This document shows, piece after piece, positions 1 through 64,000 of a stretch of DNA of 64,000 nucleotides. The DNA is from Lujinxingiaceae bacterium (GTDB lineage Bacteria; Myxococcota_A; Bradymonadia; Bradymonadales; Bradymonadaceae). The stretch lies in assembly GCA_013697635.1 (NCBI GenBank), contig JACCWM010000133.1:1-64000 (forward strand), in the 5' to 3' direction. Each line of letters opens with the position of its first letter. The first letter of the stretch is position 1. Position numbers and translations under genes: made by a program. Below the pieces are notes generated by a model that saw only the letters and a program-made list of their open reading frames with translations, did not search any database and was not told the DNA's origin.

Positions 1-1431
1 GACGTCTACGGCCGCCGCCTGCCCAGCCTGCTCGCCCGACAACCCGAGACGCTGATCGCCGAGCTTCGCCAACTGCACGTTGGCGAGCTTCGCGCCGGCT
101 TTCGTCTCGAAGATCTGCGCCTCAAGAACGCCGCCCAACGCCCCCAACAGCAAGCCCGCGCGCTGCTCGCCGGCTTTGCGCTGCTCTCGACCGTCGAGCG
201 TCAAACGGCGCTGACGCTGCTCGCCGATACGTTGGCAGACTCGGTGTCCGCCACCCATGACCAGGGCTGTGCTGAGCTTGGCGCAATCGGTGCGCTGGGA
301 GACGAGTTGCGCGTTCGCGCGACCGGCCCCGACGCACAACCCGACGATCGCGAACTGGCCCACCATGCGAGCTGGCTTGCCACCAGCGTCTATGCCGCCG
401 CCTGCCAGGGCACGGCCGCCTTTGAGGAAGCATCACTTCGTTGGGCGCAGAGTCGAAGTGCGCGCCTCGACCTTGTCTTTCCATTCTTTGATGGCCTGCT
501 CGGGCGTCACGCTCGAGGTGGCGTCGATGCCGAGCGCGTTGAGCGCCTTGCCCGCTTGAGTGCGACGCTCGGCGGCGCCGAACAGTGCCGACGCCTCAAT
601 CTGGCGCTCGCCACGGCCCTCACCCGTGATGGCCAGCTCGAAGCAGCCGAGCGCCATCTACTGCTCTTTTCCAACTGTGGTGGCTCGGCCGACACCTACG
701 CCGGCTCACGTTCGACGGTGGCCTCCTACATCGCCCATGAGCGCAGCGGCCAATGGCCCGCCAGCCGCCAGGCCAACCATCAAACAGCGTGCATCGGCCT
801 GCAACCGCTCGGTTTGGACCTCTTGAGCCAGATCGAGCCCGAGATCGCACAACTGGCAGCCTCCATACAGCTGGCACCGGTGGCAACCTCGGATTTCTTG
901 CAGCTGCGCACGGCATCCACAGTCGTCTCGCGCGGCGAAGCCGCCTTCCAGGTCGCACGACGCGCTCTGGCCGAAGGTCGCCCGCTCGTTGCAGCGCGCT
1001 CACTGCAAGAGGCCCGCGCCGACTTTCAGAGCATCAAGCATCTGGCCGGTCTGGCGCGCATTGCCTTTCTCGAAACCGTCATCTTTGAAGGAAATTTGCA
1101 AGGTGCCGAACGCCTCAGCGCTGCACGTCCAGCAGCGCTGCCTCGAGATCTCGATGCCGGACTTGCGCATCTTCCCGAGGCGGCGCTGGCCTCGCTCTTT
1201 CGCGCCGGCCACGCGCGCCGCTGGCTCGCAGACTTCGACGCCGCACCGCAAGTGACCGACGCGAGGCCTTCAACAACGCTTGGTCAGGCCTTGATCGCGG
1301 CGTCGATCATCGTTGAGGACGATGCGAGCACCCAACTACGCTGGCAGGCTTATCAAAGCGCTTCGGGGTTTGAGCGCCTCTGTGAAGTTTCACTCTCCGG
1401 TGATAGCCTCAATAGCCAACGCGCGCCTTGA
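1..1431 (+). CDS. Unknown helical protein, 5' end outside window
   Basis: The reading frame is open from the first base, so this is the 3' part (about 476 residues) of a longer protein whose start and any N-terminal domain are not visible. The visible part is rich in Ala, Leu, Arg and Glu and reads as a series of amphipathic helices, for example around 'LAEGRPLVAARSLQEA', which looks TPR- or HEAT-like. No catalytic motif was recognised. It ends about 100 bp before a Ser/Thr kinase gene on the same strand and could be part of a signalling or multidomain protein, but that is only context. An internal ATG at 232 exists, but the coding character upstream of it is continuous, so it is not favoured as the start. 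Confidence 0.75.
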   Translation, partial: DVYGRRLPSLLARQPETLIAELRQLHVGELRAGFRLEDLRLKNAAQRPQQQARALLAGFALLSTVERQTALTLLADTLADSVSATHDQGCAELGAIGALGDELRVRATGPDAQPDDRELAHHASWLATSVYAAACQGTAAFEEASLRWAQSRSARLDLVFPFFDGLLGRHARGGVDAERVERLARLSATLGGAEQCRRLNLALATALTRDGQLEAAERHLLLFSNCGGSADTYAGSRSTVASYIAHERSGQWPASRQANHQTACIGLQPLGLDLLSQIEPEIAQLAASIQLAPVATSDFLQLRTASTVVSRGEAAFQVARRALAEGRPLVAARSLQEARADFQSIKHLAGLARIAFLETVIFEGNLQGAERLSAARPAALPRDLDAGLAHLPEAALASLFRAGHARRWLADFDAAPQVTDARPSTTLGQALIAASIIVEDDASTQLRWQAYQSASGFERLCEVSLSGDSLNSQRAP

Positions 1432-1459
1432 GCACTCAAGGCTGTGACAAAGTGCCGAT

Positions 1460-1487
1460 TTACAGACCTCCTTGGGGTCCGTAGACT
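1460..1487 (+). promoter_or_regulatory. Candidate promoter for the Ser/Thr kinase gene
   Basis: TTACAG (1460-1465) and TAGACT (1482-1487) are 16 bp apart, about 45 bp before the kinase start. The same -10 hexamer occurs in a better-spaced candidate at 39622. This was read by eye and is unproven. Confidence 0.3.
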
Positions 1488-1532
1488 CGCCCTCCTTTCG
1501 TAACGCGCATCTCATGAGGTCTGACCCAACCG

Positions 1533-3464
1533 ATGATCGGCACTTCGGTAGAGCGATACAAAATCTTGGAAGAGCTCGGCCAGGGCGGCATGTCCGTGGT
1601 CTATCGTGGCCTTGACACCTCCCTCGAGCGCGAGGTGGCCGTCAAAATGCTGCATGGACATCTTGCGAGCAAACCCGAGAACAGGTTGCGCTTTCACCGC
1701 GAGGCCAAGGCCATCGCGCGGCTTCGCCATGCCAATATTCTCGAGGTCTACGATTACTCCAGTGAGGACGCCGACAAGTCCTACATCGTCATGGAGTACA
1801 TCCCGGGCTCGAACCTTCGCCAGTTCTTGCTGCAGCACGGCCCCCCTCCTCCGGAAGCCGCTGCGGCGATCGCAATAGCGATCTGCCAGGCCCTCGAACA
1901 CGCCCACGAACAAGGCGTCATCCATCGCGATCTCAAACCTGAGAACGTCATGATCTCGGCTCAGGGCGTGATCAAGCTGATGGATTTTGGCATCGCTCAC
2001 GTCATCGGCGCCGAGACCATGACCCAGACCGGCAGCCTGATGGGAAGCCCGGCGCATATGGCTCCAGAGCTCATCGAAGGCCTCAAAGTCGACGTGCGCT
2101 CGGACATCTTCTCGTTGGGCACCGTGCTCTACTGGATCACCACCGGCAAACTGCCCTTCGATGGCCAAAACGCCCCCCAGGTGCTCAAGCGTGTGCTTGA
2201 TGGCAATTACATCGATCCGGAGGCCGTCGACGCTCGCATCGGCCAAGAATTTGCCGCGATCATCAAGTGTTGCCTGGCCAATAATCCCGATGAGCGCTAC
2301 CCCGACGTCACGGCCGTGCTCGAGGCCCTGATTCAAGCACTTGCCAGAAACGGCTTTAACGAGCCCGACCAACTCTTAAGCGATTACTTTAAAAACCCCC
2401 TCGAGTTTACGCGAGGTTTTAGCGACATGATCGTCGCTCGCCTGACCAAACGCGGCCAGCAGGCTTTTCAAAGCCGCCAGATCGCGCAGGCAACACGGTG
2501 CTTCAATCGCATACTGGCCTACGATCCGGACAACCCGGCGGTGCGCGCCTTTCTCGAGTCGATCGCCCATCGACGCACCTACCATCGAATCGGTATCGGC
2601 GCCGCAGTGCTCGTTTTGCTGTGCGCAAGCGCAATGTTTCTCTACCAGCGCGCCGACTCTGGCCCGAGTGACAAGATGGTCGCGCAGGCCATCCTCGACA
2701 CCAACGAGGCGGCGATCGCTGCCACACGCGAGGCGGTCATCTCTGCGGCCGCATTGTCGGTTCAACGCGCCGCAGCGGACGCAAGCCACAGCGCCCAGCG
2801 GCGACGAGCCAGCGCGCTTGGTGAACACGTCGTCGCTTCGGCCAAGGATCTGTCGAGCAGCATGCCGGAGCGCGCTCTGCTACGCGCACACGTCGTTCGC
2901 CCCTTCATCCCGCTTCAACCCTCCGTAATCGAATCGATCTCCAAGAAAGTTGTGAGCGAAAGCACAGCGAGCACCGCCCTGGCCGAGCCCAAGGTGCGCT
3001 ACCGATTCAAGGTTTCGCCGCCGGCCGCCACGCTTTACCTGGAGGGTCGCGCCGTCTCCGCGATGGAAGCCGCACAAGGCGTCGATTTGACGCTTGGCCG
3101 CCATGTCGTCACGGCGCGCAGCCCGGGCTGCAAGCCTTTTCGCCAGATCCTCCATGTCACGCGTGACCCGCAGGAGCGCACCTCGATTGTGCTCGACTGG
3201 GACGATGGCTTTGTCCATGTGGTTTCCAACCACGACGCACTGGTCTGGCTCAATGAGGAACCCCAGCCGCGCTCGATTCGTGCCGGTGGCAAGGGTGCAG
3301 CCTTGCGCATTCGCTTCGGCCCGGCCGATACTGTCCAAAGCGAGCAGAAGGTCAGCCTTCGAATCGCCGCAAGCCATGATTTGCAGCAGTCTCGAAAGCA
3401 GGTCGTAACCGTGCGCCCCGGCGCACATGCAACCGTCAATGTTAACTTCGCCTCAGGGAATTGA
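1533..3464 (+). CDS. Transmembrane Ser/Thr protein kinase with C-terminal PEGA-like domain
   Basis: This 643-residue protein is a Hanks-type (PknB-like) Ser/Thr kinase that should phosphorylate protein substrates in the cytoplasm. The kinase domain covers about residues 7-270: Gly-rich loop 'GQGGMS' (16-21), Lys38 in VAVKML, catalytic 'HRDLKPEN' (131-138), 'DFG' (151-153) and 'APE' (177-179), all intact. A short helical repeat, possibly one TPR, follows at about 303-340. One membrane segment lies at about 352-371. The C-terminal half should be outside the inner membrane and contains a PEGA-like stretch ('SPPAATLYLEGRAV'). The next gene starts 7 bp after the stop, so the two are probably co-transcribed. 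The kinase assignment is firm; the signal it senses is unknown. Confidence 0.93.
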   Translation: MIGTSVERYKILEELGQGGMSVVYRGLDTSLEREVAVKMLHGHLASKPENRLRFHREAKAIARLRHANILEVYDYSSEDADKSYIVMEYIPGSNLRQFLLQHGPPPPEAAAAIAIAICQALEHAHEQGVIHRDLKPENVMISAQGVIKLMDFGIAHVIGAETMTQTGSLMGSPAHMAPELIEGLKVDVRSDIFSLGTVLYWITTGKLPFDGQNAPQVLKRVLDGNYIDPEAVDARIGQEFAAIIKCCLANNPDERYPDVTAVLEALIQALARNGFNEPDQLLSDYFKNPLEFTRGFSDMIVARLTKRGQQAFQSRQIAQATRCFNRILAYDPDNPAVRAFLESIAHRRTYHRIGIGAAVLVLLCASAMFLYQRADSGPSDKMVAQAILDTNEAAIAATREAVISAAALSVQRAAADASHSAQRRRASALGEHVVASAKDLSSSMPERALLRAHVVRPFIPLQPSVIESISKKVVSESTASTALAEPKVRYRFKVSPPAATLYLEGRAVSAMEAAQGVDLTLGRHVVTARSPGCKPFRQILHVTRDPQERTSIVLDWDDGFVHVVSNHDALVWLNEEPQPRSIRAGGKGAALRIRFGPADTVQSEQKVSLRIAASHDLQQSRKQVVTVRPGAHATVNVNFASGN

Positions 3465-3471
3465 ACCAGCG

Positions 3472-4518
3472 ATGTACGTGCACCGCGCCCTGGGCGCCTC
3501 AGCGATTTTGATGCTCGTGCTGCTGACCGTGATGCCGCCGCTTGCAGCCGAGCAGCCGGGCGAGCAGCCGGGCGAGCAGCTCGCCCAAAGCGAGCCGGCA
3601 GTCGATCTGGAGCCGGGAGAAGTCGAGGCGCCCGACGCGCCGGAGCCGAACGAGGTTGCGGCAGCCGCGTATCCTGACGACCCAAACGAGCGCGTGGCCA
3701 TGGCGCGACGCGCCTTCAACAACTCCGACTTCGACATCCTTCGCCCGCTGCTCGAGCCGCTGCTCGAGCCTCACGCGATCATCGACGACGCGCTCGAGCG
3801 CCTCGATGCACGCCAATTGCTGGCACTCGGCCTGTTCTTTGAAGCCCAGCAGGTGCCTGACGCATCGCGGCGGCGCGCGCTTCTTTCGTCGGCGCGAGGC
3901 CACTTTCTCGACATACTTCGCGAGCAGCCCGAGTTCATCTTGGATCCGCTGATTTACCCTGCCAGTGTCGTGGAGATTTTCGAGAGTGTTCGCCAGGATA
4001 ACGAAACCGAGTTACGCAACATCATCGCCGCCAGAAATGCCGACGCGCTCTCAACGACACGCTCCGATCTGCAGATGCTCTACATCGAGCGCGAGGTCCA
4101 ACAACACAGCCTGGCACTGAATTTTTTCCCCTTTGGCATCGGCCAGTTCCAAAACAACTCCTCGGTCAAGGGCACGCTCTTCGCGGTCAGCCAGGGTCTG
4201 GCCCTCGCGCTCAACATCGCGAGCTACTGGATGATCGAACGTCTGCGAGGCCCTGATGGCGCCTATGAGACGACATCGAGCAGCCGCGGAGGCGCCTATG
4301 CCGAGGCGCTAGGTTGGCGGCGAACCCAGTACGGTGCGTTGGGCGCCTTTGCGGCCTTCTACACCTGGTCGGTGCTCGACGGCGTCTTGAACTTCCACCC
4401 CACCCAGGTCCACATCCGCACGCTCGACGAACCACCAGCCGAGTTGGATGGCCCCGGTCCTAGAGCTGGTCAAGGACTCAACCTTGGTCTAGGATGGTCC
4501 TGGCGATGGCGCTGGTAG
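3472..4518 (+). CDS. Secreted or membrane protein of unknown function
   Basis: A 348-residue protein. The start at 3472 was chosen because it gives a clean signal peptide (MYVHRALGASAILMLVLL, then PPLAA) and lies 7 bp after the kinase stop; an in-frame ATG at 3427 would overlap the kinase. After the signal come a short 'EQPG' tandem repeat (about residues 23-32) and an acidic low-complexity stretch, then a helical region. Two hydrophobic segments follow near the C-terminus, around 'VSQGLALALNIASYWM' and 'GALGAFAAFYTWSVLDG'. The motif 'FFPFGIGQFQN' before the first of these resembles the FPFGxGQFxN pattern of small inner-membrane proteins of unknown role. It probably belongs with the upstream kinase in one unit. 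Confidence 0.75.
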   Translation: MYVHRALGASAILMLVLLTVMPPLAAEQPGEQPGEQLAQSEPAVDLEPGEVEAPDAPEPNEVAAAAYPDDPNERVAMARRAFNNSDFDILRPLLEPLLEPHAIIDDALERLDARQLLALGLFFEAQQVPDASRRRALLSSARGHFLDILREQPEFILDPLIYPASVVEIFESVRQDNETELRNIIAARNADALSTTRSDLQMLYIEREVQQHSLALNFFPFGIGQFQNNSSVKGTLFAVSQGLALALNIASYWMIERLRGPDGAYETTSSSRGGAYAEALGWRRTQYGALGAFAAFYTWSVLDGVLNFHPTQVHIRTLDEPPAELDGPGPRAGQGLNLGLGWSWRWRW

Positions 4519-4567
4519 TTGACCGCCGCCGGGAACCCTCATCACGCTCCATGTATCGTCGTGGGAT

Positions 4568-6349
4568 ATGCCAACTTTTCAGCTTCGAGACGCAACTTCG
4601 GGCGTTCTGGGCGAGTTTGTGCTTCGAAAGAGCATTACTTCGATCGGATCGTCGCCGGACAACGACATCGTGATCATAGGTGCGGCCGAGCACCACGCTT
4701 TTGTGCATTGCGATGCGAGCGCCTTTCAGATTCAGGCCGCTGACCGTGCACATGACCTCCTGATCAACGGCAAAAAGAAGAAGAAGGAGACCCTTCGCCA
4801 CCTCGACGAGGTCAGCCTCGGCAGCGCGCGTCTGGTCTTCTCGCTGCTCGACACCAGCCAGCCACGCGAACAAGCCGGCGCGAGCAAGGAAGAAATCGCC
4901 CATCTCGACAGCTACCGCCGCCTGCACGATTTTTCGCGAAAACTGCTCGCCGAATACGAGCTGGGATCGCTGATCAACAGCTTGATGGACGCCGTCATCG
5001 CGATCACCAATGCCGACAAGGGATTTTTGATCCTCTCGGAGAACGACGAGTTCAAGGTCAAGGTCGCTCGAAACGTCAACGAGGAAGACCTCGCCAACGC
5101 CGTCGATCAGGTCTCGGACGCCGTCGTTGCCAAGGTCGTCCAAAGCCGCAAGGCCTTGATCGTCAACGACGCGCTCAATGACGCCGAGTTCAACAGCTCA
5201 CAGTCGGTGATCAATCTCAATTTGTGCAGCGTGATGTGTGTCCCGCTGCTCGATCGCGGCAGTCTGCTCGGCCTGATTTACGTCGGCAACGGCAACGTCA
5301 CCAGCCTCTTCACCGAGCGCCACCTCGAGTTGTTGACAGTCTTCGCCGCCCAGGCCAGCCTGATCGTCGCCAACGCCATCATGATCAATGAGCTCAAGCT
5401 CGACAACCAGGCGCTCAACCGCAAGCTCAGCGGAATGCGCTTTGGCAGCATCATTGGCGCCTGTGACGCGATCAAGGACGTCTTTCGCACCGTCGAGCGC
5501 GTTGCACCGACCAGCGTCAACGTACTGATCGTTGGCGAAACCGGCACAGGCAAGGAGCTCATCGCCCATGAGCTGCACGCGCGCAGCCCGCGCGCCAAGG
5601 GACCGTTTATCACGCTCAACTGCGGCGCTATCCCCGAGAATCTGCTCGAGAGCGAGCTCTTTGGCCACGTCAAAGGCGCGTTTACAGGTGCCACCTCCAA
5701 CCGCGAAGGCTCCTTTCAGGCGGCCGATGGCGGCACGATCTTTCTCGACGAGATCGGCGAGATGCCGATCAATTTGCAGGTCAAGCTGCTGCGCGTGCTC
5801 CAAGAGCATACGATCACCAAGGTCGGCTCGACCAAGCTCGAGAAGGTGGACATTCGTGTCGTGGCGGCCACCAACAAGGATCTCGAACTCGCGGTGCGCA
5901 ACCACGAATTTCGTGAGGACCTCTTCTACCGCCTCAACGTCGTGATGCTGCGCCTGCCCCCGCTTCGCGACCGCGGCGACGACGTCGTGGTGATCGCCCA
6001 GTTCCTTATCAAGAAGATCTGCGACGAGTTCAATCTGCCCCTCAAGCAGCTCGGCGCCGATGCTGTCATCGCGATGAAGAAATACGAGTGGCCGGGCAAC
6101 ATTCGCCAGCTGGAGAACCGCCTCAAGAAGGCGATCGTGCTGGCCAATCGCAGCGTGCTCAATCCTGATGACCTCGATCTGCCCCCGGAGGTGCTTCGTG
6201 ACATCGTGCCTTTGGCCGACGCCAAGGAGCACTTCGCGCACCGCTACATCCTCGAAGCCCTCGAGCGAAACGGCGGCAACCGCACGCAGACCGCGCGCGA
6301 GCTCGACGTCGATCCACGCACGATTTTCCGCTACCTTGAAAAGACTTAG
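4568..6349 (+). CDS. Sigma-54-dependent transcriptional activator (FHA-GAF-AAA+-HTH)
   Basis: This 593-residue enhancer-binding protein should activate RNA polymerase with sigma-54. An FHA domain occupies about residues 1-95 (ITSIGSSPDND at 23-33 is the FHA phosphothreonine loop). A GAF domain spans about 115-275. The AAA+ domain follows, with Walker A 'GETGTGKE' (323-330), the sigma-54 contact motif 'GAFTGA' (370-375), Walker B 'TIFLDEIGEM' (about 390-399) and the arginine-finger region 'EDLFYRLNV'. A Fis-type helix-turn-helix lies at the very end ('NGGNRTQTARELDVDPRT'). The FHA domain suggests its input is a phosphorylated partner, plausibly from the kinase encoded 1 kb upstream, which is a known pairing in Myxococcota; this link is inferred. 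Confidence 0.95.
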   Translation: MPTFQLRDATSGVLGEFVLRKSITSIGSSPDNDIVIIGAAEHHAFVHCDASAFQIQAADRAHDLLINGKKKKKETLRHLDEVSLGSARLVFSLLDTSQPREQAGASKEEIAHLDSYRRLHDFSRKLLAEYELGSLINSLMDAVIAITNADKGFLILSENDEFKVKVARNVNEEDLANAVDQVSDAVVAKVVQSRKALIVNDALNDAEFNSSQSVINLNLCSVMCVPLLDRGSLLGLIYVGNGNVTSLFTERHLELLTVFAAQASLIVANAIMINELKLDNQALNRKLSGMRFGSIIGACDAIKDVFRTVERVAPTSVNVLIVGETGTGKELIAHELHARSPRAKGPFITLNCGAIPENLLESELFGHVKGAFTGATSNREGSFQAADGGTIFLDEIGEMPINLQVKLLRVLQEHTITKVGSTKLEKVDIRVVAATNKDLELAVRNHEFREDLFYRLNVVMLRLPPLRDRGDDVVVIAQFLIKKICDEFNLPLKQLGADAVIAMKKYEWPGNIRQLENRLKKAIVLANRSVLNPDDLDLPPEVLRDIVPLADAKEHFAHRYILEALERNGGNRTQTARELDVDPRTIFRYLEKT

Positions 6350-6388
6350 CCGCTATGACATCGGCGTCATGGCTTACCAGTCCGTGAC

Positions 6389-6994
6389 ATGTCCAAGGCC
6401 GTCGGGCACATGATCAAAGCCTTTAAAATACAAACACTTAACGCCAGCGAAATCCTGGCACGGGTTCTGCATTGCTGTTTGCCAGGCCTAACGTTGGTCG
6501 GACTCGTGAGTGGATGCCTGCTCACTCCGCCCATCGAGCCGCAGGAGCCCGAAATGAACTACCCGCCCTTTATCGATCCAGATTTCGTGCGTCCCGAGCG
6601 CGAAGTGATTCGCGTTGAACGCGAAGTCGGTCGTGTAGGCGTGCCGCCGATACGCGTTTCGGTCGAGACCTTCCTCGATCCCAACGCCGAGAATGTCTTG
6701 TACTACGCCTGGATCGGCAAGCGTCTTGGGCTGATCGAGCAGGCCCAGGTCGGCCCGAACCTTGAGCAAACCAGCCTCTATAAGGGTATTTTCTACCAGT
6801 TCGGCCGAGTCGAAATTGAGATCGACCCCTGCATCGACCGTCTGCGCGGTGTGGACAGCGAGACCCTGTGGGTCTTCGTTGCCGACCGTCGTTTTGTCCG
6901 AGTCGCCGGCGATGGCGTGCAGGTCGAAGCTGGCGGATACCTCGACTCCCATGCATGGGTCTTTGAATTTGACGCGGGCCTATGCAGCAATTGA
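6389..6994 (+). CDS. Putative lipoprotein of unknown function
   Basis: A 201-residue protein with a hydrophobic N-terminal segment ending in a lipobox, 'LVSGC' (Cys about residue 43), so it is probably an outer- or inner-membrane lipoprotein. The in-frame ATG at 6410 (MIKAFKIQ) gives a more typical signal length and may be the true start. The mature part begins Pro/Glu-rich ('TPPIEPQEPEMNYPPF') and then appears to form a beta-rich domain. No family was recognised. Its stop overlaps the start of the next lipoprotein gene by 13 bp, so the two are probably translated together. Confidence 0.7.
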   Translation: MSKAVGHMIKAFKIQTLNASEILARVLHCCLPGLTLVGLVSGCLLTPPIEPQEPEMNYPPFIDPDFVRPEREVIRVEREVGRVGVPPIRVSVETFLDPNAENVLYYAWIGKRLGLIEQAQVGPNLEQTSLYKGIFYQFGRVEIEIDPCIDRLRGVDSETLWVFVADRRFVRVAGDGVQVEAGGYLDSHAWVFEFDAGLCSN

Positions 6995-8625
6995 GCGCAA
7001 GGCACAGCCAGCCGGCACCCACTTTCGGCCCCCCAGGGAGCCGTCTGGCCGTATGGCTCTGGCTTCTTATCCTAATTTTGTCGGCCTGTGCCGAAGACGC
7101 CGCAAAAAGCGGCAACATCACCGAGCCCGTCTGCACCCAGCATGCTCAATGCGATGGCGATCAAATCTGTCGCAGGGGATATTGCACCGTGGTCGACATC
7201 GAGCCCTTCAAGCTCGGCTTCACATTCATTCCACCACACTCCACCAACTATCTGCCCCAGCGCCTCGATCCTTTCTTGATCGACGCCGAAGAGCCACTGC
7301 AAATCGGGCTTGAGGCGAGCATCCTGGTGCTCGGTCAACTGAGCTTTCATGAGGCGGCGGTGCCCGGTCCCTCGGGTGTGGCGATCTTTCGGCGAGTCAA
7401 CGACGAGGCTGGCCTCTACACCCAACAGGTGCGCGTCGACGCCGGGCGCTTCGAGGCCTTTGTCCTGCCGGGCAAGTACATCGTCTCGCTCAGCCCGGAG
7501 GAGGCCTCCATCCCGGGCTTTGTCTGGCACGACGCGGTCTTTTCGAGCGACACCGAATTCAAGCGCACGCTGCCCGCGCCGCCCTCGGCCCTTCGCGTGA
7601 GCGGAAACATCTCGTTCAAGTCGCTGGGTTTGCCCGGTGACCCGGTGATCAATAATGTCTTGGTCGAGGAGGCTCGCGTCATCGCCGTCTCGCGCACTCA
7701 CGGTTATTCGAGCACGGCGGGCACGACCAACGAGTTCGGTGACTTCATCGTTCGCGTTTGGCCTCAAACCGGCCCCTATGCCTTGCATATCACGCCTTCG
7801 CGGCCGAACTCGCTGATCCCGGAGGTGATCATCGAGGAGGCGTTCAACGCCAAGGATCATCACATCCTGGCTCCACAGACGCTCGGTGAGTACGGCGAGC
7901 TTGCACTGGCCTTGCGCGTCTACCTGCGCACACCCAGCGGCCTCGATGGCAAAGATGAAGGCATCGACTGGTCGCAGACCAGCGTCTTGTTGCGCGCGCG
8001 CATGGGCAACGGCACGTTGAGCCTCTCCGCTCCAGTCAACGCTGAGGGCTTCATCGACGTCGTGGCCCTCGCCGGGCTCTATCAGATCGATGTTATTCCG
8101 CCCTTATCCTCGAGCCTGGCGCGCACCAGCCTTTCGCTCGACCTCAGCCCGACCAGCGGACTGGTTGAGATCGAGATCCCACTCAAGAAGCACGTTACCG
8201 GAGTGGTCCTTGATCACACTGGCCTGCCCGTCGATGGCGTCAAGGTCAAGCTTGAGCCCAGCAACGCGCAGCGCCGCCCCAGCAGCGAGGCGCGAACCAT
8301 CACGGTGACGACCGACGCTGATGGCCAATTCGAGGCCTGGCTCGAGGACAGTGACTACCGGTTGAGCGCCATTCCGCTGGCCAATTCCGGCCGCCCGCGC
8401 GCCTTTCTCAACGTGAGCACCAACGAGGCCGACTTCGATTCCAATCTTGTCGTCACCCTCGCTGAGCCTGTCGTGGTCTTTGGAACTCTTTACGACGACG
8501 CACTGAAGGGAGTCGCCAACGTCACCGTGCAGGGCTTTGACCTGGTCGATGGCCAAAGACGCGTGCTCGGTGAAGGCCAGACCAACTCCTATGGCGAGTT
8601 TCGCCTGGTTGTGCCGGCCCCCTGA
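6982..8625 (+). CDS. Lipoprotein with carboxypeptidase-regulatory-like repeats
   Basis: A 547-residue protein. An Arg-containing N-terminus, a hydrophobic stretch 'LWLLILILSAC' and the lipobox Cys at about residue 36 mark it as a lipoprotein. A short Cys-rich segment follows ('CTQHAQCDGDQICRRGYC'), a motif seen in many myxobacterial surface lipoproteins. The rest is beta-rich with several repeats of the type 'VTGVVLDHTGLPVDGVKVKL' and 'TDADGQFEAWL', typical of carboxypeptidase-regulatory-like/peptidase-associated beta-sandwich domains (at least at about 390-465 and 485-547). Such domains usually serve structural or adhesive roles. It overlaps the upstream lipoprotein gene and converges on the minus-strand gene at 8641. 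Confidence 0.8.
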   Translation: MQQLSARHSQPAPTFGPPGSRLAVWLWLLILILSACAEDAAKSGNITEPVCTQHAQCDGDQICRRGYCTVVDIEPFKLGFTFIPPHSTNYLPQRLDPFLIDAEEPLQIGLEASILVLGQLSFHEAAVPGPSGVAIFRRVNDEAGLYTQQVRVDAGRFEAFVLPGKYIVSLSPEEASIPGFVWHDAVFSSDTEFKRTLPAPPSALRVSGNISFKSLGLPGDPVINNVLVEEARVIAVSRTHGYSSTAGTTNEFGDFIVRVWPQTGPYALHITPSRPNSLIPEVIIEEAFNAKDHHILAPQTLGEYGELALALRVYLRTPSGLDGKDEGIDWSQTSVLLRARMGNGTLSLSAPVNAEGFIDVVALAGLYQIDVIPPLSSSLARTSLSLDLSPTSGLVEIEIPLKKHVTGVVLDHTGLPVDGVKVKLEPSNAQRRPSSEARTITVTTDADGQFEAWLEDSDYRLSAIPLANSGRPRAFLNVSTNEADFDSNLVVTLAEPVVVFGTLYDDALKGVANVTVQGFDLVDGQRRVLGEGQTNSYGEFRLVVPAP

Positions 8626-8640
8626 ATTAGCCGTAAGGGC

Positions 8641-9078
8641 TCAGTTGTCGTCGAGATCTTCGTCGGGATCGTCTTCGAGACCGCCCACGCCTGTGCGATG
8701 TCCACGAAGGGCGTTGCGCGTCGCACGCAGCATGTCGAAGGCATCTGCGTGCTCGGCCCGACAGCGCGACACCCAGAGACGGTAGCGCTGCTCCCAGGGC
8801 GACGTCAGCCGGCGCGACTCACCAGCAGCCATCATCAAATGCTGCGCGTCGTCCAGACAGTCAATCGCCGTCTCGGTGCGCGTGATCGGCTGGCCTGTGA
8901 AGGGATCCCAGATGCGATCGCGGTGAATGCCCATCGCCGCGCCGACAATCATCGGAATGAAAATTAGCAGCGAGGTGCCAAACAGCACAACGTAGCCGGT
9001 GCGACGCACCAGCTTCATCGTCTGCTGCTCAATCCGCTCCCGCTCCGTTGTCGCGCCTTGATCGTCTGATTTACTCAT
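8641..9078 (-). CDS. Small membrane protein of unknown function
   Basis: A 145-residue protein starting at the ATG at 9078 (MSKSDDQ); a longer reading from 9159 is possible but would run across the candidate promoter element at 9122-9136. One hydrophobic segment, 'GYVVLFGTSLLIFIPMIVGA' (about residues 27-46), anchors a hydrophilic helical C-terminal domain that ends in an acidic tail (DDPDEDLDDN). No family was recognised. The gene converges on the lipoprotein gene ending at 8625 with only 15 bp between stops. Confidence 0.65.
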   Translation of the reverse strand: MSKSDDQGATTERERIEQQTMKLVRRTGYVVLFGTSLLIFIPMIVGAAMGIHRDRIWDPFTGQPITRTETAIDCLDDAQHLMMAAGESRRLTSPWEQRYRLWVSRCRAEHADAFDMLRATRNALRGHRTGVGGLEDDPDEDLDDN

Positions 9079-9121
9079 CGGCCTTTGACTCACTGCGCCC
9101 AAGCCAGAAGTTCCACAACTA

Positions 9122-9136
9122 CCTACATCGTCCTTA
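9122..9136 (-). promoter_or_regulatory. TACGG-N4-TGTAGG-type element (variant TAAGG)
   Basis: On the minus strand the sequence reads TAAGG-N4-TGTAGG, ending about 44 nt before the start at 9078. It is one of five TGTAGG sites in the window that lie in the promoter region of a gene and point at it. It may be a -10-type promoter element or a shared operator; which of these is not known. Confidence 0.35.
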
Positions 9137-9168
9137 ACGGATACACGCTGCTTTCGCAACCACCCATC

Positions 9169-9360
9169 TCAGCTTGCGTGTTCCCATTGGTCGTCGCAAT
9201 ATTCATCGACGCCGGGCATTTCCTGAAGCCGCTCGCGTGCGATCTTCCAGGCAAGCTCCATGATCCAGCTCAGCGAGCGATCTTGGCGAAGCGCCTCTTG
9301 CTTGGTCTCATTGAGAAGATCTTCCGAAAAGTAGAGCGTCAGTTTCTTCTTCGTTGCCAT
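9169..9360 (-). CDS. Small ribbon-helix-helix-like protein (TIGR04563-like)
   Basis: A 63-residue protein when started at the ATG at 9360 (MATKKKLTLYF); upstream in-frame codons would extend it to 89 residues but look non-coding. The pattern is a short basic beta-strand ('KKKLTLYF') followed by two helices ('DLLNETKQEALRQDRSLSW', 'MELAWKIARERLQEM'). This fits a ribbon-helix-helix DNA-binding fold and closely resembles the small deltaproteobacterial family TIGR04563 as I remember it. A DNA-binding or antitoxin-like role is possible, but no toxin gene is adjacent. It is divergent from the TIGR02757 gene at 9538. Confidence 0.7.
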   Translation of the reverse strand: MATKKKLTLYFSEDLLNETKQEALRQDRSLSWIMELAWKIARERLQEMPGVDEYCDDQWEHAS

Positions 9361-9457
9361 GTCTCGAGTCTCCGCGGGGTGTCCAAGGAATGTTGAACGG
9401 GCTGTGATCGTCTGCTTGCTGAATACACTGTAAGGCACCGTTGATGTACGACGTTGT

Positions 9458-9463
9458 CCTACA
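9458..9463 (-). promoter_or_regulatory. TGTAGG element upstream of the RHH-like gene
   Basis: The minus strand reads GGATGTAGGACAAC here, about 98 nt before the start at 9360. It matches the TGTAGG half of the element seen at four other promoter regions but lacks the upstream TACGG half. The site lies between divergent genes. Confidence 0.25.
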
Positions 9464-9537
9464 TCCAGGTCTCACTTTACGGAGATCGAAGCGCCCGTCA
9501 AAAATATTTAAGTAACGCTTCAACATCTGGCCCCAAG

Positions 9538-10383
9538 ATGCTCAACGCCGAACAGGCCCTGATCCTTAAACCCCTACTTGAAGAGCTGATCGAGCGAAGC
9601 GCGCCCGACGAGCGCCGCTCCCACGATCCCGTCGACCTGGTATGGAATTACCAAGATCCTTGCGATCAAGAGGTTGTCGCGCTGATCACGAGTTGTCTGG
9701 CCTACGGGCGCGTCTCCTTACTCAAGCGCGCTGTCGCTCAAGTCCTTGCCCCGATGGGCCACCACCCCGCCGAGTTTTTGCGCACATTCAAGCCTGCCGA
9801 CTTGCCTGAGCTCTACGATGGCTTCGTCTACCGCATGAGCCGCGCGGCCGACATCGCGGATCTGCTCGCTGGAATAGCTCATGTGATACTTAAACATGGC
9901 TCGCTCGAGCAAGCCTACCGCCATCATGGTGGGCTGTCACACACCGAGGCCGCGAGCGAGCTGGTGCGCGCTGTGCGCGCCGCACGCCTGCGCAGCGACA
10001 TGGCCCGCGGGTTGGCCTATCTGTTGCCCGACCCGCGCGATGGCAGCTCCTGCAAGCGACTTCATCTGTTCTTTCGTTGGGTGACGCGCGGTCCCGACGG
10101 CATCGATCTTGGAATTTGGACGGCCGTCTCGCCAGCCGATCTCATCATGCCGTTGGACACTCATACCAGCCGTTTGTGCCGCTATATCGGACTGACCGAT
10201 CGCAGCACGGTTGACGCCAAAATGGCCCTCGAGGTCACCGACTCGCTTCGGCTTCTCGATCCCGACGATCCCCTGCGCTATGATTTTGCTCTTTGCCACC
10301 TGGGCATCTCCGGGCGCTGCATCCATCGCCGCTCTGCCGAGCACTGCCCAGGTTGCCCGATCGAGGGCGTCTGCACGCTCTAG
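9538..10383 (+). CDS. TIGR02757 (DUF2400) family protein
   Basis: A 281-residue protein from the ATG at 9538; the frame can be opened upstream only through a TTG at 9454. The pattern 'HDPVDLVWNYQDPCDQEVVALITSCLAYGRV' near the N-terminus (read in pieces), together with 'KRLHLFFRWVTRGPDGIDLGIW' and a Cys-containing tail ('CPGCPIEGVC'), matches the TIGR02757/DUF2400 family. Members are widespread, have about this length and resemble helix-hairpin-helix DNA glycosylases. The tail here has only three cysteines near the end, with another ('ALCHLG') further upstream. Biochemical function is not established for the family. Confidence 0.85.
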   Translation: MLNAEQALILKPLLEELIERSAPDERRSHDPVDLVWNYQDPCDQEVVALITSCLAYGRVSLLKRAVAQVLAPMGHHPAEFLRTFKPADLPELYDGFVYRMSRAADIADLLAGIAHVILKHGSLEQAYRHHGGLSHTEAASELVRAVRAARLRSDMARGLAYLLPDPRDGSSCKRLHLFFRWVTRGPDGIDLGIWTAVSPADLIMPLDTHTSRLCRYIGLTDRSTVDAKMALEVTDSLRLLDPDDPLRYDFALCHLGISGRCIHRRSAEHCPGCPIEGVCTL

Positions 10384-10396
10384 CGCGCCCAGGGCG

Positions 10397-10657
10397 CTAG
10401 TCGACGCTTCGATAAGAGATGACTTCGACCTCAAAGACCCTCACGTCGAGAAAGCTGTTCGTACCAACCAGGCCCAGCGAGCCGGCGACGACGAAGAGCA
10501 GCAAGAAGATGCAGCAGATCTCGTACCAACGCCGCCCTCGCGAGAGCACGGCAGCAGCAGCCAGTGCCACAAAAAAGCTGATCGTGAGGACCCAGACCAC
10601 CAAAAAGGGCTGAACGTGGGTGATGAACACCATCGGATTGGCGAGGCTATTCTTCAT
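10397..10657 (-). CDS. Small integral membrane protein
   Basis: An 86-residue protein with two predicted membrane segments, about residues 17-38 ('PFLVVWVLTISFFVALAAAAVL') and 46-66 ('EICCIFLLLFVVAGSLGLVG'), connected by a basic loop (SRGRRWY). No family was recognised. Its start overlaps the end of the CPBP protease gene by 11 bp, so translation is probably coupled and the two may work together. It lies at the 3' end of the long minus-strand run and converges on the TIGR02757 gene. Confidence 0.65.
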   Translation of the reverse strand: MKNSLANPMVFITHVQPFLVVWVLTISFFVALAAAAVLSRGRRWYEICCIFLLLFVVAGSLGLVGTNSFLDVRVFEVEVISYRSVD

Positions 10658-11261
10658 CGGCGAGCTCGACGGCGCTGGTTACTGGTTGAGGTGACATGAA
10701 CAAGAGATTGAAAAAATTGGTGGTGAAGTGCGCAACGATCGGCGCGAGCACATTGCCCGTATAAAGGTACATCCAGCCAAACACGCCGCCCAGCACGATC
10801 GCCATCGCCATCCAAGGCCAGAATCGCTTGAAGTCCGGCCCAAGGTGCAAGCCGCCAAAGATCAAACTGGCCACGATCAGGCCCAAAAACGGCGCACTTG
10901 CGCCGGAGAACACGTGAACCGATAGGAGTTGTTGGAGAAAGCCTCGAAAAAAGATTTCTTCGGCGATTCCGCTGGCCGCTGCGAAGATAAAGGCCTGCGT
11001 GACGCTCAGTGAGCCGAGCAGCTTGGAGAACTCATCCGTGAGCACCCGCGCCCAGCGCGTGGTGCGATCGAGCACCTGGCTCAAGGCCACCACAACGACG
11101 CCCACGCCAACGCCCAAGAGAGCGTCAAAGGCGACGGACGTGTCGTTATCGTCATGCCAGATGAGCACGTCGAGCCCGGCCAGCGAGTTGCCCAGCACGA
11201 AAGCCAGCCCCACGATGATCAGGTAGAAGACGAAGACAAAAGGTGCCGAGAGTCGATCCAT
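10647..11261 (-). CDS. CPBP-family intramembrane metalloprotease
   Basis: A 204-residue membrane protein if started at the ATG at 11261 (MDRLSAPF); a GTG at 11291 would add ten residues. It has the CPBP (Abi/CAAX-protease-like) signatures: the 'EEIFFRGFLQQLL' motif with the paired glutamates, a second motif with a metal-binding histidine ('FGGLHLG'), and a third at the C-terminus ('VAHFTTNFFN'). Several hydrophobic helices surround these. The family comprises Rce1-like intramembrane proteases, often of unknown substrate; some act in bacteriocin immunity. Context (a following small membrane protein, tsaE upstream) gives no clear substrate. Confidence 0.88.
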   Translation of the reverse strand: MDRLSAPFVFVFYLIIVGLAFVLGNSLAGLDVLIWHDDNDTSVAFDALLGVGVGVVVVALSQVLDRTTRWARVLTDEFSKLLGSLSVTQAFIFAAASGIAEEIFFRGFLQQLLSVHVFSGASAPFLGLIVASLIFGGLHLGPDFKRFWPWMAMAIVLGGVFGWMYLYTGNVLAPIVAHFTTNFFNLLFMSPQPVTSAVELADEE

Positions 11262-11341
11262 GTTCGAAGCCCATTGTTTTGGAGAGAACACATCATCACG
11301 GCCTGGCCACCATCAAGGGGGCTCAAAGTGCGGGCTTTGTC

Positions 11342-11815
11342 TCAGTCATCGTCGCCAAGTGCTTCACCGAGCAGCTCGTTGGCCATCGCTTCGAGGTCAG
11401 GACTTTGCAAGCGTCCTCGAAAACGCATTCGCGTCGTCTCAAACGGATAGATTCGCCAGTCCAGGTGAAAGCGGTTGACGCGGTTGTGTCGAAAATAGTC
11501 GTGAAGCTGGGTGCGCAAGAATTCAAAGGCGAGCTCGATACGCTCCTCCGGACCAATGGCTTGCACGACATCGAAGTCTTGGTCTTGGACGACGACGGCC
11601 GCCTCCAAATCCAAGCGAAAGGATTGGTCGGGCAATGCCACGACCAGCTGTGCGTAAACAAAATCCTTATCTTTCTCGATGCTCGCCCGCAGGCGCTCGC
11701 CTGGTTTGAGGTAGGCGCGAAATCGGGCGAGCATCGCCTTTTCAATGCGAAGACAGGCGACCGTCAAGATCTCTTGGATGGGCGCGGTGGTGGGGCTCGA
11801 ACTCTGTTCCGTCAT
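11342..11815 (-). CDS. Unknown soluble protein
   Basis: A 157-residue protein without signal peptide or membrane segment. It looks alpha/beta, with a central charged region ('ASIEKDKDFVYAQLVVALPD') and an Arg-rich C-terminal part. No family was recognised. It lies 24 bp downstream of tsaE in the same direction and is followed after 80 bp by the CPBP protease gene. The region has coding character and there is no competing opposite-strand gene. Confidence 0.65.
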   Translation of the reverse strand: MTEQSSSPTTAPIQEILTVACLRIEKAMLARFRAYLKPGERLRASIEKDKDFVYAQLVVALPDQSFRLDLEAAVVVQDQDFDVVQAIGPEERIELAFEFLRTQLHDYFRHNRVNRFHLDWRIYPFETTRMRFRGRLQSPDLEAMANELLGEALGDDD

Positions 11816-11839
11816 CTTGAAACCTTTAGCACCTGGTGC

Positions 11840-12364
11840 TCAAAGTGAAGCGGCAGCGAACCGCTCTTGCAATTGCTCGACGAGGCCCGCATAGCCAGGA
11901 CTCGCCCACACCGAGGCGCGTCGACCCTCTGTCGCCACAGACAGCTCAATGAGCAGACCCGCTCCGGGCCAGGCCTGTGGGATGCGATCGAGCCATTCGA
12001 CACACATAATACGGTCACCGGCGTCGACATAATCCCAATAGCCCGTCGACTCCAAATCGTCGACCCCTTCGAGTCGGTAGAGGTCCATATGCAATACCGG
12101 CGGCTCGAGCTCGTAGAGATTGACCAGCGCGTAGCTAGGGCTGGTCGCCTCGGCTTTCTCATCGAGCGCACCGACCAGGCCCTGGACCAAAGTCGTCTTG
12201 CCCGCGCCAAGTCCGCCCACCAGGCCGAGAAAATCACCGACCTTGAGGCTCAAGCCCAGCGCATGCCCCAAGGCCTGCGTCTGCTCATGACCCGCGAGCT
12301 CGAAGACGGCATCAGGCCGAGGCGAAAGCCCCAGGCTCTGCGGCTGCAGCCTTGATTGTTGCAT
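11840..12364 (-). CDS. tsaE: tRNA threonylcarbamoyladenosine biosynthesis ATPase TsaE
   Basis: A 174-residue P-loop ATPase. TsaE works with TsaB, TsaC/Sua5 and TsaD to make the t6A modification at position 37 of ANN-decoding tRNAs. The Walker A 'GGLGAGKTTL' lies at about residues 49-58, and the family motifs 'SPSYALVN', 'HMDLYRLEG' and 'CVEWLDRI' are all present. Length is typical, with a short extra N-terminus. It sits 21 bp downstream of the pseudokinase gene. A YrdC-domain protein (38487-39122) elsewhere in the window could supply the TsaC activity, although that copy looks more like YciO. Confidence 0.94.
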   Translation of the reverse strand: MQQSRLQPQSLGLSPRPDAVFELAGHEQTQALGHALGLSLKVGDFLGLVGGLGAGKTTLVQGLVGALDEKAEATSPSYALVNLYELEPPVLHMDLYRLEGVDDLESTGYWDYVDAGDRIMCVEWLDRIPQAWPGAGLLIELSVATEGRRASVWASPGYAGLVEQLQERFAAASL

Positions 12365-12385
12365 GGCGCATCACCAGAGGGCGAC

Positions 12386-14374
12386 TTACTGAATGTAGAA
12401 TGGGAAGGTGACACCACGATTGCTGATCGCGCCATGCTCGGGAAACTTGATCGCCCGAAAGCGTTGGATCAGACACTCGCCAACCGGACGATTGGAGTAG
12501 CGATCCTCCTTGAGCTGGACGCCACCTGTGGTGCCCGAGGGACGAATGAAGAACTGCACCGTCACGCCCTTGAAGGAGCGGTTGTCCTTGAGCTCCATCA
12601 TCATGCAGCTTCGAAGATGGCCCATCTGTGAGATCACGATGTCGTAAATCTCGTTGTCACTCAAATGGTGATCGGAGCCGCCCGCCCCCATGTCGACCGA
12701 TGCCACACCCGAATCGCTGTCTGAGCCGCCACCGCCACCGGGGCGCGGCGCCTTGGATGCACTGCTTCTTCGCGAACGCACGCGCTTGATCTGTTGGGCA
12801 ATCTCCTCTTCGCTCGCGCGCGGATTGAAAATGCTCTGCAAGATCGCATTATCCACGGCCACGGCCTGAAAATCCTGAGGCGGTGGCAAGAAGTTGTAAC
12901 CAAGCGAGGCGAACGCGCTCTCCAGAGGCAATTTTTCCGGCTCCGGCTGCTGAAACCAGAACCAAACCATCGCTCCAAGCGCGACGAGTCCGGCGACGAT
13001 ACCGACGACGAGCGCGGCCTTGCCGCCCTTCTTGACCTTGCGTTGCAGTTCGGCGCGTGCCGCAGCCTCGCGTCGCTTTCGCTCCTCACGCACCGGAATG
13101 TAATCCAGCGCGATCTGGCGAAACTGGGTCATTTCACCAAAGGAACTGCGCCCTTGAGTGATCCGATCGAGCACCATCGAGTGCTCGTCGATCTCGTCGC
13201 CATGGAGTTGCTCGATGAGCTGCTCCTCGGTAAACGGCCCATAATCGAGGCCGCCTTTTTGTACCAAGAAGCGATCGTCACTTGGCCCGCTGCTGCCTTC
13301 AACACCGGTCAGCGCGAAGATATCGTCAAAGAGGTCGTCGGCTTTGTCCTCGCTCGCTTCGGAGTCCTCGCCCTCGACGGCCGGCTCGATGGGCAGCGCG
13401 CCGGGCGGCGGCGAGCCGTGCAACTTGGCGCCGACCTCGCGGGCGATATCCTCAAAGCTGTCGCGAAACTCGGCGGCCGACGCAGGACGCTGCGTAGGAT
13501 CGGTGGAGATCGCCTGTGAGATGAGCGTGAAAAGTGACGGCGGATACTTTGAGAGACCGTCGACGGCCATGTCGTGGGCTTGCTTGCGATCGTTTGGAAG
13601 GCCCAGCGGACTGAGCAACTCGGCGGCGATCATCCCCAGGCTGTAGATATCCGAGCGCGGGCTGAGCTTGGAAGGATCGACGCTGACCTCGGGCGCGACA
13701 TAGATGCTGTCGATAAAGGGCCCTTCACCCTGAGCGTGCATGAACTCGCTGACCATCTGGCCAAAGGCCAAATTGCCTACTTTGACCACGCCCTGGCGAT
13801 TGACGTAGACGTTGTAGGGCGTCAGCACACCATGGGCGAGTTGCTTGTGCACGACGGACAAAGCGTTGCAGACGTGGGCCAGCACGGTGAACGTGTCGCG
13901 AATGCTCATGGTGCGCCCCTCATTGCGGCGCTGAGCGACGAGCTGAGAGAGCGTTGAGCCTTCGACGAACTCCATGGCGATGAAGATTTCACCGCCGCCG
14001 GCACGGCCCATACCGACGAGGCGCGTCAGATTGCGATGCACGATCGTGCTGGCGATGCGCACCTTCTCGCTCTGGACGCCGAAAACCTCCTGCCCCGGAA
14101 ACGGCATATCCAATACTTTGACGACGACCGGCTCTTGGGTCTGCTTGTCATTGCAAAGGTAGCTGATGCCACCGCCGGAGCTTCCCAGGTAGCGCTCTAC
14201 GAAGAAGCGGCCGCCGACATTGTCGCCGGTTCGAAGCGTCACCTCTTGCTGAGGCGCTTGACGGCTGCTACGCACGCCGGGCGCCTGCGCGCGAACTCCC
14301 ATCTTGGGAGGCGGCGGACCGGGCATGTTCGTTGGGCGACGCACGCCGGGTGACTGATCGGTCGGCTCACTCAT
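12386..14374 (-). CDS. Pseudokinase with GYF-like, transmembrane and AgmX/PglI-type domains
   Basis: A 662-residue protein. The start at 14374 overlaps the upstream lipoprotein stop (ATGAGTGA), and an upstream extension lacks support. Residues about 52-310 have the Ser/Thr kinase fold with Lys86 (VVVKVL) kept, but the catalytic loop reads 'HGVLTPYN' (181-188) where HRDxKPxN is expected, and DFG is replaced by 'GNLAFG' (200-205); it should not be an active kinase. A GYF_2-like domain follows (about 367-425, 'DYGPFTEEQL'), then one membrane helix (about 452-474). The C-terminal domain (about 560-662) resembles the AgmX/PglI domain, including 'FFIRPSGTTGG', 'VGECLIQRFRAIKFP' and 'FPFYIQ'. AgmX-like proteins act in myxobacterial gliding; here a scaffold role is inferred. 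Confidence 0.85.
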   Translation of the reverse strand: MSEPTDQSPGVRRPTNMPGPPPPKMGVRAQAPGVRSSRQAPQQEVTLRTGDNVGGRFFVERYLGSSGGGISYLCNDKQTQEPVVVKVLDMPFPGQEVFGVQSEKVRIASTIVHRNLTRLVGMGRAGGGEIFIAMEFVEGSTLSQLVAQRRNEGRTMSIRDTFTVLAHVCNALSVVHKQLAHGVLTPYNVYVNRQGVVKVGNLAFGQMVSEFMHAQGEGPFIDSIYVAPEVSVDPSKLSPRSDIYSLGMIAAELLSPLGLPNDRKQAHDMAVDGLSKYPPSLFTLISQAISTDPTQRPASAAEFRDSFEDIAREVGAKLHGSPPPGALPIEPAVEGEDSEASEDKADDLFDDIFALTGVEGSSGPSDDRFLVQKGGLDYGPFTEEQLIEQLHGDEIDEHSMVLDRITQGRSSFGEMTQFRQIALDYIPVREERKRREAAARAELQRKVKKGGKAALVVGIVAGLVALGAMVWFWFQQPEPEKLPLESAFASLGYNFLPPPQDFQAVAVDNAILQSIFNPRASEEEIAQQIKRVRSRRSSASKAPRPGGGGGSDSDSGVASVDMGAGGSDHHLSDNEIYDIVISQMGHLRSCMMMELKDNRSFKGVTVQFFIRPSGTTGGVQLKEDRYSNRPVGECLIQRFRAIKFPEHGAISNRGVTFPFYIQ

Positions 14375-15056
14375 CGTCGCTTCTCGCGCCTGGGGTTTTC
14401 GGGGATTCTTCGCCGTCTTCGACCGCTTCCGCTTCGACGGCGTCCGCTTCGGGCGCCTCCGCTTGAGCAGGAGCGCGAGTTCCAAGGCCAATCGCCGGAA
14501 CTTCCAGCGCTTGGGGCAGCGCCACATGCCAGCGGGTGCCGCTCCAGACCATGGTGGCCTGCCCACTGCGCTCGTCGTGGTATTGAAGCTTGAGGGTTAT
14601 GCGCTGTCCCTCGGCCGGTGCCCCGCCAAGGGGCGGATCGATCTCCACGCGGCGAAGTTCAAAGGGGCTGTCGACTCGACCTGCCACAAGCCACTCGTGG
14701 GGCTCGGGCAACGTCATATCGGGGAGCACCTCACGCAGGGTAACCATAGGAGCCGTCAACCTTTGCCTGTCGGCGGGCAAGACCGCCTCGAAGGCAGCCT
14801 CGTTGTTTCCGCGCCACAAATCCATCATGAACGTCTGAAAAGTCTCACGCGCACCGGGATTCTCCCACGGTTTGTCCGAAGAACAGGCCGAAAGAACCAG
14901 CACCGCCACAAGGATCAATCCAAAGCAGGGCCACATAAATCCAGATGAAGCAGAGTAACTCTGGGCAGCACGGTAACTCGCCAGCGCCGGGCGCGTCAAG
15001 CGCACTTGAGGCGTACCAGGGCCACGGGTTGGCGCGCGCGAAGGGCTATGGCTCAT
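14367..15056 (-). CDS. Lipoprotein of unknown function
   Basis: A 229-residue protein starting at 15056, overlapping the upstream PATAN-protein stop by 11 bp. A later Met (MWPCFGLILV) would give a more ordinary signal peptide. The hydrophobic stretch ends in the lipobox 'LVLSAC'. The mature part (about 180 residues) resembles a DUF4878/NTF2-like small periplasmic domain ('FMMDLWRGNNEAAFEAVLP') and ends in an acidic Ala/Glu-rich tail. Its own stop overlaps the pseudokinase start. The three genes 17121-12386 (PATAN, lipoprotein, pseudokinase) are therefore likely to be translated together and may form one envelope-associated signalling unit. Confidence 0.75.
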   Translation of the reverse strand: MSHSPSRAPTRGPGTPQVRLTRPALASYRAAQSYSASSGFMWPCFGLILVAVLVLSACSSDKPWENPGARETFQTFMMDLWRGNNEAAFEAVLPADRQRLTAPMVTLREVLPDMTLPEPHEWLVAGRVDSPFELRRVEIDPPLGGAPAEGQRITLKLQYHDERSGQATMVWSGTRWHVALPQALEVPAIGLGTRAPAQAEAPEADAVEAEAVEDGEESPKTPGARSDDE

Positions 15057-17121
15057 AGTCAGAATCTTCGGCTTCCGAGGCAAATTCATCAACCTCGCCG
15101 GTGGGCGGCAAAAGCTCGTCGTTGGGAGCGCCAGCGGCAAAGCTCTGCTTGAGGTAAGTATCTTCATCAGGTCCAGCCACTTCACGGTTCCTGGAGACAA
15201 CGTCCATCGGCGTGGTTTCATTGCGTCCCATATCGGGAATCGGAATTGCCCAATCGCTCACGGCCGTTTGCATCTTGTGCGGGTCGACCGGACCCGCTGG
15301 CAACTCGTCGAGCATGAACATCAGCTTGGTCGGCACCGGCCCTGCCTTGGCCACGCGCTCTTGAGGATCGCGACGCTTGAGCAATTCGACGCTCTTGAGC
15401 CGGTTGACGACGCGATCGACATCGGACTGGGCTTCGCCAAATTGCTCGCGGGCCTCGCCCAAGGTCTCACCCTCCCGAAAGAACATCAGCATCTCGCGCT
15501 CGCCTTGGGTCAAAGCGGAAGGGTTTAGCGAGGCCGCGCGCAGCGGATCGATCACCAGACTGGTGCGCGCGGTCGCCTCGGAGTGGCCCGTTTCGATCAC
15601 ATCTGCGCGCATGATATCGAGCAACATCTCATCGATGCTCAGCCGCAAGCCGTCGACCGGCCAGGCCTGTCCGCCGCCTGGATGAATCTCGATAAAGGCG
15701 AAGTTGCCTCCTCTTCCCTCGAAGATTTGACGAAATATTTCACGCGCGCGCATCTGGCGGGCTTGGCGCAAATCGGCGTCGCTGACCAATCGCTCACCAC
15801 GCAGTCTCATCTCGAGCGGCGCCGAAAGGCCATCGTCTTCCTCATGCATGCGCGCAAAGCGCGCGAACGTTGCCTCGTCAATCGCGCCCTGCTCGCGCAG
15901 GATTCGAAGCAACAAGGCATCGGTGCTGCCGCCCAGCGTATCGATGTCCTCGAGTGTGCCTTCGTTGACGTAGAGCACGAAGCCGTTCTCGGCGATGCAT
16001 ACTTCGAGGCGGCCGCGCAGGCGGCGATCGCGCATCGTGTGGAAGAGATCCATGAGCCCGAGCGCATCGAGGCTGCCACTGAGCCCGCTGGCCGGCGGGA
16101 TCCGCCCAATCGCTGCCGATGCGCCGCGCAGCCCTTCCTTGAAGAGCGCGAAGAGCACGCGCTCGATGCGGTCTGCGCGGTCCTCGGTGCGCGCGGCAAG
16201 GCCCAGGCGATCCCACGACTCGGCCAGCATGCGCGATGCCACGGTGATCGCCTGCACGGCATCGGTCGACAAGCCCGTGGCGGATACAGAAGAGCCTGGG
16301 CGCCGGCTCGAGTGGTCACCCTGCGAGCCCTCCTGCACGCCGCCGGAACCTTCCGCGGACTCGACGCCACGAACCACCGCCGGTGCATCGGGCAAAGTTT
16401 GCGTGGGCACGGGCCGCGCAATGCCGATGAAGCTCGTGAGCAAGGAGATCTCGTTTTCAAGCTCCTCGTCGTCGAAGAAGTGCTCTTGGACCGAGCTTAT
16501 CAACATGCCGCCGCGCATCATCTCGCTGTCGATGTCCTCGATGTCGACAATCATCGGACTGTCGTCTTCGAAATCCATGACCTCGGCAAGCTCGTCGGCT
16601 GTATCCCTGAATTTGGCGTACTTTCGTCGCCGAGCCAACGCGCCCGGATCAAGGCCAAGCTCACCCTCGAGCGCAAGGGCATCATCGATGCCGAGCTCGA
16701 CCGTAGGGGGCTCGTCGAGCTGCGAGCGAATTCCCAGCGGCGGAGGAGGTGGTTCCTCGGCGCCCTGCGCGTCGGGTCGACGTTGGCTGCCGGCCAAGCC
16801 CAGCAACTCCTGGCAATGCTGTACCAGTGAGGCTCCAGAGAAGGGGCGGCTCAACCAGGGGAAGTCCGAGTAAGCCTCGCGCGAGTGGCGAAGACCGAGC
16901 ACGAGCACGGGCTTTTTGGCCGCGCTGAACGCGGCCGTGAAGGCCTGTGCTTCGTCAACATCACTGTCGACGTCGACGACCAGAAGGTCGGCGCCGCCCG
17001 CAAGCGGTGCCGGCCCCTCCAAAACGTGAACATCGATGTTTGCGTCGCCAAGCACATCGATGATCAAGCGTCGAAGTGTGGCGTTTCCTTCGCAAAGCGC
17101 GACGCGGTACGTGGAACTCAT
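15046..17121 (-). CDS. PATAN/DUF4388 regulator with N-terminal receiver-like domain
   Basis: A 691-residue cytoplasmic protein. Residues about 1-115 look like a receiver-type alpha/beta domain ('YRVALCEGNATLRRLI', 'DLLVVDVDSD', 'KPVLVLG'), with the usual phospho-Asp region present as 'VVDVDSD'. A long acidic linker follows. The centre (about 345-500) is a PATAN/DUF4388 domain: 'LSGSLDALGLMDLFHTM', 'GRLEV', 'GFVLYVNEGTL', 'ALLLRILREQGAI', then 'RAREIFRQIFEGRGGNFAFIE'. These domains are found in deltaproteobacterial and cyanobacterial regulators, for example PatA. The C-terminus holds a winged-helix-like stretch ('LTQGEREMLMFF', 'VDRVVNRLKSVELLKR'). It is a likely signalling scaffold or transcription-linked regulator, encoded with a lipoprotein and a pseudokinase. 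Confidence 0.85.
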   Translation of the reverse strand: MSSTYRVALCEGNATLRRLIIDVLGDANIDVHVLEGPAPLAGGADLLVVDVDSDVDEAQAFTAAFSAAKKPVLVLGLRHSREAYSDFPWLSRPFSGASLVQHCQELLGLAGSQRRPDAQGAEEPPPPPLGIRSQLDEPPTVELGIDDALALEGELGLDPGALARRRKYAKFRDTADELAEVMDFEDDSPMIVDIEDIDSEMMRGGMLISSVQEHFFDDEELENEISLLTSFIGIARPVPTQTLPDAPAVVRGVESAEGSGGVQEGSQGDHSSRRPGSSVSATGLSTDAVQAITVASRMLAESWDRLGLAARTEDRADRIERVLFALFKEGLRGASAAIGRIPPASGLSGSLDALGLMDLFHTMRDRRLRGRLEVCIAENGFVLYVNEGTLEDIDTLGGSTDALLLRILREQGAIDEATFARFARMHEEDDGLSAPLEMRLRGERLVSDADLRQARQMRAREIFRQIFEGRGGNFAFIEIHPGGGQAWPVDGLRLSIDEMLLDIMRADVIETGHSEATARTSLVIDPLRAASLNPSALTQGEREMLMFFREGETLGEAREQFGEAQSDVDRVVNRLKSVELLKRRDPQERVAKAGPVPTKLMFMLDELPAGPVDPHKMQTAVSDWAIPIPDMGRNETTPMDVVSRNREVAGPDEDTYLKQSFAAGAPNDELLPPTGEVDEFASEAEDSDYEP

Positions 17122-17134
17122 CGCCTGTCTCGGG

Positions 17135-18901
17135 TCATCGCTCGCTGGTCGCCGCCGGAGCTACGTTTCCAGTCATCCAACCGCGCAACAGGCGCAGACG
17201 GTAGTGATCGAGGCGGTATTCCTGGCCGCTTCGATTGGCCTCCTTCTCGAGGATCTCGTCGACCTTGTCGATCGCTGCCTGGCTGGGCGCGCGGTAGAGC
17301 GCGAAGGTGATCGACTCACGCGTTCCCAGGTTGTTGGTGTCGAGGTTGCTCACCAAGATCGGCCCAGCGATCGCCGCCGGCAGTCGCGACAACTCGAAGG
17401 CTGCCTTCTCGCGAACCATGTCCTCCTTGACCGTGAGCTTCTCACCGTAGCAGGCTGCACGCGCGCTGTCGTCTGCCTTGCCACCACACTCACTTGCGAC
17501 GGCAAAGAGCGGAAGATAACTCTCGTATTTGGTCTTCAGATCGGCCTCCTTGGTCGCGTCCACAAACTTCTGGTACTCGGCCAAATGCTCGCCGGAGGCA
17601 AGCATCGCGTAGGCCTGAGCGGCCATCCAGTTAAACTGGTAGCGCTCCAAAAGCGAGCCGGGCCGCCCGCCCTTCTCGAGCATCGCAAAGCGGCGTTCCA
17701 GATCGATGATCACGCCCTCGCGCGCCATTTTGAGCAATGACGGCAGCGCGGCGCGGTCGCCAAGCTTGTTCAATGCGTTGGCCGCGTCCTGGCGAAGCTG
17801 CAACTCGACGAGGCCGTCGGTGATGTCGTCCCAGGCCTCATTGCGCTCACCAAGCAGCACCTGCTCGAGCACGGGACGCGCCGCCGGATCGCCGATGTCG
17901 CCAAGGCCCATGATGATCTCATCGGTGATGTTACCCTCTTTCATGCGCCAGGCGACGGCGTGATCGGTCTTACCCAATTCGACGGGCGCGGCCTTCGTGC
18001 TGCTCAAATCGGCAATGAAAGGCGCCACGGCCTCTTTGGAGCGCATGCCGGTGAGGCGAATGGTCGCGACGAGCTTGGCGTGATTGGCCGGGAAGGTGAA
18101 CTCCGGTGGTCGGTTGTAAGTCATCAGCAATTGCTGAATCTCGGAGTTCTCCCCCTTGAAGGTCTCCAACAGCACGGGCACCGCGCTGGCGCCCACGAGT
18201 TGCACGGCCAGACCACACTCACGTCCTACGTTTTGGCCACGGTTGTTGGCCAAGAACACCGCACGCACCAGGGTGCGCCGAGCCTCGTCGTCGATCGCCG
18301 ATGGAGTCTTCTGGCCGATGGAGCCGAGAATCTCGCAGGCGTAGGCGTGCAAACCGATTGGATTGTTGTCCACATCGAGCTTGAGAATCTCGACGAGCGG
18401 GCCGACGTATTGCGGGTCTGGCATGTGAGAGAGCCCGCGCAAGATGCCCTGTTTGACCTCGGAGGAGTCGGTCTTGTTGAGCAACTCGAGCATGCCGGGA
18501 ATCGCAGACTTGATGTTGGCCTGGCCGATCGCCTCCGCCGCCGCGCCGGCATAGCCGGCTGCGTTGGTCTTGACCTCGGCCAGATAGGCCTCGCCGCCGG
18601 CCGGATGGCGAATCTGAACGAGCAAGGCCATCGATTCCTTCTGACCGACCGTGCCGTCGAGGTACAGCGCACTCAAGGCCGGCACGATCTCGGCCTTCTT
18701 CTCATCGGGCAGCTTGCGTGCGTGCTCGAGCGCCATGCGCCGTGTGGTCGCGTCGCCTTCCGAGAGCTTCTTGCTGACGTAGGCCGGGTCTTCCCAGTTG
18801 GGCTGCTCGCAGCCGGCGCCAAAGGTCATGGTCAATGCCGCCGCGCCGGCCAACAATACGGCACTCTTGGAGCGCCACGCCTTCTTTTGTCCCCGATCCA
18901 T
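17135..18901 (-). CDS. HEAT-repeat lipoprotein
   Basis: A 588-residue protein starting at the ATG at 18901 (MDRGQKK), which gives a normal signal peptide with basic residues and a lipobox 'FGAGC' (Cys about residue 31). The mature protein is built of HEAT/Armadillo-type helical repeats: 'DATTRRMALEHARKL', 'AYACEILGSIG', 'RQDAANALNKLGDRAALPSLL' and others, covering most of its length. Such repeats mediate protein-protein contacts, here in the periplasm or at the outer membrane. A Cys-containing segment near 'CGGKADDSARAACYG' could form a disulfide. It lies between hpt and the PATAN gene with short gaps, so co-transcription is likely. Confidence 0.87.
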   Translation of the reverse strand: MDRGQKKAWRSKSAVLLAGAAALTMTFGAGCEQPNWEDPAYVSKKLSEGDATTRRMALEHARKLPDEKKAEIVPALSALYLDGTVGQKESMALLVQIRHPAGGEAYLAEVKTNAAGYAGAAAEAIGQANIKSAIPGMLELLNKTDSSEVKQGILRGLSHMPDPQYVGPLVEILKLDVDNNPIGLHAYACEILGSIGQKTPSAIDDEARRTLVRAVFLANNRGQNVGRECGLAVQLVGASAVPVLLETFKGENSEIQQLLMTYNRPPEFTFPANHAKLVATIRLTGMRSKEAVAPFIADLSSTKAAPVELGKTDHAVAWRMKEGNITDEIIMGLGDIGDPAARPVLEQVLLGERNEAWDDITDGLVELQLRQDAANALNKLGDRAALPSLLKMAREGVIIDLERRFAMLEKGGRPGSLLERYQFNWMAAQAYAMLASGEHLAEYQKFVDATKEADLKTKYESYLPLFAVASECGGKADDSARAACYGEKLTVKEDMVREKAAFELSRLPAAIAGPILVSNLDTNNLGTRESITFALYRAPSQAAIDKVDEILEKEANRSGQEYRLDHYRLRLLRGWMTGNVAPAATSER

Positions 18902-18930
18902 AGTCTTCTCCCTGTGCGTTGCGATGCTGG

Positions 18931-19476
18931 TCACTCAGCCTCGTTATCGACGACGACCCCAATGTACGGCAAGTTTCGATAAAGCTCAGCGTAGTCGAGC
19001 CCGTAGCCAATGACAAACTCGTTGGGGATTGTGAAGCCAATATACTCAATGGGAACCTCCGTGCGCAGGTTCTCGGGCTTGTACAAAAGCGTGCAAACAG
19101 CCACCGATGCCGGCAGGCGAGTGCGCAGGTTATCGAGCAGATACTTCATCGTCAGACCGGTATCGATGATGTCCTCGACGACCAAGACGTGACGATCTTT
19201 GATCGGCACACTCAAATCCGAGGTCATGCGCACAACACCGCTGGTTTGCTGGCTTGCGCCGTAGCTCGACAAACCCAAAAAATCAATGGAGACGTCCAGG
19301 TCGATCTGGCGAGCCAGATCGGACAAAAACATGACGCATCCCTTGAGCACGCCCACCAGATGCACGGATTGGCCGGCGTAATCTTTGGTGATCTGCGCAC
19401 CAAGCTCTTTGCAGCGCGCATCGATCTCTTCGGCCGAGATCAGGACGCGAAGGCGTTTTTCTTTGAGAATGGTCAT
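18931..19476 (-). CDS. hpt: Hypoxanthine phosphoribosyltransferase
   Basis: A 181-residue enzyme that converts hypoxanthine (and usually guanine) plus PRPP to IMP (GMP) in purine salvage. The start at 19476 gives MTILKEKRLRVLIS. Motifs: 'VGVLKGCVMFLSDL' (PPi loop), 'DFLGLSSYG' (flexible loop), the PRPP-binding motif 'VLVVEDIIDTGLT', and the C-terminal base-binding 'FVIGYGLDYAELYRNLPYIGV'. All are intact and length is typical. It follows tdk after 8 bp, so the two salvage genes form a pair that could serve uptake of both purines and thymidine. Confidence 0.96.
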   Translation of the reverse strand: MTILKEKRLRVLISAEEIDARCKELGAQITKDYAGQSVHLVGVLKGCVMFLSDLARQIDLDVSIDFLGLSSYGASQQTSGVVRMTSDLSVPIKDRHVLVVEDIIDTGLTMKYLLDNLRTRLPASVAVCTLLYKPENLRTEVPIEYIGFTIPNEFVIGYGLDYAELYRNLPYIGVVVDNEAE

Positions 19477-19484
19477 GACGAGTC

Positions 19485-20075
19485 TTACTCCACGGCTTGA
19501 AAGGAATGTGCGGAGGGATAACCCTCCCGAAAACAGCGCCGGCACCGCGCCTCGTACTGCTCGGCCGTGCCCACGAGCACCTGTTGCGGGTCGCTGGCCA
19601 GCCGGTAGCTGCGATTGGCCGGATTGCCACACTTGATGCAGATCGCGAGCAACTTGGTGATGTACTCGGCGCTGGCCAGCAGGCGCGGCATCGGGCCAAA
19701 AGGCTTGCCCAGGTAGTCTTGATCGAGGCCGGCGACGATCACGCGTCGCTCGCCATCGGCCAGCTCCTCGCAAAAATCCACCACCGAGGCATCGAAAAAT
19801 TGTACCTCGTCAATACCGATCACCTCGACCTGGGAGTTGAGCGCGGCACGCATTTGCTCGACCGTGCTCACGACCACGCTGGGCAGCGCGACCTGGCTGT
19901 GGCTGACGATCGCTTCGGACTGGTAGCGATCATCGATCTGGGGTTTGAAGATTTGGACTTGCTGGCGCGCATAATTGGCCCGCTTGAGCCGCCGGATCAA
20001 TTCTTCGGTCTTGCCGGAGAACATCGGACCGCAGATCACCTCGATCCAACCGACATCGCTGGGCTGAAGAATCAT
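19485..20075 (-). CDS. tdk: Thymidine kinase (type II)
   Basis: A 196-residue enzyme that phosphorylates thymidine with ATP to dTMP. Motifs: P-loop 'GPMFSGKTEEL' (about residues 16-26), the Walker B/catalytic region 'IGIDEVQFFD', the 'AGLDQDYLGKPFGPM' lasso/TMP-binding segment, and two Cys pairs of the structural zinc ('CIKCG' and 'CRRC'). Length matches the bacterial TK1-type family. It is the first gene of the minus-strand run that continues with hpt, and its upstream region carries an inverted repeat (20102-20139) that could be a regulatory site. Confidence 0.96.
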   Translation of the reverse strand: MILQPSDVGWIEVICGPMFSGKTEELIRRLKRANYARQQVQIFKPQIDDRYQSEAIVSHSQVALPSVVVSTVEQMRAALNSQVEVIGIDEVQFFDASVVDFCEELADGERRVIVAGLDQDYLGKPFGPMPRLLASAEYITKLLAICIKCGNPANRSYRLASDPQQVLVGTAEQYEARCRRCFREGYPSAHSFQAVE

Positions 20076-20101
20076 TGGGGCTTACTCTCGCGTGGACATG
20101 G

Positions 20102-20139
20102 GATGGTGGTTTTGCGCGAACGATGCGACGCCCACCATC
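20102..20139. repeat. Inverted repeat upstream of tdk
   Basis: GATGGTGG (20102-20109) pairs with CCACCATC (20132-20139), 8 of 8 bp, with a 22-nt spacer. It lies 27-64 bp upstream of the tdk start, where an operator or leader hairpin could act. There is no T-run on either side, so an intrinsic terminator is unlikely. Confidence 0.4.
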
Positions 20140-20180
20140 TTTAGCTCGCTTGAGCCCCAGCCGCAAGGCTCAGTTCGTCG

Positions 20181-20217
20181 GGCGCCCCCGCGCCATGCTG
20201 AGCCATGCTGGGGCGCC
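20181..20217. repeat. GC-rich hairpin downstream of the cytochrome lipoprotein gene
   Basis: GGCGCCCC (20181-20188) pairs with GGGGCGCC (20210-20217). The loop contains a direct repeat, CCATGCTG twice separated by AG. It lies just after the stop of the minus-strand gene 20227-20919 and may slow or end transcription there, but no T-tract follows. Confidence 0.45.
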
Positions 20218-20226
20218 AAGCGCTGT

Positions 20227-20919
20227 TTAGCGAAGCGCGCCGCCGGCGATCCATGCCTCGACCAGATCGACCTTCGCTTGCGAGAGCGCAGTGGCACCCT
20301 GGGGCATCTTCTGGCCGCATGTCGTGGTATTGGGGGCAATCTTGCGCCAAAGAAAGCTGTTGGCAGCATTGGCAGGATCGACGCGCTTGGAGCTCGTCGC
20401 GCAGTTACCGTTGGCCCAGACGACGTTGACACCAACCAGGTTAGTGAAGGCCGCCTCCTCGGTTGCCATGGCCAACTGATGGCCTGCTGTATGACAGCCC
20501 GTGCAGGTGACCGCGATCACGGTCGAATAGACCGTCGAAAAGCTTATTGGATCCGGGCTTGTGTCCTCACTGGCCACATCGGGATCGGCGTCCGCGCCGG
20601 GTTCGACGTCGTTCTCGGTGTCGCTCGGATCGCTCGTGTCGTCGCCGCCCTGCGTGGTGTCGTCACCGCCGCCGGGGGTGTCGTCACCGCCACCGGGAGT
20701 GTCGTCACCGCCGCCGGGAGTGTCGTCTCCGCCGCCGGGGGTATCATCTCCACCGCCGACGTCATTTTCAGTGTTGTTTCCGGTGTCTTGGGTGACCTGG
20801 CCTGGGCCTTTGGTCTCGTCGTCGCCGCAGCCGAGCGCACCAACCAACGAGAGTGTCAGCGCCACCGCTGCAAACCTTCGAACCATGAGCATCTTTGCGC
20901 TTGTCTGCTTCATACACAC
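20227..20919 (-). CDS. Lipoprotein with repeat linker and single-heme c-type cytochrome domain
   Basis: A 230-residue protein (ATG at 20919; a second ATG at 20913). The signal peptide ends in the lipobox 'GALGC' (Cys about 31). A long acidic linker of GGGDDTP units (about residues 55-90) follows, then a roughly 110-residue C-terminal domain with one heme-c motif 'CTGCH' and a later Met in 'GQKMPQG' that could be the distal ligand. This arrangement resembles small membrane-anchored cytochromes common in Myxococcota and Planctomycetes ('PSGC'-type). It would be an electron-transfer protein on the periplasmic side of a membrane. It starts 8 bp after the previous gene of the same strand. Confidence 0.85.
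   Translation of the reverse strand: MCMKQTSAKMLMVRRFAAVALTLSLVGALGCGDDETKGPGQVTQDTGNNTENDVGGGDDTPGGGDDTPGGGDDTPGGGDDTPGGGDDTTQGGDDTSDPSDTENDVEPGADADPDVASEDTSPDPISFSTVYSTVIAVTCTGCHTAGHQLAMATEEAAFTNLVGVNVVWANGNCATSSKRVDPANAANSFLWRKIAPNTTTCGQKMPQGATALSQAKVDLVEAWIAGGALR
20656..20760. repeat. 21-bp in-frame tandem repeat encoding TPGGGDD
   Basis: About five imperfect 21-bp units (GTGTCGTCACCGCCGCCGGG plus one base) code for TPGGGDD on the minus strand. Units differ only at a few positions, such as 'caccgg' for 'gccggg', as expected from slippage followed by drift. Any change in unit number would keep the reading frame and alter only the linker between lipid anchor and heme domain. Confidence 0.85.
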
Positions 20920-20927
20920 CTCATCGA

Positions 20928-21548
20928 TTACAATTGGTCTAACTGCTTGAGGAGAAATCCACCCAATTTAACGGCAAAACCCTTGTCGCCACTCAACTTG
21001 AGGCCACCGGCGGCCTCACCAGGCGCACGTTTGGCGCGCACGACATCCTCGATCACGGACAGAGGCAGCTCAATGCCAAAGCGCGGCGCGTCGTCGACGG
21101 CTGCGTAATCGTTGAGCACAAAGCGCAGCGCCAAAGTCGCCGGATTCCCGGCGTCGGTGATCGTCACGTCGATGACTCCGTCAAAGCGTGAAAACTCTTC
21201 GACGATGCGCGACGTCAGACGAAACTTGCCCGAGTATGCGTCGGCCTGGCGGTCGGCCTCTTCGAGCAGCGCCAAGAGGTGCGACTTGACCGCGTCCCAG
21301 TTTTTCTGCAGTCCCTCAATCGTTACGGCCGGAAAGTCGACGAGCTCGCCCTTGATGACTTTTGCCTTGGCCTGTCCCAACTCACAGCTATAGCGCGTCT
21401 TGGTGTCCGTGAAGACTACGCTGAAAATGATCGCTGCCCCACAGAACTGGCGAAACTGGGTGATACGGTCCTGATGCAGGCGCGGGACCATCTGCATGAA
21501 AAATTCGTCCGGCGAGACGCCCGGCGCGAATGCCTCTTCGAGCAGCAT
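20928..21548 (-). CDS. Unknown protein
   Basis: A 206-residue soluble-looking protein. The ATG at 21548 overlaps the previous gene's stop by one base (TGATG), which supports this start; a GTG at 21551 is an alternative. It has mixed alpha/beta character with a helical middle ('WDAVKSHLLALLEEADRQ') and a beta-rich second half ('FDGVIDVTITDAGNPATLALRFVL'). No family was recognised. It sits between a 60-residue membrane protein and the cytochrome lipoprotein in a probable operon. Confidence 0.65.
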   Translation of the reverse strand: MLLEEAFAPGVSPDEFFMQMVPRLHQDRITQFRQFCGAAIIFSVVFTDTKTRYSCELGQAKAKVIKGELVDFPAVTIEGLQKNWDAVKSHLLALLEEADRQADAYSGKFRLTSRIVEEFSRFDGVIDVTITDAGNPATLALRFVLNDYAAVDDAPRFGIELPLSVIEDVVRAKRAPGEAAGGLKLSGDKGFAVKLGGFLLKQLDQL

Positions 21549-21730
21549 CACATCTCATCCCGGTCGCGTGACTTTCGATTGAGCTTCAACGTCGACCAGA
21601 ATAAAACACAGGTCACGAACATCGAGGCCGTGTTGCCAGCAATAAAATAAGACTTGTCGCAACCGCTCAAAAAAATCAGCGCGCTAGTCAGGGCAATCGT
21701 CAATACAAGGGGGTGAATCTTGGCCGACAT
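21548..21730 (-). CDS. Small two-helix membrane protein
   Basis: A 60-residue protein with two hydrophobic segments, about 7-24 ('LVLTIALTSALIFLSGC') and 28-46 ('FIAGNTASMFVTCVLFWS'), and a basic C-terminus (LKLNRKSRDRDEM). The first segment ends in a lipobox-like 'FLSGC', but the second hydrophobic segment makes a plain membrane protein equally likely. Its stop is joined to the next start (TGATG). No family was recognised. Confidence 0.6.
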   Translation of the reverse strand: MSAKIHPLVLTIALTSALIFLSGCDKSYFIAGNTASMFVTCVLFWSTLKLNRKSRDRDEM

Positions 21731-21861
21731 CGTGGGGTACTCCTTCCATGAGCATCGGAGCGCGAGGCGCCCAGAGTTTGTCTATTCTAAGCATCGAGGC
21801 ATGCATCCTTGCAACTTCGATTTCAGTGTCGGCCCGGCAAAACCCAACAATCTTGTGAACA

Positions 21862-22704
21862 TCACAGCTCGCTTGCAGCTGGCGGCCAATCGGCGGCCAG
21901 TTTACCCGAAAATACCGCGACCGCCGGTCCGCTCATCCACAGTTCAACACCGCGCTGCTCGATCACAAGACTGCCGCCGGGCAGATCGACTCGAACCGGT
22001 TGGCCAAGCTCACAGAGGCCCTCTTTCCAGGCCGCTACCGCCGCGGCACAGGCTCCGGTACCACAGGCCTGCGTTCGTCCCACGCCGCGCTCGTAGACCA
22101 GGACGCGCAGATGGTTGTCGCCCACGAGCTCGACGAACTCCACGTTAACGCCTTCCTCGAAAAAGGGGTGGCCCGCATTGGCCAGGGCGCCCAGCCGGTC
22201 GGCAAAGGCTTCGTCGGCGCCCTCAAAAATCACGGCATGCGGGTTGCCCATATTGACTTCGTGCCAGCGAAACGACCGGCCTTCAAAGGCCAACGCCTCG
22301 GCGCCAAGGCTGTAGCGAGGCTTGCCCATCTCAACGGCCACCTCCCAGGGCTGGCTCACTTGGCCAGGGCTCACCTCGCAGCGGCGTGCACCGGCATCGG
22401 ACATGATCACCAGCGGGGACGCCATGGCGAGCACCTCGACCAGATGGCGCGCAAGGCAGCGCACGCCATTGCCGCACATCTGTGGCCGCGAGCCATCCTG
22501 ATTGTAGATGACCATGCGTGCATCAAAGCCGGCGTTGGGTCCACCCAGCGTGTAGAACAAGATCCCGTCGGCGCCCACGCCCTGGTGGCGCGCGCAAAGC
22601 TGGCTCACCGAGGCGGCATCCACGCCGTAGGCACCGGCTTCGATGACGACAAAGTCATTGCGGGTGCCGTGGTATTTGTAGAACGTGGTTTGCGAGGCGG
22701 CCAT
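21862..22704 (-). CDS. dapF: Diaminopimelate epimerase
   Basis: A 280-residue enzyme that interconverts LL- and meso-diaminopimelate in lysine and peptidoglycan synthesis, without a cofactor. Both catalytic cysteines are present in their signatures: 'MCGNGVRC' in the N-terminal half and 'ACGTGACAAA' in the C-terminal half. The substrate-binding segments 'RNDFVV', 'VNMGNPHAV' and 'GVNVEFV' are also present. Length is normal. It starts 3 bp after the PilZ gene stop, so it is probably translated from the same message. Confidence 0.96.
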   Translation of the reverse strand: MAASQTTFYKYHGTRNDFVVIEAGAYGVDAASVSQLCARHQGVGADGILFYTLGGPNAGFDARMVIYNQDGSRPQMCGNGVRCLARHLVEVLAMASPLVIMSDAGARRCEVSPGQVSQPWEVAVEMGKPRYSLGAEALAFEGRSFRWHEVNMGNPHAVIFEGADEAFADRLGALANAGHPFFEEGVNVEFVELVGDNHLRVLVYERGVGRTQACGTGACAAAVAAWKEGLCELGQPVRVDLPGGSLVIEQRGVELWMSGPAVAVFSGKLAADWPPAASEL

Positions 22705-22707
22705 GGT

Positions 22708-23112
22708 TCAGACTCCAGCGACAAGCCCTTGCAGTTGGTCTGACATCTCGCTGCCAAGCTCGACGAACTCGTAGGCCATGCCTGGCATGAAATCCGATGG
22801 GGCGTATTGACCGAGCGTGGGACCGTGCTCGACGCGCACAACCCGCGCACGAATTCGAAACAGACAGTCACCCTCGGGCGACTTGAAGATCAAGGTGTGC
22901 ACATCGCCCGTCTCGAAGAGAAAGTTCGAGCGCACGAACATGCCCGCCGGGCTCAAATCGATGCTATCGAGTGGAATCTCCCAACCGTCGGCATCCTGAA
23001 TGAGGATCTGCAGGGCCAATGGCTTTCGCGCGTGCTTGCGAAGTCCGGCAAACGACGGGCGAACGATCGGGGCGCGACGAATCTGGGACGGATTGGATGG
23101 CGTGCGCAACAT
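22708..23112 (-). CDS. PilZ-domain protein (predicted c-di-GMP effector)
   Basis: A 134-residue single-domain protein. The start at 23112 has a very strong Shine-Dalgarno (GGAGGA five bases ahead), which argues against the longer frame from 23217. The PilZ signature is present: 'RKHARKPL' (the RxxxR c-di-GMP loop) and 'DLSPAGMFVRS' (D/NxSxxG), followed by a beta-barrel pattern ('FRIRARVVRVEHG'). It would bind c-di-GMP and signal to unknown partners. It lies upstream of dapF, and its promoter region carries the TACGG-N4-TGTAGG-type element (23191-23205), shared with the other PilZ gene at 34938. Confidence 0.9.
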   Translation of the reverse strand: MLRTPSNPSQIRRAPIVRPSFAGLRKHARKPLALQILIQDADGWEIPLDSIDLSPAGMFVRSNFLFETGDVHTLIFKSPEGDCLFRIRARVVRVEHGPTLGQYAPSDFMPGMAYEFVELGSEMSDQLQGLVAGV

Positions 23113-23190
23113 GGCTCCTCCTGGAGGTGGCCGGGCCCACAGCCTGTCGGCCCGGTTTGCTTCGATTCTGACTAGGTTCACGGTGGGACA

Positions 23191-23205
23191 CCTACATCGA
23201 CGGTA
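23191..23205 (-). promoter_or_regulatory. TACGG-N4-TGTAGG-type element (variant TACCG)
   Basis: The minus strand reads TACCG-N4-TGTAGG, about 78 nt before the PilZ start at 23112. Spacing between the two halves is the same 4 nt as at 9122, 34848 and 37552. Confidence 0.4.
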
Positions 23206-23323
23206 CGTGTCTTCCAAGATGCGTCAATTTTTTCCGGGCCGAAATCTACGTGTTCTCTACCATCGCACGCATCATGGCAACCCGGGACGAGCCGTCGCCG
23301 GTCGAGCACCAGGTGGACTCAGT

Positions 23324-25162
23324 TCAGTAGGGATCGGCGTAAAACGAATCGACGATGTCGCCAAAATTCTCGGCGATGGCTTTGCGCCGAATCTTGCCTG
23401 ACTCGGTCAGCTCGCCTTCACTGGCGCGGAAATCACGCTCGAGAATCGCGAACTTCTTGATCGTCTCAAAGCTCGCCAGCTTGCGATTGACCGCCTGCAC
23501 ATGGGCCTCGATGAGCTGATGGACGCGCGGATGCTCACTGAGCTGCGCCATACTCTTGTCGGCCAAAGCCTCGTGATCTTTGACCCATGCCACGATCGCT
23601 TCTTCGTCGAGAGTCACCAGCGCGCTGACAAATGCGCGGCGTTCTCCGAAAATAGCGGCGTGACGAATAAACGCTGATCCTTCGAGCAACGCTTCGACAT
23701 GACGGGGTGCAACGACCTTGCCCATCGAGGTGACGATCACGTCCTTTTTTCGGTCCGTTATCAGTAGATAACCATCGCGGTCGAAATACCCCACATCACC
23801 GGTTTTAAGCCACCCCTCGGCGTCGACCGGTGAGGCTTGGTCTGCACCGAAGTAGCCGCGCATCACGGTTGGTGTCCGAACGAGCACTTCACCGTCTTCG
23901 GCAATCGTGACGTCGACCGCAGGCAATGGTCGGCCGACCGTACCGATGCGAAACGCGTCCGGCAGATTGAAGGTCAGCGCGCCGGTGGTCTCGGTCTGCC
24001 CGTAGCCCTCCAAAATCAGCACGCCTGCGGCGTGAAAGAACTCCGCGGTGTGCGCAGGCAGCGCCGCTCCACCGCTGATGAGAAAACGCAGGCGTGGCCC
24101 AAAGAGCGTGTGGATCTCCTTGAACATCCAGCGTGAGATCAGGCCATGCTCCCAACGTACAAACTTACCGATCGGCTCACCGCCCTGCTGACTGCGACTG
24201 ACGGTGCGACCGATTTCGAGGGCCAGGTCAAAGAGTCGCCCACGAAAGGGCTGCTCGTGCGCGCGCTCCACAAATCCCATCATGAGCTTCTCAAACACAC
24301 GCGGAACGCTCGCCATGAAGGTGGGTTCAACCTCGCGCAGGTTCTCAAGCAGGCGATTCATACTCTCGGCAAACACCGTCTCGATGCCAAAGCCAATCGA
24401 CGCGGTCACGATCATTCGTGCAAAGACGTGCGCCAGGGGCAGCGAGAGCAAGTGCACGTCGTCGTCTGAGAACAGCTCGAGTTGACCGAGCGCTGCAACC
24501 TGGCGGGCAAAGTTCGCATGGGTGAGCATCACGCCGCGCGCCTGCCCTTCGCTGCCGGCCGTAAAGACGATGCTCGCCAGATCGTCGGGGGCCACCGCAC
24601 GGCGTCGGCGCAGCACGCACTGGCTATCCTCGGTCAAGGCGCGTCGCCCCATGTCGCAGAGCTGTTCGAGCGAGACGAACGCATCACGCCTGTCCAGATC
24701 GTCGAAGCGCACGCGCATGCGGCCCTTCCAATCCGGTGATTCGAGGACGGCATCGATCTCAATGTAAACGATATGATCGAGCTCGGGCAGCTTGCCCGCA
24801 GAGCACACTTTGTCGATTTGACTGGGGTCTTCAACCAAGATCAGACGCACGCCGCACTGGCGCAGCACGTCGCCACAATGATCCGGCAGGCTCGCCGGGT
24901 ACAGCGGGACGACCACCGCGCCGGCCATGGCCACGGCCATGTCCATCCACACCCATTCGATGCGTGTTGTCGCCAGGATCGCCACGCGATCGCCGGCCTC
25001 GATGCCGAGCGCGCCCAGCCCGGCGGCGATGCGCTCGGACTGATCCCACCACTCTCGCCAGGATTGTTGCTCCCACTGCCCGCCGATCTTGCGACGCAGT
25101 GCTGCACGTGCGCCCGAGGAGTTGACACGTCGTTCAAAGAGATCGAGGAGGGTTTCGGGCAC
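23324..25162 (-). CDS. Long-chain acyl-CoA synthetase (AMP-forming)
   Basis: About 612 residues from a GTG at 25162 (Shine-Dalgarno GAGG ten bases ahead). The frame continues to an ATG at 25252 or 25261, but that would start inside or before the intrinsic terminator of the upstream gene (25217-25247). It activates fatty acids as acyl-AMP and then acyl-CoA. Motifs of the ANL superfamily are present: 'GYGQTETTG', the Asp of 'KTGDVGYFDRDGYLLITDR', and 'GKIRRKA' with the C-terminal catalytic Lys. The P-loop motif reads 'TAGSEGQARG' where TSGTTGxPKG is usual, so the Lys is Arg. It most resembles FAA1/FadD15-type ligases ('HVFARM', 'FLISGGAALP'). Confidence 0.88.
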   Translation of the reverse strand: MPETLLDLFERRVNSSGARAALRRKIGGQWEQQSWREWWDQSERIAAGLGALGIEAGDRVAILATTRIEWVWMDMAVAMAGAVVVPLYPASLPDHCGDVLRQCGVRLILVEDPSQIDKVCSAGKLPELDHIVYIEIDAVLESPDWKGRMRVRFDDLDRRDAFVSLEQLCDMGRRALTEDSQCVLRRRRAVAPDDLASIVFTAGSEGQARGVMLTHANFARQVAALGQLELFSDDDVHLLSLPLAHVFARMIVTASIGFGIETVFAESMNRLLENLREVEPTFMASVPRVFEKLMMGFVERAHEQPFRGRLFDLALEIGRTVSRSQQGGEPIGKFVRWEHGLISRWMFKEIHTLFGPRLRFLISGGAALPAHTAEFFHAAGVLILEGYGQTETTGALTFNLPDAFRIGTVGRPLPAVDVTIAEDGEVLVRTPTVMRGYFGADQASPVDAEGWLKTGDVGYFDRDGYLLITDRKKDVIVTSMGKVVAPRHVEALLEGSAFIRHAAIFGERRAFVSALVTLDEEAIVAWVKDHEALADKSMAQLSEHPRVHQLIEAHVQAVNRKLASFETIKKFAILERDFRASEGELTESGKIRRKAIAENFGDIVDSFYADPY

Positions 25163-25216
25163 GGTCGACTGGCCTCGGCGCACAGATGCGCGCCCAGGCG
25201 CGCAGGATTTGAAGTC

Positions 25217-25247
25217 AAAAAACCCACGCCGCTTCAACGACGTGGGT
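25217..25247 (-). terminator. Intrinsic terminator after the proline-rich anchored protein gene
   Basis: On the minus strand ACCCACG and CGTGGGT form a 7-bp stem with a 12-nt loop, followed directly by TTTTTT. It lies 36 bp after the stop at 25283. It also shows that the acyl-CoA ligase gene downstream should have its own promoter and a start after the hairpin. Confidence 0.8.
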
Positions 25248-25282
25248 CTCATGCAGTCCAAGCGCCAAGGCGCGATCTTCGG

Positions 25283-26521
25283 TTAGTCGGCCGTCAGCGT
25301 CAAGAAGGAGGCCGGCTCACGATCGGCCAGCTTGCTTAAGCGATCGAGCAGTTGCGGTGCATAAGTCACGAGCATGTTCGACTGGATCTTGATGTCACGA
25401 ACACGTTTCTCATAGCGCTGCAAGGCGTTGTCGCCGGCCGACTTGATGATGTCGCCCTTTTGCAGTGGAATGAAGCCCTGCATCTCGGTCTTGTCACCCT
25501 TGTCACTGTTAAGAAACTGGAACTCGACTTTGCCTTCCTCATCTCGATCAAGGCTCTTGATCGTGACCAGACGGCCGCGCTTGGGTGAGTAATTGTCCTC
25601 GCCGCCGCGGCGAATCATGTCCCGGTAATCAAAGACAACAGCGAACATATCGCGCTCGAGCGCCTCGTTGCCGCTGACCAACTGCTCAATCTCAGCGCGA
25701 TCCTCATTGGTGAGCTGCTTGTGCTGAGCGAGCATCTTGGTGAGCATGGTCGAATCACTCACATAGGAGGTAATGCCGGTCACCAGATCCGGTCCAAGCA
25801 GCAATCGGCTGCCACCGAGCAGGTTGCCCGTTGCGCCAAGCTCGACGGCTGCCAGCGCATCGGCTGCCTCGAAATCGACTCGGTCAAGCTTGAGCTCGTT
25901 GATCGTGAGTGCAGCCTCTTGGAGCCTCTCGATGCGTGGCTTCAAGCCGTCACGAATGGACTTGGCGTCGGCGGTTCGAGCCGTGTCGACCTGGCGATGA
26001 TGTCCGCTGTGCGCCACGAAGTAGCCAAAGACCAGACCGGCAACCAGCACCACACCAATGATGATCAACACGGGCAACGAGAAAACACTTGAGCCCGGCA
26101 GTTTGACGTCATCGGGCAGCGCCTCGACCTCGTGATCTCCGGGCAGACGCTCCTCGGGCGCCTTGGCTCGCTTTGGCGCCGGGCGCGCAGCCTGAGGAGG
26201 CGCGCTGGCTGCGCGCGGCGGCGCGGCCGGACGCGGTGCAGCAGCAGGTTGGGTGATCTGGGGAGCCGGAGGAGCCTGGGGAAGTGGAGCCTGAGGGCCA
26301 CTCGCGCTTGCGCGGGCAACCGGCGTGCTTCCCACCTGAGGATGCGCGGCCTGCGGCCCTGGCCCCGGTGCGCCACCGGGCTTACCGGGAATTATGGGTT
26401 GTGGCCCGCTTCCGCCCGTCGCCGTCGGTGGTCCGCCAGCGGCCGCACCAGGTGGTGGCTTCTTGAGCCCCAGGCGGGCTTTCAAATCAGATAAATCAGG
26501 CTTGTTGTTATTCGTGGCCAA
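25283..26521 (-). CDS. Pro/Ala-rich membrane-anchored protein of unknown function
   Basis: A 412-residue protein. The first 130 residues are Pro/Ala/Gly-rich and disordered, starting 'DLSDLKARLGLKKPPPG', a short motif often seen at the N-terminus of FrzS-like and other myxobacterial proteins. One membrane helix follows at about 152-173 ('VLIIIGVVLVAGLVFGYFVA'). The C-terminal 240 residues are a helical, probably periplasmic domain with charged heptad-like stretches. The long disordered part lies on the cytoplasmic side. No family with a known role was recognised. The gene ends in a clear intrinsic terminator and has a 400-bp upstream region. Confidence 0.75.
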   Translation of the reverse strand: MATNNNKPDLSDLKARLGLKKPPPGAAAGGPPTATGGSGPQPIIPGKPGGAPGPGPQAAHPQVGSTPVARASASGPQAPLPQAPPAPQITQPAAAPRPAAPPRAASAPPQAARPAPKRAKAPEERLPGDHEVEALPDDVKLPGSSVFSLPVLIIIGVVLVAGLVFGYFVAHSGHHRQVDTARTADAKSIRDGLKPRIERLQEAALTINELKLDRVDFEAADALAAVELGATGNLLGGSRLLLGPDLVTGITSYVSDSTMLTKMLAQHKQLTNEDRAEIEQLVSGNEALERDMFAVVFDYRDMIRRGGEDNYSPKRGRLVTIKSLDRDEEGKVEFQFLNSDKGDKTEMQGFIPLQKGDIIKSAGDNALQRYEKRVRDIKIQSNMLVTYAPQLLDRLSKLADREPASFLTLTAD

Positions 26522-26934
26522 AGAAACCCTCCTCGCTTGGTCGTGAGCCGCGGGATGACAACAGCATCAACAGCGTGCCAACTCGTGCGCTTGGCATCCA
26601 CCGCCTTGCGGCGATAGATGCAAAAACTATCGCGTCAGGCTAGCCCAGCGCCCCTTGAGTCGTCAAGGTGCTTTAGCGGCTGAACGCGCCCTTGTGCCCG
26701 AGAACAGCTTAGTTCGAGGCGCGCTGCCAACCCCCAATAATGGCACGATGAGTGGCCTTGACCCTGGGCGTCAAATGGTCCAATCAGCCTTAGTTCAACC
26801 GCTTGACCGAGTCAGGCTTGCAATTGCCTCGCGCTTTTATAAAGATGGGGCGATTAGCGGCCTGCCGGTTGACCGCTCGGGGTTGCCTGGATTTGGCTTT
26901 TGTTCGTTGTTCACTAAACCTTACACCCAGTTGA
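26522..26934. other. Intergenic region between divergent genes
   Basis: These 413 bp separate the minus-strand gene at 25283-26521 from the plus-strand CARDB gene. The base composition is more AT-rich than the surroundings. A TATAAA (26839-26844) and several TTGACC hexamers are present, but none has a matching partner at 16-18 bp, so no promoter is called. An open frame at 26655-26978 does not look coding. No RNA gene was seen. Confidence 0.5.
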
Positions 26935-29900
26935 ATGTTACTCATGCATATTCATTACCTGCGTACGCTACTCGCTGATCGATCTGATTTATTTGGAAGT
27001 GCCAGTCGCCATGCACTCCTTTTGGCCCTTGCGCTGGTCTGCTCGTCGCTGGTCGCCTGCAGTGACGACGACACCTTGGCCAAGGCTGCTACCGTGACGA
27101 TCATCGACGTTTCCCCCGGTGGCGGCTATCCGGGGGTTGCGACGCGTGTCAGCTTCGAGCTCGCCGCCGGCGAAAACACCAAGGCCGAAGAACTGAGCTG
27201 GCGGGTTGCGTTTGGCGACGGCCGCAGCGACCAGGGCGAAGGCCTCTCCGGCGAGGTTACCAATGCCTATGCGCTCTCCGGCGAGTACGAGATCATCGTT
27301 TCGGCCATCGCGGGCGGCAAGGCTGTTGGGCGTGCGACCCAGACCTACCGCGTCTTCAGGCCCGTCGACCTCGCTGTGACCACGGTCGCCGGCCGACCGA
27401 GCAACGTGCGCACCGGCGAATCCATCACCGTCTCCTTCAAGCTTGAAAACCGCACCGCAGCCGCCCTGGAGACTCCTGTCACCATCGCCGCCTACCTCTC
27501 CCCGACGGCCAGCGTCACGGCCGATGCTCTGGGTGGCCTGGCGCTGCTTGGCGAGACGACCGCGGCGACCGACGAAAACGGCGTTGCTCTTGCGGCCGCA
27601 AGCGACGTCGACATGGGCTTCAGCGCCACGGTGCCCGAAGTCGACGGTGGCAATTACTTTGTCATCGTCGTCGTCGATCCTCGCGGCCAGATCTCCGATA
27701 CGGATTTGAGCAACAATATCGCCGCAAGCGCGAGCATCGTCCAAGTCGAGAACGTCGCTCAAATGCTGCCCGACATCTCGGTCGAGGCGGTCTACGCCCT
27801 GCCCGATCGCGCATTTCCTGCGCTCAGCCGCGTCGTGCGAGGATTTACGCTGGCCAACCGCGGTCGAGAAGACGTCTTTAATGTCGTCTACAAGACCTAT
27901 CTCTCGGTAGGCAGCGCGGATCTCAGCTCCAGCGCAATCCTCGTCGACACCAGCGAGCCGATCACGCTCATTGCCGGCTCCGTGCGCGAGATTGGCCCCG
28001 AGCAATTCGTGTTGAACAGCGAGATCCTGCCGCCTGCGGGTGGCGAGGTCGACGTCTATGTGATCGTCGAGGCCATCTCGCAAGACGGCAACGTCGAGGA
28101 GATTCGGCTCGACAACAACGTGGCGCCCTCGACCAATCCTATCGTTGTCTCCGACCAGCTCGTCGAAGGTCCGGACATCTCGGTGCGTGAGTTTTTGGTC
28201 TCTCCGGAGAGCACCTTCCTCAACGGTACCCTGGCGATCACGGCCAAGATCGCCAACGAAGGCACCGTCGATATTTCCTCGTTCTTTTGCGGCATCTACA
28301 TGGGCCCCGAGCCGGCCGCTCACCCCGAGCGCGATCCGCGCCTCTCCAACCTCAATGTCAGCTCGCTGGCCAGCGGCGAAGAGCGCGTCATCGTGCGCAA
28401 CATCACCGTGCCGAGCCTCTACGACCCAGGCGTCTACTACTTCTATATCGTTTGCGACCCGCTCGGCACCGTGCAGGAGAGCTTTCGCAGCAACAACCAG
28501 ATCATCTACATCAACCCGATCACGATCACGGACGAGGCCGACATCGACATGTTCGTCGAGACGTTGACCGTGCCCATGACCGCTGCCGAAGGCTCGAGCT
28601 TCTCGATCGTCGCCAAGATCTGTGTGGCTGGTTCCAACCCCTCGGGCATCACGCGTGGCAGCATTCATCGCAGCTCCGGCAACCAGGTCGACTTTTCCAG
28701 CGCCCCATTCATGGTCTTTGACGTTCCCAATATTCTTCCTGGCAAGTGCCACGATATGACCTTTGAGATCGAAGCCACATGCGACGCCTTTCAAGGTCGC
28801 TACAGCTTTGGCCTCACCGTCGATGCCACCGACCGATTGCCCGAATTTGACGAGACCAACAACCGGAAAACGGGCACCAACGCTCTGACCGTCGAAGGCA
28901 CCTATTGCAGCTGCGTCGAAGACCAGTATGCGCCCAATCATCGTGTCAGCACCTCCAAGACGCTGACCGATGGCAGCTATGAGGCCGCCGTTTGTAATCC
29001 CGGCTCCTGCGACTACTTCGGTGTCGCGCTCAGCGCCGGCGACAGTATGCGCGTCTCGACGAGCTTTCTGGCCGAGAAAGGCAAACTGATCACCACGATG
29101 TTCGACACCGCCGGAATCCAGCGCCTCGATGAAGACAACACGGACGACTTCCAACAGGTCGGCCTCTTCTTGGCCTCGCAAGCAGGCCGCTACATCTTCT
29201 CGGTTTGTGGCGCGCGCAGCACTTCGCGCAACTACTACGATCTCGACGTGCAGGTCTTGCCGCAGACGAGCGGTATCGATGTCGTGCCGCACAGCGTGCG
29301 CCTTCCTGTGCGTGACAGCTTCTCGGTGGGCGCAAACCTTGACGTTCGCTTCCGAGCCTACAACATCGGCCAGACCGCTTCGGGAAGCTTCGATGCCCGG
29401 ATCATCTTGACGCGCGATCGTAGCGTGGGACACGCCGATGACATCGTGCTCCAGACGACCACCATTGCCTCGATCAACGGCGCCAGCTTTCGCGAGATCG
29501 TCGTGCCCGTGACCTTGCCGGTCACCGCCGCTGACGGTAACTACTACGTCGCGGTTGTGCTCGATCCGACCAACCAGCTCGTCGACACCGATCCGACCAA
29601 TAACTCGACCTTCTCTCGCCCGATCAAGATCGAGACGCGTTGCTACGACGCCTTTGAGCCCAACAACACCTTCGCCGAAGCGCGCGAATTGGGCGACGGC
29701 AGCTACAGCAACCTCGTGGCTTGTGCCGATTCGAGTGACTACTACAAGGTCTGTGTCGAGGACTCCAAGCGCTTCGTGGCCACCGCCACCTTTGAAAACG
29801 CCGCCGGCGACATCGACATGGAGCTCTACAACGCCGAGTTCAAGCGCATCGCCAGCTCGGCCAACTCCGGTGTCAACAGCGAGCAGGTCAGCGTTTCCTA

Positions 29901-30747
29901 TGTCAACGGCTCACAGTGCTACTATGTTCGCATCTACATGATTGCGCTCGATTCCCAGGCACAAAGCACCTACAACCTCAATCTCTCGATCCAGAACGTC
30001 GATCCCAGCCTTCAATGTGATTCGGCCTTCGAGCCCAACGACAGCTTTGCCACCGCGTCGAGCCTGCTCAGTGCGGTTAACCATACCGTCGCTTTGGATC
30101 GCTGCCCTGTCACCGACACGGACTTCTATTACGTCAATCTGACCGCAGGCAAAAAGTACACCTTCCGGGGCATCCTCGATCCCAGCAATCAACCGGGCAC
30201 TTTGCGCCTGCAGCTCTATAATCCCAACCAGACGCCCGGCAACAACATTGAGACCGGTCCTGGCGTCCCGATCGCCGAGATCAAGGATTACACCGCCTCC
30301 CAGACCGGTCGCTTCTATCTGCAGGTGACCGTCAGTGGAAACGCCCGCCGCGTCACCTACCGCATGGAGGCGCTGGGCTTGGAAGGCGTCGACTTGGCTG
30401 CATCGAATCTGACGATCGGCCCTGGCACCTACAGCGCCAACGACTTGCTGCGATTCGCCTTCGATTTGACCAACCTGGGCTCGACCTCGGCCACCACGCC
30501 GGCATACCAGGTTTATCTGGGCGCGACGGCTATCTTGAATCGCGACGTTGACACGCTGCTCGGCTCGTTTTCGGCGCCCACGCGCGTGGGCAACTCCACA
30601 GCGCGCATCGAAGGCCAGGCCAACATGCCCTCCGTTGTAAGCTCCGGAGTCCGCTACATTCACGTGATCGTCGACCCAAATCAGGTGCTCCTTGACTTGA
30701 ACTACGACAACAACCAGACCGCGACGACGATTACGCTGGTCAACTGA
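26935..30747 (+). CDS. Large lipoprotein with CARDB and PPC repeats
   Basis: A 1270-residue surface or periplasmic protein. The lipobox 'SLVAC' (Cys about 42) follows a hydrophobic stretch, then a PKD-like domain ('VSFELAAGENTKAEELSWRV', 'GEYEIIVSAIAGGKA'). Several CARDB-type beta-sandwich domains follow, recognised by 'GESITVSFKLENRT', 'DPRGQISDTDLSNN', 'DPLGTVQESFRSNN', 'DPTNQLVDTDPTNN' and 'DPNQVLLDLNYDNN' endings. At least two bacterial pre-peptidase C-terminal (PPC) domains are marked by 'CYDAFEPNNTFAEA' and 'CDSAFEPNDSFATA'. These are adhesive or spacer domains and no enzyme is attached. Cys pairs in the middle may form disulfides. The gene stands alone, so a structural cell-surface role is likely. 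Confidence 0.9.
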   Translation: MLLMHIHYLRTLLADRSDLFGSASRHALLLALALVCSSLVACSDDDTLAKAATVTIIDVSPGGGYPGVATRVSFELAAGENTKAEELSWRVAFGDGRSDQGEGLSGEVTNAYALSGEYEIIVSAIAGGKAVGRATQTYRVFRPVDLAVTTVAGRPSNVRTGESITVSFKLENRTAAALETPVTIAAYLSPTASVTADALGGLALLGETTAATDENGVALAAASDVDMGFSATVPEVDGGNYFVIVVVDPRGQISDTDLSNNIAASASIVQVENVAQMLPDISVEAVYALPDRAFPALSRVVRGFTLANRGREDVFNVVYKTYLSVGSADLSSSAILVDTSEPITLIAGSVREIGPEQFVLNSEILPPAGGEVDVYVIVEAISQDGNVEEIRLDNNVAPSTNPIVVSDQLVEGPDISVREFLVSPESTFLNGTLAITAKIANEGTVDISSFFCGIYMGPEPAAHPERDPRLSNLNVSSLASGEERVIVRNITVPSLYDPGVYYFYIVCDPLGTVQESFRSNNQIIYINPITITDEADIDMFVETLTVPMTAAEGSSFSIVAKICVAGSNPSGITRGSIHRSSGNQVDFSSAPFMVFDVPNILPGKCHDMTFEIEATCDAFQGRYSFGLTVDATDRLPEFDETNNRKTGTNALTVEGTYCSCVEDQYAPNHRVSTSKTLTDGSYEAAVCNPGSCDYFGVALSAGDSMRVSTSFLAEKGKLITTMFDTAGIQRLDEDNTDDFQQVGLFLASQAGRYIFSVCGARSTSRNYYDLDVQVLPQTSGIDVVPHSVRLPVRDSFSVGANLDVRFRAYNIGQTASGSFDARIILTRDRSVGHADDIVLQTTTIASINGASFREIVVPVTLPVTAADGNYYVAVVLDPTNQLVDTDPTNNSTFSRPIKIETRCYDAFEPNNTFAEARELGDGSYSNLVACADSSDYYKVCVEDSKRFVATATFENAAGDIDMELYNAEFKRIASSANSGVNSEQVSVSYVNGSQCYYVRIYMIALDSQAQSTYNLNLSIQNVDPSLQCDSAFEPNDSFATASSLLSAVNHTVALDRCPVTDTDFYYVNLTAGKKYTFRGILDPSNQPGTLRLQLYNPNQTPGNNIETGPGVPIAEIKDYTASQTGRFYLQVTVSGNARRVTYRMEALGLEGVDLAASNLTIGPGTYSANDLLRFAFDLTNLGSTSATTPAYQVYLGATAILNRDVDTLLGSFSAPTRVGNSTARIEGQANMPSVVSSGVRYIHVIVDPNQVLLDLNYDNNQTATTITLVN

Positions 30748-30784
30748 CTCTCAGGCTCACTGCTTTGAGCCGTCGATCGATCAA

Positions 30785-30820
30785 GCGGCGCCACTCCCAT
30801 CCTGTGGGGGCCGGCGCCGC
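30785..30820. terminator. GC-rich hairpin after the CARDB gene
   Basis: GCGGCGCC (30785-30792) pairs with GGCGCCGC (30813-30820). It lies 38 bp after the stop at 30747 and before the phosphoesterase start. It lacks a T-tract, so termination may be weak or Rho-assisted. Confidence 0.35.
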
Positions 30821-30874
30821 GCTACTTTGCGGCCTGTTGAAGTCGAACGGGCGCCCTCGCTCACAGCGACTCCG

Positions 30875-31804
30875 ATGAAACTTGGCCACATCTCCGATCT
30901 GCATGTCCTCGAGCTCGATCGCCCGCGACCCTGGCAATTTCTGAACAAACGCGTGGTCGGTGGCACCAACCTGTTGCTCAACCGCTCCAAGAGCCACTCC
31001 ACCGACGTGGTCAAGGCGGCGCTGGGGCAAATCGACGCGCTCGGCGTCGATCACATCGCGATCAGCGGCGATCTGACCAATCTCGCGCTCGACTCCGAGT
31101 TCGCTGCCGCAGCCGAAATCGTCGCGACGATCAACGATGCCAGCCGTCGGGTCAGCGTCGTACCCGGCAACCACGATTACTATACGCGCGGCGCGGCGCG
31201 GGCGCGCCGCTTCGAGACCTACTTTGCGCCCTACCTTCGCAGCGACCTGCCCGACTATCAGTTGGCCTCAGGCTATCCCTTTTGCAAGCTGCTGGGCGAA
31301 GACGTAGCACTGGTGGGCCTCAACAGCGGAATCGCCACGCCGCTACTCTTTGCCACGGGCCAGGTCGACGTCGAGGAGCTGCGCCGTGCACAGGCGCTGC
31401 TCGACGATCCGCTCGTGCGCGAGCGCTTCAAGGTCGTCATGATTCACCACCCGGTCATGCCGGTGAACTACAAGCGCGTCGAGTTCAGCCGGCGCCTGAT
31501 CAACGCCGACGACGTGCTGCGCGTGGTCAGACGCGGCGACGTTGACCTGGTCATCCACGGCCACACCCATCACTTCGCCACCCTGCAATTGCCCAAGCTT
31601 CGCAGCCACGGCTCGACCTTTGTGTGCGAGGCTGGCTGCACGTCGGTCGCACACCACCGCGATCCCCATATGGCCGGTAAGTTCAACATTTACCATATCG
31701 CCGATCGCCGCCTGCAAAAGATCGAAACCCATCTCTTCGAGAGCCACGAGGCTGGCTTTCGTCCCTGGCGCGAACAGGTTTTCGAGCAAACGGTCAACGC
31801 CTGA
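30875..31804 (+). CDS. Calcineurin-like metallophosphoesterase
   Basis: A 309-residue cytoplasmic enzyme starting at the ATG at 30875 (MKLGHISDLH). All metal ligands of the family are in place: 'SDLH' (D-x-H), 'ISGDLTN' (GD), 'PGNHD' (GNHD), 'MIHHPV' (H) and 'IHGHTHH' (GHxH). It would hydrolyse a phosphomonoester or phosphodiester; the closest pattern is the class III cyclic-nucleotide phosphodiesterase/CpdA-like group, but the substrate cannot be told from sequence. It is followed after 21 bp by two related unknown genes and a DUF1285 gene on the same strand. Confidence 0.92.
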   Translation: MKLGHISDLHVLELDRPRPWQFLNKRVVGGTNLLLNRSKSHSTDVVKAALGQIDALGVDHIAISGDLTNLALDSEFAAAAEIVATINDASRRVSVVPGNHDYYTRGAARARRFETYFAPYLRSDLPDYQLASGYPFCKLLGEDVALVGLNSGIATPLLFATGQVDVEELRRAQALLDDPLVRERFKVVMIHHPVMPVNYKRVEFSRRLINADDVLRVVRRGDVDLVIHGHTHHFATLQLPKLRSHGSTFVCEAGCTSVAHHRDPHMAGKFNIYHIADRRLQKIETHLFESHEAGFRPWREQVFEQTVNA

Positions 31805-31825
31805 CCTCTCTGACCTGGATGCGTT

Positions 31826-32746
31826 ATGAACGACGCCATCACCCGCGCGCTCGAAGCGCTTGCAGAGACTCTGGGACTGAGCTTGAGCTCTGCCGGGGCA
31901 GATCGGCTCGCCCTTGAGCGCCACGGCCTGAGTGTCAGCTTTGAGCGCGAATTACTCCATGCGGTGAGCACGCCACGACTGGGTGCTCGCTTTGGCGCCT
32001 CGGCGATCCTCTTTGGCATTCGCCTGGGCCTCGATCAACTCGCGGTCCCTGTGGCACCGGCCCCCTTGCCAAAGCTTGGCCCTCGAAAGGTCATTCGCCC
32101 CCAGGAAGTGCCCTCGATCTACGGTGAGCACCTGCTGCGCATCGTGCCAAGCCTGAGCCTGGATTGGTGCCAGGCCATTGCACCGGCGGCTGCGCTCTTT
32201 CGAACGCCGTGGCTGCAGCCAGGCCTCGAGACGGCATTAATCGAGGAGACCGGTCGCACGCTCGACATCATGAGGCTTGACCAAGCCCAGGCGCGACGTG
32301 GCAGCGAGGGGGACGACAAGCTCGAGCGCGACGCACGCGCCGCCCTCTTCTACGATTCCTACGGCATTCGCCCGGCACGCTCCATGAGCTTTGCCCACGG
32401 TGCGATCCGGGTCTACGAAACCATCGAGGGTTTAGGCGCCTCGCGCGCGCTGATTTTGCCCGAATACGACTGGGACGCCGCCCAGGACACGGGCTTTTGC
32501 GCTATTCCCAGCCGCGATGTCCTGCTCGTAGCCCAACCCGGCGCCCCGGAGCATCGCGAGCAGATTCGCACGCAGCTGGCCGAGGTCGCCGCCCAGGTGC
32601 TCGCCCAGACGGCCTTCCCGCTCTCCACGGCGATCTTCGCATTGAGCGTCGATGGATTGGCCTTGGACAGCTCGCTGCAGCTCAGCGAGGCATTGCCCAC
32701 GGGGGCGCCGGGGCCACCGCCGGATCTGCTGGTCAAGAGGCTGTGA
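31826..32746 (+). CDS. Unknown protein, relative of the product of 32851-33669
   Basis: A 306-residue soluble protein. The C-terminal half contains 'LILPEYDWDAAQDTGFCAIPSRDVLLVA', which aligns by eye with 'LVFADAFYTEIGDECRFALPSQDLFLFV' in the gene downstream (both shown only as short matched parts: PSRDVLL and PSQDLFL). After this both have a helix and then 'AFPLSTAIFAL' or 'EYPLSPRLFTF'. The two genes are thus probably distant paralogues. The 'P-S-x-D-x-x-L' motif recalls DUF1444-like proteins, but this is not certain. The N-terminal half is distinct. Confidence 0.7.
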   Translation: MNDAITRALEALAETLGLSLSSAGADRLALERHGLSVSFERELLHAVSTPRLGARFGASAILFGIRLGLDQLAVPVAPAPLPKLGPRKVIRPQEVPSIYGEHLLRIVPSLSLDWCQAIAPAAALFRTPWLQPGLETALIEETGRTLDIMRLDQAQARRGSEGDDKLERDARAALFYDSYGIRPARSMSFAHGAIRVYETIEGLGASRALILPEYDWDAAQDTGFCAIPSRDVLLVAQPGAPEHREQIRTQLAEVAAQVLAQTAFPLSTAIFALSVDGLALDSSLQLSEALPTGAPGPPPDLLVKRL

Positions 32747-32850
32747 GCGGCACACAGCCTTGCAAAAACCCGGGCCCGTGATTACACCTCTACTGCGCGC
32801 CACGGTCCAATGCCTGGCTGCACCATCTTCCTGATACAAGGCCTCGATCC

Positions 32851-33669
32851 ATGTCCGTATTGGAAACTACCCTGCTGCGCCTCGAAGAACGACTCGCCGC
32901 GCTGCGCCTCGACGCACACCGCATCGGCGACACGCTCAACGTCAGTCACGGGCAGGGGCCCATGGCCCACAAAGCCAACATTGACCCCGCAGAGCTGGTC
33001 GCGCGCCTCCAAGGCGAGCCTGGTGGCGCCCACCAACGCCTGATCGCGGGTTTCGCAAGCGGCGTGCTTCACGTGCTCCTTGAGCCCGCTCGCAGCAAGG
33101 CCGACGCCTGGACCTTCGTTGAGAGTGCCGGCGGCATCACCCCGAACATCGAGGCTGACACCTTCATTTTGGGTGCCACGGCAGCCAGCGGCGAAGCCCC
33201 CTGGGTGCGCCCCTTCATCGATGATCTGGTCGTCAGCTACATCGTCCACCTCGATCGCGGCTTGCGCGTGCTGAGCGAGCCGCAGGCCCAGCACTGGGCC
33301 GTGAGCGCCGACCGGATCACCGCTGGCGCTCGCAGCCTGCTCTTCCACAAAACCCGCGCCTCCAAGCCCACCGCCCACGTCGGTTGTCGCTACGTTCAGG
33401 CCCTCAGCCACGGCGACGGCTACGACGCGGCACGCGCGTTGGTCTTCGCCGATGCGTTTTATACCGAAATTGGCGACGAGTGCCGCTTTGCTCTTCCAAG
33501 TCAGGACCTCTTTCTCTTCGTCTTGCACGGGGGCACCGACCAGGTCAACGAGCTGCGCCTCGCCGCCGCCCAGGCTTATGCGGCAGCCGAGTATCCCTTG
33601 AGCCCGCGGCTCTTTACCTTCGACTTGGGAAAACCCGTGGCTGCGGCATGCGACGAGTTCGAGCAATGA
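32851..33669 (+). CDS. Unknown protein, relative of the product of 31826-32746
   Basis: A 272-residue soluble protein (ATG at 32851). It shares the PSQDLFLFV and YPLSPRLFTF motifs with the gene 105 bp upstream, in the same order and spacing, and both have a helical N-terminal half. No signal peptide, membrane helix or known catalytic motif was seen. Its stop overlaps the next start (ATGA), so it is translated together with the DUF1285 gene. Shared gene order suggests that the phosphoesterase, the two paralogues and the DUF1285 protein act in one process, which remains unknown. Confidence 0.7.
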   Translation: MSVLETTLLRLEERLAALRLDAHRIGDTLNVSHGQGPMAHKANIDPAELVARLQGEPGGAHQRLIAGFASGVLHVLLEPARSKADAWTFVESAGGITPNIEADTFILGATAASGEAPWVRPFIDDLVVSYIVHLDRGLRVLSEPQAQHWAVSADRITAGARSLLFHKTRASKPTAHVGCRYVQALSHGDGYDAARALVFADAFYTEIGDECRFALPSQDLFLFVLHGGTDQVNELRLAAAQAYAAAEYPLSPRLFTFDLGKPVAAACDEFEQ

Positions 33670-34175
33670 CCCACCAGCCGATCGATCCTTCCTTACCCGA
33701 GGCCGTGAAGAAGTTTCTCGCCGCCGGCGCAACGCTCGAAAAGATTCACCTCGACGCGCTAGGTCATTGGACCCACGAGGGTATGGGCTTCACCAATGAG
33801 AAGATCATCGCGCTCTTCAACCGCAGTGTTGGCCGCACCAGCGGCGGCACCTGGGTGCTCAATGTCGGCCAGTTTACCTATCCGATCGAGGTCGAAGACA
33901 CGGGCTTTTTCATCGAGCGCGTCGATCTCGACCAGTCCCCGCCCCTTTTGAGCTTGAGCGATGGCAGCAGCGAGCCGCTCGATCCGGCCACGCTTCGCTA
34001 CGAGGCCGGCTCGAGGCTCTACTGCGACGTCAAGGGCGGAGAGTTTAGGGCGCGCTTCAAACGCCCGGCCTACCATGCCCTGCTCGACGATGCCTTCGAG
34101 CAAGATGGAGCCATCGTCATCATCGTCGCCGGCCAGACCGTGAGGCTGGCCGACACCGACGCCCTCGAAGACTAG
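33666..34175 (+). CDS. DUF1285 family protein
   Basis: A 169-residue protein; the ATG at 33666 overlaps the previous stop (ATGA). The family pattern is clear: 'LDALGHWTHEGMGFTNEKI' near the N-terminus, 'WVLNVGQFTYPIEVEDTGFFI' in the middle (read in pieces) and 'VKGGEFRARFKRPAYHAL' near the end. DUF1285 proteins are small, two-domain beta-rich proteins of unknown function found in Proteobacteria. The gene ends head-to-head with the disrupted icd gene; the two stop codons overlap (34172-34175). Confidence 0.85.
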   Translation: MTHQPIDPSLPEAVKKFLAAGATLEKIHLDALGHWTHEGMGFTNEKIIALFNRSVGRTSGGTWVLNVGQFTYPIEVEDTGFFIERVDLDQSPPLLSLSDGSSEPLDPATLRYEAGSRLYCDVKGGEFRARFKRPAYHALLDDAFEQDGAIVIIVAGQTVRLADTDALED

Positions 34176-34695
34176 GCCATATTGGCGATGATCTCCTGGC
34201 CAAATTTCGAGCATTTCAAGAGTGTCGCGCCTTGCATCTGGCGCTCCAGTCCTCGGTGTTCTCTCGAAAGATCACGACATCGAGCTTGCCCGGATCGCTG
34301 ACCGGGCTGGGCACGCCTTCGAACCAACGCACCGGCCGGATGCAGGCATAGAGATCGAGGATCTGGCGAAGCGCGACGTTGATCGAGCGAATGCCGCCAC
34401 CCACTGGCGTGGTCAAGGGCCCCTTGATCCCGACGCGAAACTCCCTGAGCGCCTCGAGCGTGGCTTCAGGCAGCCATTCTCCAGTCTGGTTCTTGGCCTT
34501 CTCTCCGGCCAACACCTCGCGCCACACGATCTGGCACTCACCGTCGAAGGCCAGCTTGACGGCGGCATCAAAGACCGGCCGCGAGGCGCGCCAGATGTCA
34601 GGACCGGTTCCATCCCCTTCAATAAACGGGATAATTGGATTATTGGGGATGTTAAACTCGCCGCCGACTCTCTTGGTGATCCGTTGACCATTCAT
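34172..34695 (-). pseudogene. icd: Isocitrate dehydrogenase (NADP) gene with large internal deletion
   Basis: The frame from the ATG at 34695 (Shine-Dalgarno GGAG) gives a normal Icd N-terminus: '[15 protein letters not shown]', 'AGEKA', '[22 protein letters not shown]' (read in parts) and 'VIFRENTED'. At about 34249 this changes to an unrelated tail and stops at 34216. In another frame the DNA continues as '[18 protein letters not shown]' and 'EIIANMA', which is the expected Icd C-terminus, and stops at 34172. About 240-250 codons, including the metal-binding aspartates and the NADP site, are missing, and the join is out of frame. The product cannot be an active isocitrate dehydrogenase. An assembly or sequencing artefact cannot be excluded. 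Confidence 0.88.
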
Positions 34696-34847
34696 TGCGT
34701 CTCCACGATGTTCTGATTTCGGCAAATGCTACCGCAAAACGTGTACTGCAAGGCATAGACACCGCCTGTGGCCCAGCAAGGCCTGGGCATCAATGCATTT
34801 TGGCGACGATTTTTTTGCCACTTCCAATACACCATGTAATTTGGGGG

Positions 34848-34862
34848 TACGGCGCATGTAGG
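34848..34862 (+). promoter_or_regulatory. TACGG-N4-TGTAGG element upstream of a PilZ gene
   Basis: TACGG (34848-34852), a 4-nt gap and TGTAGG (34857-34862) precede the PilZ start at 34938 by 75 nt. Together with the site at 37552 this is the clearest copy of the element. Confidence 0.4.
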
Positions 34863-34937
34863 ACAAACACGGCGCGCCTGGATTTTGACACCGACGACGC
34901 CAAGGATGGCCGTCGCAAACCCACCACGGAGGTTGGT

Positions 34938-35366
34938 ATGAGCACGTCGCTCTTCAAAAAGTTTCTCAGGGACCACGGCCAAGATGATGCCACATTGTCG
35001 CTGCGCAGCGGTCCCGGAGCACCGATCTTCGAGGCAGGCCCGAGCACGCGCATTCGACGCACACCCGTTCGCTCAATCGCGACCCTGAGTTGGGTCAACG
35101 GCCCGCGCGAGGTGTTCGGCCAGGTCGTCAACCTCAGCCCGGGCGGCTGCCTGATCAAAACCGAGTCGACGATCGCGGATGGTACAGCCATCGAGATGAC
35201 GATCACCGTGCTTGGCAACGGGCGCACCTCCAAGATCGACATCCGTGGCCAGATTTTGCGCCAGACGACGGCCGAAGGCCGGCGCGCCTATGGTGTCGAG
35301 TTCGTGCCCGAGAACTCGGCCGATCGTGAGTCGCTGCAATGGCTGTACTCCGAAGCGAGCCGCTGA
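34938..35366 (+). CDS. PilZ-domain protein (predicted c-di-GMP effector)
   Basis: A 142-residue protein. The start at 34938 is fixed by a strong GGAGG six bases ahead. Residues about 38-140 form a PilZ domain: 'RIRRTPVRS' (a degenerate RxxxR loop), 'VVNLSPGGCLIKT' (NLSxGG) and 'GVEFVPENSADRESLQWLY' (read in parts). The c-di-GMP loop reads R-x-x-R-T, so nucleotide binding is plausible but not certain. It is divergent from icd and followed 7 bp later by a CDP-alcohol phosphatidyltransferase gene, so it may tune lipid or envelope synthesis. Confidence 0.87.
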   Translation: MSTSLFKKFLRDHGQDDATLSLRSGPGAPIFEAGPSTRIRRTPVRSIATLSWVNGPREVFGQVVNLSPGGCLIKTESTIADGTAIEMTITVLGNGRTSKIDIRGQILRQTTAEGRRAYGVEFVPENSADRESLQWLYSEASR

Positions 35367-35373
35367 ATTCCGC

Positions 35374-36519
35374 ATGCCCCCAACTGCCCTCATTGATACG
35401 ACCCAGCACAGCCCGCAGGCCGGCCCCGAGAGCGTCGTCGCCGGCCTGAGTCTGGTCGAGCGCACCTTGCGCTTGGCCCGCGTCTGCGGCTGCGCGCAGG
35501 CCGTCGTCGTCGCTTTGGAAAGAGACCTCGAGGCCGTGCAAAGGATCGTGGCCGCACACCGCTACGCGTTTGCCATCCAAATCAGCGTCAGCCCAACCAC
35601 CGACGCGGCCGACATCCGTCAGGCCGCGCTGAGCGTCTTTGAGGCACCGGCGGCAAGCTTTGTCTGGCTTCACTCCTCGGCGATCTACGATCGTGGCCAC
35701 GTCAAAGCCTGCATCCGCGATGCAACGCCCGACGGGCCCGATTGCATTTGCGACGCAGACCCGATCGCGACCGACGACGACGCACGCCAGGCAGCCGCCA
35801 GGCTCTGGGCGGGCTGTCGAAAGCCAGAGGACGGCATCGTCTCGCGCCACCTCAATCGCCACATCAGCCTGGCGATCAGCCGCGCGATCGCGCACACAGC
35901 GATCACGCCCAACCACATCTCGATCGTGACCTTCACGCTGGGTATCGTCGCCGCGGTCTTCGCTGCCTGGGGCGACTATACCGGCTTTCTGATCGGCGCC
36001 CTGCTCTACCAGATCAACTCGGTGGTCGATGGCGTCGACGGCGAGCTCGCACGCGTCAAATACGAGTTTAGCCTGCTCGGCGAGTGGCTCGACACCCTGA
36101 GCGACGACTTCTCCGATCTGTTCTTCTACATCGGCCTTGGAGTCGGCGCCTGGCGTACGGTACCGATCGACATTTTTGGCATCGACGCCCGGTTGTGGCT
36201 CGTGCTCGGCGGCGTTGCCGCGCTTGCCAAGCTGCTCTCGATGGCGCTCTATTACCGCTGGCTCATCGCCCACAAGCGTGGCGACCTGCTGGCCTTCCAG
36301 TGGAGCTTCGAGACCGAGGCCGGCACCGAGCCCGGTGTGCTCGATAGAGTGCTGCACTATGTGCGCTACCTGTTTCGAAAGGACTTCATCGTCTTTGCTT
36401 CGATGATCCTTGCGATCCTGGGACTGCTGCCATGGTTCTTGGTGCTGTTCGCCGTCGGAAATCTCATCGTTTTCATCAGCGTTGCCGTACAGCAACTCGG
36501 CCAGTCATCAGGTCGCTGA
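35374..36519 (+). CDS. CDP-alcohol phosphatidyltransferase with degenerate nucleotidyltransferase-like N-terminus
   Basis: A 381-residue protein. The C-terminal part (about residues 165-375) has the CDP-AP signature D-G-x2-A-R-x8-G-x3-D-x3-D, seen in 'DGVDGELAR' followed by 'GEWLDTLSDD', within several membrane helices. It should transfer a phospho-alcohol from CDP-linked donor to an acceptor in the inner membrane. The N-terminal 150 residues resemble a sugar-phosphate nucleotidyltransferase ('LSLVERTLRLARVCGCAQAVVV'), but the Gly-rich NTP loop that should precede this is absent. The layout recalls bifunctional IPCT-DIPPS enzymes of inositol-phosphate lipids, with the first half inactive. Starting ATG lies 7 bp after the PilZ stop. 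Confidence 0.87.
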   Translation: MPPTALIDTTQHSPQAGPESVVAGLSLVERTLRLARVCGCAQAVVVALERDLEAVQRIVAAHRYAFAIQISVSPTTDAADIRQAALSVFEAPAASFVWLHSSAIYDRGHVKACIRDATPDGPDCICDADPIATDDDARQAAARLWAGCRKPEDGIVSRHLNRHISLAISRAIAHTAITPNHISIVTFTLGIVAAVFAAWGDYTGFLIGALLYQINSVVDGVDGELARVKYEFSLLGEWLDTLSDDFSDLFFYIGLGVGAWRTVPIDIFGIDARLWLVLGGVAALAKLLSMALYYRWLIAHKRGDLLAFQWSFETEAGTEPGVLDRVLHYVRYLFRKDFIVFASMILAILGLLPWFLVLFAVGNLIVFISVAVQQLGQSSGR

Positions 36520-36602
36520 GCGCGACCGCTTGCAGGCCCAGGCGTGAGTGGATATAAGTGGGCGACGATGCCCACAGCAGTCCTCTGGCGAAGCGATACG
36601 CG

Positions 36603-37499
36603 ATGAACTCCTCTCCAAAAATTCTCGTCGTCTACAAGAAGAGTCGCTACGAGCAGTACGTGATCGACGAGGCCGACCCCACGGTCATGCGCCTCATCGA
36701 GAAGGATCACGTCAGCGTGCACTCGCTGCTCGCCTCGCATAAGACCCACCGTGAGAGCCTGGAATCGATCATCGCTCAGTTGAACACGCTGGGTCTTCGC
36801 TACGACTGCATCTACCGCGGCGACGTCGTGGACACGAGCCCCTACGATCTGATCGTCGCCGTGGGCGGCGACGGCACCGTGCTCGACCTCTCGCACCGCG
36901 TCAACGACGCGCCGATGCTGGCGATCAACTCCGACCCCAAGGTCAGCGTCGGCTATTTTACGGCCGGCACGGCAAAAGACTTTGCACGTCTGCTCGACGA
37001 CACCCTCTTGGGCCGCTGGGAGCCGGTGGCCCTGCATCGCTTTGCCATCAAGATCAACGGCCAGCGCTGTGGCTTTCCCGTGCTCAACGACGTCCTGGTC
37101 ACCCACGCCAACCCAGCCGCCGTCTCCCACTACCTGCTTAAAGTTGGAAACCACTCCTTCGAGGAACAGAAATCGAGCGGGATTTGGATCGCAACGCCGG
37201 CGGGCTCCACGGGCGCCATTCGCTCCGCCGGAGGCTACGTGCTGCCCTACAACAGCGACAATCTGCAGTACCTGGTGCGCGAGCCCTACCCGCCCAAGGT
37301 GGGCGGATACCGCTTCTTAAAGGGTATTCAGCCCTTCTCGGAGCCCTTTGAGGTGATCTCGCGCATGCGCGACGGCCGACTTTTTCTCGACGGCCCACAC
37401 AGTTTTTATCCCTTTACCATCGGTGATGTGGTCAGCGTCGATCCCAACGCGCAACCGCTCCAACTCTATGGAATCAAAGAGGAGCGGCGAACCGCTTGA
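36603..37499 (+). CDS. NAD kinase-family protein, NADK2-like
   Basis: A 298-residue cytoplasmic enzyme predicted to phosphorylate NAD+ to NADP+. The 'VGGDGT' motif (about residue 90) and the second nucleotide segment 'ATPAGSTGAIRSAGG' are present, as is 'LNDVLVTH' where the NE/ND motif is expected. After the first motif the sequence reads 'AINSDPKVSVGYFTAG', whereas classic bacterial NADK has a GxN-G-xLGFL pattern. The N-S/T-D-P form is more like mitochondrial NADK2-type kinases. The gene starts 83 bp after the lipid gene. Whether its donor is ATP or polyphosphate cannot be told. Confidence 0.85.
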   Translation: MNSSPKILVVYKKSRYEQYVIDEADPTVMRLIEKDHVSVHSLLASHKTHRESLESIIAQLNTLGLRYDCIYRGDVVDTSPYDLIVAVGGDGTVLDLSHRVNDAPMLAINSDPKVSVGYFTAGTAKDFARLLDDTLLGRWEPVALHRFAIKINGQRCGFPVLNDVLVTHANPAAVSHYLLKVGNHSFEEQKSSGIWIATPAGSTGAIRSAGGYVLPYNSDNLQYLVREPYPPKVGGYRFLKGIQPFSEPFEVISRMRDGRLFLDGPHSFYPFTIGDVVSVDPNAQPLQLYGIKEERRTA

Positions 37500-37551
37500 A
37501 CTTAGGAGCGCATAAGCCAGCCAAATTTCTTGTCGCCCATCCGCGCTATGT

Positions 37552-37566
37552 TACGGTGCGTGTAGG
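37552..37566 (+). promoter_or_regulatory. TACGG-N4-TGTAGG element upstream of the SPOR gene
   Basis: TACGG (37552-37556), a 4-nt gap and TGTAGG (37561-37566), 35 nt before the start at 37602. The TAGGAT that overlaps its end would suit a -10 hexamer, but no -35 match stands 16-18 bp upstream. Confidence 0.4.
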
Positions 37567-37601
37567 ATAACAACCTCAACCGACAAGATTTGTGGCACAT
37601 C

Positions 37602-38468
37602 ATGAGTCGACAAAAATCGAAGAAAGCAGCGAGCAATGGTTTTAGCCGTCTCTTGACGGCAACCGTGGTGCTTGCGTTCGTATTCAGCGCGGGTCTGATA
37701 ACCGGCCAACGCCTGGTCCATCACGACTCGCTGCCCCCGCTGGTCTCGGTCAATGGCCCGGCGCTCGCAGCGGCCGCCATGCGCCAGCTGCCCGAGGACG
37801 CGCCACCGAGCGAGAAGACGAGCTTCTCCTTCTATGAGCAGCTCTCGCGACCGGCCATGGCCGAGATTCGCCCGCAGGCCGTGATCACAGCCCAACCCCG
37901 GCCAGTTCCTGTGACTGCAGCGGCGGCCGTTGATACGCTGACCCCCGACCCACGCATCATCGTGCCCCGTGGCGAGGCCCACCTCGTCGAGACGACGATT
38001 GCTTTGGAGCCTGCCCAGGTTGCCCCGATCAAGGCAGAAGTTGCCGCGAAGGTCGAGCCGACTGTGACGATTGCCGCAGCGCTCGCGGTCGAGCCCAAGG
38101 CCGTGGTGGCCGTGGTCAAGGCTGCGCCCATGCCTAAAGCCGAGGAGGTCCCGGTTGTGATCGAGTTGCCCACCGAAGTCGTCACGGCTGTCGAAGCCGA
38201 GACGCTCGAGCTTGGCTCAGCACCAGCACAGCCCGCCCGCTACACCTTGCAGGTTGGCGCCTATCCAAATTTCGAGCGCGCGCGCACCGAGATGGACCGG
38301 TTGAAGAAGATCGGCATGGAGCCGCACGTCATCGCCGCCGAGGTGCCCGGCCAGGGTAAGTTCTATCGCGTGCGCGTGGGCAAATTTCATTCGATGGACG
38401 ATGCCCGCACTTTTCAGGCCGACGCCAAGGGCCGCAACGGCCTCGACACCTTCGTCACACCCCTTTAA
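37602..38468 (+). CDS. SPOR-domain envelope protein
   Basis: A 288-residue protein starting at the ATG at 37602 (MSRQKSKK). A short basic cytoplasmic tail is followed by one membrane helix (about residues 18-36, 'LLTATVVLAFVFSAGLITG'), a roughly 170-residue Ala/Val/Pro-rich periplasmic linker, and a C-terminal SPOR domain (about 210-288): 'YTLQVGAYPNFERARTEMDRL' and 'FYRVRVGKFHSMDDARTF' (read in parts). SPOR domains bind denuded peptidoglycan at division sites, so a role in cell division or septal wall processing is likely. The stop codon lies in a perfect 7-bp hairpin. Confidence 0.9.
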   Translation: MSRQKSKKAASNGFSRLLTATVVLAFVFSAGLITGQRLVHHDSLPPLVSVNGPALAAAAMRQLPEDAPPSEKTSFSFYEQLSRPAMAEIRPQAVITAQPRPVPVTAAAAVDTLTPDPRIIVPRGEAHLVETTIALEPAQVAPIKAEVAAKVEPTVTIAAALAVEPKAVVAVVKAAPMPKAEEVPVVIELPTEVVTAVEAETLELGSAPAQPARYTLQVGAYPNFERARTEMDRLKKIGMEPHVIAAEVPGQGKFYRVRVGKFHSMDDARTFQADAKGRNGLDTFVTPL

Positions 38469-38478
38469 GACAAAGGGG
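38460..38478. terminator. Short hairpin at the stop of the SPOR gene
   Basis: CCCCTTT (38460-38466) pairs with AAAGGGG (38472-38478) across a 5-nt loop. It lies between convergent genes and may act as a weak two-way terminator, though there is no T-run. Confidence 0.4.
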
Positions 38479-38486
38479 CTCCTCGC

Positions 38487-39122
38487 CTAAATCAGCTCGA
38501 CATACTCCAGATCGCCCACCGAGCCTTTTCCTTTTCGGATGAGCTGGGGGTGATCGCCGGAGAAATCGATGATCGTCGAAGGCTCGGGAAACAGGTAGCC
38601 GCCGTCGATGACCAACTCGACCGCGTGGCCATAGAGATCATCGATCGTCCAGGGGTCGGGAATCAGCTCACCGTCGGGCTGGGTGGCGCTGGTCGTGGCG
38701 ATCGGGTTGCCCAGAGCGCGCACGATCTCGAGCGGAATTGCCGAATCCGGCACCCGGATGCCCACCGTCTTGCGCTTGTTGAGCATGATCTTGGGCACGA
38801 GCTTGGTCGCCTCCAAAATGAAGGTGTAAGGCCCGGGCAACATGCGCTTGAGGGTGCGATAGGAGTAATCGTTGACGATGGCGTACTCGGAGATATTGCT
38901 CAGATCGTGGCAAATGAACGAGAGCGGCGAGTGGTCCGGCGAACCCTTGATCTCGCGCACCAATTGATGAAGACGCTCAACGGCCTTGCGATTGAAGATG
39001 TCACAACCGATTCCGTAGATCGTATCCGTGGGATAGGCTACGAGGCCACCACTTCGAAGCACCTCGAGGATCTGTTCGATGCGCCGAGGCTGCGGATGGT
39101 TGGGATTGACTTCGATAATCAT
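38487..39122 (-). CDS. YrdC/Sua5/YciO family protein (threonylcarbamoyl-AMP synthase-like)
   Basis: A 211-residue protein with the YrdC fold. 'PTDTIYGIGCD' (ATP/threonine-binding), 'KRKTVGIRVPDS' and 'IATTSA' are the conserved motifs, and 'PGPYTFILEAT' matches the PGPxT/FI segment. Family members make threonylcarbamoyl-AMP for t6A in tRNA. The segment 'LSFICHDLSNISEYA' is closer to the YciO subgroup, whose role is less clear, than to Sua5/TsaC. TsaE is encoded elsewhere in the window. The start at 39122 is followed by an ORF layout compatible with co-transcription from the yhbY gene 30 bp upstream. Confidence 0.9.
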   Translation of the reverse strand: MIIEVNPNHPQPRRIEQILEVLRSGGLVAYPTDTIYGIGCDIFNRKAVERLHQLVREIKGSPDHSPLSFICHDLSNISEYAIVNDYSYRTLKRMLPGPYTFILEATKLVPKIMLNKRKTVGIRVPDSAIPLEIVRALGNPIATTSATQPDGELIPDPWTIDDLYGHAVELVIDGGYLFPEPSTIIDFSGDHPQLIRKGKGSVGDLEYVELI

Positions 39123-39152
39123 TGCACTCTTCTCTGGCTGTGGATGCGGTTT

Positions 39153-39494
39153 CTACTTCTTGGGCAGCTCGATTTTGGGCTGCTTGGGATGGGCGCGATA
39201 ATACACCAGAACATGGCCGATCATCTGCGCGAGTTGCGCGCTGCTGTCTTTGGCCAGCCGGGTGGCGACCTCTTCGATATCGTCACCCTCGTGCACCTTG
39301 ACCTTGACCAGCTCGTGGGCAAGCAGCGCCGCATCGAGGTTTTCGATCAGCGCCTCGGTGACGCCTTTGTGGCCCACAAGTACGATCGGCTTGAGCGCAT
39401 GCGCAAGACCGCGAAGGTGACTGCGCTGCTTGCCGCTCAACTTCGGGCTCAAACGCTGGACGAGACCGCTCTCATTGCTTTCTTCATTGCTCAT
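39153..39494 (-). CDS. yhbY: YhbY-family CRM-domain RNA-binding protein
   Basis: A 113-residue protein (ATG at 39494, MSNEESNE; Shine-Dalgarno AAGGAG). The CRM fold pattern is present: 'LSGKQRSHLRGLAHALKPIVLVGHKGVTEA' in the N-terminal half (read in parts, with the GxxG-like 'GHKG') and 'ELVKVKVHEGD' after it. YhbY binds pre-50S ribosomal particles and helps assembly. Length is close to the family's 97-105 residues, with a longer N-terminus and a Lys/Pro-rich tail. A TATAAG at about 39542-39547 on the minus strand may be its -10. Confidence 0.9.
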   Translation of the reverse strand: MSNEESNESGLVQRLSPKLSGKQRSHLRGLAHALKPIVLVGHKGVTEALIENLDAALLAHELVKVKVHEGDDIEEVATRLAKDSSAQLAQMIGHVLVYYRAHPKQPKIELPKK

Positions 39495-39598
39495 GGGTTG
39501 GGCGCTCCTTGGTCGCCAAGACCCCGATAAAAGGTTCACCCTTATAGACGAGGAACGAGCCAATCTTCAACACTGTTCCTCACCGATGAAATCGAGAC

Positions 39599-39627
39599 TT
39601 AACATTGGCCATATCGTTCTGTAGACT
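39599..39627 (+). promoter_or_regulatory. Candidate sigma-70 promoter of the TPR pseudokinase gene
   Basis: TTAACA (39599-39604) and TAGACT (39622-39627) are 17 bp apart and end about 58 bp before the GTG start at 39686. Confidence 0.5.
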
Positions 39628-39685
39628 GGCTCGCGAGTATGCCGCAAAAGTATTGGCTGAAATGACCTGCGAAGGGGTTATGTAA

Positions 39686-42600
39686 GTGAAAGTTTGTTCA
39701 ACCTGCCAGGCCCGATTTCTTGGAAACGAAGCCTTTTGTCCACACGACGGCACACGCCTTGTTGAGGCTCGAGAGCTTTCGCCCGGTGAGTTGACCGGCA
39801 CCGTGCTCAACGAAGTGGTGTCGCTTACGCGTTTGAGCAGCGTGGACGCGCTCGCCGAGCGCTATGAGGCCAGACTCACAGCCACCGCTCAGAGTGTCGC
39901 GGTCAGCGTCTTCAACCAGGGGCTCAGCCCGGCGCCGAGCCGACGCGCTCAACTGCGCGAAGCCATTGAGACGTTGGGTACGCCGCTTCCGCAAGGCATT
40001 CTCGAGGTTCATTCATTCGATTTGGAGTGTGATCCGGCCTATGTTGTCGAGGCCGAGCCCAAGGGTCCCAGCCTCAAGAGCCTGCTCGCCGAGAAGAAAG
40101 CACTCGACTGGCAATCAGCCGTGCGCCTCGTCTGCACGATCGGACGCGCCCTGGATTGGTTGGCCGATCACGGCCTTATTCATCGCGGACTCAACCTGGG
40201 CACCGTCTACGTCAGTGATCTGCGCGAGGGCCAGATCCAGCTTGGCGGCTGGGCACAGGGCTTGATTTCGTATGTCGACAGCCCGATCAAAGCCGCCGAG
40301 AGCAAGCAAGCTTATCTGGGTTTTACGGCTTATCTAGCCCCTGAAGCGGCCGAAAACAATGCCAACGTGGACAGCCGATCGCTGGTCTACGCCTTGGCCA
40401 TGATTCTCTACGAACTCGTGGTGGGAAAGTCAGCCTTCAGCTCGCAAGACGAGTCCGAAACGCTCAAGCGCCACTTGCACGAAAAGCCGCTCAAACTTGC
40501 CATTGCATGTGCGGGCACGGAGCTTCCGCCCCAAATCGATGACATCTTGGAGATGATGTGGGCTAAGTCGCCCAACAAGCGTTTTCAGTCGATCGCCGCA
40601 GCCATTGCCGCCCTCTCCAGCCTGCTCGACGCCGACCCGATGCAGGTAGCGCCCTTGCTTGAGCGCGCCGAAGTCCCGGTTTTTCAGCCCGCTGCCATAA
40701 CCTCGACCATCGCCATGTCGGCCGTGGACACCGGCAAAGCGTCGCTGAACCGCGAAACCAGCCAACACGGCGCCATCTCCCTTCACAGCACCTCGCTGGG
40801 CGCGCCGGGAGCGGCGTTCGGACTCGATGAAACCAGCGAGCTCTCCGAAGCTTCCGCATCGAACAAGGTCGATGACGCCTGGGGCGAGGAGCTGGCCGTT
40901 CAGCCTGGCTCGGCGACCATCGAAACGCGCCCCGAAACCATGAACTCGCCGTCGCTGGACTCGATCATCGTCGAGGACGAGCAAGATGAGCACGAATCGG
41001 AGCCCGATTCGGGCCCGGTGCCGACCCTGGACTCGATCATCGTCGAGGAACAAAGCGAGCCCAAGAGCGATCCGGTGCCAACCCTGGATCCGCTCCAAGC
41101 CGAGAGCGAAGACGACGAGGGATCAACCACCACCCTGATGATCTCCGATGCCGAGGAGAAGGCCCGCGAAGATTATGCTTTGGTTGAGGAGCCGGCCAAG
41201 AAGACCTTGCTCATGAGGGGCATCAACCTGTCCGAGCACACAGCAGCGCTCGAGGACAAGACCGAACAGCCCCAAGCCGACGCCTCTCCAGCGGCCCCGA
41301 TCGAGCAAGCTGCTGCTGAGGAAGCGGCAGAGGCTCTTGCCGACGACTCCGACGCTCAGCTCGACTCGACCTCCGAGCCGCAGACCGCTGCAAAACCGGA
41401 GTCGAAATCCAAATCGAAGTCCAAATCCCGATCAAAAAACAAGGCCAATGCTTCGGCGCCCAGAGCTGGTGCGATCACAGCGCCCGAGATCACAGCGCCC
41501 GAGATCACAGCGCCTGCCATCGATGACAAGATTGAACCCAAAGCCGCCGGAGCCGTGGAGAAGCCCAAGAGCGGGCTCAACATTGGCTTTGTCGAGGTCG
41601 CCCCCGCCAATTCGAAGGGCGGCGAGATTGGCGACGAATGGTTCGCAGACTCGGCCGAGGATGCATGGGAGAACTCGCTGGTGCGTGAGCACCGCGAGCA
41701 GTCACAACAGAGCGAACGCACGATCCAGATAGGCATCGCCATTGCCGTGGTGCTCATGGCCATTGGTGCCTACGTGATCTTTGAGAACTACTCTGGCGAC
41801 GAAGCAAGTGGCACCAAGGTCGCAGCCGAGGTCGAGGCTCCCACGCCCGTGATCGACATGGCCAGCCTTCGTCGGGGCTTCGATGCCGCGATCACGGCCG
41901 GCGAGCTGATCTTTCCTCGTCGAACCAGCGCCCTGGGGTTGCTCGAACAAATGCAACGCCACGACAAAGCCGATCCCATCTTCGACGAGGCACGCGCGAC
42001 ATTTGTGCAGGAAGCCTACAGTCAATCCAAGCAGGCCAACGACGCGGGCAAGGTGCGCCAGGCCCGCGATCTGGCCGGCTACGCGTCGCAGTTCGATTCC
42101 GAAGACTCCGAGCTCAAAGCCTGGGCCGAGTTGTTGCACGCGCGTGTCGTGGCCGATCTGCCGGCAAGTTCGCTGATCAACAAGCCCGTTGAAGTTCAAA
42201 ATGACCCCGCTCAGCCAGAAGACGAGGTCGAGCAAGCACCGGCCGAAATCGAGGAAGTGCCCGCTGTGGTCGAAAAAGCACCCCCGGTGGTCGAAGAGGT
42301 CGTGGCCGTGGTCGAGCCAACACCTGCTAAGGAGGTGCGCGCGCCCGTCACAACGCCTACTGTTCGCGTAACCCCGACCCCCACCCCGGTGGTGACAACA
42401 ACGCCCGATAGCGACGTCAATTCCCTCGTCGAGAATGCTCGCAGCGCCTATTCACGTGGCAATCTGGCCGAAGCGCGTAAGCTCTACAGCCAAGCTTTGA
42501 CCTCGACACCCAACAACCACGTCATCCATGCCGGTCTGGGCCAGATCTATTTCGAAGAGGCCGCCCACGACAAGGCACTGCAGCATCAGGGCCGCGCCGT

Positions 42601-42769
42601 CGAGCTGCGCCCCAACCACGTCGGATACCGCGTTCAACTCGGGATGGTCTACTTTCGATTGCAGCGCTACAAAGAGGCGATCAGCGCCTGGGAGGCCGTG
42701 CTGCGACAAGATCCCAACAACGACGTCGCCAAGCGCTATATCGAATTGGCTCAACGCCGACTCAACTAA
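39686..42769 (+). CDS. Zinc-ribbon pseudokinase with transmembrane helix and TPRs
   Basis: A 1027-residue protein from a GTG at 39686 (AAGGGG eight bases ahead). An N-terminal zinc-ribbon-like motif ('CSTCQ' ... 'FCPHDG', residues 4-22) is typical of myxobacterial kinase-like proteins. The kinase fold (about 45-320) has lost its key residues: the Lys of VAVK is Ser ('VAVSVF', 71-76), the catalytic loop is 'HRGLNLGTVYV' (166-176) without Asp, and DFG reads 'GGW'. A long acidic disordered part follows, with repeats ('DSIIVE', 'EITAP', 'SKSKSK'). One membrane helix lies at about 681-700. The periplasmic end has two or more TPRs (about 911-1027). It is likely a scaffold that links cytoplasmic and periplasmic partners. 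Confidence 0.87.
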   Translation: MKVCSTCQARFLGNEAFCPHDGTRLVEARELSPGELTGTVLNEVVSLTRLSSVDALAERYEARLTATAQSVAVSVFNQGLSPAPSRRAQLREAIETLGTPLPQGILEVHSFDLECDPAYVVEAEPKGPSLKSLLAEKKALDWQSAVRLVCTIGRALDWLADHGLIHRGLNLGTVYVSDLREGQIQLGGWAQGLISYVDSPIKAAESKQAYLGFTAYLAPEAAENNANVDSRSLVYALAMILYELVVGKSAFSSQDESETLKRHLHEKPLKLAIACAGTELPPQIDDILEMMWAKSPNKRFQSIAAAIAALSSLLDADPMQVAPLLERAEVPVFQPAAITSTIAMSAVDTGKASLNRETSQHGAISLHSTSLGAPGAAFGLDETSELSEASASNKVDDAWGEELAVQPGSATIETRPETMNSPSLDSIIVEDEQDEHESEPDSGPVPTLDSIIVEEQSEPKSDPVPTLDPLQAESEDDEGSTTTLMISDAEEKAREDYALVEEPAKKTLLMRGINLSEHTAALEDKTEQPQADASPAAPIEQAAAEEAAEALADDSDAQLDSTSEPQTAAKPESKSKSKSKSRSKNKANASAPRAGAITAPEITAPEITAPAIDDKIEPKAAGAVEKPKSGLNIGFVEVAPANSKGGEIGDEWFADSAEDAWENSLVREHREQSQQSERTIQIGIAIAVVLMAIGAYVIFENYSGDEASGTKVAAEVEAPTPVIDMASLRRGFDAAITAGELIFPRRTSALGLLEQMQRHDKADPIFDEARATFVQEAYSQSKQANDAGKVRQARDLAGYASQFDSEDSELKAWAELLHARVVADLPASSLINKPVEVQNDPAQPEDEVEQAPAEIEEVPAVVEKAPPVVEEVVAVVEPTPAKEVRAPVTTPTVRVTPTPTPVVTTTPDSDVNSLVENARSAYSRGNLAEARKLYSQALTSTPNNHVIHAGLGQIYFEEAAHDKALQHQGRAVELRPNHVGYRVQLGMVYFRLQRYKEAISAWEAVLRQDPNNDVAKRYIELAQRRLN

Positions 42770-42784
42770 GCCCTGAAAATGGAC

Positions 42785-42824
42785 AAAAAAAGGCTCATCG
42801 CCCCGATAACGGTGCGATGAGCCT
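42785..42824 (-). terminator. Strong intrinsic terminator, minus strand
   Basis: AGGCTCATCGC (42791-42801) pairs perfectly with GCGATGAGCCT (42814-42824), 11 bp with a 12-nt loop. On the minus strand it is followed by a run of seven T. On the plus strand there is no T-run, so its main direction is minus. This supports a real minus-strand transcript from the gene at 42862-43210. Confidence 0.85.
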
Positions 42825-42861
42825 CAATAGTACTGCTGTCCATCGTGGCTTCTCTCCTCAG

Positions 42862-43210
42862 TTAAGATGCTTTGAAGACGATCGTTTTCTCGTCCTCGAG
42901 CAGTCGGCATCGTCGGCTGAACTCTTTGAGTTCGATTCCCAACGTAGACTGGTTGCGAGACCAGTACCGAAGCATCGCTCGTTTTGCATCAAGTCGCGTT
43001 TGGCCACTGAAGATGACGTCTCCTTTGAGACGCGGCGCTTCGTGGCTGAAGACCTTACCAATCAGTTGGATAACCCCAAGGTTCTTCTCCTTTTTCAAGG
43101 TGGTCGCGTCGACCAGGTTGTTGGCTCCGCCGATGCGGTTTGCCAGACTTACCGCCCCAAAAAGCTAGGTACTTGGCGCAAAATTGGAAGGAGTGGCGCA
43201 CCCCTAACAT
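42862..43210 (-). pseudogene. Small unknown gene split by a frameshift in a TTTTTGGGG run
   Basis: An ATG at 43210 opens a frame (MLGVRHSFQFCAKYLAF...) that loses coding character after a TTTTTGGGG run (43155-43163 on the plus strand). In the next frame the DNA continues as 'GAVSLANRIGGANNLVDATT', then 'KNLGVIQLIGKVF' and 'RYWSRNQ' to a stop at 42862. Joining the two by one base gives a plausible 115-residue protein. The second frame alone has no good start (only a TTG at 43098). The gene has its own minus-strand terminator. No family was recognised. It may be a decayed gene, a sequencing error in the homopolymer, or a frameshift-regulated gene. Confidence 0.5.
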
Positions 43211-43383
43211 TCCGCCAACCCAAACGAACGCCGCCTTTTAGAGCAAGCCTGAGACGACGTCAAGCCCCATTGAGTTCGCTTCTGGAATCGCATGTTTTCT
43301 GCAACGCTCACACATGATGCCATGACATGCCCGCCCGGGTTTTGTATGATGTTGCCATGCTTTGCGCACGCCCTCCTCTTATC

Positions 43384-45843
43384 ATGAGTTCCCTGATGCG
43401 AATGCCAGTCCTGTGGTTTGTGCTCCTTGTCGTATCGCTGTTCGCCTGGAGTTGTCAGGGCTGCGACGAGCAGGTCGCCTCCGGCAAAGATTGCGCAACC
43501 ATGCGCTGCGACGCCGACCAGGTTTGCCAGGCGGGAGTCTGCGTCGCCGGCGAGCTTCCCGACTCGGGCTGGGACAGCGCCGATCGCGACCTGGCCGGCA
43601 CCGGCTGCGATGCTCAGCGCGTCCCGTGCAACGGCATGTGCTGCGCCGCCGGACTTGTCTGCAATGCCGGTCAATGCCAGGCGGCCTGCGAGAACACCGT
43701 GTGCGCGGGGCAATGCTGCGCGCCCGGTGAAGCCTGCGAGAGCGGCGTATGCAGCGCACCTTGTGCCGGTGAGCGTTGCGGCGATGGCCTCGCACTGTGT
43801 TGCGATGTCGAGGACGTCTGTTTTGGCGGTGGCTGCGTCTCACAAGGCGCCTCGTGCACGCGCACCGAAGAGTGTGACATCCGCGAGGTTTGCGAGCCTT
43901 CGCTCGGGCGCTGTCTGTCGCGCGACCAGATTGCGGTGTGCGAGTACCGACCGCCCGTGGGCGAATTCAGTCCCACGGTCGGCTGCTCATGGGTGCCCGA
44001 CGGCCTGGATTTTCCCAACCGCGGCGACATCGTGGCAACGCCTGTCGTCGCCAACCTCACCGATGACAACGGCGACGGGCGCACCGACACCGACGATATC
44101 CCAAACATCGTTTTCCTCTCGTTCAACCGCAACGCCCAGGGCTGTTGCAACGTTGCATCGACGATTCGCATCGTCGATGGCGAGTGCAATCCCGATGGCA
44201 CAATGAACACGGTCGCCTCGATCAGCGAGCCGGCGCTCACCAACGACTCTGGCCTGGCCCTTGCCGATCTCACGGGCGACGGCGTGCCCGAGATCATCGC
44301 GATCACGATGAACAACGACGCCACGCGCCGCCCGCAAGGCACGGCCGCCTTTCGACGCACGAGCGATGACGGAGCGAGCTGGGAGCTGCTCTGGCACAAC
44401 ACCACCTATCCCCGCTGGAACGTGCACACCCGAGGCGGCGCCACGATCTCGGTGGCCGACCTCGACGCCGACGGCAAGCCGGAGATCATCATCGGCAACG
44501 TCGTGCTCAACGGCCAAACAGGCGAGCTCAAGTGGGACGGACTGGTCACCAGCGGCGGCGCGGGCGGCATCGGTAACAACGCTTTCTTGGGACCGTCCTC
44601 GACCGTGGCCGACGTCAACCTCAACGGCAAACAAGAGGTCATCGCCGGCAACACCTTGTACGATCACGAGGGCAACGTGATCTGGACCTACCAATTCACG
44701 AGCAACAACTCAGCCTGCGGCGGCCAATTGCCCTGTGACGGCTTCAACGCCGTGGCAAACTTCGACGAAGACCCCGAGGCCGAGATCGTGATCGTGCGCC
44801 TTGGCGAGGTCTTCATCCTCAATCACGACGGAACCCTGCTTTGGAAGATGGCGCTGCCCAAGCGCGACTGCGCGCTCAACGAGGCAGGCCCTCCCACCGT
44901 GGCCGACTTCAACGGCGACGGTCGCCCCGAGATCGGCACCGCCGGCGCCGACTACTACATCGTCGCCAAGATGGAGTGCGATGTCGATGGGTGGGAGGCA
45001 CTTGGCTGCGCCGAGCGCGGCATCTTGTGGAAGACCATCAACGAGGATTGCTCGAGCCGCGCCACGGCCTCGAGCGTCTTCGACTTCGAGGGTGACGGCA
45101 AAGCCGAGATGGTTTACGCCGACGAGACCACCTTTCGCATCTTCGACGGCACCACGGGCGCGATTTTGTTCGAGGATGACCAGCACCAGAGCAACACCCG
45201 CATCGAGATGCCGATCATCGCCGACGTCAACAACGACGGCCACGCCAATGTCGTCGTCGCAGCAGCCTACTCCAATCGCGGTGACCGCGCCGGCCTCAAG
45301 GTCTGGAAGGACCTGGACGGCAACTGGGTGCGCACCCGACGCATCTGGAATCAACACGGCTACCACGTCACCAACATCACCGAAGAGGGCAAGGTGCCCG
45401 CCCAGCCGCAACGCAACTGGCAACATGGCCGCTTGAACAACTTTCGCCAGAACGTGCAACCGGACGGCCTCTTCGATGCCCCGGATCTGGTGGTCAAGAG
45501 CATCACGCTCGACAACCCCAACTCGTGCGCCGTCGAAGCGCGCGTCGATCTCACCGTCGTCGTCGCCAACGAAGGCGCGCTCTACGTGCCTGCCGGCGTC
45601 AGCGTACTGGTCGAAGTGGTGCTCAGCGACCGCACCGAAACCGTGGCCACCCTGGCCACGACACAACGCCTCTTGCCTGGCCAGTTCGAGACCCTGAAGG
45701 TAAGTTGGGCGCTCCCCCAGAACTTGATCAACGCAAGCTTTGCCGCGCGCGCCACGGTCGACGCCGACGAGCGCTTCAACGAGTGCAACGAAGAAAACAA
45801 CCGGCTCAACTCTGAGCCCATTCGCTGCACCTTGCAGGGCTAG
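43384..45843 (+). CDS. Cys-rich FG-GAP/VCBS repeat surface protein with C-terminal CARDB domain
   Basis: An 819-residue exported protein from the ATG at 43384 (MSSLMRMPVLWFVLLVV); in-frame ATGs at 43327 and 43357 are possible. The signal peptide ends near 'FAWSCQGC'. A Cys-rich region (about residues 17-185) contains several 'DQVCQAGVC'-like and 'GQCCAPGEACESGVC' units common in myxobacterial exported proteins. About residues 200-690 are FG-GAP/VCBS-type repeats with calcium-binding 'DDNGDGRTDTDD', 'DLTGDGVPE', 'DLDADGKPE' and 'DFNGDGRPE' motifs, suggesting a beta-propeller. A CARDB domain (about 700-815) ends 'DERFNECNEENN'. A cell-surface binding role is likely; no enzymatic domain was seen. 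Confidence 0.87.
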   Translation: MSSLMRMPVLWFVLLVVSLFAWSCQGCDEQVASGKDCATMRCDADQVCQAGVCVAGELPDSGWDSADRDLAGTGCDAQRVPCNGMCCAAGLVCNAGQCQAACENTVCAGQCCAPGEACESGVCSAPCAGERCGDGLALCCDVEDVCFGGGCVSQGASCTRTEECDIREVCEPSLGRCLSRDQIAVCEYRPPVGEFSPTVGCSWVPDGLDFPNRGDIVATPVVANLTDDNGDGRTDTDDIPNIVFLSFNRNAQGCCNVASTIRIVDGECNPDGTMNTVASISEPALTNDSGLALADLTGDGVPEIIAITMNNDATRRPQGTAAFRRTSDDGASWELLWHNTTYPRWNVHTRGGATISVADLDADGKPEIIIGNVVLNGQTGELKWDGLVTSGGAGGIGNNAFLGPSSTVADVNLNGKQEVIAGNTLYDHEGNVIWTYQFTSNNSACGGQLPCDGFNAVANFDEDPEAEIVIVRLGEVFILNHDGTLLWKMALPKRDCALNEAGPPTVADFNGDGRPEIGTAGADYYIVAKMECDVDGWEALGCAERGILWKTINEDCSSRATASSVFDFEGDGKAEMVYADETTFRIFDGTTGAILFEDDQHQSNTRIEMPIIADVNNDGHANVVVAAAYSNRGDRAGLKVWKDLDGNWVRTRRIWNQHGYHVTNITEEGKVPAQPQRNWQHGRLNNFRQNVQPDGLFDAPDLVVKSITLDNPNSCAVEARVDLTVVVANEGALYVPAGVSVLVEVVLSDRTETVATLATTQRLLPGQFETLKVSWALPQNLINASFAARATVDADERFNECNEENNRLNSEPIRCTLQG

Positions 45844-45865
45844 CGGCTGGCCAAAGAGCCCTCGC

Positions 45866-46672
45866 TCAAGGCGCGCCGCCAGGATCTTCTGCGCCTGCGG
45901 CGACTGTGAGCAGGGCCTGCCAGTCCACCGAGCGAAGCTGGGTGACGAATTCACCGTCATTGAGCAGCGCGCGCACGCGCTCGTCGGCCAGCGTCACAGG
46001 ATAGTGGTCGGCGACCATGGCCTCGATCAGCTCCTCATCCTCGAGCAGCTCGTTGACAGCCTTCTTTCTGAGCAAATCGGCTGCCCGCGCGTGCTCGCGC
46101 AGCAATCCCTTGTTTCCGCTTTGCTCGGCGAGGTGGCCGACGCGAAGCGCGTCGTGCAAGACGCGCAGGTCGGGAAACTGCCAGGGCGACAAGACGTTGA
46201 AGCGCGTGACCACGGCCGTGGCGTGGCCCTCGCGCAGGTGCAAGGCGTTGGTCGGGTCGTGCTTCTCGAGCGGCACCTCGACCATGGCCACGAGAATGAC
46301 GATGAAATAGATGATGATGATCGCCTTGAAGCCACCAATGAGCGCACCACCGGCGCGATCGAGGCCCGAGAGCGTCTTGCTCGCCGCGCGCATCGTCTTG
46401 ACCACCAGCCATCCGGCCAGCACGATCGCCACGTAGATGAGCACGCCGGCCAAAAACAGCGCACCCATCTCGGTCATCGGAGCCGCCATGCCGGAGTGGC
46501 GAAACAAGGCCTCGCGCACGATCACCGCGACAAAGGGTGAAGCGAACACGACGGCAACTGCGGCGCCGATGCGAATCGCCTGGCTCAGCGCGCCAGAGCG
46601 CCACCCCAAAAAGACCATGAGAGAGAAGAGCACACAGATGAGGACATCGACGACCACGCCAACCCCGAGCAA
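45866..46672 (-). CDS. CvpA-family membrane protein
   Basis: A 268-residue protein whose best start is a TTG at 46672, 12 bp after the ftsH stop. CvpA proteins are four-helix membrane proteins linked to colicin V export and envelope homeostasis. 'VVVDVLICVLFSLMVFLGWRSG' (the N-terminal helix and GxxxG-like turn, read in parts), a second and third helix, and 'SGLDRAGGALIGGFKAIIII' match the family. A hydrophilic C-terminal tail of about 120 residues is longer than in E. coli CvpA. Nearness to ftsH suggests a shared membrane quality-control context, which is inference. Confidence 0.85.
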   Translation of the reverse strand: MLGVGVVVDVLICVLFSLMVFLGWRSGALSQAIRIGAAVAVVFASPFVAVIVREALFRHSGMAAPMTEMGALFLAGVLIYVAIVLAGWLVVKTMRAASKTLSGLDRAGGALIGGFKAIIIIYFIVILVAMVEVPLEKHDPTNALHLREGHATAVVTRFNVLSPWQFPDLRVLHDALRVGHLAEQSGNKGLLREHARAADLLRKKAVNELLEDEELIEAMVADHYPVTLADERVRALLNDGEFVTQLRSVDWQALLTVAAGAEDPGGAP

Positions 46673-46684
46673 ACCAAAGACACG

Positions 46685-48694
46685 TTAGTGGCCACTGGAC
46701 GCGTCGGGCTCGGTGTAAATGGCCCGCTCGCTGCGGCCGTTGGCGTTGGTTGACTCGCTCTCACTGAGGGCGACCACGCGCGACATCAACGTCATCAGCG
46801 CATCACCTTCGAGTACTTCGTCTTCCTTGAGCCGGCTGGCCATCTCATGGAGAAGATCGAGGTTTTTCTCCAAAATGGCCAGGGTCTTTTTAAACAGACG
46901 GGCCACGAGCTGTTCGACCTCATGGTCGATGATCTCGGCGGTGTGATCGGAGTACTGCCGGCTGCTCATGCCCATCGATTTCAAATAGGTGTTGGAGTCG
47001 TCGCCGTAGCTTAAGTTACCCACACGCTCGTTCATGCCGTACTCGGCGACCATGCGCCGGGCGATGTCGGTGACGCGCTGCAAATCGTTGGAGGCGCCGC
47101 TGGAGACGTCACCAAAGACGACGCACTCGGCGGCGCGGCCGCCGAGCAACATGCAGATCTTGTCGTAGAGCTCGGAGCGCGTGACCAGGTAGCGGTCCTC
47201 GATGGGCAATTGCAGAGTGTAGCCCAGAGCGCCGATGCCGCGTGAGACGATGCTGATCTTGTGAACCGGGTCGGCCTCGGCCAACGCGCCGGCGACAATG
47301 GCGTGGCCGGATTCATGGTAGGCCACGATGTTCTGCTCTTTTTGGTTCAAACGCCGGCTCTTCTTCTCCAGGCCGGCGATCACGCGCTCGATCGCGTCTT
47401 GAAAGTCCTCGAGCTCGACGGCGTGTTTTTCCTTGCGCGCGGCCAACAAGGCCGCTTCGTTGACGATGTTGGCCAGGTCAGCACCGACAAAGCCCGGCGT
47501 CTGGGCGGCGACCAGCTCGAGGTCGACCCCGCTCGCGACCAGCACACTGCGCGTGTGCACTTGCAAGATATGCGTGCGCCCCTTCTTGTCCGGGCGATCG
47601 ACGACCACCTGGCGATCGAAGCGTCCGGAGCGAAGCAGGGCCGCATCGAGCACCTCGGGGCGGTTGGTCGCCGCCAAAATGATCACGCCGCTCTTGGCAT
47701 CAAAGCCGTCCATTTCGACGAGCAAGGCGTTGAGCGTCTGCTCGCGCTCCTCGTTGCCCTGAAAGCCGCCGCCGCCGCGCGTCTTGCCGATCGCGTCGAG
47801 CTCGTCGACGAAGATGATGCACGGCGCGTTGTCCTGCGCCTGCTGAAACAAGTCGCGCACGCGCGCCGCGCCCACACCGACGAACATCTCGACAAAATCC
47901 GAGCCGCTTAGGTTGAAAAACGGCACCTCGGCCTCGCCGGCCACCGCGCGCGCGAGCAGTGTCTTGCCCGTGCCGGGTGGACCGACGAGCAAGACACCCT
48001 TGGGAACCTTGCCGCCCAGCCGCGTGAATTTGTGGGGCTCACGCAAGAAATCGATGATCTCGCGAAGCTCCTCTTTGGCCTCGTCGACACCGGCCACATC
48101 CTCAAAAGTCACGCCCGTTCCCGGCTCGGCATAGAGCTTCGCACGGCTCTTGCCAAAGCTCATCACCGGCGAGTTCGCGCCTCCAGCACCCCCACCGGCG
48201 TTGGCCATGTTCATGCGCCGCAGTAAGAAGCTCCAAAACAAAAAGAGCATAAGCATCGGCAGCATCCAAATCCACATCATGCCGCCGGCCGCTGCGCAGC
48301 CGGCCTCGGGCAGCGCCTCATAGGTGACCCCTCGGCTCTCGAGCAAGGGAATGAACGTCTCATCGGCGCGAACCCGCGCGCTTTGCCAGGCCGTAAATGC
48401 ATCGTCCTCGCTCTCCAGGCGCACCCGCTCCAGCGCTTCCTGCGTTGGCGTGGCCACGATCGAGGCCTCCGAGAGCACAACCGACTCGACCTGGCCTGCG
48501 CGCACCTGATCCTTGAGTTCACTGTAGGCGATGGTCTCGACGCCCACGGGAGTCTGAAAGTAGCTCACGGCCAACAGCGTGCCGAGGATGACGAAGACCA
48601 AAAACCAGATCGTGCGCCGATTGAACGGAGAACCTGCTTGCTGAGTGCCAGCAGGAGTGTCCGAAGGCGGCGTGCGCTTTTGAAAGTCTTCCAT
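46685..48694 (-). CDS. ftsH: ATP-dependent zinc metalloprotease FtsH
   Basis: A 669-residue membrane-bound AAA+ protease (ATG at 48694, MEDFQKR). It has two N-terminal membrane helices (about 29-46 and 138-157) around a periplasmic domain, then the AAA+ module with Walker A 'GPPGTGKT' (238-245), Walker B '[12 protein letters not shown]' and the second region of homology '[20 protein letters not shown]' (read in parts). The zinc protease motif 'HESGH' lies at about 455, with the third ligand in the 'SGASNDLQ' region. It degrades misfolded membrane proteins and short-lived regulators. A TTGACA-N16-TAGCTT promoter candidate lies at 48777-48804. Confidence 0.96.
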
Positions 48695-48776
48695 TTGAAA
48701 AAACCCCGGGGGCAACCACTATACGACCGCATCATCACTTGAAGCGCGCCATCTCGACGGCTCCGATGGCGAACAG

Positions 48777-48804
48777 AAGCTAGGACCGCACCAGGTCATG
48801 TCAA
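48777..48804 (-). promoter_or_regulatory. Candidate sigma-70 promoter of ftsH
   Basis: On the minus strand TTGACA (48799-48804) and TAGCTT (48777-48782) are 16 bp apart, about 80 bp before the ftsH start. Confidence 0.5.
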
Positions 48805-48886
48805 TTGCGCGCAACCCTGGCATTTGCTCACGCCTTCGCGCTATAGTCGGGCGTTGTCCTTTGCTGCCCATTTCCCGGCCTGACTG

Positions 48887-49480
48887 ATGAAACCGCCCTC
48901 CTCGCTTAACCCCGCCTTTGGCCCACCCTCTCTGGTCTTGCTTGCCCTGCTCGGCTTCGGGCTGTGCTCGGCCTGCACGTTCGACTACGGTGAGGCCAAA
49001 TTCACCATCGGCGCGGTCAGCGCTCACAACGCCTGCTTTTCCCAGGCCTTCCCGCTCGAAGCGACGTTTTTCTCAGCCCGTGAGCGTGCAAATTCAGTGG
49101 GCGTCTTCTTACAATCGGTCCCTGGTCACATCGGGGAGACCGATCTGGTCTTCTTTGAGGTCTACCAGCCTGATTTTGTGAACACCCGACTTGGCCAGCC
49201 CATCGCCTTGTCACCGCCTGAGCAGAGCGATGCAGTCGTTCGCGGCAAGCTCGCCCTGATGGGGGCCTGCCCGCAGATGTTGGAGAGCTTCTATATTGCC
49301 GGAGATGTCGTCTTCGAGGCGCTTGACCCGCTCGACACGCAAAGCGTCGCCGGCACCATCGAGGGCGCAAGCATCGTCGATGCACGCACCGGCGTGGTGG
49401 TCGCCGAAGGTCTCTCCGGCTCCTGGCGCTTCGATGTGCGCCGTAGCCAGCCCTTTCAGGAATTCTTCGCCCAACCGTGA
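48887..49480 (+). CDS. Lipoprotein of unknown function
   Basis: A 197-residue protein with a signal peptide ending 'LCSAC' (Cys about residue 30), so a likely lipoprotein. The mature part is a beta-rich domain with several aromatic and Gly residues ('GDVVFEALDPLDTQSVAGTI', 'LSGSWRFDVRR', read in parts) and two extra Cys. No family was recognised. It is divergent from ftsH and its stop is only 5 bp from the rpsT terminator. Confidence 0.7.
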   Translation: MKPPSSLNPAFGPPSLVLLALLGFGLCSACTFDYGEAKFTIGAVSAHNACFSQAFPLEATFFSARERANSVGVFLQSVPGHIGETDLVFFEVYQPDFVNTRLGQPIALSPPEQSDAVVRGKLALMGACPQMLESFYIAGDVVFEALDPLDTQSVAGTIEGASIVDARTGVVVAEGLSGSWRFDVRRSQPFQEFFAQP

Positions 49481-49484
49481 ACGC

Positions 49485-49529
49485 AAAAAAGGCTACCCAA
49501 ACAACGCATTTGCGTCACTCGGTGTAGCC
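49485..49529 (-). terminator. Intrinsic terminator of rpsT
   Basis: On the minus strand GGCTAC and GTAGCC close a hairpin that contains an inner ACGCA/TGCGT stem, followed by TTTTTT. It starts 46 bp after the rpsT stop. Confidence 0.75.
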
Positions 49530-49574
49530 GTTCTTTGTGCGAGAAGAACCGACGCCCCAAGGGGGGCGGGTCAC

Positions 49575-49847
49575 TCAGGCTTTCGGACGAAGGGTGTCCA
49601 AACGCTCAGCCAGACGGCCGGTCTTGCGCGAGGCGCGCGCGCGGGGAATCACGCCCTTCTTGGCAGCGGTATCAAGCTCGGACTCGGCAGCACGAAAATG
49701 CGCTTCGGCGTTCTCGAGGTTGCCGGCGGCGACCGCCTGCTCAAAGCGATTGACGAAGGTGCGAAGACGAGAGCGAACGCCACGGTTGCGTACGTTACGG
49801 ATCTCGTTCTGGCGCATTCTTTTTTCGGCAGACTTGCTTGTTGGCAC
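49575..49847 (-). CDS. rpsT: 30S ribosomal protein S20
   Basis: A 90-residue basic protein with the S20 pattern: 'SAEKRMRQNEIRNVRNRGVRS' at the N-terminus (read in parts), 'AEAHFRAAESELDTAAKKGVI' and 'RKTGRLAERL' near the end. S20 binds 16S rRNA helices early in 30S assembly. The start is a GTG at 49847 with AAGGAG nearby; a weak start is also known for E. coli rpsT, where it takes part in autoregulation. It has its own promoter about 110 bp upstream and its own terminator, so it is a single-gene unit with a leader of about 110 nt. Confidence 0.95.
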   Translation of the reverse strand: MPTSKSAEKRMRQNEIRNVRNRGVRSRLRTFVNRFEQAVAAGNLENAEAHFRAAESELDTAAKKGVIPRARASRKTGRLAERLDTLRPKA

Positions 49848-49960
49848 GTGAATCTCCTTGAAATGCTTGCTATCAACGGCTTGCTCGCCGCCATGAAACC
49901 ATCAACACTCGGTATTTGTTCGCCGCAGACGGATTTCATCTGCTTGGTGCGAGGACGGAT

Positions 49961-49989
49961 TAGGTAGCATCGGCCCCATTCGATGTCAA
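49961..49989 (-). promoter_or_regulatory. Candidate sigma-70 promoter of rpsT
   Basis: On the minus strand a perfect TTGACA (49984-49989) stands 17 bp from TACCTA (49961-49966), about 114 bp before the GTG start of rpsT. Confidence 0.55.
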
Positions 49990-50128
49990 GTGTTGCTAAT
50001 TATCGAACGACGCTTTGATCAACCCCAAAGTTTTCGAGCTGACTGGCCGGCAAGCGATCCGTGCGATCCCAGGCCAAACCGATGCGATGCGCTAGACCGG
50101 CACCGCAAATCCCTGTAATAGATTGGCC

Positions 50129-50701
50129 ATGTTCACTGAGTGGAACCGACAGATCGCGCGTCACATCAAAGCAGCATGCCTTGGGCTTGGCTGCGTGCTG
50201 CTTTTGGCGGCCTGCGCAAACTATGGATGGGCAAACCGCGACGAGCCGTCCGCGCAAGCTGGCGACGCACAAACGGTCGACGTTTCCACAATCTTGATTC
50301 GTGCCGATCAGGGGCTCGATGTCGTGTTTCTGACCCGCGCGCTGGTCGGCGCCATTCAACGCGAAGGCATTGACAACGCCGCCTGGAATGCCGGTCGCGC
50401 CGCCGCCGTTTCGGTCAGCTGCGCCGTCGAAGACGCCGAGGTGCTCGGCATGGCACAACACATGGTCGCCCACATCACGCTCGCCTGTATGGTGCACTTG
50501 CCCCCGGACGCGCCGCTCGCTAGCCTGCAAGCGCGCGGATCGGCGGCGGCCAGCACAGCCTTCGCCGCACGCGAGGTCATCACGGCCAACCAACGCCTCG
50601 AAGAGCTCGCCACGCTCGAGGCGATTGAGCGGCTCGCACCACGGATCGCCCAGGCCATTCGCGCGTTCGAACCACTGACGATTGAAGATCAGGTCCAATA
50701 G
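50129..50701 (+). CDS. Putative lipoprotein, LptE-like by position
   Basis: A 190-residue protein starting at the ATG at 50129 (MFTEWNRQ). The signal peptide ends in the lipobox 'LLAAC' (Cys about residue 29). The mature part begins 'ANYGW', then an alpha/beta pattern ('VDVSTILIRADQGLDVVFLTRALVGAI', read in parts) that resembles the LptE/LPS-assembly lipoprotein layout. It lies 1 bp upstream of holA, the place lptE holds in E. coli and many Proteobacteria. The assignment rests on position and architecture; sequence similarity is too low to be sure. Confidence 0.55.
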   Translation: MFTEWNRQIARHIKAACLGLGCVLLLAACANYGWANRDEPSAQAGDAQTVDVSTILIRADQGLDVVFLTRALVGAIQREGIDNAAWNAGRAAAVSVSCAVEDAEVLGMAQHMVAHITLACMVHLPPDAPLASLQARGSAAASTAFAAREVITANQRLEELATLEAIERLAPRIAQAIRAFEPLTIEDQVQ

Positions 50702-50702
50702 T

Positions 50703-51764
50703 ATGGGTAAGAACAGCGACAGCGCGCGCGATTTTTTCAAGAGCATCAAGAGCGCTCCGATCGCGCCGATCTATTATCTGCACGGCGCCGAGACCTATCT
50801 GCTCGACAAGGCCGTGGCCGCAATCATCGAAGCCGTCGCGCCCGGCGGTCTCAACGAGTTCAACTTCAACACCTTCCACGCCAAGAGCGCCACCGGCGAT
50901 CAGATCCGCTCGGCCGTCGAGATGCTGCCCATGTTCGTGCCCAAACGTGTCGTGGTCGTGCGCGACTTGCAGGAGATCGTCCTCTCCGAGCTCGACGCGC
51001 TCGACGATTATTTCGACAACCCCTCGCCATCGACCTGCCTGATCTTGCACGCGCGCACGGCCGAAAAGAGCCTCAACGGCAACTCCGGCATCGTCAGAAA
51101 GCTCAAGCGCGCCTCGCAGGTCTTCGAGTTCAAGGCCTTCTACGAGAGCGAGGTCGGCGCCTTCATCGCCAAGCAGGCCGCCGGTCGAAAGATGCGACTG
51201 AGCTCAGGCGCCCAGGCCTACCTCGTCGAGGCTGTCGGCACCGACCTCGCCCAGCTCGACGTTGCGCTAGAAAAGGTCGACCTTTACATCGGTGCCGCAC
51301 GTGAGGGACAGGCCCGCAGCGTCGAGCTCGAGGACGTCGAGGCGATCATCGCCCAGACCCGTGTGCGCTCGGTCTTCGATCTCACCGACGCACTCGGCAA
51401 CCGCAGCTATGAGCAGGCCCTCAAGATCCTCGAGGCGATGCTCGTCGCCGGCGACGCGCCCTTGATGATCACGGCCATGGTCGCGCGCCATTTTCGCGTG
51501 CTCTCCAAACTCGGTGACCCGACGCTGCGCTCAGCGCCGTCCAAGGAGATCGCGTCGGCCGTAGGGGTCGCGCCGTTTTTTCTTCGTGACTACCAGCGCC
51601 ACGCCCAGAAATTCTCGCCGGCCGAGATCGATGGCGTGCTCAGCGTCATGCTCGAGGTCGACATCGCTCTCAAATCGAGCAAGCTCTCCGGGCGCACGAT
51701 CCTCGACGGCCTGCTCTACAAGATCTGTTTTCGCGAGGGCAGCGCCCGAGGAGCTGCGCGATGA
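50703..51764 (+). CDS. holA: DNA polymerase III delta subunit
   Basis: A 353-residue protein (ATG at 50703, one base after the previous stop). It is the clamp-loader subunit that opens the beta clamp. The family pattern is present: 'PIYYLHGAETYLLDKAV' at the N-terminus, 'LPMFVPKRVVVVRDL', 'CLILHARTAEKS', a middle domain with 'FDLTDALGNRSYEQALKIL' and a C-terminal helical domain with 'MITAMVARHFRVLSKL' (read in parts). Length is normal. It is the first confidently named gene of a tightly coupled run through 58158. Confidence 0.93.
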   Translation: MGKNSDSARDFFKSIKSAPIAPIYYLHGAETYLLDKAVAAIIEAVAPGGLNEFNFNTFHAKSATGDQIRSAVEMLPMFVPKRVVVVRDLQEIVLSELDALDDYFDNPSPSTCLILHARTAEKSLNGNSGIVRKLKRASQVFEFKAFYESEVGAFIAKQAAGRKMRLSSGAQAYLVEAVGTDLAQLDVALEKVDLYIGAAREGQARSVELEDVEAIIAQTRVRSVFDLTDALGNRSYEQALKILEAMLVAGDAPLMITAMVARHFRVLSKLGDPTLRSAPSKEIASAVGVAPFFLRDYQRHAQKFSPAEIDGVLSVMLEVDIALKSSKLSGRTILDGLLYKICFREGSARGAAR

Positions 51765-52210
51765 CCGAATTGACTGACTCCTTTGCCATCTTCACCTACG
51801 GCACGCTGCAGCCCAATGGCCGATACTGGCCCCAAGTCGAAGACTTCGTCACCCACCACGTCGCGGCCACGATCAACGGCTACACGCTGTGGCACCTGCC
51901 CGAGGGCTATCCGGCGATCTTGGAGGGCGAAGGCACCGTGCACGGCCGGCTGCTCTTCGTCGAGCGCGCTCGTCTTCATGCGGCGCTCATCGCCTTCGAT
52001 CGGATCGAGGACTTTGTCGTCGATGACCCCGGCTCGCTCTACGAGCGGGTGCGCCTCTTCGCAACCCATGACGATGCCACCACCGAAGCTTTTGGCTACC
52101 TCTACCACCCCAATCGACGCGGCTACGTGCTCGCCACCGGCGTGCCGGTAACCGACGGCGACTGGAATCGGCACGTCAAGCACCCTACCGCCTGCGCGCA
52201 GGAGATCTGA
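51761..52210 (+). CDS. Gamma-glutamylcyclotransferase-like protein
   Basis: A 149-residue protein with the GGCT/AIG2 fold. The N-terminal 'FTYGTLQPNGRYW' is the substrate-binding YGTL loop, and the acidic 'FDRIEDF' segment supplies the likely catalytic Glu. The C-terminal 'AFGYLYHP' strand follows the family pattern. Members release 5-oxoproline from gamma-glutamyl peptides or amines; the substrate here is not known. Its ATG overlaps the holA stop (ATGA) and the next gene starts within its own stop (TGATG), so translation is coupled on both sides. Confidence 0.85.
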   Translation: MTELTDSFAIFTYGTLQPNGRYWPQVEDFVTHHVAATINGYTLWHLPEGYPAILEGEGTVHGRLLFVERARLHAALIAFDRIEDFVVDDPGSLYERVRLFATHDDATTEAFGYLYHPNRRGYVLATGVPVTDGDWNRHVKHPTACAQEI

Positions 52211-53583
52211 TGCGCTGGAGCTCCAATCACCAGGATCTTTTAGACGCACTCGTCGCCGAGCGCACGCTGCCGCTGCTTTGTCGACGCCTCTCTCGCGAGC
52301 GCGTCACGATCAGCCGCGAGCAGGCGCGCAAGTGGCGCGATTGGGCCCGCAGCCTGAGCGCCGATCCGGGCTGGCAGGCGGTGGGACCGATGGTCGATCA
52401 TCCCGACGCCTGGCCCGCGATCTGGCAGACCACGGCCTCGAGCGGTTGGTCGGCGCGCACCGACCACCACAACGCGCTCTTCTTCATGCGTGTCTGCACC
52501 CAGTGTCTGGCCGACCAGGACTATGAGGTTGCCCACTACGCCGTCGAAGAGGCGCTCGCGGCCTGGCGTCGTGTGCTGATCACGCCCTACATGAGTGAGC
52601 TTGTCGACGATCTCGCGGCAAACGCGATGACCGTCTCGGAGACCTCCAGCGCGCAGGCGCGATCGGTGGCCACCCACTTGCTCGACGAATTCATCGACGC
52701 GCGCGCCGACGAGCTGCGCCGCGCCCTGGGCCTCGACAACCGAGAAGGCGTCAGCCCCCTCGACGCGCGCGCTGCGCGCTTTGCCTGGCGTGCGCTCGCC
52801 ACGGCGATTCGCATCAGCGCCGAGGCCGCCCAGGGCAAGGAGCCCGACGCGCTCGCCACGCTGGCCCAGGTGCACGCCCAGGCCAAAAGAGCGCGCGCCT
52901 CGGTCAGCCTTGGCGTGCTCACGCAGTTTCAAACCCTCGTCGACGCCATCGACTTCTCGAGCGCCACGGCCGCCGAGATCCGCGTGCCCTTTGAGTGGTT
53001 TGGCCACGTCTTTGCGCTGATCGACTACGACGACGACGCGCTGACCACGGTCGTCGCCGCGGCCGTCGAGATTGGCTGGAAGCTTCGAAGCCTCAAACGC
53101 GACAAGGATCCCGACGACTTTGCCGGCGTGTTGGCCGCCGTCAGCCCTTTCAATGACGCGCTCTTCGAGCGCCTGATGGCCTCGCACGCATTTGGCCACA
53201 ACTCTAAATGTGCGGATTTGCTCGTCTTTGCAGGCGAGAAGCAATCGAGTCCAGAGCAGCGCTGGGAGCGCTTCGAGAGGGCCCTGCAGGTTTGTCCCGG
53301 CCATCGCAACGCCTCGATGCTCGCCTCCTACGCCTACCTCGAGCGCGCCAACTTGCTCTTGCTCTCGACGGCCGCCGTGCCCGGCTTTGCGGTGCACTTG
53401 CCCGGCGCCGAGCGGCGACGCGCCACGGTACTCAAGGCCCGCGATCTGTTTTTGCAGGCCGAGAAGCTCTACCCGACCAACGAAAACATCGCCAAATACC
53501 GCGAAGACGTGCTCAAGGAGTGCGAGCGCTTCGCCATCCCCTTCGACGTGACCATGCCCGAGGAGCCCAGCGATGAGCGCTGA
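52210..53583 (+). CDS. Unknown helical protein in the Hsp70 cluster
   Basis: A 457-residue soluble protein with no signal peptide or membrane helix. It is rich in Ala, Arg, Asp and Trp and almost wholly helical, for example 'SRERVTISREQARKWRDW' and 'AHYAVEEALAAWRRVL'. The C-terminal third has a TPR-like look ('VCPGHRNASMLASYAYLERANLL', 'LKARDLFLQAEKLYPTNENI', read in parts), as in proteins with repeats that dock partners. No family was recognised. It overlaps the J-like gene by 11 bp. Together with 56560-58158 it may be an adaptor for the Hsp70 encoded here. Confidence 0.72.
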   Translation: MRWSSNHQDLLDALVAERTLPLLCRRLSRERVTISREQARKWRDWARSLSADPGWQAVGPMVDHPDAWPAIWQTTASSGWSARTDHHNALFFMRVCTQCLADQDYEVAHYAVEEALAAWRRVLITPYMSELVDDLAANAMTVSETSSAQARSVATHLLDEFIDARADELRRALGLDNREGVSPLDARAARFAWRALATAIRISAEAAQGKEPDALATLAQVHAQAKRARASVSLGVLTQFQTLVDAIDFSSATAAEIRVPFEWFGHVFALIDYDDDALTTVVAAAVEIGWKLRSLKRDKDPDDFAGVLAAVSPFNDALFERLMASHAFGHNSKCADLLVFAGEKQSSPEQRWERFERALQVCPGHRNASMLASYAYLERANLLLLSTAAVPGFAVHLPGAERRRATVLKARDLFLQAEKLYPTNENIAKYREDVLKECERFAIPFDVTMPEEPSDER

Positions 53584-53959
53584 GAACCCCTTTGACGAGC
53601 TCGGCCTCGACCCGCGTCTTGGCCCGCGCGAGCTCACGCGCATCTTGCAACAGCGCGCCGAACGTGCCAGCGGCGAGGAGCGCACCCACCTACAGGAGAT
53701 GTGGCGCGAGCTGACAACCCGCGAGAGCGAGCGCATTCGCTGGGCGCTGCTCGCCCACCCAAACGCCTCCAACCTGGCGAGCGACTCGATCGACGCGCTT
53801 CGACAGCGCGTTCCGCCCTTTGTGCACCGCCAGAGCTTGCCCGAGCTCGTCGTCACGATCGAAGACGCGCTCGTGCTCCCGCGCTCCGATCGGGCCTCGA
53901 CCACCCCGCTTGCCCCACCTGACGCCTTTGAAACCATGACGATGGATAAGACACGATGA
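53573..53959 (+). CDS. Small J-domain-like protein lacking HPD
   Basis: A 128-residue protein. Its N-terminus 'NPFDELGLDPRLGPRELTRIL' (read in parts) resembles the start of a J domain (helix I and II), and 'EERTHLQEMWRELTTRESERIRWALL' gives further helices, but the HPD tripeptide needed to stimulate Hsp70 is absent. The C-terminal 40 residues are Pro/Thr-rich and disordered, ending 'TMTMDKTR'. It overlaps the Hsp70 gene by 4 bp (ATGA), so it is made together with it. A cochaperone-like partner is a reasonable inference, but a degenerate J fold is not proven. Confidence 0.65.
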   Translation: MSAENPFDELGLDPRLGPRELTRILQQRAERASGEERTHLQEMWRELTTRESERIRWALLAHPNASNLASDSIDALRQRVPPFVHRQSLPELVVTIEDALVLPRSDRASTTPLAPPDAFETMTMDKTR

Positions 53960-56553
53960 AAATACACCGCGCAGCAGGAATCGATCTCGGCACCACCAAT
54001 TCGGCCGTCGCCGTGCTTTTGCCCGACGGCAGCGACATTGTGATGCTTGAAGACAAGTACCGCCGCAAGACCATCCCCTCAATGGTGGGCTTCAATCCCA
54101 CGACCGAGCTGCTCGTGATCGGCCACGAGGCTTGGAATCGTCGCGCAATGACGCCCGCGCCGGTCTCCTCGATCAAGCGAAAGATGGGCAGCCACGCCAC
54201 GGTCGCCGTTGGCCCACACAAGATGCTTCCCGAGGAGGTCTCGGCGCGCATCCTCGAGCGGCTCACGCGCGATATGCAGGCCTTTGTCGATGAGCGCGTC
54301 GAGGACGCCGCGATGATCCTCGGCTCGGCGGTGATCACCGTGCCGGCCTACTTCGACGCGCCGCAGATCGAGGCGACGCGCAAAGCCGGCGAGCTTGCTG
54401 GCCTCCAAGTGCTCGGCTTGTTGCAAGAGCCCACGGCCGCCGCACTTTATTATGCCTGGAAGCACGGCATCGGCGATGCCACCTTTCTCGTCTACGATCT
54501 GGGCGGCGGCACCTTCGACGTCTCGGTGATCCGCTGCATGCTCGGCGAGTACCAGGTGCTCGGCATCCACGGCGACAATTACCTGGGCGGCGACGACTTC
54601 GATCGGCGCCTGGCTGAGTATTTTCGCCGCCATTTGGTCGAGCAAGGCTACAGCCTCGATCTCGACATCGCCCAAAACGCCGACGACGCCACGCGTTTCT
54701 TACTGCTCGTTCGCCTGGCTCAAGAGGTCAAGGAGGCGCTCAGCACCAGCGAGATCCAGTACGTCGCCCGACGCGACATCTTCGACGACAAAGACGGCCA
54801 GCCCGTGACCCTCGAACTCGAATTCTCCCGCGAGCAGTTCGAAGAGCTCATCGAGCCGCTGATCGACGATTCGATCAAGTGTTGCCTCGAAGCACTGGCA
54901 ATCAGTGAGCGCCAGGGCGACGTGCGCCTGGCCGATGTCGACCATGTCCTGCTCGTCGGCGGCTCGACGCGCGTGCCGCTCGTGCAACAAAAGATCGCCG
55001 CCGCGCTTTGCGGCCCCGAGCGCTCCCGCGCCGCTGCACCCCTGGTCGACGAGCCCGACACCTGTGTGGCCCTTGGCGCCGCGATTCACGCCGGCAACCT
55101 TGGCGGCCTGACCCTCTTACCTGAGGACGAGACGGCAACCGCACGGGTTCGTCTGAGCTCGAGCCTGGGAACGAGCGAGCCACACATCTACCTGGCAGGC
55201 GAGCTTCAGCAGGCACCCGAGGCCGTCAAAACGGCCGTATTGCTCGATCCTCATGGCGAGGTCGCAGCGATCGTGCGCGTCGATCACGAGGACGGCGTCG
55301 TCGCCTTTGCCTTCGAGCAGGTCGCTACCCCCGACGAAGGTCGCTACGACTTTAGCCTTGAGTTTTGCAACGCCGCTGGCGACGCGCTCGTGAGCTTCCC
55401 CGTCTGGGTGCGCCGCCACCCGCCCCACGCCATCTGGCGGCCCACCGGAAGTGCGCTCTCCAACCCTTCCGTGCTCGCCAAGGACATCTACCTCGATGTC
55501 GTGCGTGACGGGCGGGCCAGTCGCCAACTGCTGCTCTCCCACGGCACGAGCCTGCCAGCCGAGGGCAAGTACCGATTCTTTACCGCCGATCGCTCCGGCG
55601 CGGTGTTGTTGCGCCTGTTCCAAAACCGCTTTCCGATCCGCACGATCCACCTCGACGTGCCCACCGAGACGCCCGTAGGCACGCCGATCGATTTGAGCCT
55701 GACCGTCGACGCGGCGATGACCATGGTCTGCAATGGCGAGGTGCTCGGCCAGACCTTCTGGGCTCAGATCGAGCCGCCTCCGGCACGCGAGCTCAAAAAC
55801 TGGACCCAGATCGAGACCTTGCTCGACGAGACCGAGGCCACGGCCAACAAGCTCTGGGGCAATGAGGCCCGCATCTTTCGTGACGCCAGCGATCCACTGA
55901 TCGCCGGCATCCGCGAGGCCGCGCGCACCGATCCCGACAAGTTGCAGGTGCTAGTCTCTCGCCTCGAGGACATCGTCTTCACCTTCCACCAGCGCGAAGC
56001 CGATCTCACCCCGGCCTTCTCCCGCATGGAGACCCTGCTCGACTCGATTCGGCGCCTGGTCTTTCGCGAGGAGGGCCAAAGCCGTCACCTGGGAATCGGC
56101 CAGCAAGATTGGCAGCAGCGCATCGACAGCCTTGACGCCGAGGCCAAGGCCGCCTACCAGGCTCACGATCAACCGGCCTGGACCAGAGCCTTCAACCGCG
56201 TGCAAGCCACCTGGGAGAGCCTAGCCCAGGACGAGTACCGCTTTCGCGTCACCGATCCGGCCGAGCATGTGCGTACGATGCACGTCACCCTGGCCAACGT
56301 GATCGAGGAGCTGCGCTACGGCTTTGAGAGCTTCCCAATCTCGTCAAACCCCGAGACCCGCCAGCTCCAGCAAAAGGAGCTCGAGAACCTCAAGCGCGCC
56401 CTCGACACCAACGTGGCCGCGCCCTACGAGCGCCTCAGCCCTGACACTCCCGTGGCCCAGGCCAAGCCCGAACTCGATCGGCTCTTCGAGGCGACAAGTC
56501 ACATCCGCCACCAGTTCGACAAGTTGCCCAACCTCGGCCTGGTAAGGAGCTAA
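53956..56553 (+). CDS. Hsp70-family chaperone with long C-terminal helical extension
   Basis: An 865-residue protein. Residues about 1-385 form an Hsp70 ATPase domain: 'GIDLGTTNS' (8-16), 'ITVPAYF' (127-133), 'EPTAAALYY' (158-166), 'YDLGGGTFDVS' (180-190) and 'LLVGGSTRVPLV' (about 334-345). The phosphate 1 and 2 motifs are intact, so ATP hydrolysis is likely. The next roughly 150 residues resemble a substrate-binding beta domain. The last 300 residues are a long charged helical region with no DnaK-like EEVD end. With 865 residues it is far longer than DnaK (about 640). It is therefore a divergent Hsp70 with dedicated neighbours and probably not the main DnaK. Confidence 0.92.
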   Translation: MKIHRAAGIDLGTTNSAVAVLLPDGSDIVMLEDKYRRKTIPSMVGFNPTTELLVIGHEAWNRRAMTPAPVSSIKRKMGSHATVAVGPHKMLPEEVSARILERLTRDMQAFVDERVEDAAMILGSAVITVPAYFDAPQIEATRKAGELAGLQVLGLLQEPTAAALYYAWKHGIGDATFLVYDLGGGTFDVSVIRCMLGEYQVLGIHGDNYLGGDDFDRRLAEYFRRHLVEQGYSLDLDIAQNADDATRFLLLVRLAQEVKEALSTSEIQYVARRDIFDDKDGQPVTLELEFSREQFEELIEPLIDDSIKCCLEALAISERQGDVRLADVDHVLLVGGSTRVPLVQQKIAAALCGPERSRAAAPLVDEPDTCVALGAAIHAGNLGGLTLLPEDETATARVRLSSSLGTSEPHIYLAGELQQAPEAVKTAVLLDPHGEVAAIVRVDHEDGVVAFAFEQVATPDEGRYDFSLEFCNAAGDALVSFPVWVRRHPPHAIWRPTGSALSNPSVLAKDIYLDVVRDGRASRQLLLSHGTSLPAEGKYRFFTADRSGAVLLRLFQNRFPIRTIHLDVPTETPVGTPIDLSLTVDAAMTMVCNGEVLGQTFWAQIEPPPARELKNWTQIETLLDETEATANKLWGNEARIFRDASDPLIAGIREAARTDPDKLQVLVSRLEDIVFTFHQREADLTPAFSRMETLLDSIRRLVFREEGQSRHLGIGQQDWQQRIDSLDAEAKAAYQAHDQPAWTRAFNRVQATWESLAQDEYRFRVTDPAEHVRTMHVTLANVIEELRYGFESFPISSNPETRQLQQKELENLKRALDTNVAAPYERLSPDTPVAQAKPELDRLFEATSHIRHQFDKLPNLGLVRS

Positions 56554-56559
56554 ACCACC

Positions 56560-58158
56560 GTGTTGATTCGACTCACACATCTCTTGCCCGAGGTCCACGC
56601 ACTGCTCGCCAGCGCCCAAGTGCGCTGGCATGTCGACCGCTACGAGAGCCTCGTCGAAGCCGCGCGCTGGTCGGCGGCGCTCGACACCCTGGAAAAACTC
56701 GCCCAGACGCTGGTCGACGCCGAGGTCTCCGAGCGTGGCTGGCGCATGGTGCTCACCTCGATCACCTTTTGCGCGGCCCGAGGCGATTTATTGGAGGACT
56801 TTTTGCGCCTCTTCGACGCCTACGGCCACCGCGCCTTTGGCCACGAGAGCGCCGCGCAGCCCTGGCAGCTACGCGAGGCATTCGTCGACCAGGATTCACC
56901 GGCCAGCTTTGCCACCTGCGCGGCGATAGGCGAGTTTTTGGCAGGCCGCTTCCCCACGTGCCCGCTCGGCTACTACGTCAGCGCCCACTTCGGTGAGCTT
57001 GTCTACACGCAGAGCACATCGCGCTCGAGCGCATCGCTTCGCCAGATGGTGCAAAACCTCGAGTCCGCCGCGCGCCTGGCCGACGATCACAGCATCGATC
57101 GCGCCGCGCGCCACGGCCGCCTTCGCCTCGGAGTGCTCCTGCTCAAGAGCGGCCTCGACCGCGAGCGCGGCCGTCACTTGCTCAAGGCCATCAGCCCCGA
57201 CACCCTGGTCGCGCGCGAGCAGCTCTGGTATGCGCTGGGCATGCTGCACAGCCCCTTCTGGCTCGATCGCGTGCGCAGCGCCGACGTGCTCGACGCTCTG
57301 GCCGAAGGCCGAAAACGCGCTCGCCCCGGCTATCAGACCGTCGAGGTAAGCGCCATTCGCGAGGCCGCGAGCGCACTATTTCACGCCTCACCCTTCGAGC
57401 TGCAATCGGCCGAAGAGGACCGCCTCACCGAGCTCGCCGCCACGCTCTTCGCCGAGCGCGAAGCGGCCACCTGGCGCGAGCTCTTGCAGATTCGCCCTCA
57501 ACTGCGCGAGCTGCACGCTCTGCCCCTGGATCGAGCCAGCGAGGCGCTGCCCCTGCTCAACCAGCTCGCCCGCCAAGGCGAAAGTTACTGGTTCGATGTC
57601 TTCCATCAGTTCGCGCGCCTGCAAGCCGCCTGGTCTGGCGCCGACGGCCAGTCATCGACCGCGCTCACGCGCCCGGTCGACGAAGAGCGCTACCGCATCA
57701 GCGTGCTCACAAGCGAGCTGCTCGACGCCCTCGAGCGTGATCCGGCATCCAGCGCGGTGACTACCCTGCTCGCCAGCCTTCGCGACGAGCTTCGAAACTT
57801 CGACGGAACTCACGACGCCATGGCCCTCAAACCCGTCACCCTCTTGTGGCCACGCCTGTTCGAGCGCCTCGACCAGCTCGCTGACCGCACCGCCCTGGAC
57901 CCGATCGCGGCCTCCTGGGTCGCGCGCGCCCCGGAACCAAGCTACGGCTTCTGGCCGCTGGCTGCCCACTTCATCAAAGCCGAGCTCCACGGCCCCGCCC
58001 GCGCCGTCGCACGCCGCGCCCTCGGCGACGCCTCCCCTGCCCCCAATGAGCTGCGTCTGCACGTCGTCGGCCACCTCGTCGACCACGCCATCGCCCAAGC
58101 CGAACCCGAGCACATGCTCTTCTGGCTCGAACAACTCAAACGCCTCGAAGCCGCCTGA
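56560..58158 (+). CDS. Unknown helical protein downstream of Hsp70
   Basis: A 532-residue soluble protein from a GTG at 56560, 6 bp after the Hsp70 stop. It is helical throughout, Ala/Leu/Arg-rich, with segments such as 'WSAALDTLEKLAQTLVDAEV' and 'LEDFLRLFDAYGH'. The middle resembles TPR/Sel1-like packing, and it may be related in design to the 457-residue protein at 52210. No catalytic motif was recognised. It ends the coupled run and converges on the MscS gene. Confidence 0.72.
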   Translation: MLIRLTHLLPEVHALLASAQVRWHVDRYESLVEAARWSAALDTLEKLAQTLVDAEVSERGWRMVLTSITFCAARGDLLEDFLRLFDAYGHRAFGHESAAQPWQLREAFVDQDSPASFATCAAIGEFLAGRFPTCPLGYYVSAHFGELVYTQSTSRSSASLRQMVQNLESAARLADDHSIDRAARHGRLRLGVLLLKSGLDRERGRHLLKAISPDTLVAREQLWYALGMLHSPFWLDRVRSADVLDALAEGRKRARPGYQTVEVSAIREAASALFHASPFELQSAEEDRLTELAATLFAEREAATWRELLQIRPQLRELHALPLDRASEALPLLNQLARQGESYWFDVFHQFARLQAAWSGADGQSSTALTRPVDEERYRISVLTSELLDALERDPASSAVTTLLASLRDELRNFDGTHDAMALKPVTLLWPRLFERLDQLADRTALDPIAASWVARAPEPSYGFWPLAAHFIKAELHGPARAVARRALGDASPAPNELRLHVVGHLVDHAIAQAEPEHMLFWLEQLKRLEAA

Positions 58159-58171
58159 TTATGGGCTTCGA

Positions 58172-59053
58172 TCAAACCGTCTCGGCCACACGTCGTTCCT
58201 TGAGCGGCGCCGTCGCATCGACCTGATGGACCCACACGTCGCGCTGCGGAAACGGAATCCCGATCCCTGCGGCATCGAGGCGGTACTTCACCTGGCGCAA
58301 CATCTCGTTACGAACGGCCCAGTACTCCGAGGCGTCGGCCCAGACGCGCACGTTGAAGTCGACCGAGCTCTCGCCAAGCTCATTGAGCGTGACGGCGGGT
58401 GCGGGATCAGTGAGCACCTTGTCGTTTTGCCCGGCAATGTCGAGAAAGATCGCGGTCGCCTCGTCGATGTCGGCGTCGTAGGCGATCCCCACGACCAGAT
58501 CGACGCGGCGCGTCGTCATCAGCGAGACGTTGGTGATGTTGTTACCCCAGACCTTCGAGTTGGGCATCATGATCACGCGGTTGTCGGGCGTGTGAAGCAC
58601 GGTCGTGACTAGCGTGAGGTCTTTGACGGTGCCCACCGTGCCGCCGACGTCGACCACGTGGCCAATGTCAAAGGGGCGATAGAGCAGGATCATGCCGCCG
58701 GCAGTGAAGTTCGACAGGGTGTCTTTGAGGGCGAAGCCCAACACCAGGCCGGTGACGCCAAGGCCCGCAATCAGCGCGCCGGTGTCAATTCCCAGGTTAC
58801 CCAGGCCGATGATGAAGGCGACCAGCACGATGCCGCGCCGTGTCACGTTGACGGCAAAGCGCACGAGCAGTGGCGAAGGCTTCAGGCGCGACTTCTCCAT
58901 CGCAAGGCCCAGCGCCCGCGAGGCCATACGCGCCACGATCACGCCGGCGAGCAAGACCAGGCCAAAAGCCAGCAGGCCCTTGGCCAGGGTCAGTCCTTCG
59001 GTGACCACCCACTGCATTGCGAACGCATAAAACTCTCTAACTTCGTTTTCCAT
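58172..59053 (-). CDS. Small-conductance mechanosensitive channel (MscS family)
   Basis: A 293-residue protein with three N-terminal membrane helices. The pore helix and the following beta domain match MscS: 'GLGVTGLVLGFALKDTLSNF' (read in parts), 'GGMILLYRPFDIGHVVDVGG', 'VKDLTLVTTVLHTPDNRVIMMPN' and a C-terminal alpha/beta domain. It should open on membrane tension in hypo-osmotic shock and release small solutes. Length is close to E. coli MscS (286). It is divergent from the TRAP operon and convergent with the helical gene at 56560. Confidence 0.94.
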   Translation of the reverse strand: MENEVREFYAFAMQWVVTEGLTLAKGLLAFGLVLLAGVIVARMASRALGLAMEKSRLKPSPLLVRFAVNVTRRGIVLVAFIIGLGNLGIDTGALIAGLGVTGLVLGFALKDTLSNFTAGGMILLYRPFDIGHVVDVGGTVGTVKDLTLVTTVLHTPDNRVIMMPNSKVWGNNITNVSLMTTRRVDLVVGIAYDADIDEATAIFLDIAGQNDKVLTDPAPAVTLNELGESSVDFNVRVWADASEYWAVRNEMLRQVKYRLDAAGIGIPFPQRDVWVHQVDATAPLKERRVAETV

Positions 59054-59147
59054 AGCAAATCCCTTTATGATTTCAGTGGCTTTCGTCTACGACCGCTTTC
59101 AAAAAACATGACGCACTTCCACCCAGATCGCCCGCCAAGTCAAGGGC

Positions 59148-59176
59148 TTTACGCCCGCAACAGCTTCGACTATTGT
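59148..59176 (+). promoter_or_regulatory. Candidate promoter of the TRAP operon
   Basis: TTTACG (59148-59153) and TATTGT (59171-59176) are 17 bp apart, about 65 bp before the TatT start at 59242. Confidence 0.4.
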
Positions 59177-59241
59177 GCGCACTATTGCTGTGTTCGAATT
59201 GTCGCCATGCTTGGCGCAACCCACCCTTTGGAGGAAGTTCT

Positions 59242-60198
59242 ATGAGCCGTCACCACTCGCGCGCTACCCGTATCGGCCTTTTGGGCCTGCTCACCGTTTT
59301 CAGCCTGACCAGCACCGCCTGCGCCACCAAGCGTGATTCGGCGCTTGGCCAGGGCAGCCAGATCCTCGCTGCCAGCGGCACGGGTGACTTTCAGATTACG
59401 ATCGAGGCCGCCCAGGCCTCCTGGGAGCGGCGCATCAACCGCGCCGACCTCGAAACCGCGATCGCGCGCTGGGAGCTCGCCGCAACCCAGGCCACGCCCA
59501 ACTTCGACGAGCAACAGCGCGCCGAGGCCGTGGCCGAAATCTACGAGAATCTGACGCGCGCCTACTACTTTTTGGCCGACGCCCACATCCGCCTCGAGGG
59601 CGACGACGAGTCGCAAAACGAAGCCGCGATGATGGCGATCTACGAGCGCGGCATCACGGCCGCCGAGCGCGCCCTCGCGCTTCGCGACCCGGGCTTTGTC
59701 GCCAAGATCGCCGCCGGCGAATCCTGGCAGGACAATGTCGCCCACGCCAACGCCTCGGCCGTGCCCGCTCTGTACTGGTATGCCACCAACCTGGGCCGTT
59801 GGGCCTTGCTCGAGGGCATCGCCACCATCCTGGCTCGAAAAGACGACATCAAGGCCACGATGGACTTCATCATCGCCCATCAGCCCGAGTACTTTCACGG
59901 CGCAGCGCACCGCTATTTCGGCGTCTATTGGACCAAGCTGCCCTTTGGCAAAAAGCCCGAGGAGGCCGGCGTGGCTTTTGTCGAGAGCGTCAAAATCGCG
60001 CCCAACTACTTTGCCACCCGCGTGCTCATCGCCGAGAACCTCGCCACGCTCAACGGCGACCGCGCCCAGTTCGACCTCGAGCTCGACTACGTGCTCAACA
60101 CCCCGGTCGACGTCGTGCCCGAGATCGTGCCCGAGAACACCTTTGAGAAGGAGAAGGCTCGCCGCCTCAAAGCCCGTGGCGATCGGCTCTTCCGCTAA
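59242..60198 (+). CDS. TatT: TPR lipoprotein of a TRAP transporter
   Basis: A 318-residue lipoprotein. The ATG at 59242 has a strong GGAGGA Shine-Dalgarno eight bases ahead. The lipobox 'LTSTAC' is followed by a helical domain that matches the TatT (TRAP-T-associated TPR protein) family: 'AYYFLADAHIRLEGDD', 'YERGITAAERALAL', 'ALYWYATNLGRWALLEG' and 'FGVYWTKLPFGKKPEEA'. In Treponema pallidum, TatT (Tp0956) forms a complex with the TRAP solute-binding protein and is thought to help hand hydrophobic ligands across the periplasm. Here dctP, dctQ and dctM follow directly, giving a complete TPAT system. Confidence 0.9.
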   Translation: MSRHHSRATRIGLLGLLTVFSLTSTACATKRDSALGQGSQILAASGTGDFQITIEAAQASWERRINRADLETAIARWELAATQATPNFDEQQRAEAVAEIYENLTRAYYFLADAHIRLEGDDESQNEAAMMAIYERGITAAERALALRDPGFVAKIAAGESWQDNVAHANASAVPALYWYATNLGRWALLEGIATILARKDDIKATMDFIIAHQPEYFHGAAHRYFGVYWTKLPFGKKPEEAGVAFVESVKIAPNYFATRVLIAENLATLNGDRAQFDLELDYVLNTPVDVVPEIVPENTFEKEKARRLKARGDRLFR

Positions 60199-60278
60199 GA
60201 TTGAGACTTCGCCCTCGCACCGCGCACTCCTTGGGCGTCGCGGCGCGCCGGACTAACCCCTTGACCGGGATTTGGCTT

Positions 60279-61298
60279 ATGAAACGTTCGATTTTATGTC
60301 TGTTTTTTGTGTTGCTCGCGACCGGCCTCGCGCTGCCTGCCTTCGCCCAGGATGCCCCCAAAAAAGAGGAGAAGTTCGTCCTTAACCTGGGCACGATCGC
60401 GCCGCCCGCCACGCCCTGGTCCAATCAGCTCAACTCGATGGCCAAGCGCATCGAGAAAGAATCCGGCGGCCGCATCGAAGTGCGCCTGTTCCTGGGCACG
60501 GCCGGCGGTGAGACGAGCATCGTACGCCAGGCTCGCCGCGGCGAGTTGCAGGGCGCGGCCGTCTCGCTGGGCGCGCTGGCAAGCGCGGTGCCCGAGATGA
60601 ACGTCTTCGAGCTGCCCTATCTCTTCGACAGCTTTACCGAGGCCGACCGGATCATCGACAACCACCTCTATGGCCCGGTCAAGACCCTGCTGGCAACCTA
60701 CGGCTTTGAGCTCTACCTCTTCGGCGAGAACGGCTACCGCAACTTCGCCGCCAAGGGTAAATGCGTTCGAACACCGGCCGATCTGGCCACCCTTCAGATG
60801 CGCGTCCAGGAGTCCTGGGTGCACGAGGAGATGTACCGCGCGCTCAGCGGCAACCCCGTGCGCATCGCTGTTCCCGAGACCCTGCCTGCCCTGCAGACGG
60901 GCAACGTCAACGGCTTTGACAACACCCCGCTCTTTGCCTTTGCCGCGAGCTGGTATCAGGCCGTCGACCACTGGACCATCAGCGACCACATCTATCAGCC
61001 CGCCGCCGTGGTCTACTCCAAGAAATGGTTCGACACCCTGCCGCCCGACCTGCAAAAGGTTCTGCTCGACAACCAGAAGCCCGAGACCGACAACGGCCGC
61101 AAAATGGTGCGCGCGCTCAACCCGCTGCTGATCAACAATCTGCGCGCCGCCAAGATCACCGTCTGTGAGCTCACCGCCGAGGAGAAGGCCGTTTTTGCTA
61201 AAGACAGCAAAAAGGTCCACACGCTCTTCCGCCAGCGCGTTGGCAAGAAGGGCGCCGAGCTGCTCGACATCATCGAAAAAGCTAAAAAAGAGAAGTAA
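60279..61298 (+). CDS. TRAP transporter substrate-binding protein (DctP/TatP)
   Basis: A 339-residue periplasmic protein (ATG at 60279). A standard signal peptide ends 'LPAFAQDA'. 'LNLGTIAPPATPWS', 'GTAGGETSIVRQARRGELQGAA' (read in parts), 'FELPYLFDS' and the substrate-pocket region 'LQMRVQES' with its Arg match DctP proteins, in which the Arg contacts a carboxylate. So the ligand is probably an organic acid. The C-terminus is Lys-rich. It lies 80 bp after tatT and 4 bp before dctQ. Confidence 0.94.
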   Translation: MKRSILCLFFVLLATGLALPAFAQDAPKKEEKFVLNLGTIAPPATPWSNQLNSMAKRIEKESGGRIEVRLFLGTAGGETSIVRQARRGELQGAAVSLGALASAVPEMNVFELPYLFDSFTEADRIIDNHLYGPVKTLLATYGFELYLFGENGYRNFAAKGKCVRTPADLATLQMRVQESWVHEEMYRALSGNPVRIAVPETLPALQTGNVNGFDNTPLFAFAASWYQAVDHWTISDHIYQPAAVVYSKKWFDTLPPDLQKVLLDNQKPETDNGRKMVRALNPLLINNLRAAKITVCELTAEEKAVFAKDSKKVHTLFRQRVGKKGAELLDIIEKAKKEK

Positions 61299-61302
61299 GT
61301 CG

Positions 61303-62385
61303 ATGAAAAAAGAGGACTTGATGTCCCAGGACGCGCCGCTCAGCGCGCGTCTTGGAGTCTTCGGCACGATCGACACGGCCGTCTTCAAAGTGGAGACAGC
61401 CGTGGTCGTCGTCGCCATGATCGCCATGAGCGTGGCCGTTTTTGCCGACGTGGTCTTCCAGTTCGTCTCCCGGCTGATGCAGAGCGCAGCGGCCGGTGAG
61501 AGCTCCTGGATGATCTGGACGGTGCTCGTCGTGGGCTTTGTGGCCATGATGGTCTGGTCCGCGACCGGCGCCGCCGCCCTTCGCGCCGAGCTCGCCCGCG
61601 AGGCCCTCGATGCCGAACAGGCCAAGGCCGTGCCCGTAATCGAGCGCCCCTCGCTGGCCTTTCGCGCCGGCATCACGCTCGCCGCGATTGGCCTCTGCTT
61701 GGGCCTTGGCTTAAGCATGCTCCACGTCGAATCCTCGACCGTCTACCGACTCGTCACCGCCGGACTGCTCTTTGCCGCCGGCAAGGTGCTCTACGATCGC
61801 GGCGATAGGGCACAACTGGCCGCGCTCGTCGCTGCAGGCCTGGTCGTCATCTGGGCGCTGGGCGGCTTGCCCGGTGGCTACTCCTGGGCACAGTCTTACG
61901 GCCTTTTTTTGCTGCTCTGGGTGAGCTTTTTGGGCGCGAGCATCGCCGCGCGCCAGCGCCGCCACCTGCGCGTCGATTTGACCCGCAAGCTGCTCGCCCC
62001 GCGCTGGCTGCCCCACTTCAACGCCCTCTCCTATCTGGTGGCCGCGGCCTTCACGGCGCTGGTCTTCTACCTGGGATTTATCTACCTCTTTGGCGAGGAC
62101 AGCGCCTATCTGCGCCCGATCTGGGAGGCGCCGGGCTGGATGCCCACCGCCTGGCAAGAATCGCTTCGCACCTTCCCCTTGCCCGACGACGCCGGCTTCA
62201 TCCGGCGCATCGCCCAGGTCGTCTTCGGCCCCTCCGAGCCTGGCGAAGTACCCGACTGGCTCAAGGTGCTCTCGATCCCCACGGCCATGGCGCTCATCGT
62301 CATACGCTTTGTCGGCCACGCCGTGGTCTTTGGCCGCATGGCGCTTCGCGGTGAGAGCTTCAGCGAAACCACGGCGGTGCACTGA
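61303..62385 (+). CDS. TRAP transporter small permease (DctQ) with membrane N-terminal extension
   Basis: A 360-residue membrane protein, about twice the usual DctQ length. The last 170 residues carry the DctQ core: 'WVSFLGASIAARQRRHLRVDL', the HxxVD signature with flanking helices, and 'IPTAMALIVIRFVG'. Ahead of it are roughly four or five extra helices, including 'MIWTVLVVGFVAMMVWSATGA', 'FRAGITLAAIGLCLGLGLSML' and 'LAALVAAGLVVIWALGGL' (read in parts). The gene overlaps dctM by one base (TGATG). The function of the added part is not known; it is seen in some TatT-associated systems. Confidence 0.9.
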   Translation: MKKEDLMSQDAPLSARLGVFGTIDTAVFKVETAVVVVAMIAMSVAVFADVVFQFVSRLMQSAAAGESSWMIWTVLVVGFVAMMVWSATGAAALRAELAREALDAEQAKAVPVIERPSLAFRAGITLAAIGLCLGLGLSMLHVESSTVYRLVTAGLLFAAGKVLYDRGDRAQLAALVAAGLVVIWALGGLPGGYSWAQSYGLFLLLWVSFLGASIAARQRRHLRVDLTRKLLAPRWLPHFNALSYLVAAAFTALVFYLGFIYLFGEDSAYLRPIWEAPGWMPTAWQESLRTFPLPDDAGFIRRIAQVVFGPSEPGEVPDWLKVLSIPTAMALIVIRFVGHAVVFGRMALRGESFSETTAVH

Positions 62386-64000
62386 TGATCAACCGATGGA
62401 AGCTCATTATCGGGGTTGTCTCCTGCGCCCTCGCCATGCTGCTCGTCTTCTCAAGCTCGATTTTGGCTCAAGACCAGGTCAAAACGCTTGAACAGCTCAT
62501 GGCCGAGGTCGAGGCCGCTCCTGAAGAAGCCGCGCCCGTCGAGGCCGTGCCCGAGCGCGTCAAGACGCTCGAAGAGCTCATGGCCGATCTCGACGGCACC
62601 GGCGCCGGCGAAAGCAACACTGCACAGGCCCAACAGCCCGAGCAGGTCAACGCCGACGCACCCGCCATCTCGAGCCACTCTTCCAAGACCCACAGCTCGC
62701 CCACCGGCGGCGGTGGCGGCACCTGGTTTTTTGTCGCCCTGATCGCCCTGATCCTCACGATGATTCTGCTCGGTGTGCCGCTCTACGTGCTCATTGGCAG
62801 CCTGACGATGTACTTGCTGTTCTTCGGCGAGATCTTCACCGAGTTTCGCCTGCTCACGGCCGTGATCGAGCAGACCCGCGGCCTCTCCGACCAGACCGTC
62901 TTGCTCGCGATCCCCTTCTTCGTGATCGCCGGCGCCGTGATGACCGAGGGTGATATCGCCCGACGCCTGATCGCCTTTGCCGAGTCGCTCTTTGGGCATT
63001 TGCCCGGCGGCCTAGCGATCTCCACGGTCTTTGCCTGCGCCTTCTTTGCCGCCATCTCCGGCTCATCGCCGGTCACCGTGATCGCGATCGGCAGCATCAT
63101 GTACCCGGCGCTGCTCAAGAAAGGCTATCCCGAGGACTTCTCCTGCGGCCTGGTCACCTCCGGCGGCAGCCTGGGCATCTTGATTCCGCCCAGCATCCCG
63201 ATGATCGTCTACGCGATCGTCGACCCCACGGCGCTACGCGACCCGGTCGGCTACTCGATCTCGAGCATCGGCGGCGGCGAATCGAGCGTCAAAGATCTCT
63301 TCATCGCCGGCATGCTCCCCGGCCTGCTGATCGGCGTCGTGCTCGCCCTCTGGGCCATGCGCATCGGCTTCAAGTTCAACGTCGAGAAGCTGCCCTTCAG
63401 CTTCAAGCGCCTGGTCAAATCCTTCATCAACGGCTTCTGGGCCCTGTTTTTGCCCGTGCTCATCTTAGGCGGCATCTACTCCGGCCTCTTCACCCCCACC
63501 CAGGCCGCCGCTGTCGCCGTCGTCTACGCGATCGCCGTCGAATTCTTCATCCACCGCAGCTTAAGCGTTCGCGACCTGCCCCGCATCTTCGGCGAATCCG
63601 CGGTCTTGATGGGCAGCCTGCTGATCATCATGGCCCTGGCCCTGGGTTTTAACCTCTACCTCGACCGCGCCAAGATCCCCGAGGCCGCCGTCGAGCTGAT
63701 CTTGAGCTACGAGCTGAGCATCATCACTTTCTTGCTCATCGTAAACGTGCTCCTGATCTTCGTCGGCTTCTTCATGGACATCTTGTCCGCCATCCTGATC
63801 CTCGTACCCCTGCTCGCCCCGATAGCCTTTGGCCTCGGCATCCACCCCCTGCACATGGCGATCATCTTCATCGTCAACCTCGAGATCGGCTACCTCACCC
63901 CCCCGATCGGCCTCAATCTCTTCGTCGCCGGCACCCTCTTCAAAAAGGGCCTCGGAGAAGTCGTACGCTCCGTAGTCCCCTTCATGCTCCTGATGCTCGG
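62385..64000 (+). CDS. TRAP transporter large permease (DctM) with N-terminal exported extension, 3' end outside window
   Basis: The frame is open to the window end (538 residues seen). The DctM core starts at about residue 112: 'WFFVALIALILTMILLGVPLYV', 'IPFFVIAGAVMTEG', 'ISGSSPVTVIAIG' with the substrate site motif, 'GILIPPSIPMI', and 'FFMDILSAILILVPLLAPI' (read in parts). It is the 12-helix channel subunit of the sodium-coupled transporter. In front lie a signal-peptide-like helix (about 7-27, ending SILAQDQ) and an acidic Ala/Glu/Pro-rich stretch with two copies of a VKTLEELMA motif. Ordinary DctM proteins start straight with the first core helix. Confidence 0.92.
   Translation, partial: MINRWKLIIGVVSCALAMLLVFSSSILAQDQVKTLEQLMAEVEAAPEEAAPVEAVPERVKTLEELMADLDGTGAGESNTAQAQQPEQVNADAPAISSHSSKTHSSPTGGGGGTWFFVALIALILTMILLGVPLYVLIGSLTMYLLFFGEIFTEFRLLTAVIEQTRGLSDQTVLLAIPFFVIAGAVMTEGDIARRLIAFAESLFGHLPGGLAISTVFACAFFAAISGSSPVTVIAIGSIMYPALLKKGYPEDFSCGLVTSGGSLGILIPPSIPMIVYAIVDPTALRDPVGYSISSIGGGESSVKDLFIAGMLPGLLIGVVLALWAMRIGFKFNVEKLPFSFKRLVKSFINGFWALFLPVLILGGIYSGLFTPTQAAAVAVVYAIAVEFFIHRSLSVRDLPRIFGESAVLMGSLLIIMALALGFNLYLDRAKIPEAAVELILSYELSIITFLLIVNVLLIFVGFFMDILSAILILVPLLAPIAFGLGIHPLHMAIIFIVNLEIGYLTPPIGLNLFVAGTLFKKGLGEVVRSVVPFMLLML

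Follow-up and report, generated by a model that had tools for sequence, protein, structure and literature searches.

Repeated acidic peptide arms on the DctM subunit of a variant TatT-linked TRAP transporter operon from a Lujinxingiaceae bacterium

The stretch of DNA analysed here (64,000 nucleotides, hereafter the window) ends in four genes arranged on the + strand in the order tatT-dctP-dctQ-dctM, with order, strand and coordinates checked and confirmed. The tatT gene (59242..60198, +) lies directly upstream of dctP and encodes a 318-residue T-component, a probable lipoprotein with TPR-like helices, which matches PF16811 at 101.2 bits against a cut-off of 26.5; the solved structures closest to it by sequence are 8g52_A (E 5e-41) and the TatT Tp0956 (3u64, E 1e-4). 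Alongside it lie the other TRAP components, the binding protein matching PF03480 and the two permease domains PF04290 and PF06808. The first-pass annotation had identified this arrangement as a TatT-linked TRAP (TPAT) operon, and a PF16811 protein adjoining the TRAP genes bears this out; its description of such systems as known from Treponema was right as to kind and too narrow in scope, as a PF16811 match occurs in 250 of 377 Myxococcota genomes. A TatT trimer with a hydrophobic pore, bound to three binding proteins, is a further expected hallmark of TPAT systems in general. Within the 6.2 Mb genome, which its relatives place in Myxococcota, the sole TatT and the sole DctM found are those of this operon, and in many other genomes tatT or the dctPQM genes are located apart from each other.

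Systems were assigned to class A or B by TatT score, with L068 transferred from A to B, L184 and L188 likewise kept apart as type B, and L057 and L175 added to A by hand. The sequence of the present TatT reads as a hydrophobic leader followed by Cys27 with alanine at +2; this cysteine is invariant in 16/16 aligned type-A TatT, and the +2 residue is A, G or S in all 16. Presumably, following the E. coli rule, these residues after a lipoprotein cysteine constitute an outer-membrane signal, and the protein is probably anchored in that membrane.

DctP, the periplasmic solute-binding protein (60279..61298, +; 339 aa; PF03480, 195.9 bits), has a signal peptide that by eye ends in AFA, with QD following. 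It keeps an arginine, Arg175, at the position of SiaP Arg-147, as judged by alignment position rather than by direct alignment to SiaP. Arginine occupies this column in 59 of the 61 distinct DctP binned A and in 2 of 35 binned B; the context of the two exceptions in the former bin, L068 and a second operon in L148, marks them as type B, and the two in the latter (L057 and L175) were assigned to type A by hand. Because the arginine is kept, and given the TatT family, a carboxylate ligand is expected. The earlier suggestion of a different ligand class meets evidence that points the opposite way, as the carboxylate-binding arginine is retained here, unlike in Treponema, where the binding protein lacks an Arg-147 equivalent; with Arg175 in place, the idea that this operon serves a special class of ligand is unsupported. 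The division into arginine-keeping (type A) and arginine-lacking (type B) clans allows the ligand class to be predicted from sequence across many Myxococcota.

The small permease subunit DctQ (61321..62385, +; 354 aa; PF04290, 61 bits) carries an insertion of about 130 residues (residues 58-188; 61492..61884, +) with four predicted helices, placed by an AF2 model (mean pLDDT 84) at residues 63-95, 112-135, 138-160 and 163-181. An ATG at 61303 is also a possible start for this gene. The model aligns with SiaQ (7qha_A) over 152 of 153 residues (Z 11.3, rmsd 3.0), in agreement with a four-helix core, and a second structural comparison placed SiaQ-type Q subunits well above all else; Foldseek alone found nothing at or below E 0.001, with 7qha_A at E 0.93. 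The enlargement of DctQ by additional helices, as originally described, holds, and the extra segment lies inside the protein, between TM1 and TM2 of the core. N-terminal growth of the subunit is ruled out by this alignment, by the model and by short homologues, the 161-162 aa DctQ of L162, L170 and L171 lacking the insertion.

The large permease subunit DctM (637 aa) occupies 62385..64000 (+) of the window, and its reading frame runs 298 bases beyond the window end, to contig position 64298. The in-window part matches PF06808 at 307 bits, and the core matches TIGR00786 at 378 bits against a cut-off of 268. As had been proposed, a signal-like helix and an acidic stretch precede the core: residues 1-28 (62385..62468, +) form a signal peptide with predicted cleavage, by eye, after ILA and before QD, and residues 29-111 (62469..62717, +) an acidic arm of about 83 residues. 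Signal peptides of the four other DctM with N-terminal arms end, by eye, in GFS, ASA, AFA and VCA, each before Q. The leader is probably removed as a plain signal peptide, an outcome that the first-pass annotation had set against its own reading, and the acidic arm stays in place. The view that N-terminal growth enlarged both permease subunits is wrong for DctQ and incomplete for DctM, in which an acidic C-terminal tail, past the window end, carries the same repeats as the N-terminal extension. The repeat is V-K-(S/T)-L-E-E-(L/M)-M, present in two copies at each end and four in this protein: N1, VKTLEQLMAEVE (62478..62513, +); N2, VKTLEELMADLD (62559..62594, +); and C1 and C2, near contig positions 64170 and 64251. 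A wider consensus is V-K-(S/T)-(L/M/I)-E-E-(L/M)-M-x-x-A. Searched against its own genome, the tail matched three places, all within this DctM. By analogy with published SiaQM structures, and given the signal peptide, both arms should be periplasmic; the M-domain of FnSiaQM has 10 membrane helices and two hairpins, and in the portion of that report consulted its authors assign the C-terminus to the periplasm without direct observation (PMC11801797). In a full-length AF2 model of a relative (L136), helices (block pLDDT about 52-77) begin directly after Ser/Thr at three of four motifs, the remaining motif not being modelled as a helix, and the linkers, including the corresponding N-terminal arm, are mostly below pLDDT 50. 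The arms are probably disordered, with short amphipathic helices, as far as these models indicate.

A C-terminal tail is the general feature of split type-A DctM, and N-terminal copies were observed in five members of a single DctM family. Tails of at least 40 residues occur in 65 of the 68 split type-A DctM examined, a non-random sample drawn partly from 150 listed places with a preference for long frames, ordinary-length DctM loci mostly not fetched; the strict motif is present in 42 of the 68 and missing from 23 of the 65 with tails. These counts are phylogenetically non-independent. Tails were extracted from 139 DctM, with 18 dropped as duplicates or as cut by stretch ends. The two main groups hold 68 strict-motif copies, against about 0.13 in shuffled tails: the 42 A-linked DctM contribute 33 (mean of 0.066 in shuffles, maximum 2), and the 36 TPAT-like DctM with no TatT in the fetched stretch contribute 35 (mean 0.068, maximum 2). 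A longer regular expression was matched 49 times in 61,226 residues of DctM, never in 120,609 residues of TatT, DctP and DctQ, and 3 times in 1,142,750 residues of other reading frames, counting loci up to L193 with duplicates kept in. Part of the data guided the design of this expression, and its exact form matched just 2 of 32 later DctM; a form without the first residue, chosen after these were viewed, matched 21 of the 32. Positions that the expression leaves free are also biased, with V or P at -2 in 45 of 62 units and A at +8 in 37 of 62. Furthermore, N- and C-terminal copies within one protein are on average 65% alike, against 49% for C-C and 43% for N-N comparisons between species, and the true N-C pairing ranks 1 of 120 permutations. 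The repeats are not due to chance, as copies lie far above shuffled tails and recur across families. Among tailed split DctM without the strict motif, some carry variants (SELEGLM, DLNDLT) or unrelated repeats (FGGNPNLLD, L187), and a looser h-x-x-h-M/T pattern occurs in 15 of 37 tailed TatT-type DctM of types A and B without the strict motif, a raw count with no shuffle baseline. One tail query against 188 genomes of the phylum matched in five, at a DctM in at least three (G000, G192 and G126), the other two matches standing at G207:C11 and G092:C72. In the very sparse sample from outside Myxococcota, one Planctomycetota record (L148) has the motif and L144 a variant.

Some TatT-linked systems are tail-less, so a TPAT does not always require the arms: no tail is present in the three closed DctM of Bacteriovorax relatives (L162, L170, L171), in 6 of 9 fused QM proteins or in 17 of 30 B-linked DctM, and the strict motif is missing from all nine and all 30 of the latter two sets. 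Ordinary DctM, defined as scoring below 335 bits with a DctM profile built from TatT loci, carry no tail in 13 of 13 cases and end 7-14 residues past a reference point near the core end. Extensions of this kind were thus not found in many permeases without TatT, for in the 30 genomes with a type-A DctM and no TatT in the fetched stretch, a type-A TatT match lies elsewhere in 29.

It is reasonable to postulate that the arms are multivalent docking peptides that hold TatT and/or DctP at the permease, a reading to which we give an even chance, the partner being putative. In type-A DctM the periplasmic, probably disordered arms would offer short amphipathic helices as docking sites, their helicity being a prediction, and these may bind a groove on TatT, whose TPR-like helices would be the likeliest receptor, and/or on DctP. 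Several copies per permease could then keep the probably outer-membrane-anchored TatT and soluble DctP beside DctQM, such that a hydrophobic carboxylate might be handed from TatT to DctP to DctQM across the periplasm. The modified way of docking TatT and DctP suggested in the first-pass annotation is plausible, and the repeated peptides strengthen it as a putative mechanism.

The arms might instead bind DctP or other permeases for transporter assembly or clustering, TatT being merely a co-inherited neighbour. DctP is the subunit obliged to dock on DctQM in TRAP transporters, and a tail accompanies the DctQ insertion in all 64 type-A systems where that insertion reaches 40 aa, compared with 2 of 11 lacking it (L186 and L187 contributed no insertion value), which hints at a role in permease assembly; yet the tail-less ordinary DctM also use a binding protein, and we consider this account unlikely. 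That the tails are low-constraint acidic sequence with a solubility, ion or surface-charge effect, their repeats arising by replication slippage with no partner, is improbable: the tails have a simple, acidic composition (D+E 27%, A 15%, aromatic 2%), repeat number and linkers vary, and some lineages have other repeats or no motif, but slippage does not easily account for a core common to many families and to the Planctomycetota record with differing linkers, for arrays that match between the two ends of a single protein, or for the bias at -2 and +8. The separation of tatT or dctPQM in many genomes means that partners need not be neighbours, and a third protein outside the operon (an outer-membrane porin, a peptidoglycan binder or another helper) could be what the arms bind, for which we see only a slim chance.

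A further, tentative extension of the docking-peptide reading, itself somewhat unlikely, is that type-A and type-B peptides form codes that each recruit their own TatT/DctP only, and so keep two paralogous lipophile relays apart. The type-A code would be the VKSLEELM helices on the DctM arms and the type-B code, in the same cells and with a DctP lacking the arginine, GGFGGGF repeats in the loop that joins TM1 and TM2 of DctQ on the periplasmic side, each acting as a linear-motif tether across the periplasm. In the published TatT/TRAP accounts, as far as examined, TatT binding to its TRAP binding protein is described and a TatT-permease contact is not; DctM tails or repeats receive no mention in a full-text literature search or in the portions consulted of PMC5812351, PMC10942540, PMC11801797 and PMC4646407, subscription papers and preprints lying outside this scope. 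If the arms are docking peptides, such a contact would be named, a short testable peptide (VKTLEELMQQLE-type) would be in hand, and the physical coupling of a secondary transporter to a probably outer-membrane-anchored carrier would be shown.

The nearest described system, the TPAT of Treponema pallidum, likewise encodes a TRAP permease and a DctP-type binding protein with TatT; in the parts of its description consulted, it comprises TatT Tp0956, a lipoprotein with TPR-like helices, the binding protein Tp0957, also a lipoprotein, and TatQM, the product of the one dctQM homologue (PMC5812351). In contrast to tatQM, Q and M are separate here, and DctP has a plain signal peptide and Arg175, whereas the Treponema lipoprotein, according to the account consulted, has alanine at the arginine position (PMC4646407). 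The present system also has the four extra DctQ helices and the DctM peptide arms, DctM tails or repeats being unmentioned in the consulted parts of the Treponema description. Classical DctPQM/SiaPQM transporters share the DctM core, the arginine-bearing DctP family and the four-helix DctQ core, and they differ in having no TatT and, in the ordinary DctM examined, in ending close to the core. BstC of Methylococcus capsulatus belongs to the same superfamily, the profile match, between A1 and 7t1s, being weak (E 0.0012); it is a sterol-binding T-component relative, with binding shown by its authors, who in the portion consulted propose that it works with BstA and BstB rather than with DctQM (PMC10942540).

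The operon runs in the order TatT (59242-60198), DctP (60279-61298), DctQ (start 61321 or 61303, end 62385) and DctM (62385 to 64298 of the contig), all on the + strand; the window, on contig C65, ends inside it, and the genome measures 6.2 Mb. The stop of DctQ overlaps the start of DctM. At an E-value cut-off of 0.001, the whole genome contains a single PF16811 (TatT) match and a single PF06808 match. TatT is not rare in the phylum, taken to be Myxococcota: across it, 250 of 377 genomes match PF16811, as do 31 of 57 within the class. Upstream on the + strand, a 532-aa ORF with zero Pfam matches (56560-58158) comes immediately after an 865-aa ORF that by eye resembles DnaK/Hsp70.

DctM has 637 aa and comprises a leader with the look of a cleavable signal peptide (residues 1-28), an acidic stretch (29-111), the core, and a likewise acidic tail of the final ~70 residues, which lies beyond the window end. 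Each acidic arm contains two copies of one peptide, VKTLEQLM and VKTLEELM on the N-terminal side and VKTLEQMM and VKTLEELM on the C-terminal side. The M-domain of FnSiaQM is described as ten membrane helices and two hairpins, and its C-terminus was put in the periplasm by the authors without direct observation (PMC11801797); given this placement, and as the signal peptide implies the same, both ends of DctM should by analogy be periplasmic. In the AF2 model of a relative, the L136 DctM (677 aa; 20 rows), the arm linkers are mostly below pLDDT 50, while helices at 59-74, 636-649 and 665-676 (block pLDDT ~52-77) start directly after motif residues Ser58, Thr635 and Thr664; the motif at 98 has no helix in this model. 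S/T-x-x-E is a helix-capping pattern, and in such a helix motif positions +1, +4, +5 and +8 would lie on one face, of which the first three are hydrophobic by the regex and +8 was left free.

DctQ is enlarged as well. The first-pass annotation had placed four or five extra helices at its N-terminus; the AF2 model (mean pLDDT 84) has four helices in the inserted segment, and alignment with minimal DctQ of 161-162 aa from TatT-linked operons (L162, L170, L171) puts the extra residues between core helices 1 and 2. The SiaQ chain 7qha_A aligns over model range 13-342 with 152 of 153 residues (Z 11.3), and because the number of inserted helices is even, the topology is kept. The window's DctQ also carries a second, smaller insert ahead of the last helix, which the alignment shows in its own family. 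Among the type-A split operons measured (type A being the TatT-linked clan with an Arg-keeping DctP, to which this operon belongs), the insert varies from ~50 to 150 residues. The two enlargements go together: type-A systems have a DctM tail in 64/64 cases with a DctQ insert of at least 40 aa and in 2/11 without one (Fisher p 4e-10, kinship not corrected for).

A survey of 121 closed, distinct DctM, a sample skewed toward long frames and sorted into groups by linked TatT and by score, found tails of at least 40 aa in 32 of 42 type-A-linked proteins, 34 of 36 TPAT-like proteins with no TatT in the fetched stretch, 13 of 30 linked to type B (the Arg-lacking clan) and 0 of 13 ordinary DctM; the strict motif occurred in 20, 22, 0 and 0, respectively. 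Motif copies numbered 33 in the type-A-linked and 35 in the TPAT-like proteins (shuffle mean 0.07 each). When 77 type-A DctM were pooled by hand, the tail was found in 65 of 68 split proteins and 3 of 9 fused to DctQ, and the motif in 42 and 0; the three tailless split proteins are Bacteriovorax relatives by record title. For type-A DctM lacking TatT in the fetched stretch, 29 of 30 genomes match a type-A TatT elsewhere; G091 is absent among the genomes listed with such a match. An earlier regex demanding K, R or V first matched 2 of 32 later-fetched TPAT-type DctM, and without that residue, dropped after these 32 had been seen, it matched 21 (33 copies, shuffle mean 0.08); the general motif claim is based on the six-residue core and the positions free in the regex. 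Other tails differ: those at L187:3-1544 and L042:4594-6219 have an FGGNPNLLD-like repeat, in several copies in L187, and the longer ones of L084, L085, L087, L113 and L199-L201 appear by eye to be small folded domains, not disordered arms.

It is reasonable to postulate that the DctM arms are candidate docking peptides, for which TatT would be the putative first-choice partner, since TPR-like folds commonly bind short peptides and the arms belong to TatT-bearing TRAPs. The residue next to Cys is A, G or S in 16/16 TatT, which under the E. coli rule for lipoprotein sorting signals the outer membrane, the probable destination of TatT; arms of at least 70 residues could span part of the periplasm. 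The main alternative is that DctP binds the arms. Strict motifs on the N-terminal side occur in 5 of the 121 DctM, all of the window's family (L002, the window's own locus, L041, L043, L054 and L186). Their N and C units are on average 65% identical within one protein (L186 being weakest), and units compared between species are 49% (C-C) and 43% (N-N) identical, with cores at 72-80%. The true N/C pairing ranks first of 120 permutations. The arrays thus vary together, a pattern predicted by a shared binding partner of the two ends or by sequence exchange between them.

Type B offers a comparison. In its families f1 and f2 the DctQ TM1-TM2 loop is acidic with a repeated GFGGGF in eight proteins (L065, L067, L068, L069, L071, L072, L184, L188), and DctM lacks a tail. 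Seven of these genomes also carry type A: four with the strict DctM motif (G001, G007, G009, G013), G022 with a variant, and G021 and G025 with a different repeat or none. Two paralogous systems with differing repeated peptides in one periplasm would fit a recognition code, a speculative reading and not the main conclusion; unrelated drift would also leave such differences, and that other type-B families often have neither loop nor tail counts against a universal peptide code. Tandem GETLDDL or ESLEDL repeats occur in type-B DctM tails of some lineages (L126, L232, L233). A Planctomycetota contig (L148:8851-18804) has a tandem pair of TatT-DctP-DctQ-DctM operons, one of type A followed by one with an arginine-less DctP. 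Elsewhere (L081-L083, L086, L089, L091, L092, L075-L078, L080) TatT-DctP stands without nearby DctQM, or TatT alone, and several of these genomes have a type-A DctM on another contig.

W, F or Y replaces the DctP Arg in 33/35 proteins binned type B, and the four exceptions across both types all owe their bins to TatT score, at odds with context. This Arg has been tied to carboxylate ligands and is carried by 96.8% of DctP, as reported in PMC4646407. Treponema Tp0957 has Ala at this position (PMC4646407), unlike the DctP binned type A, which keep Arg in 59/61.
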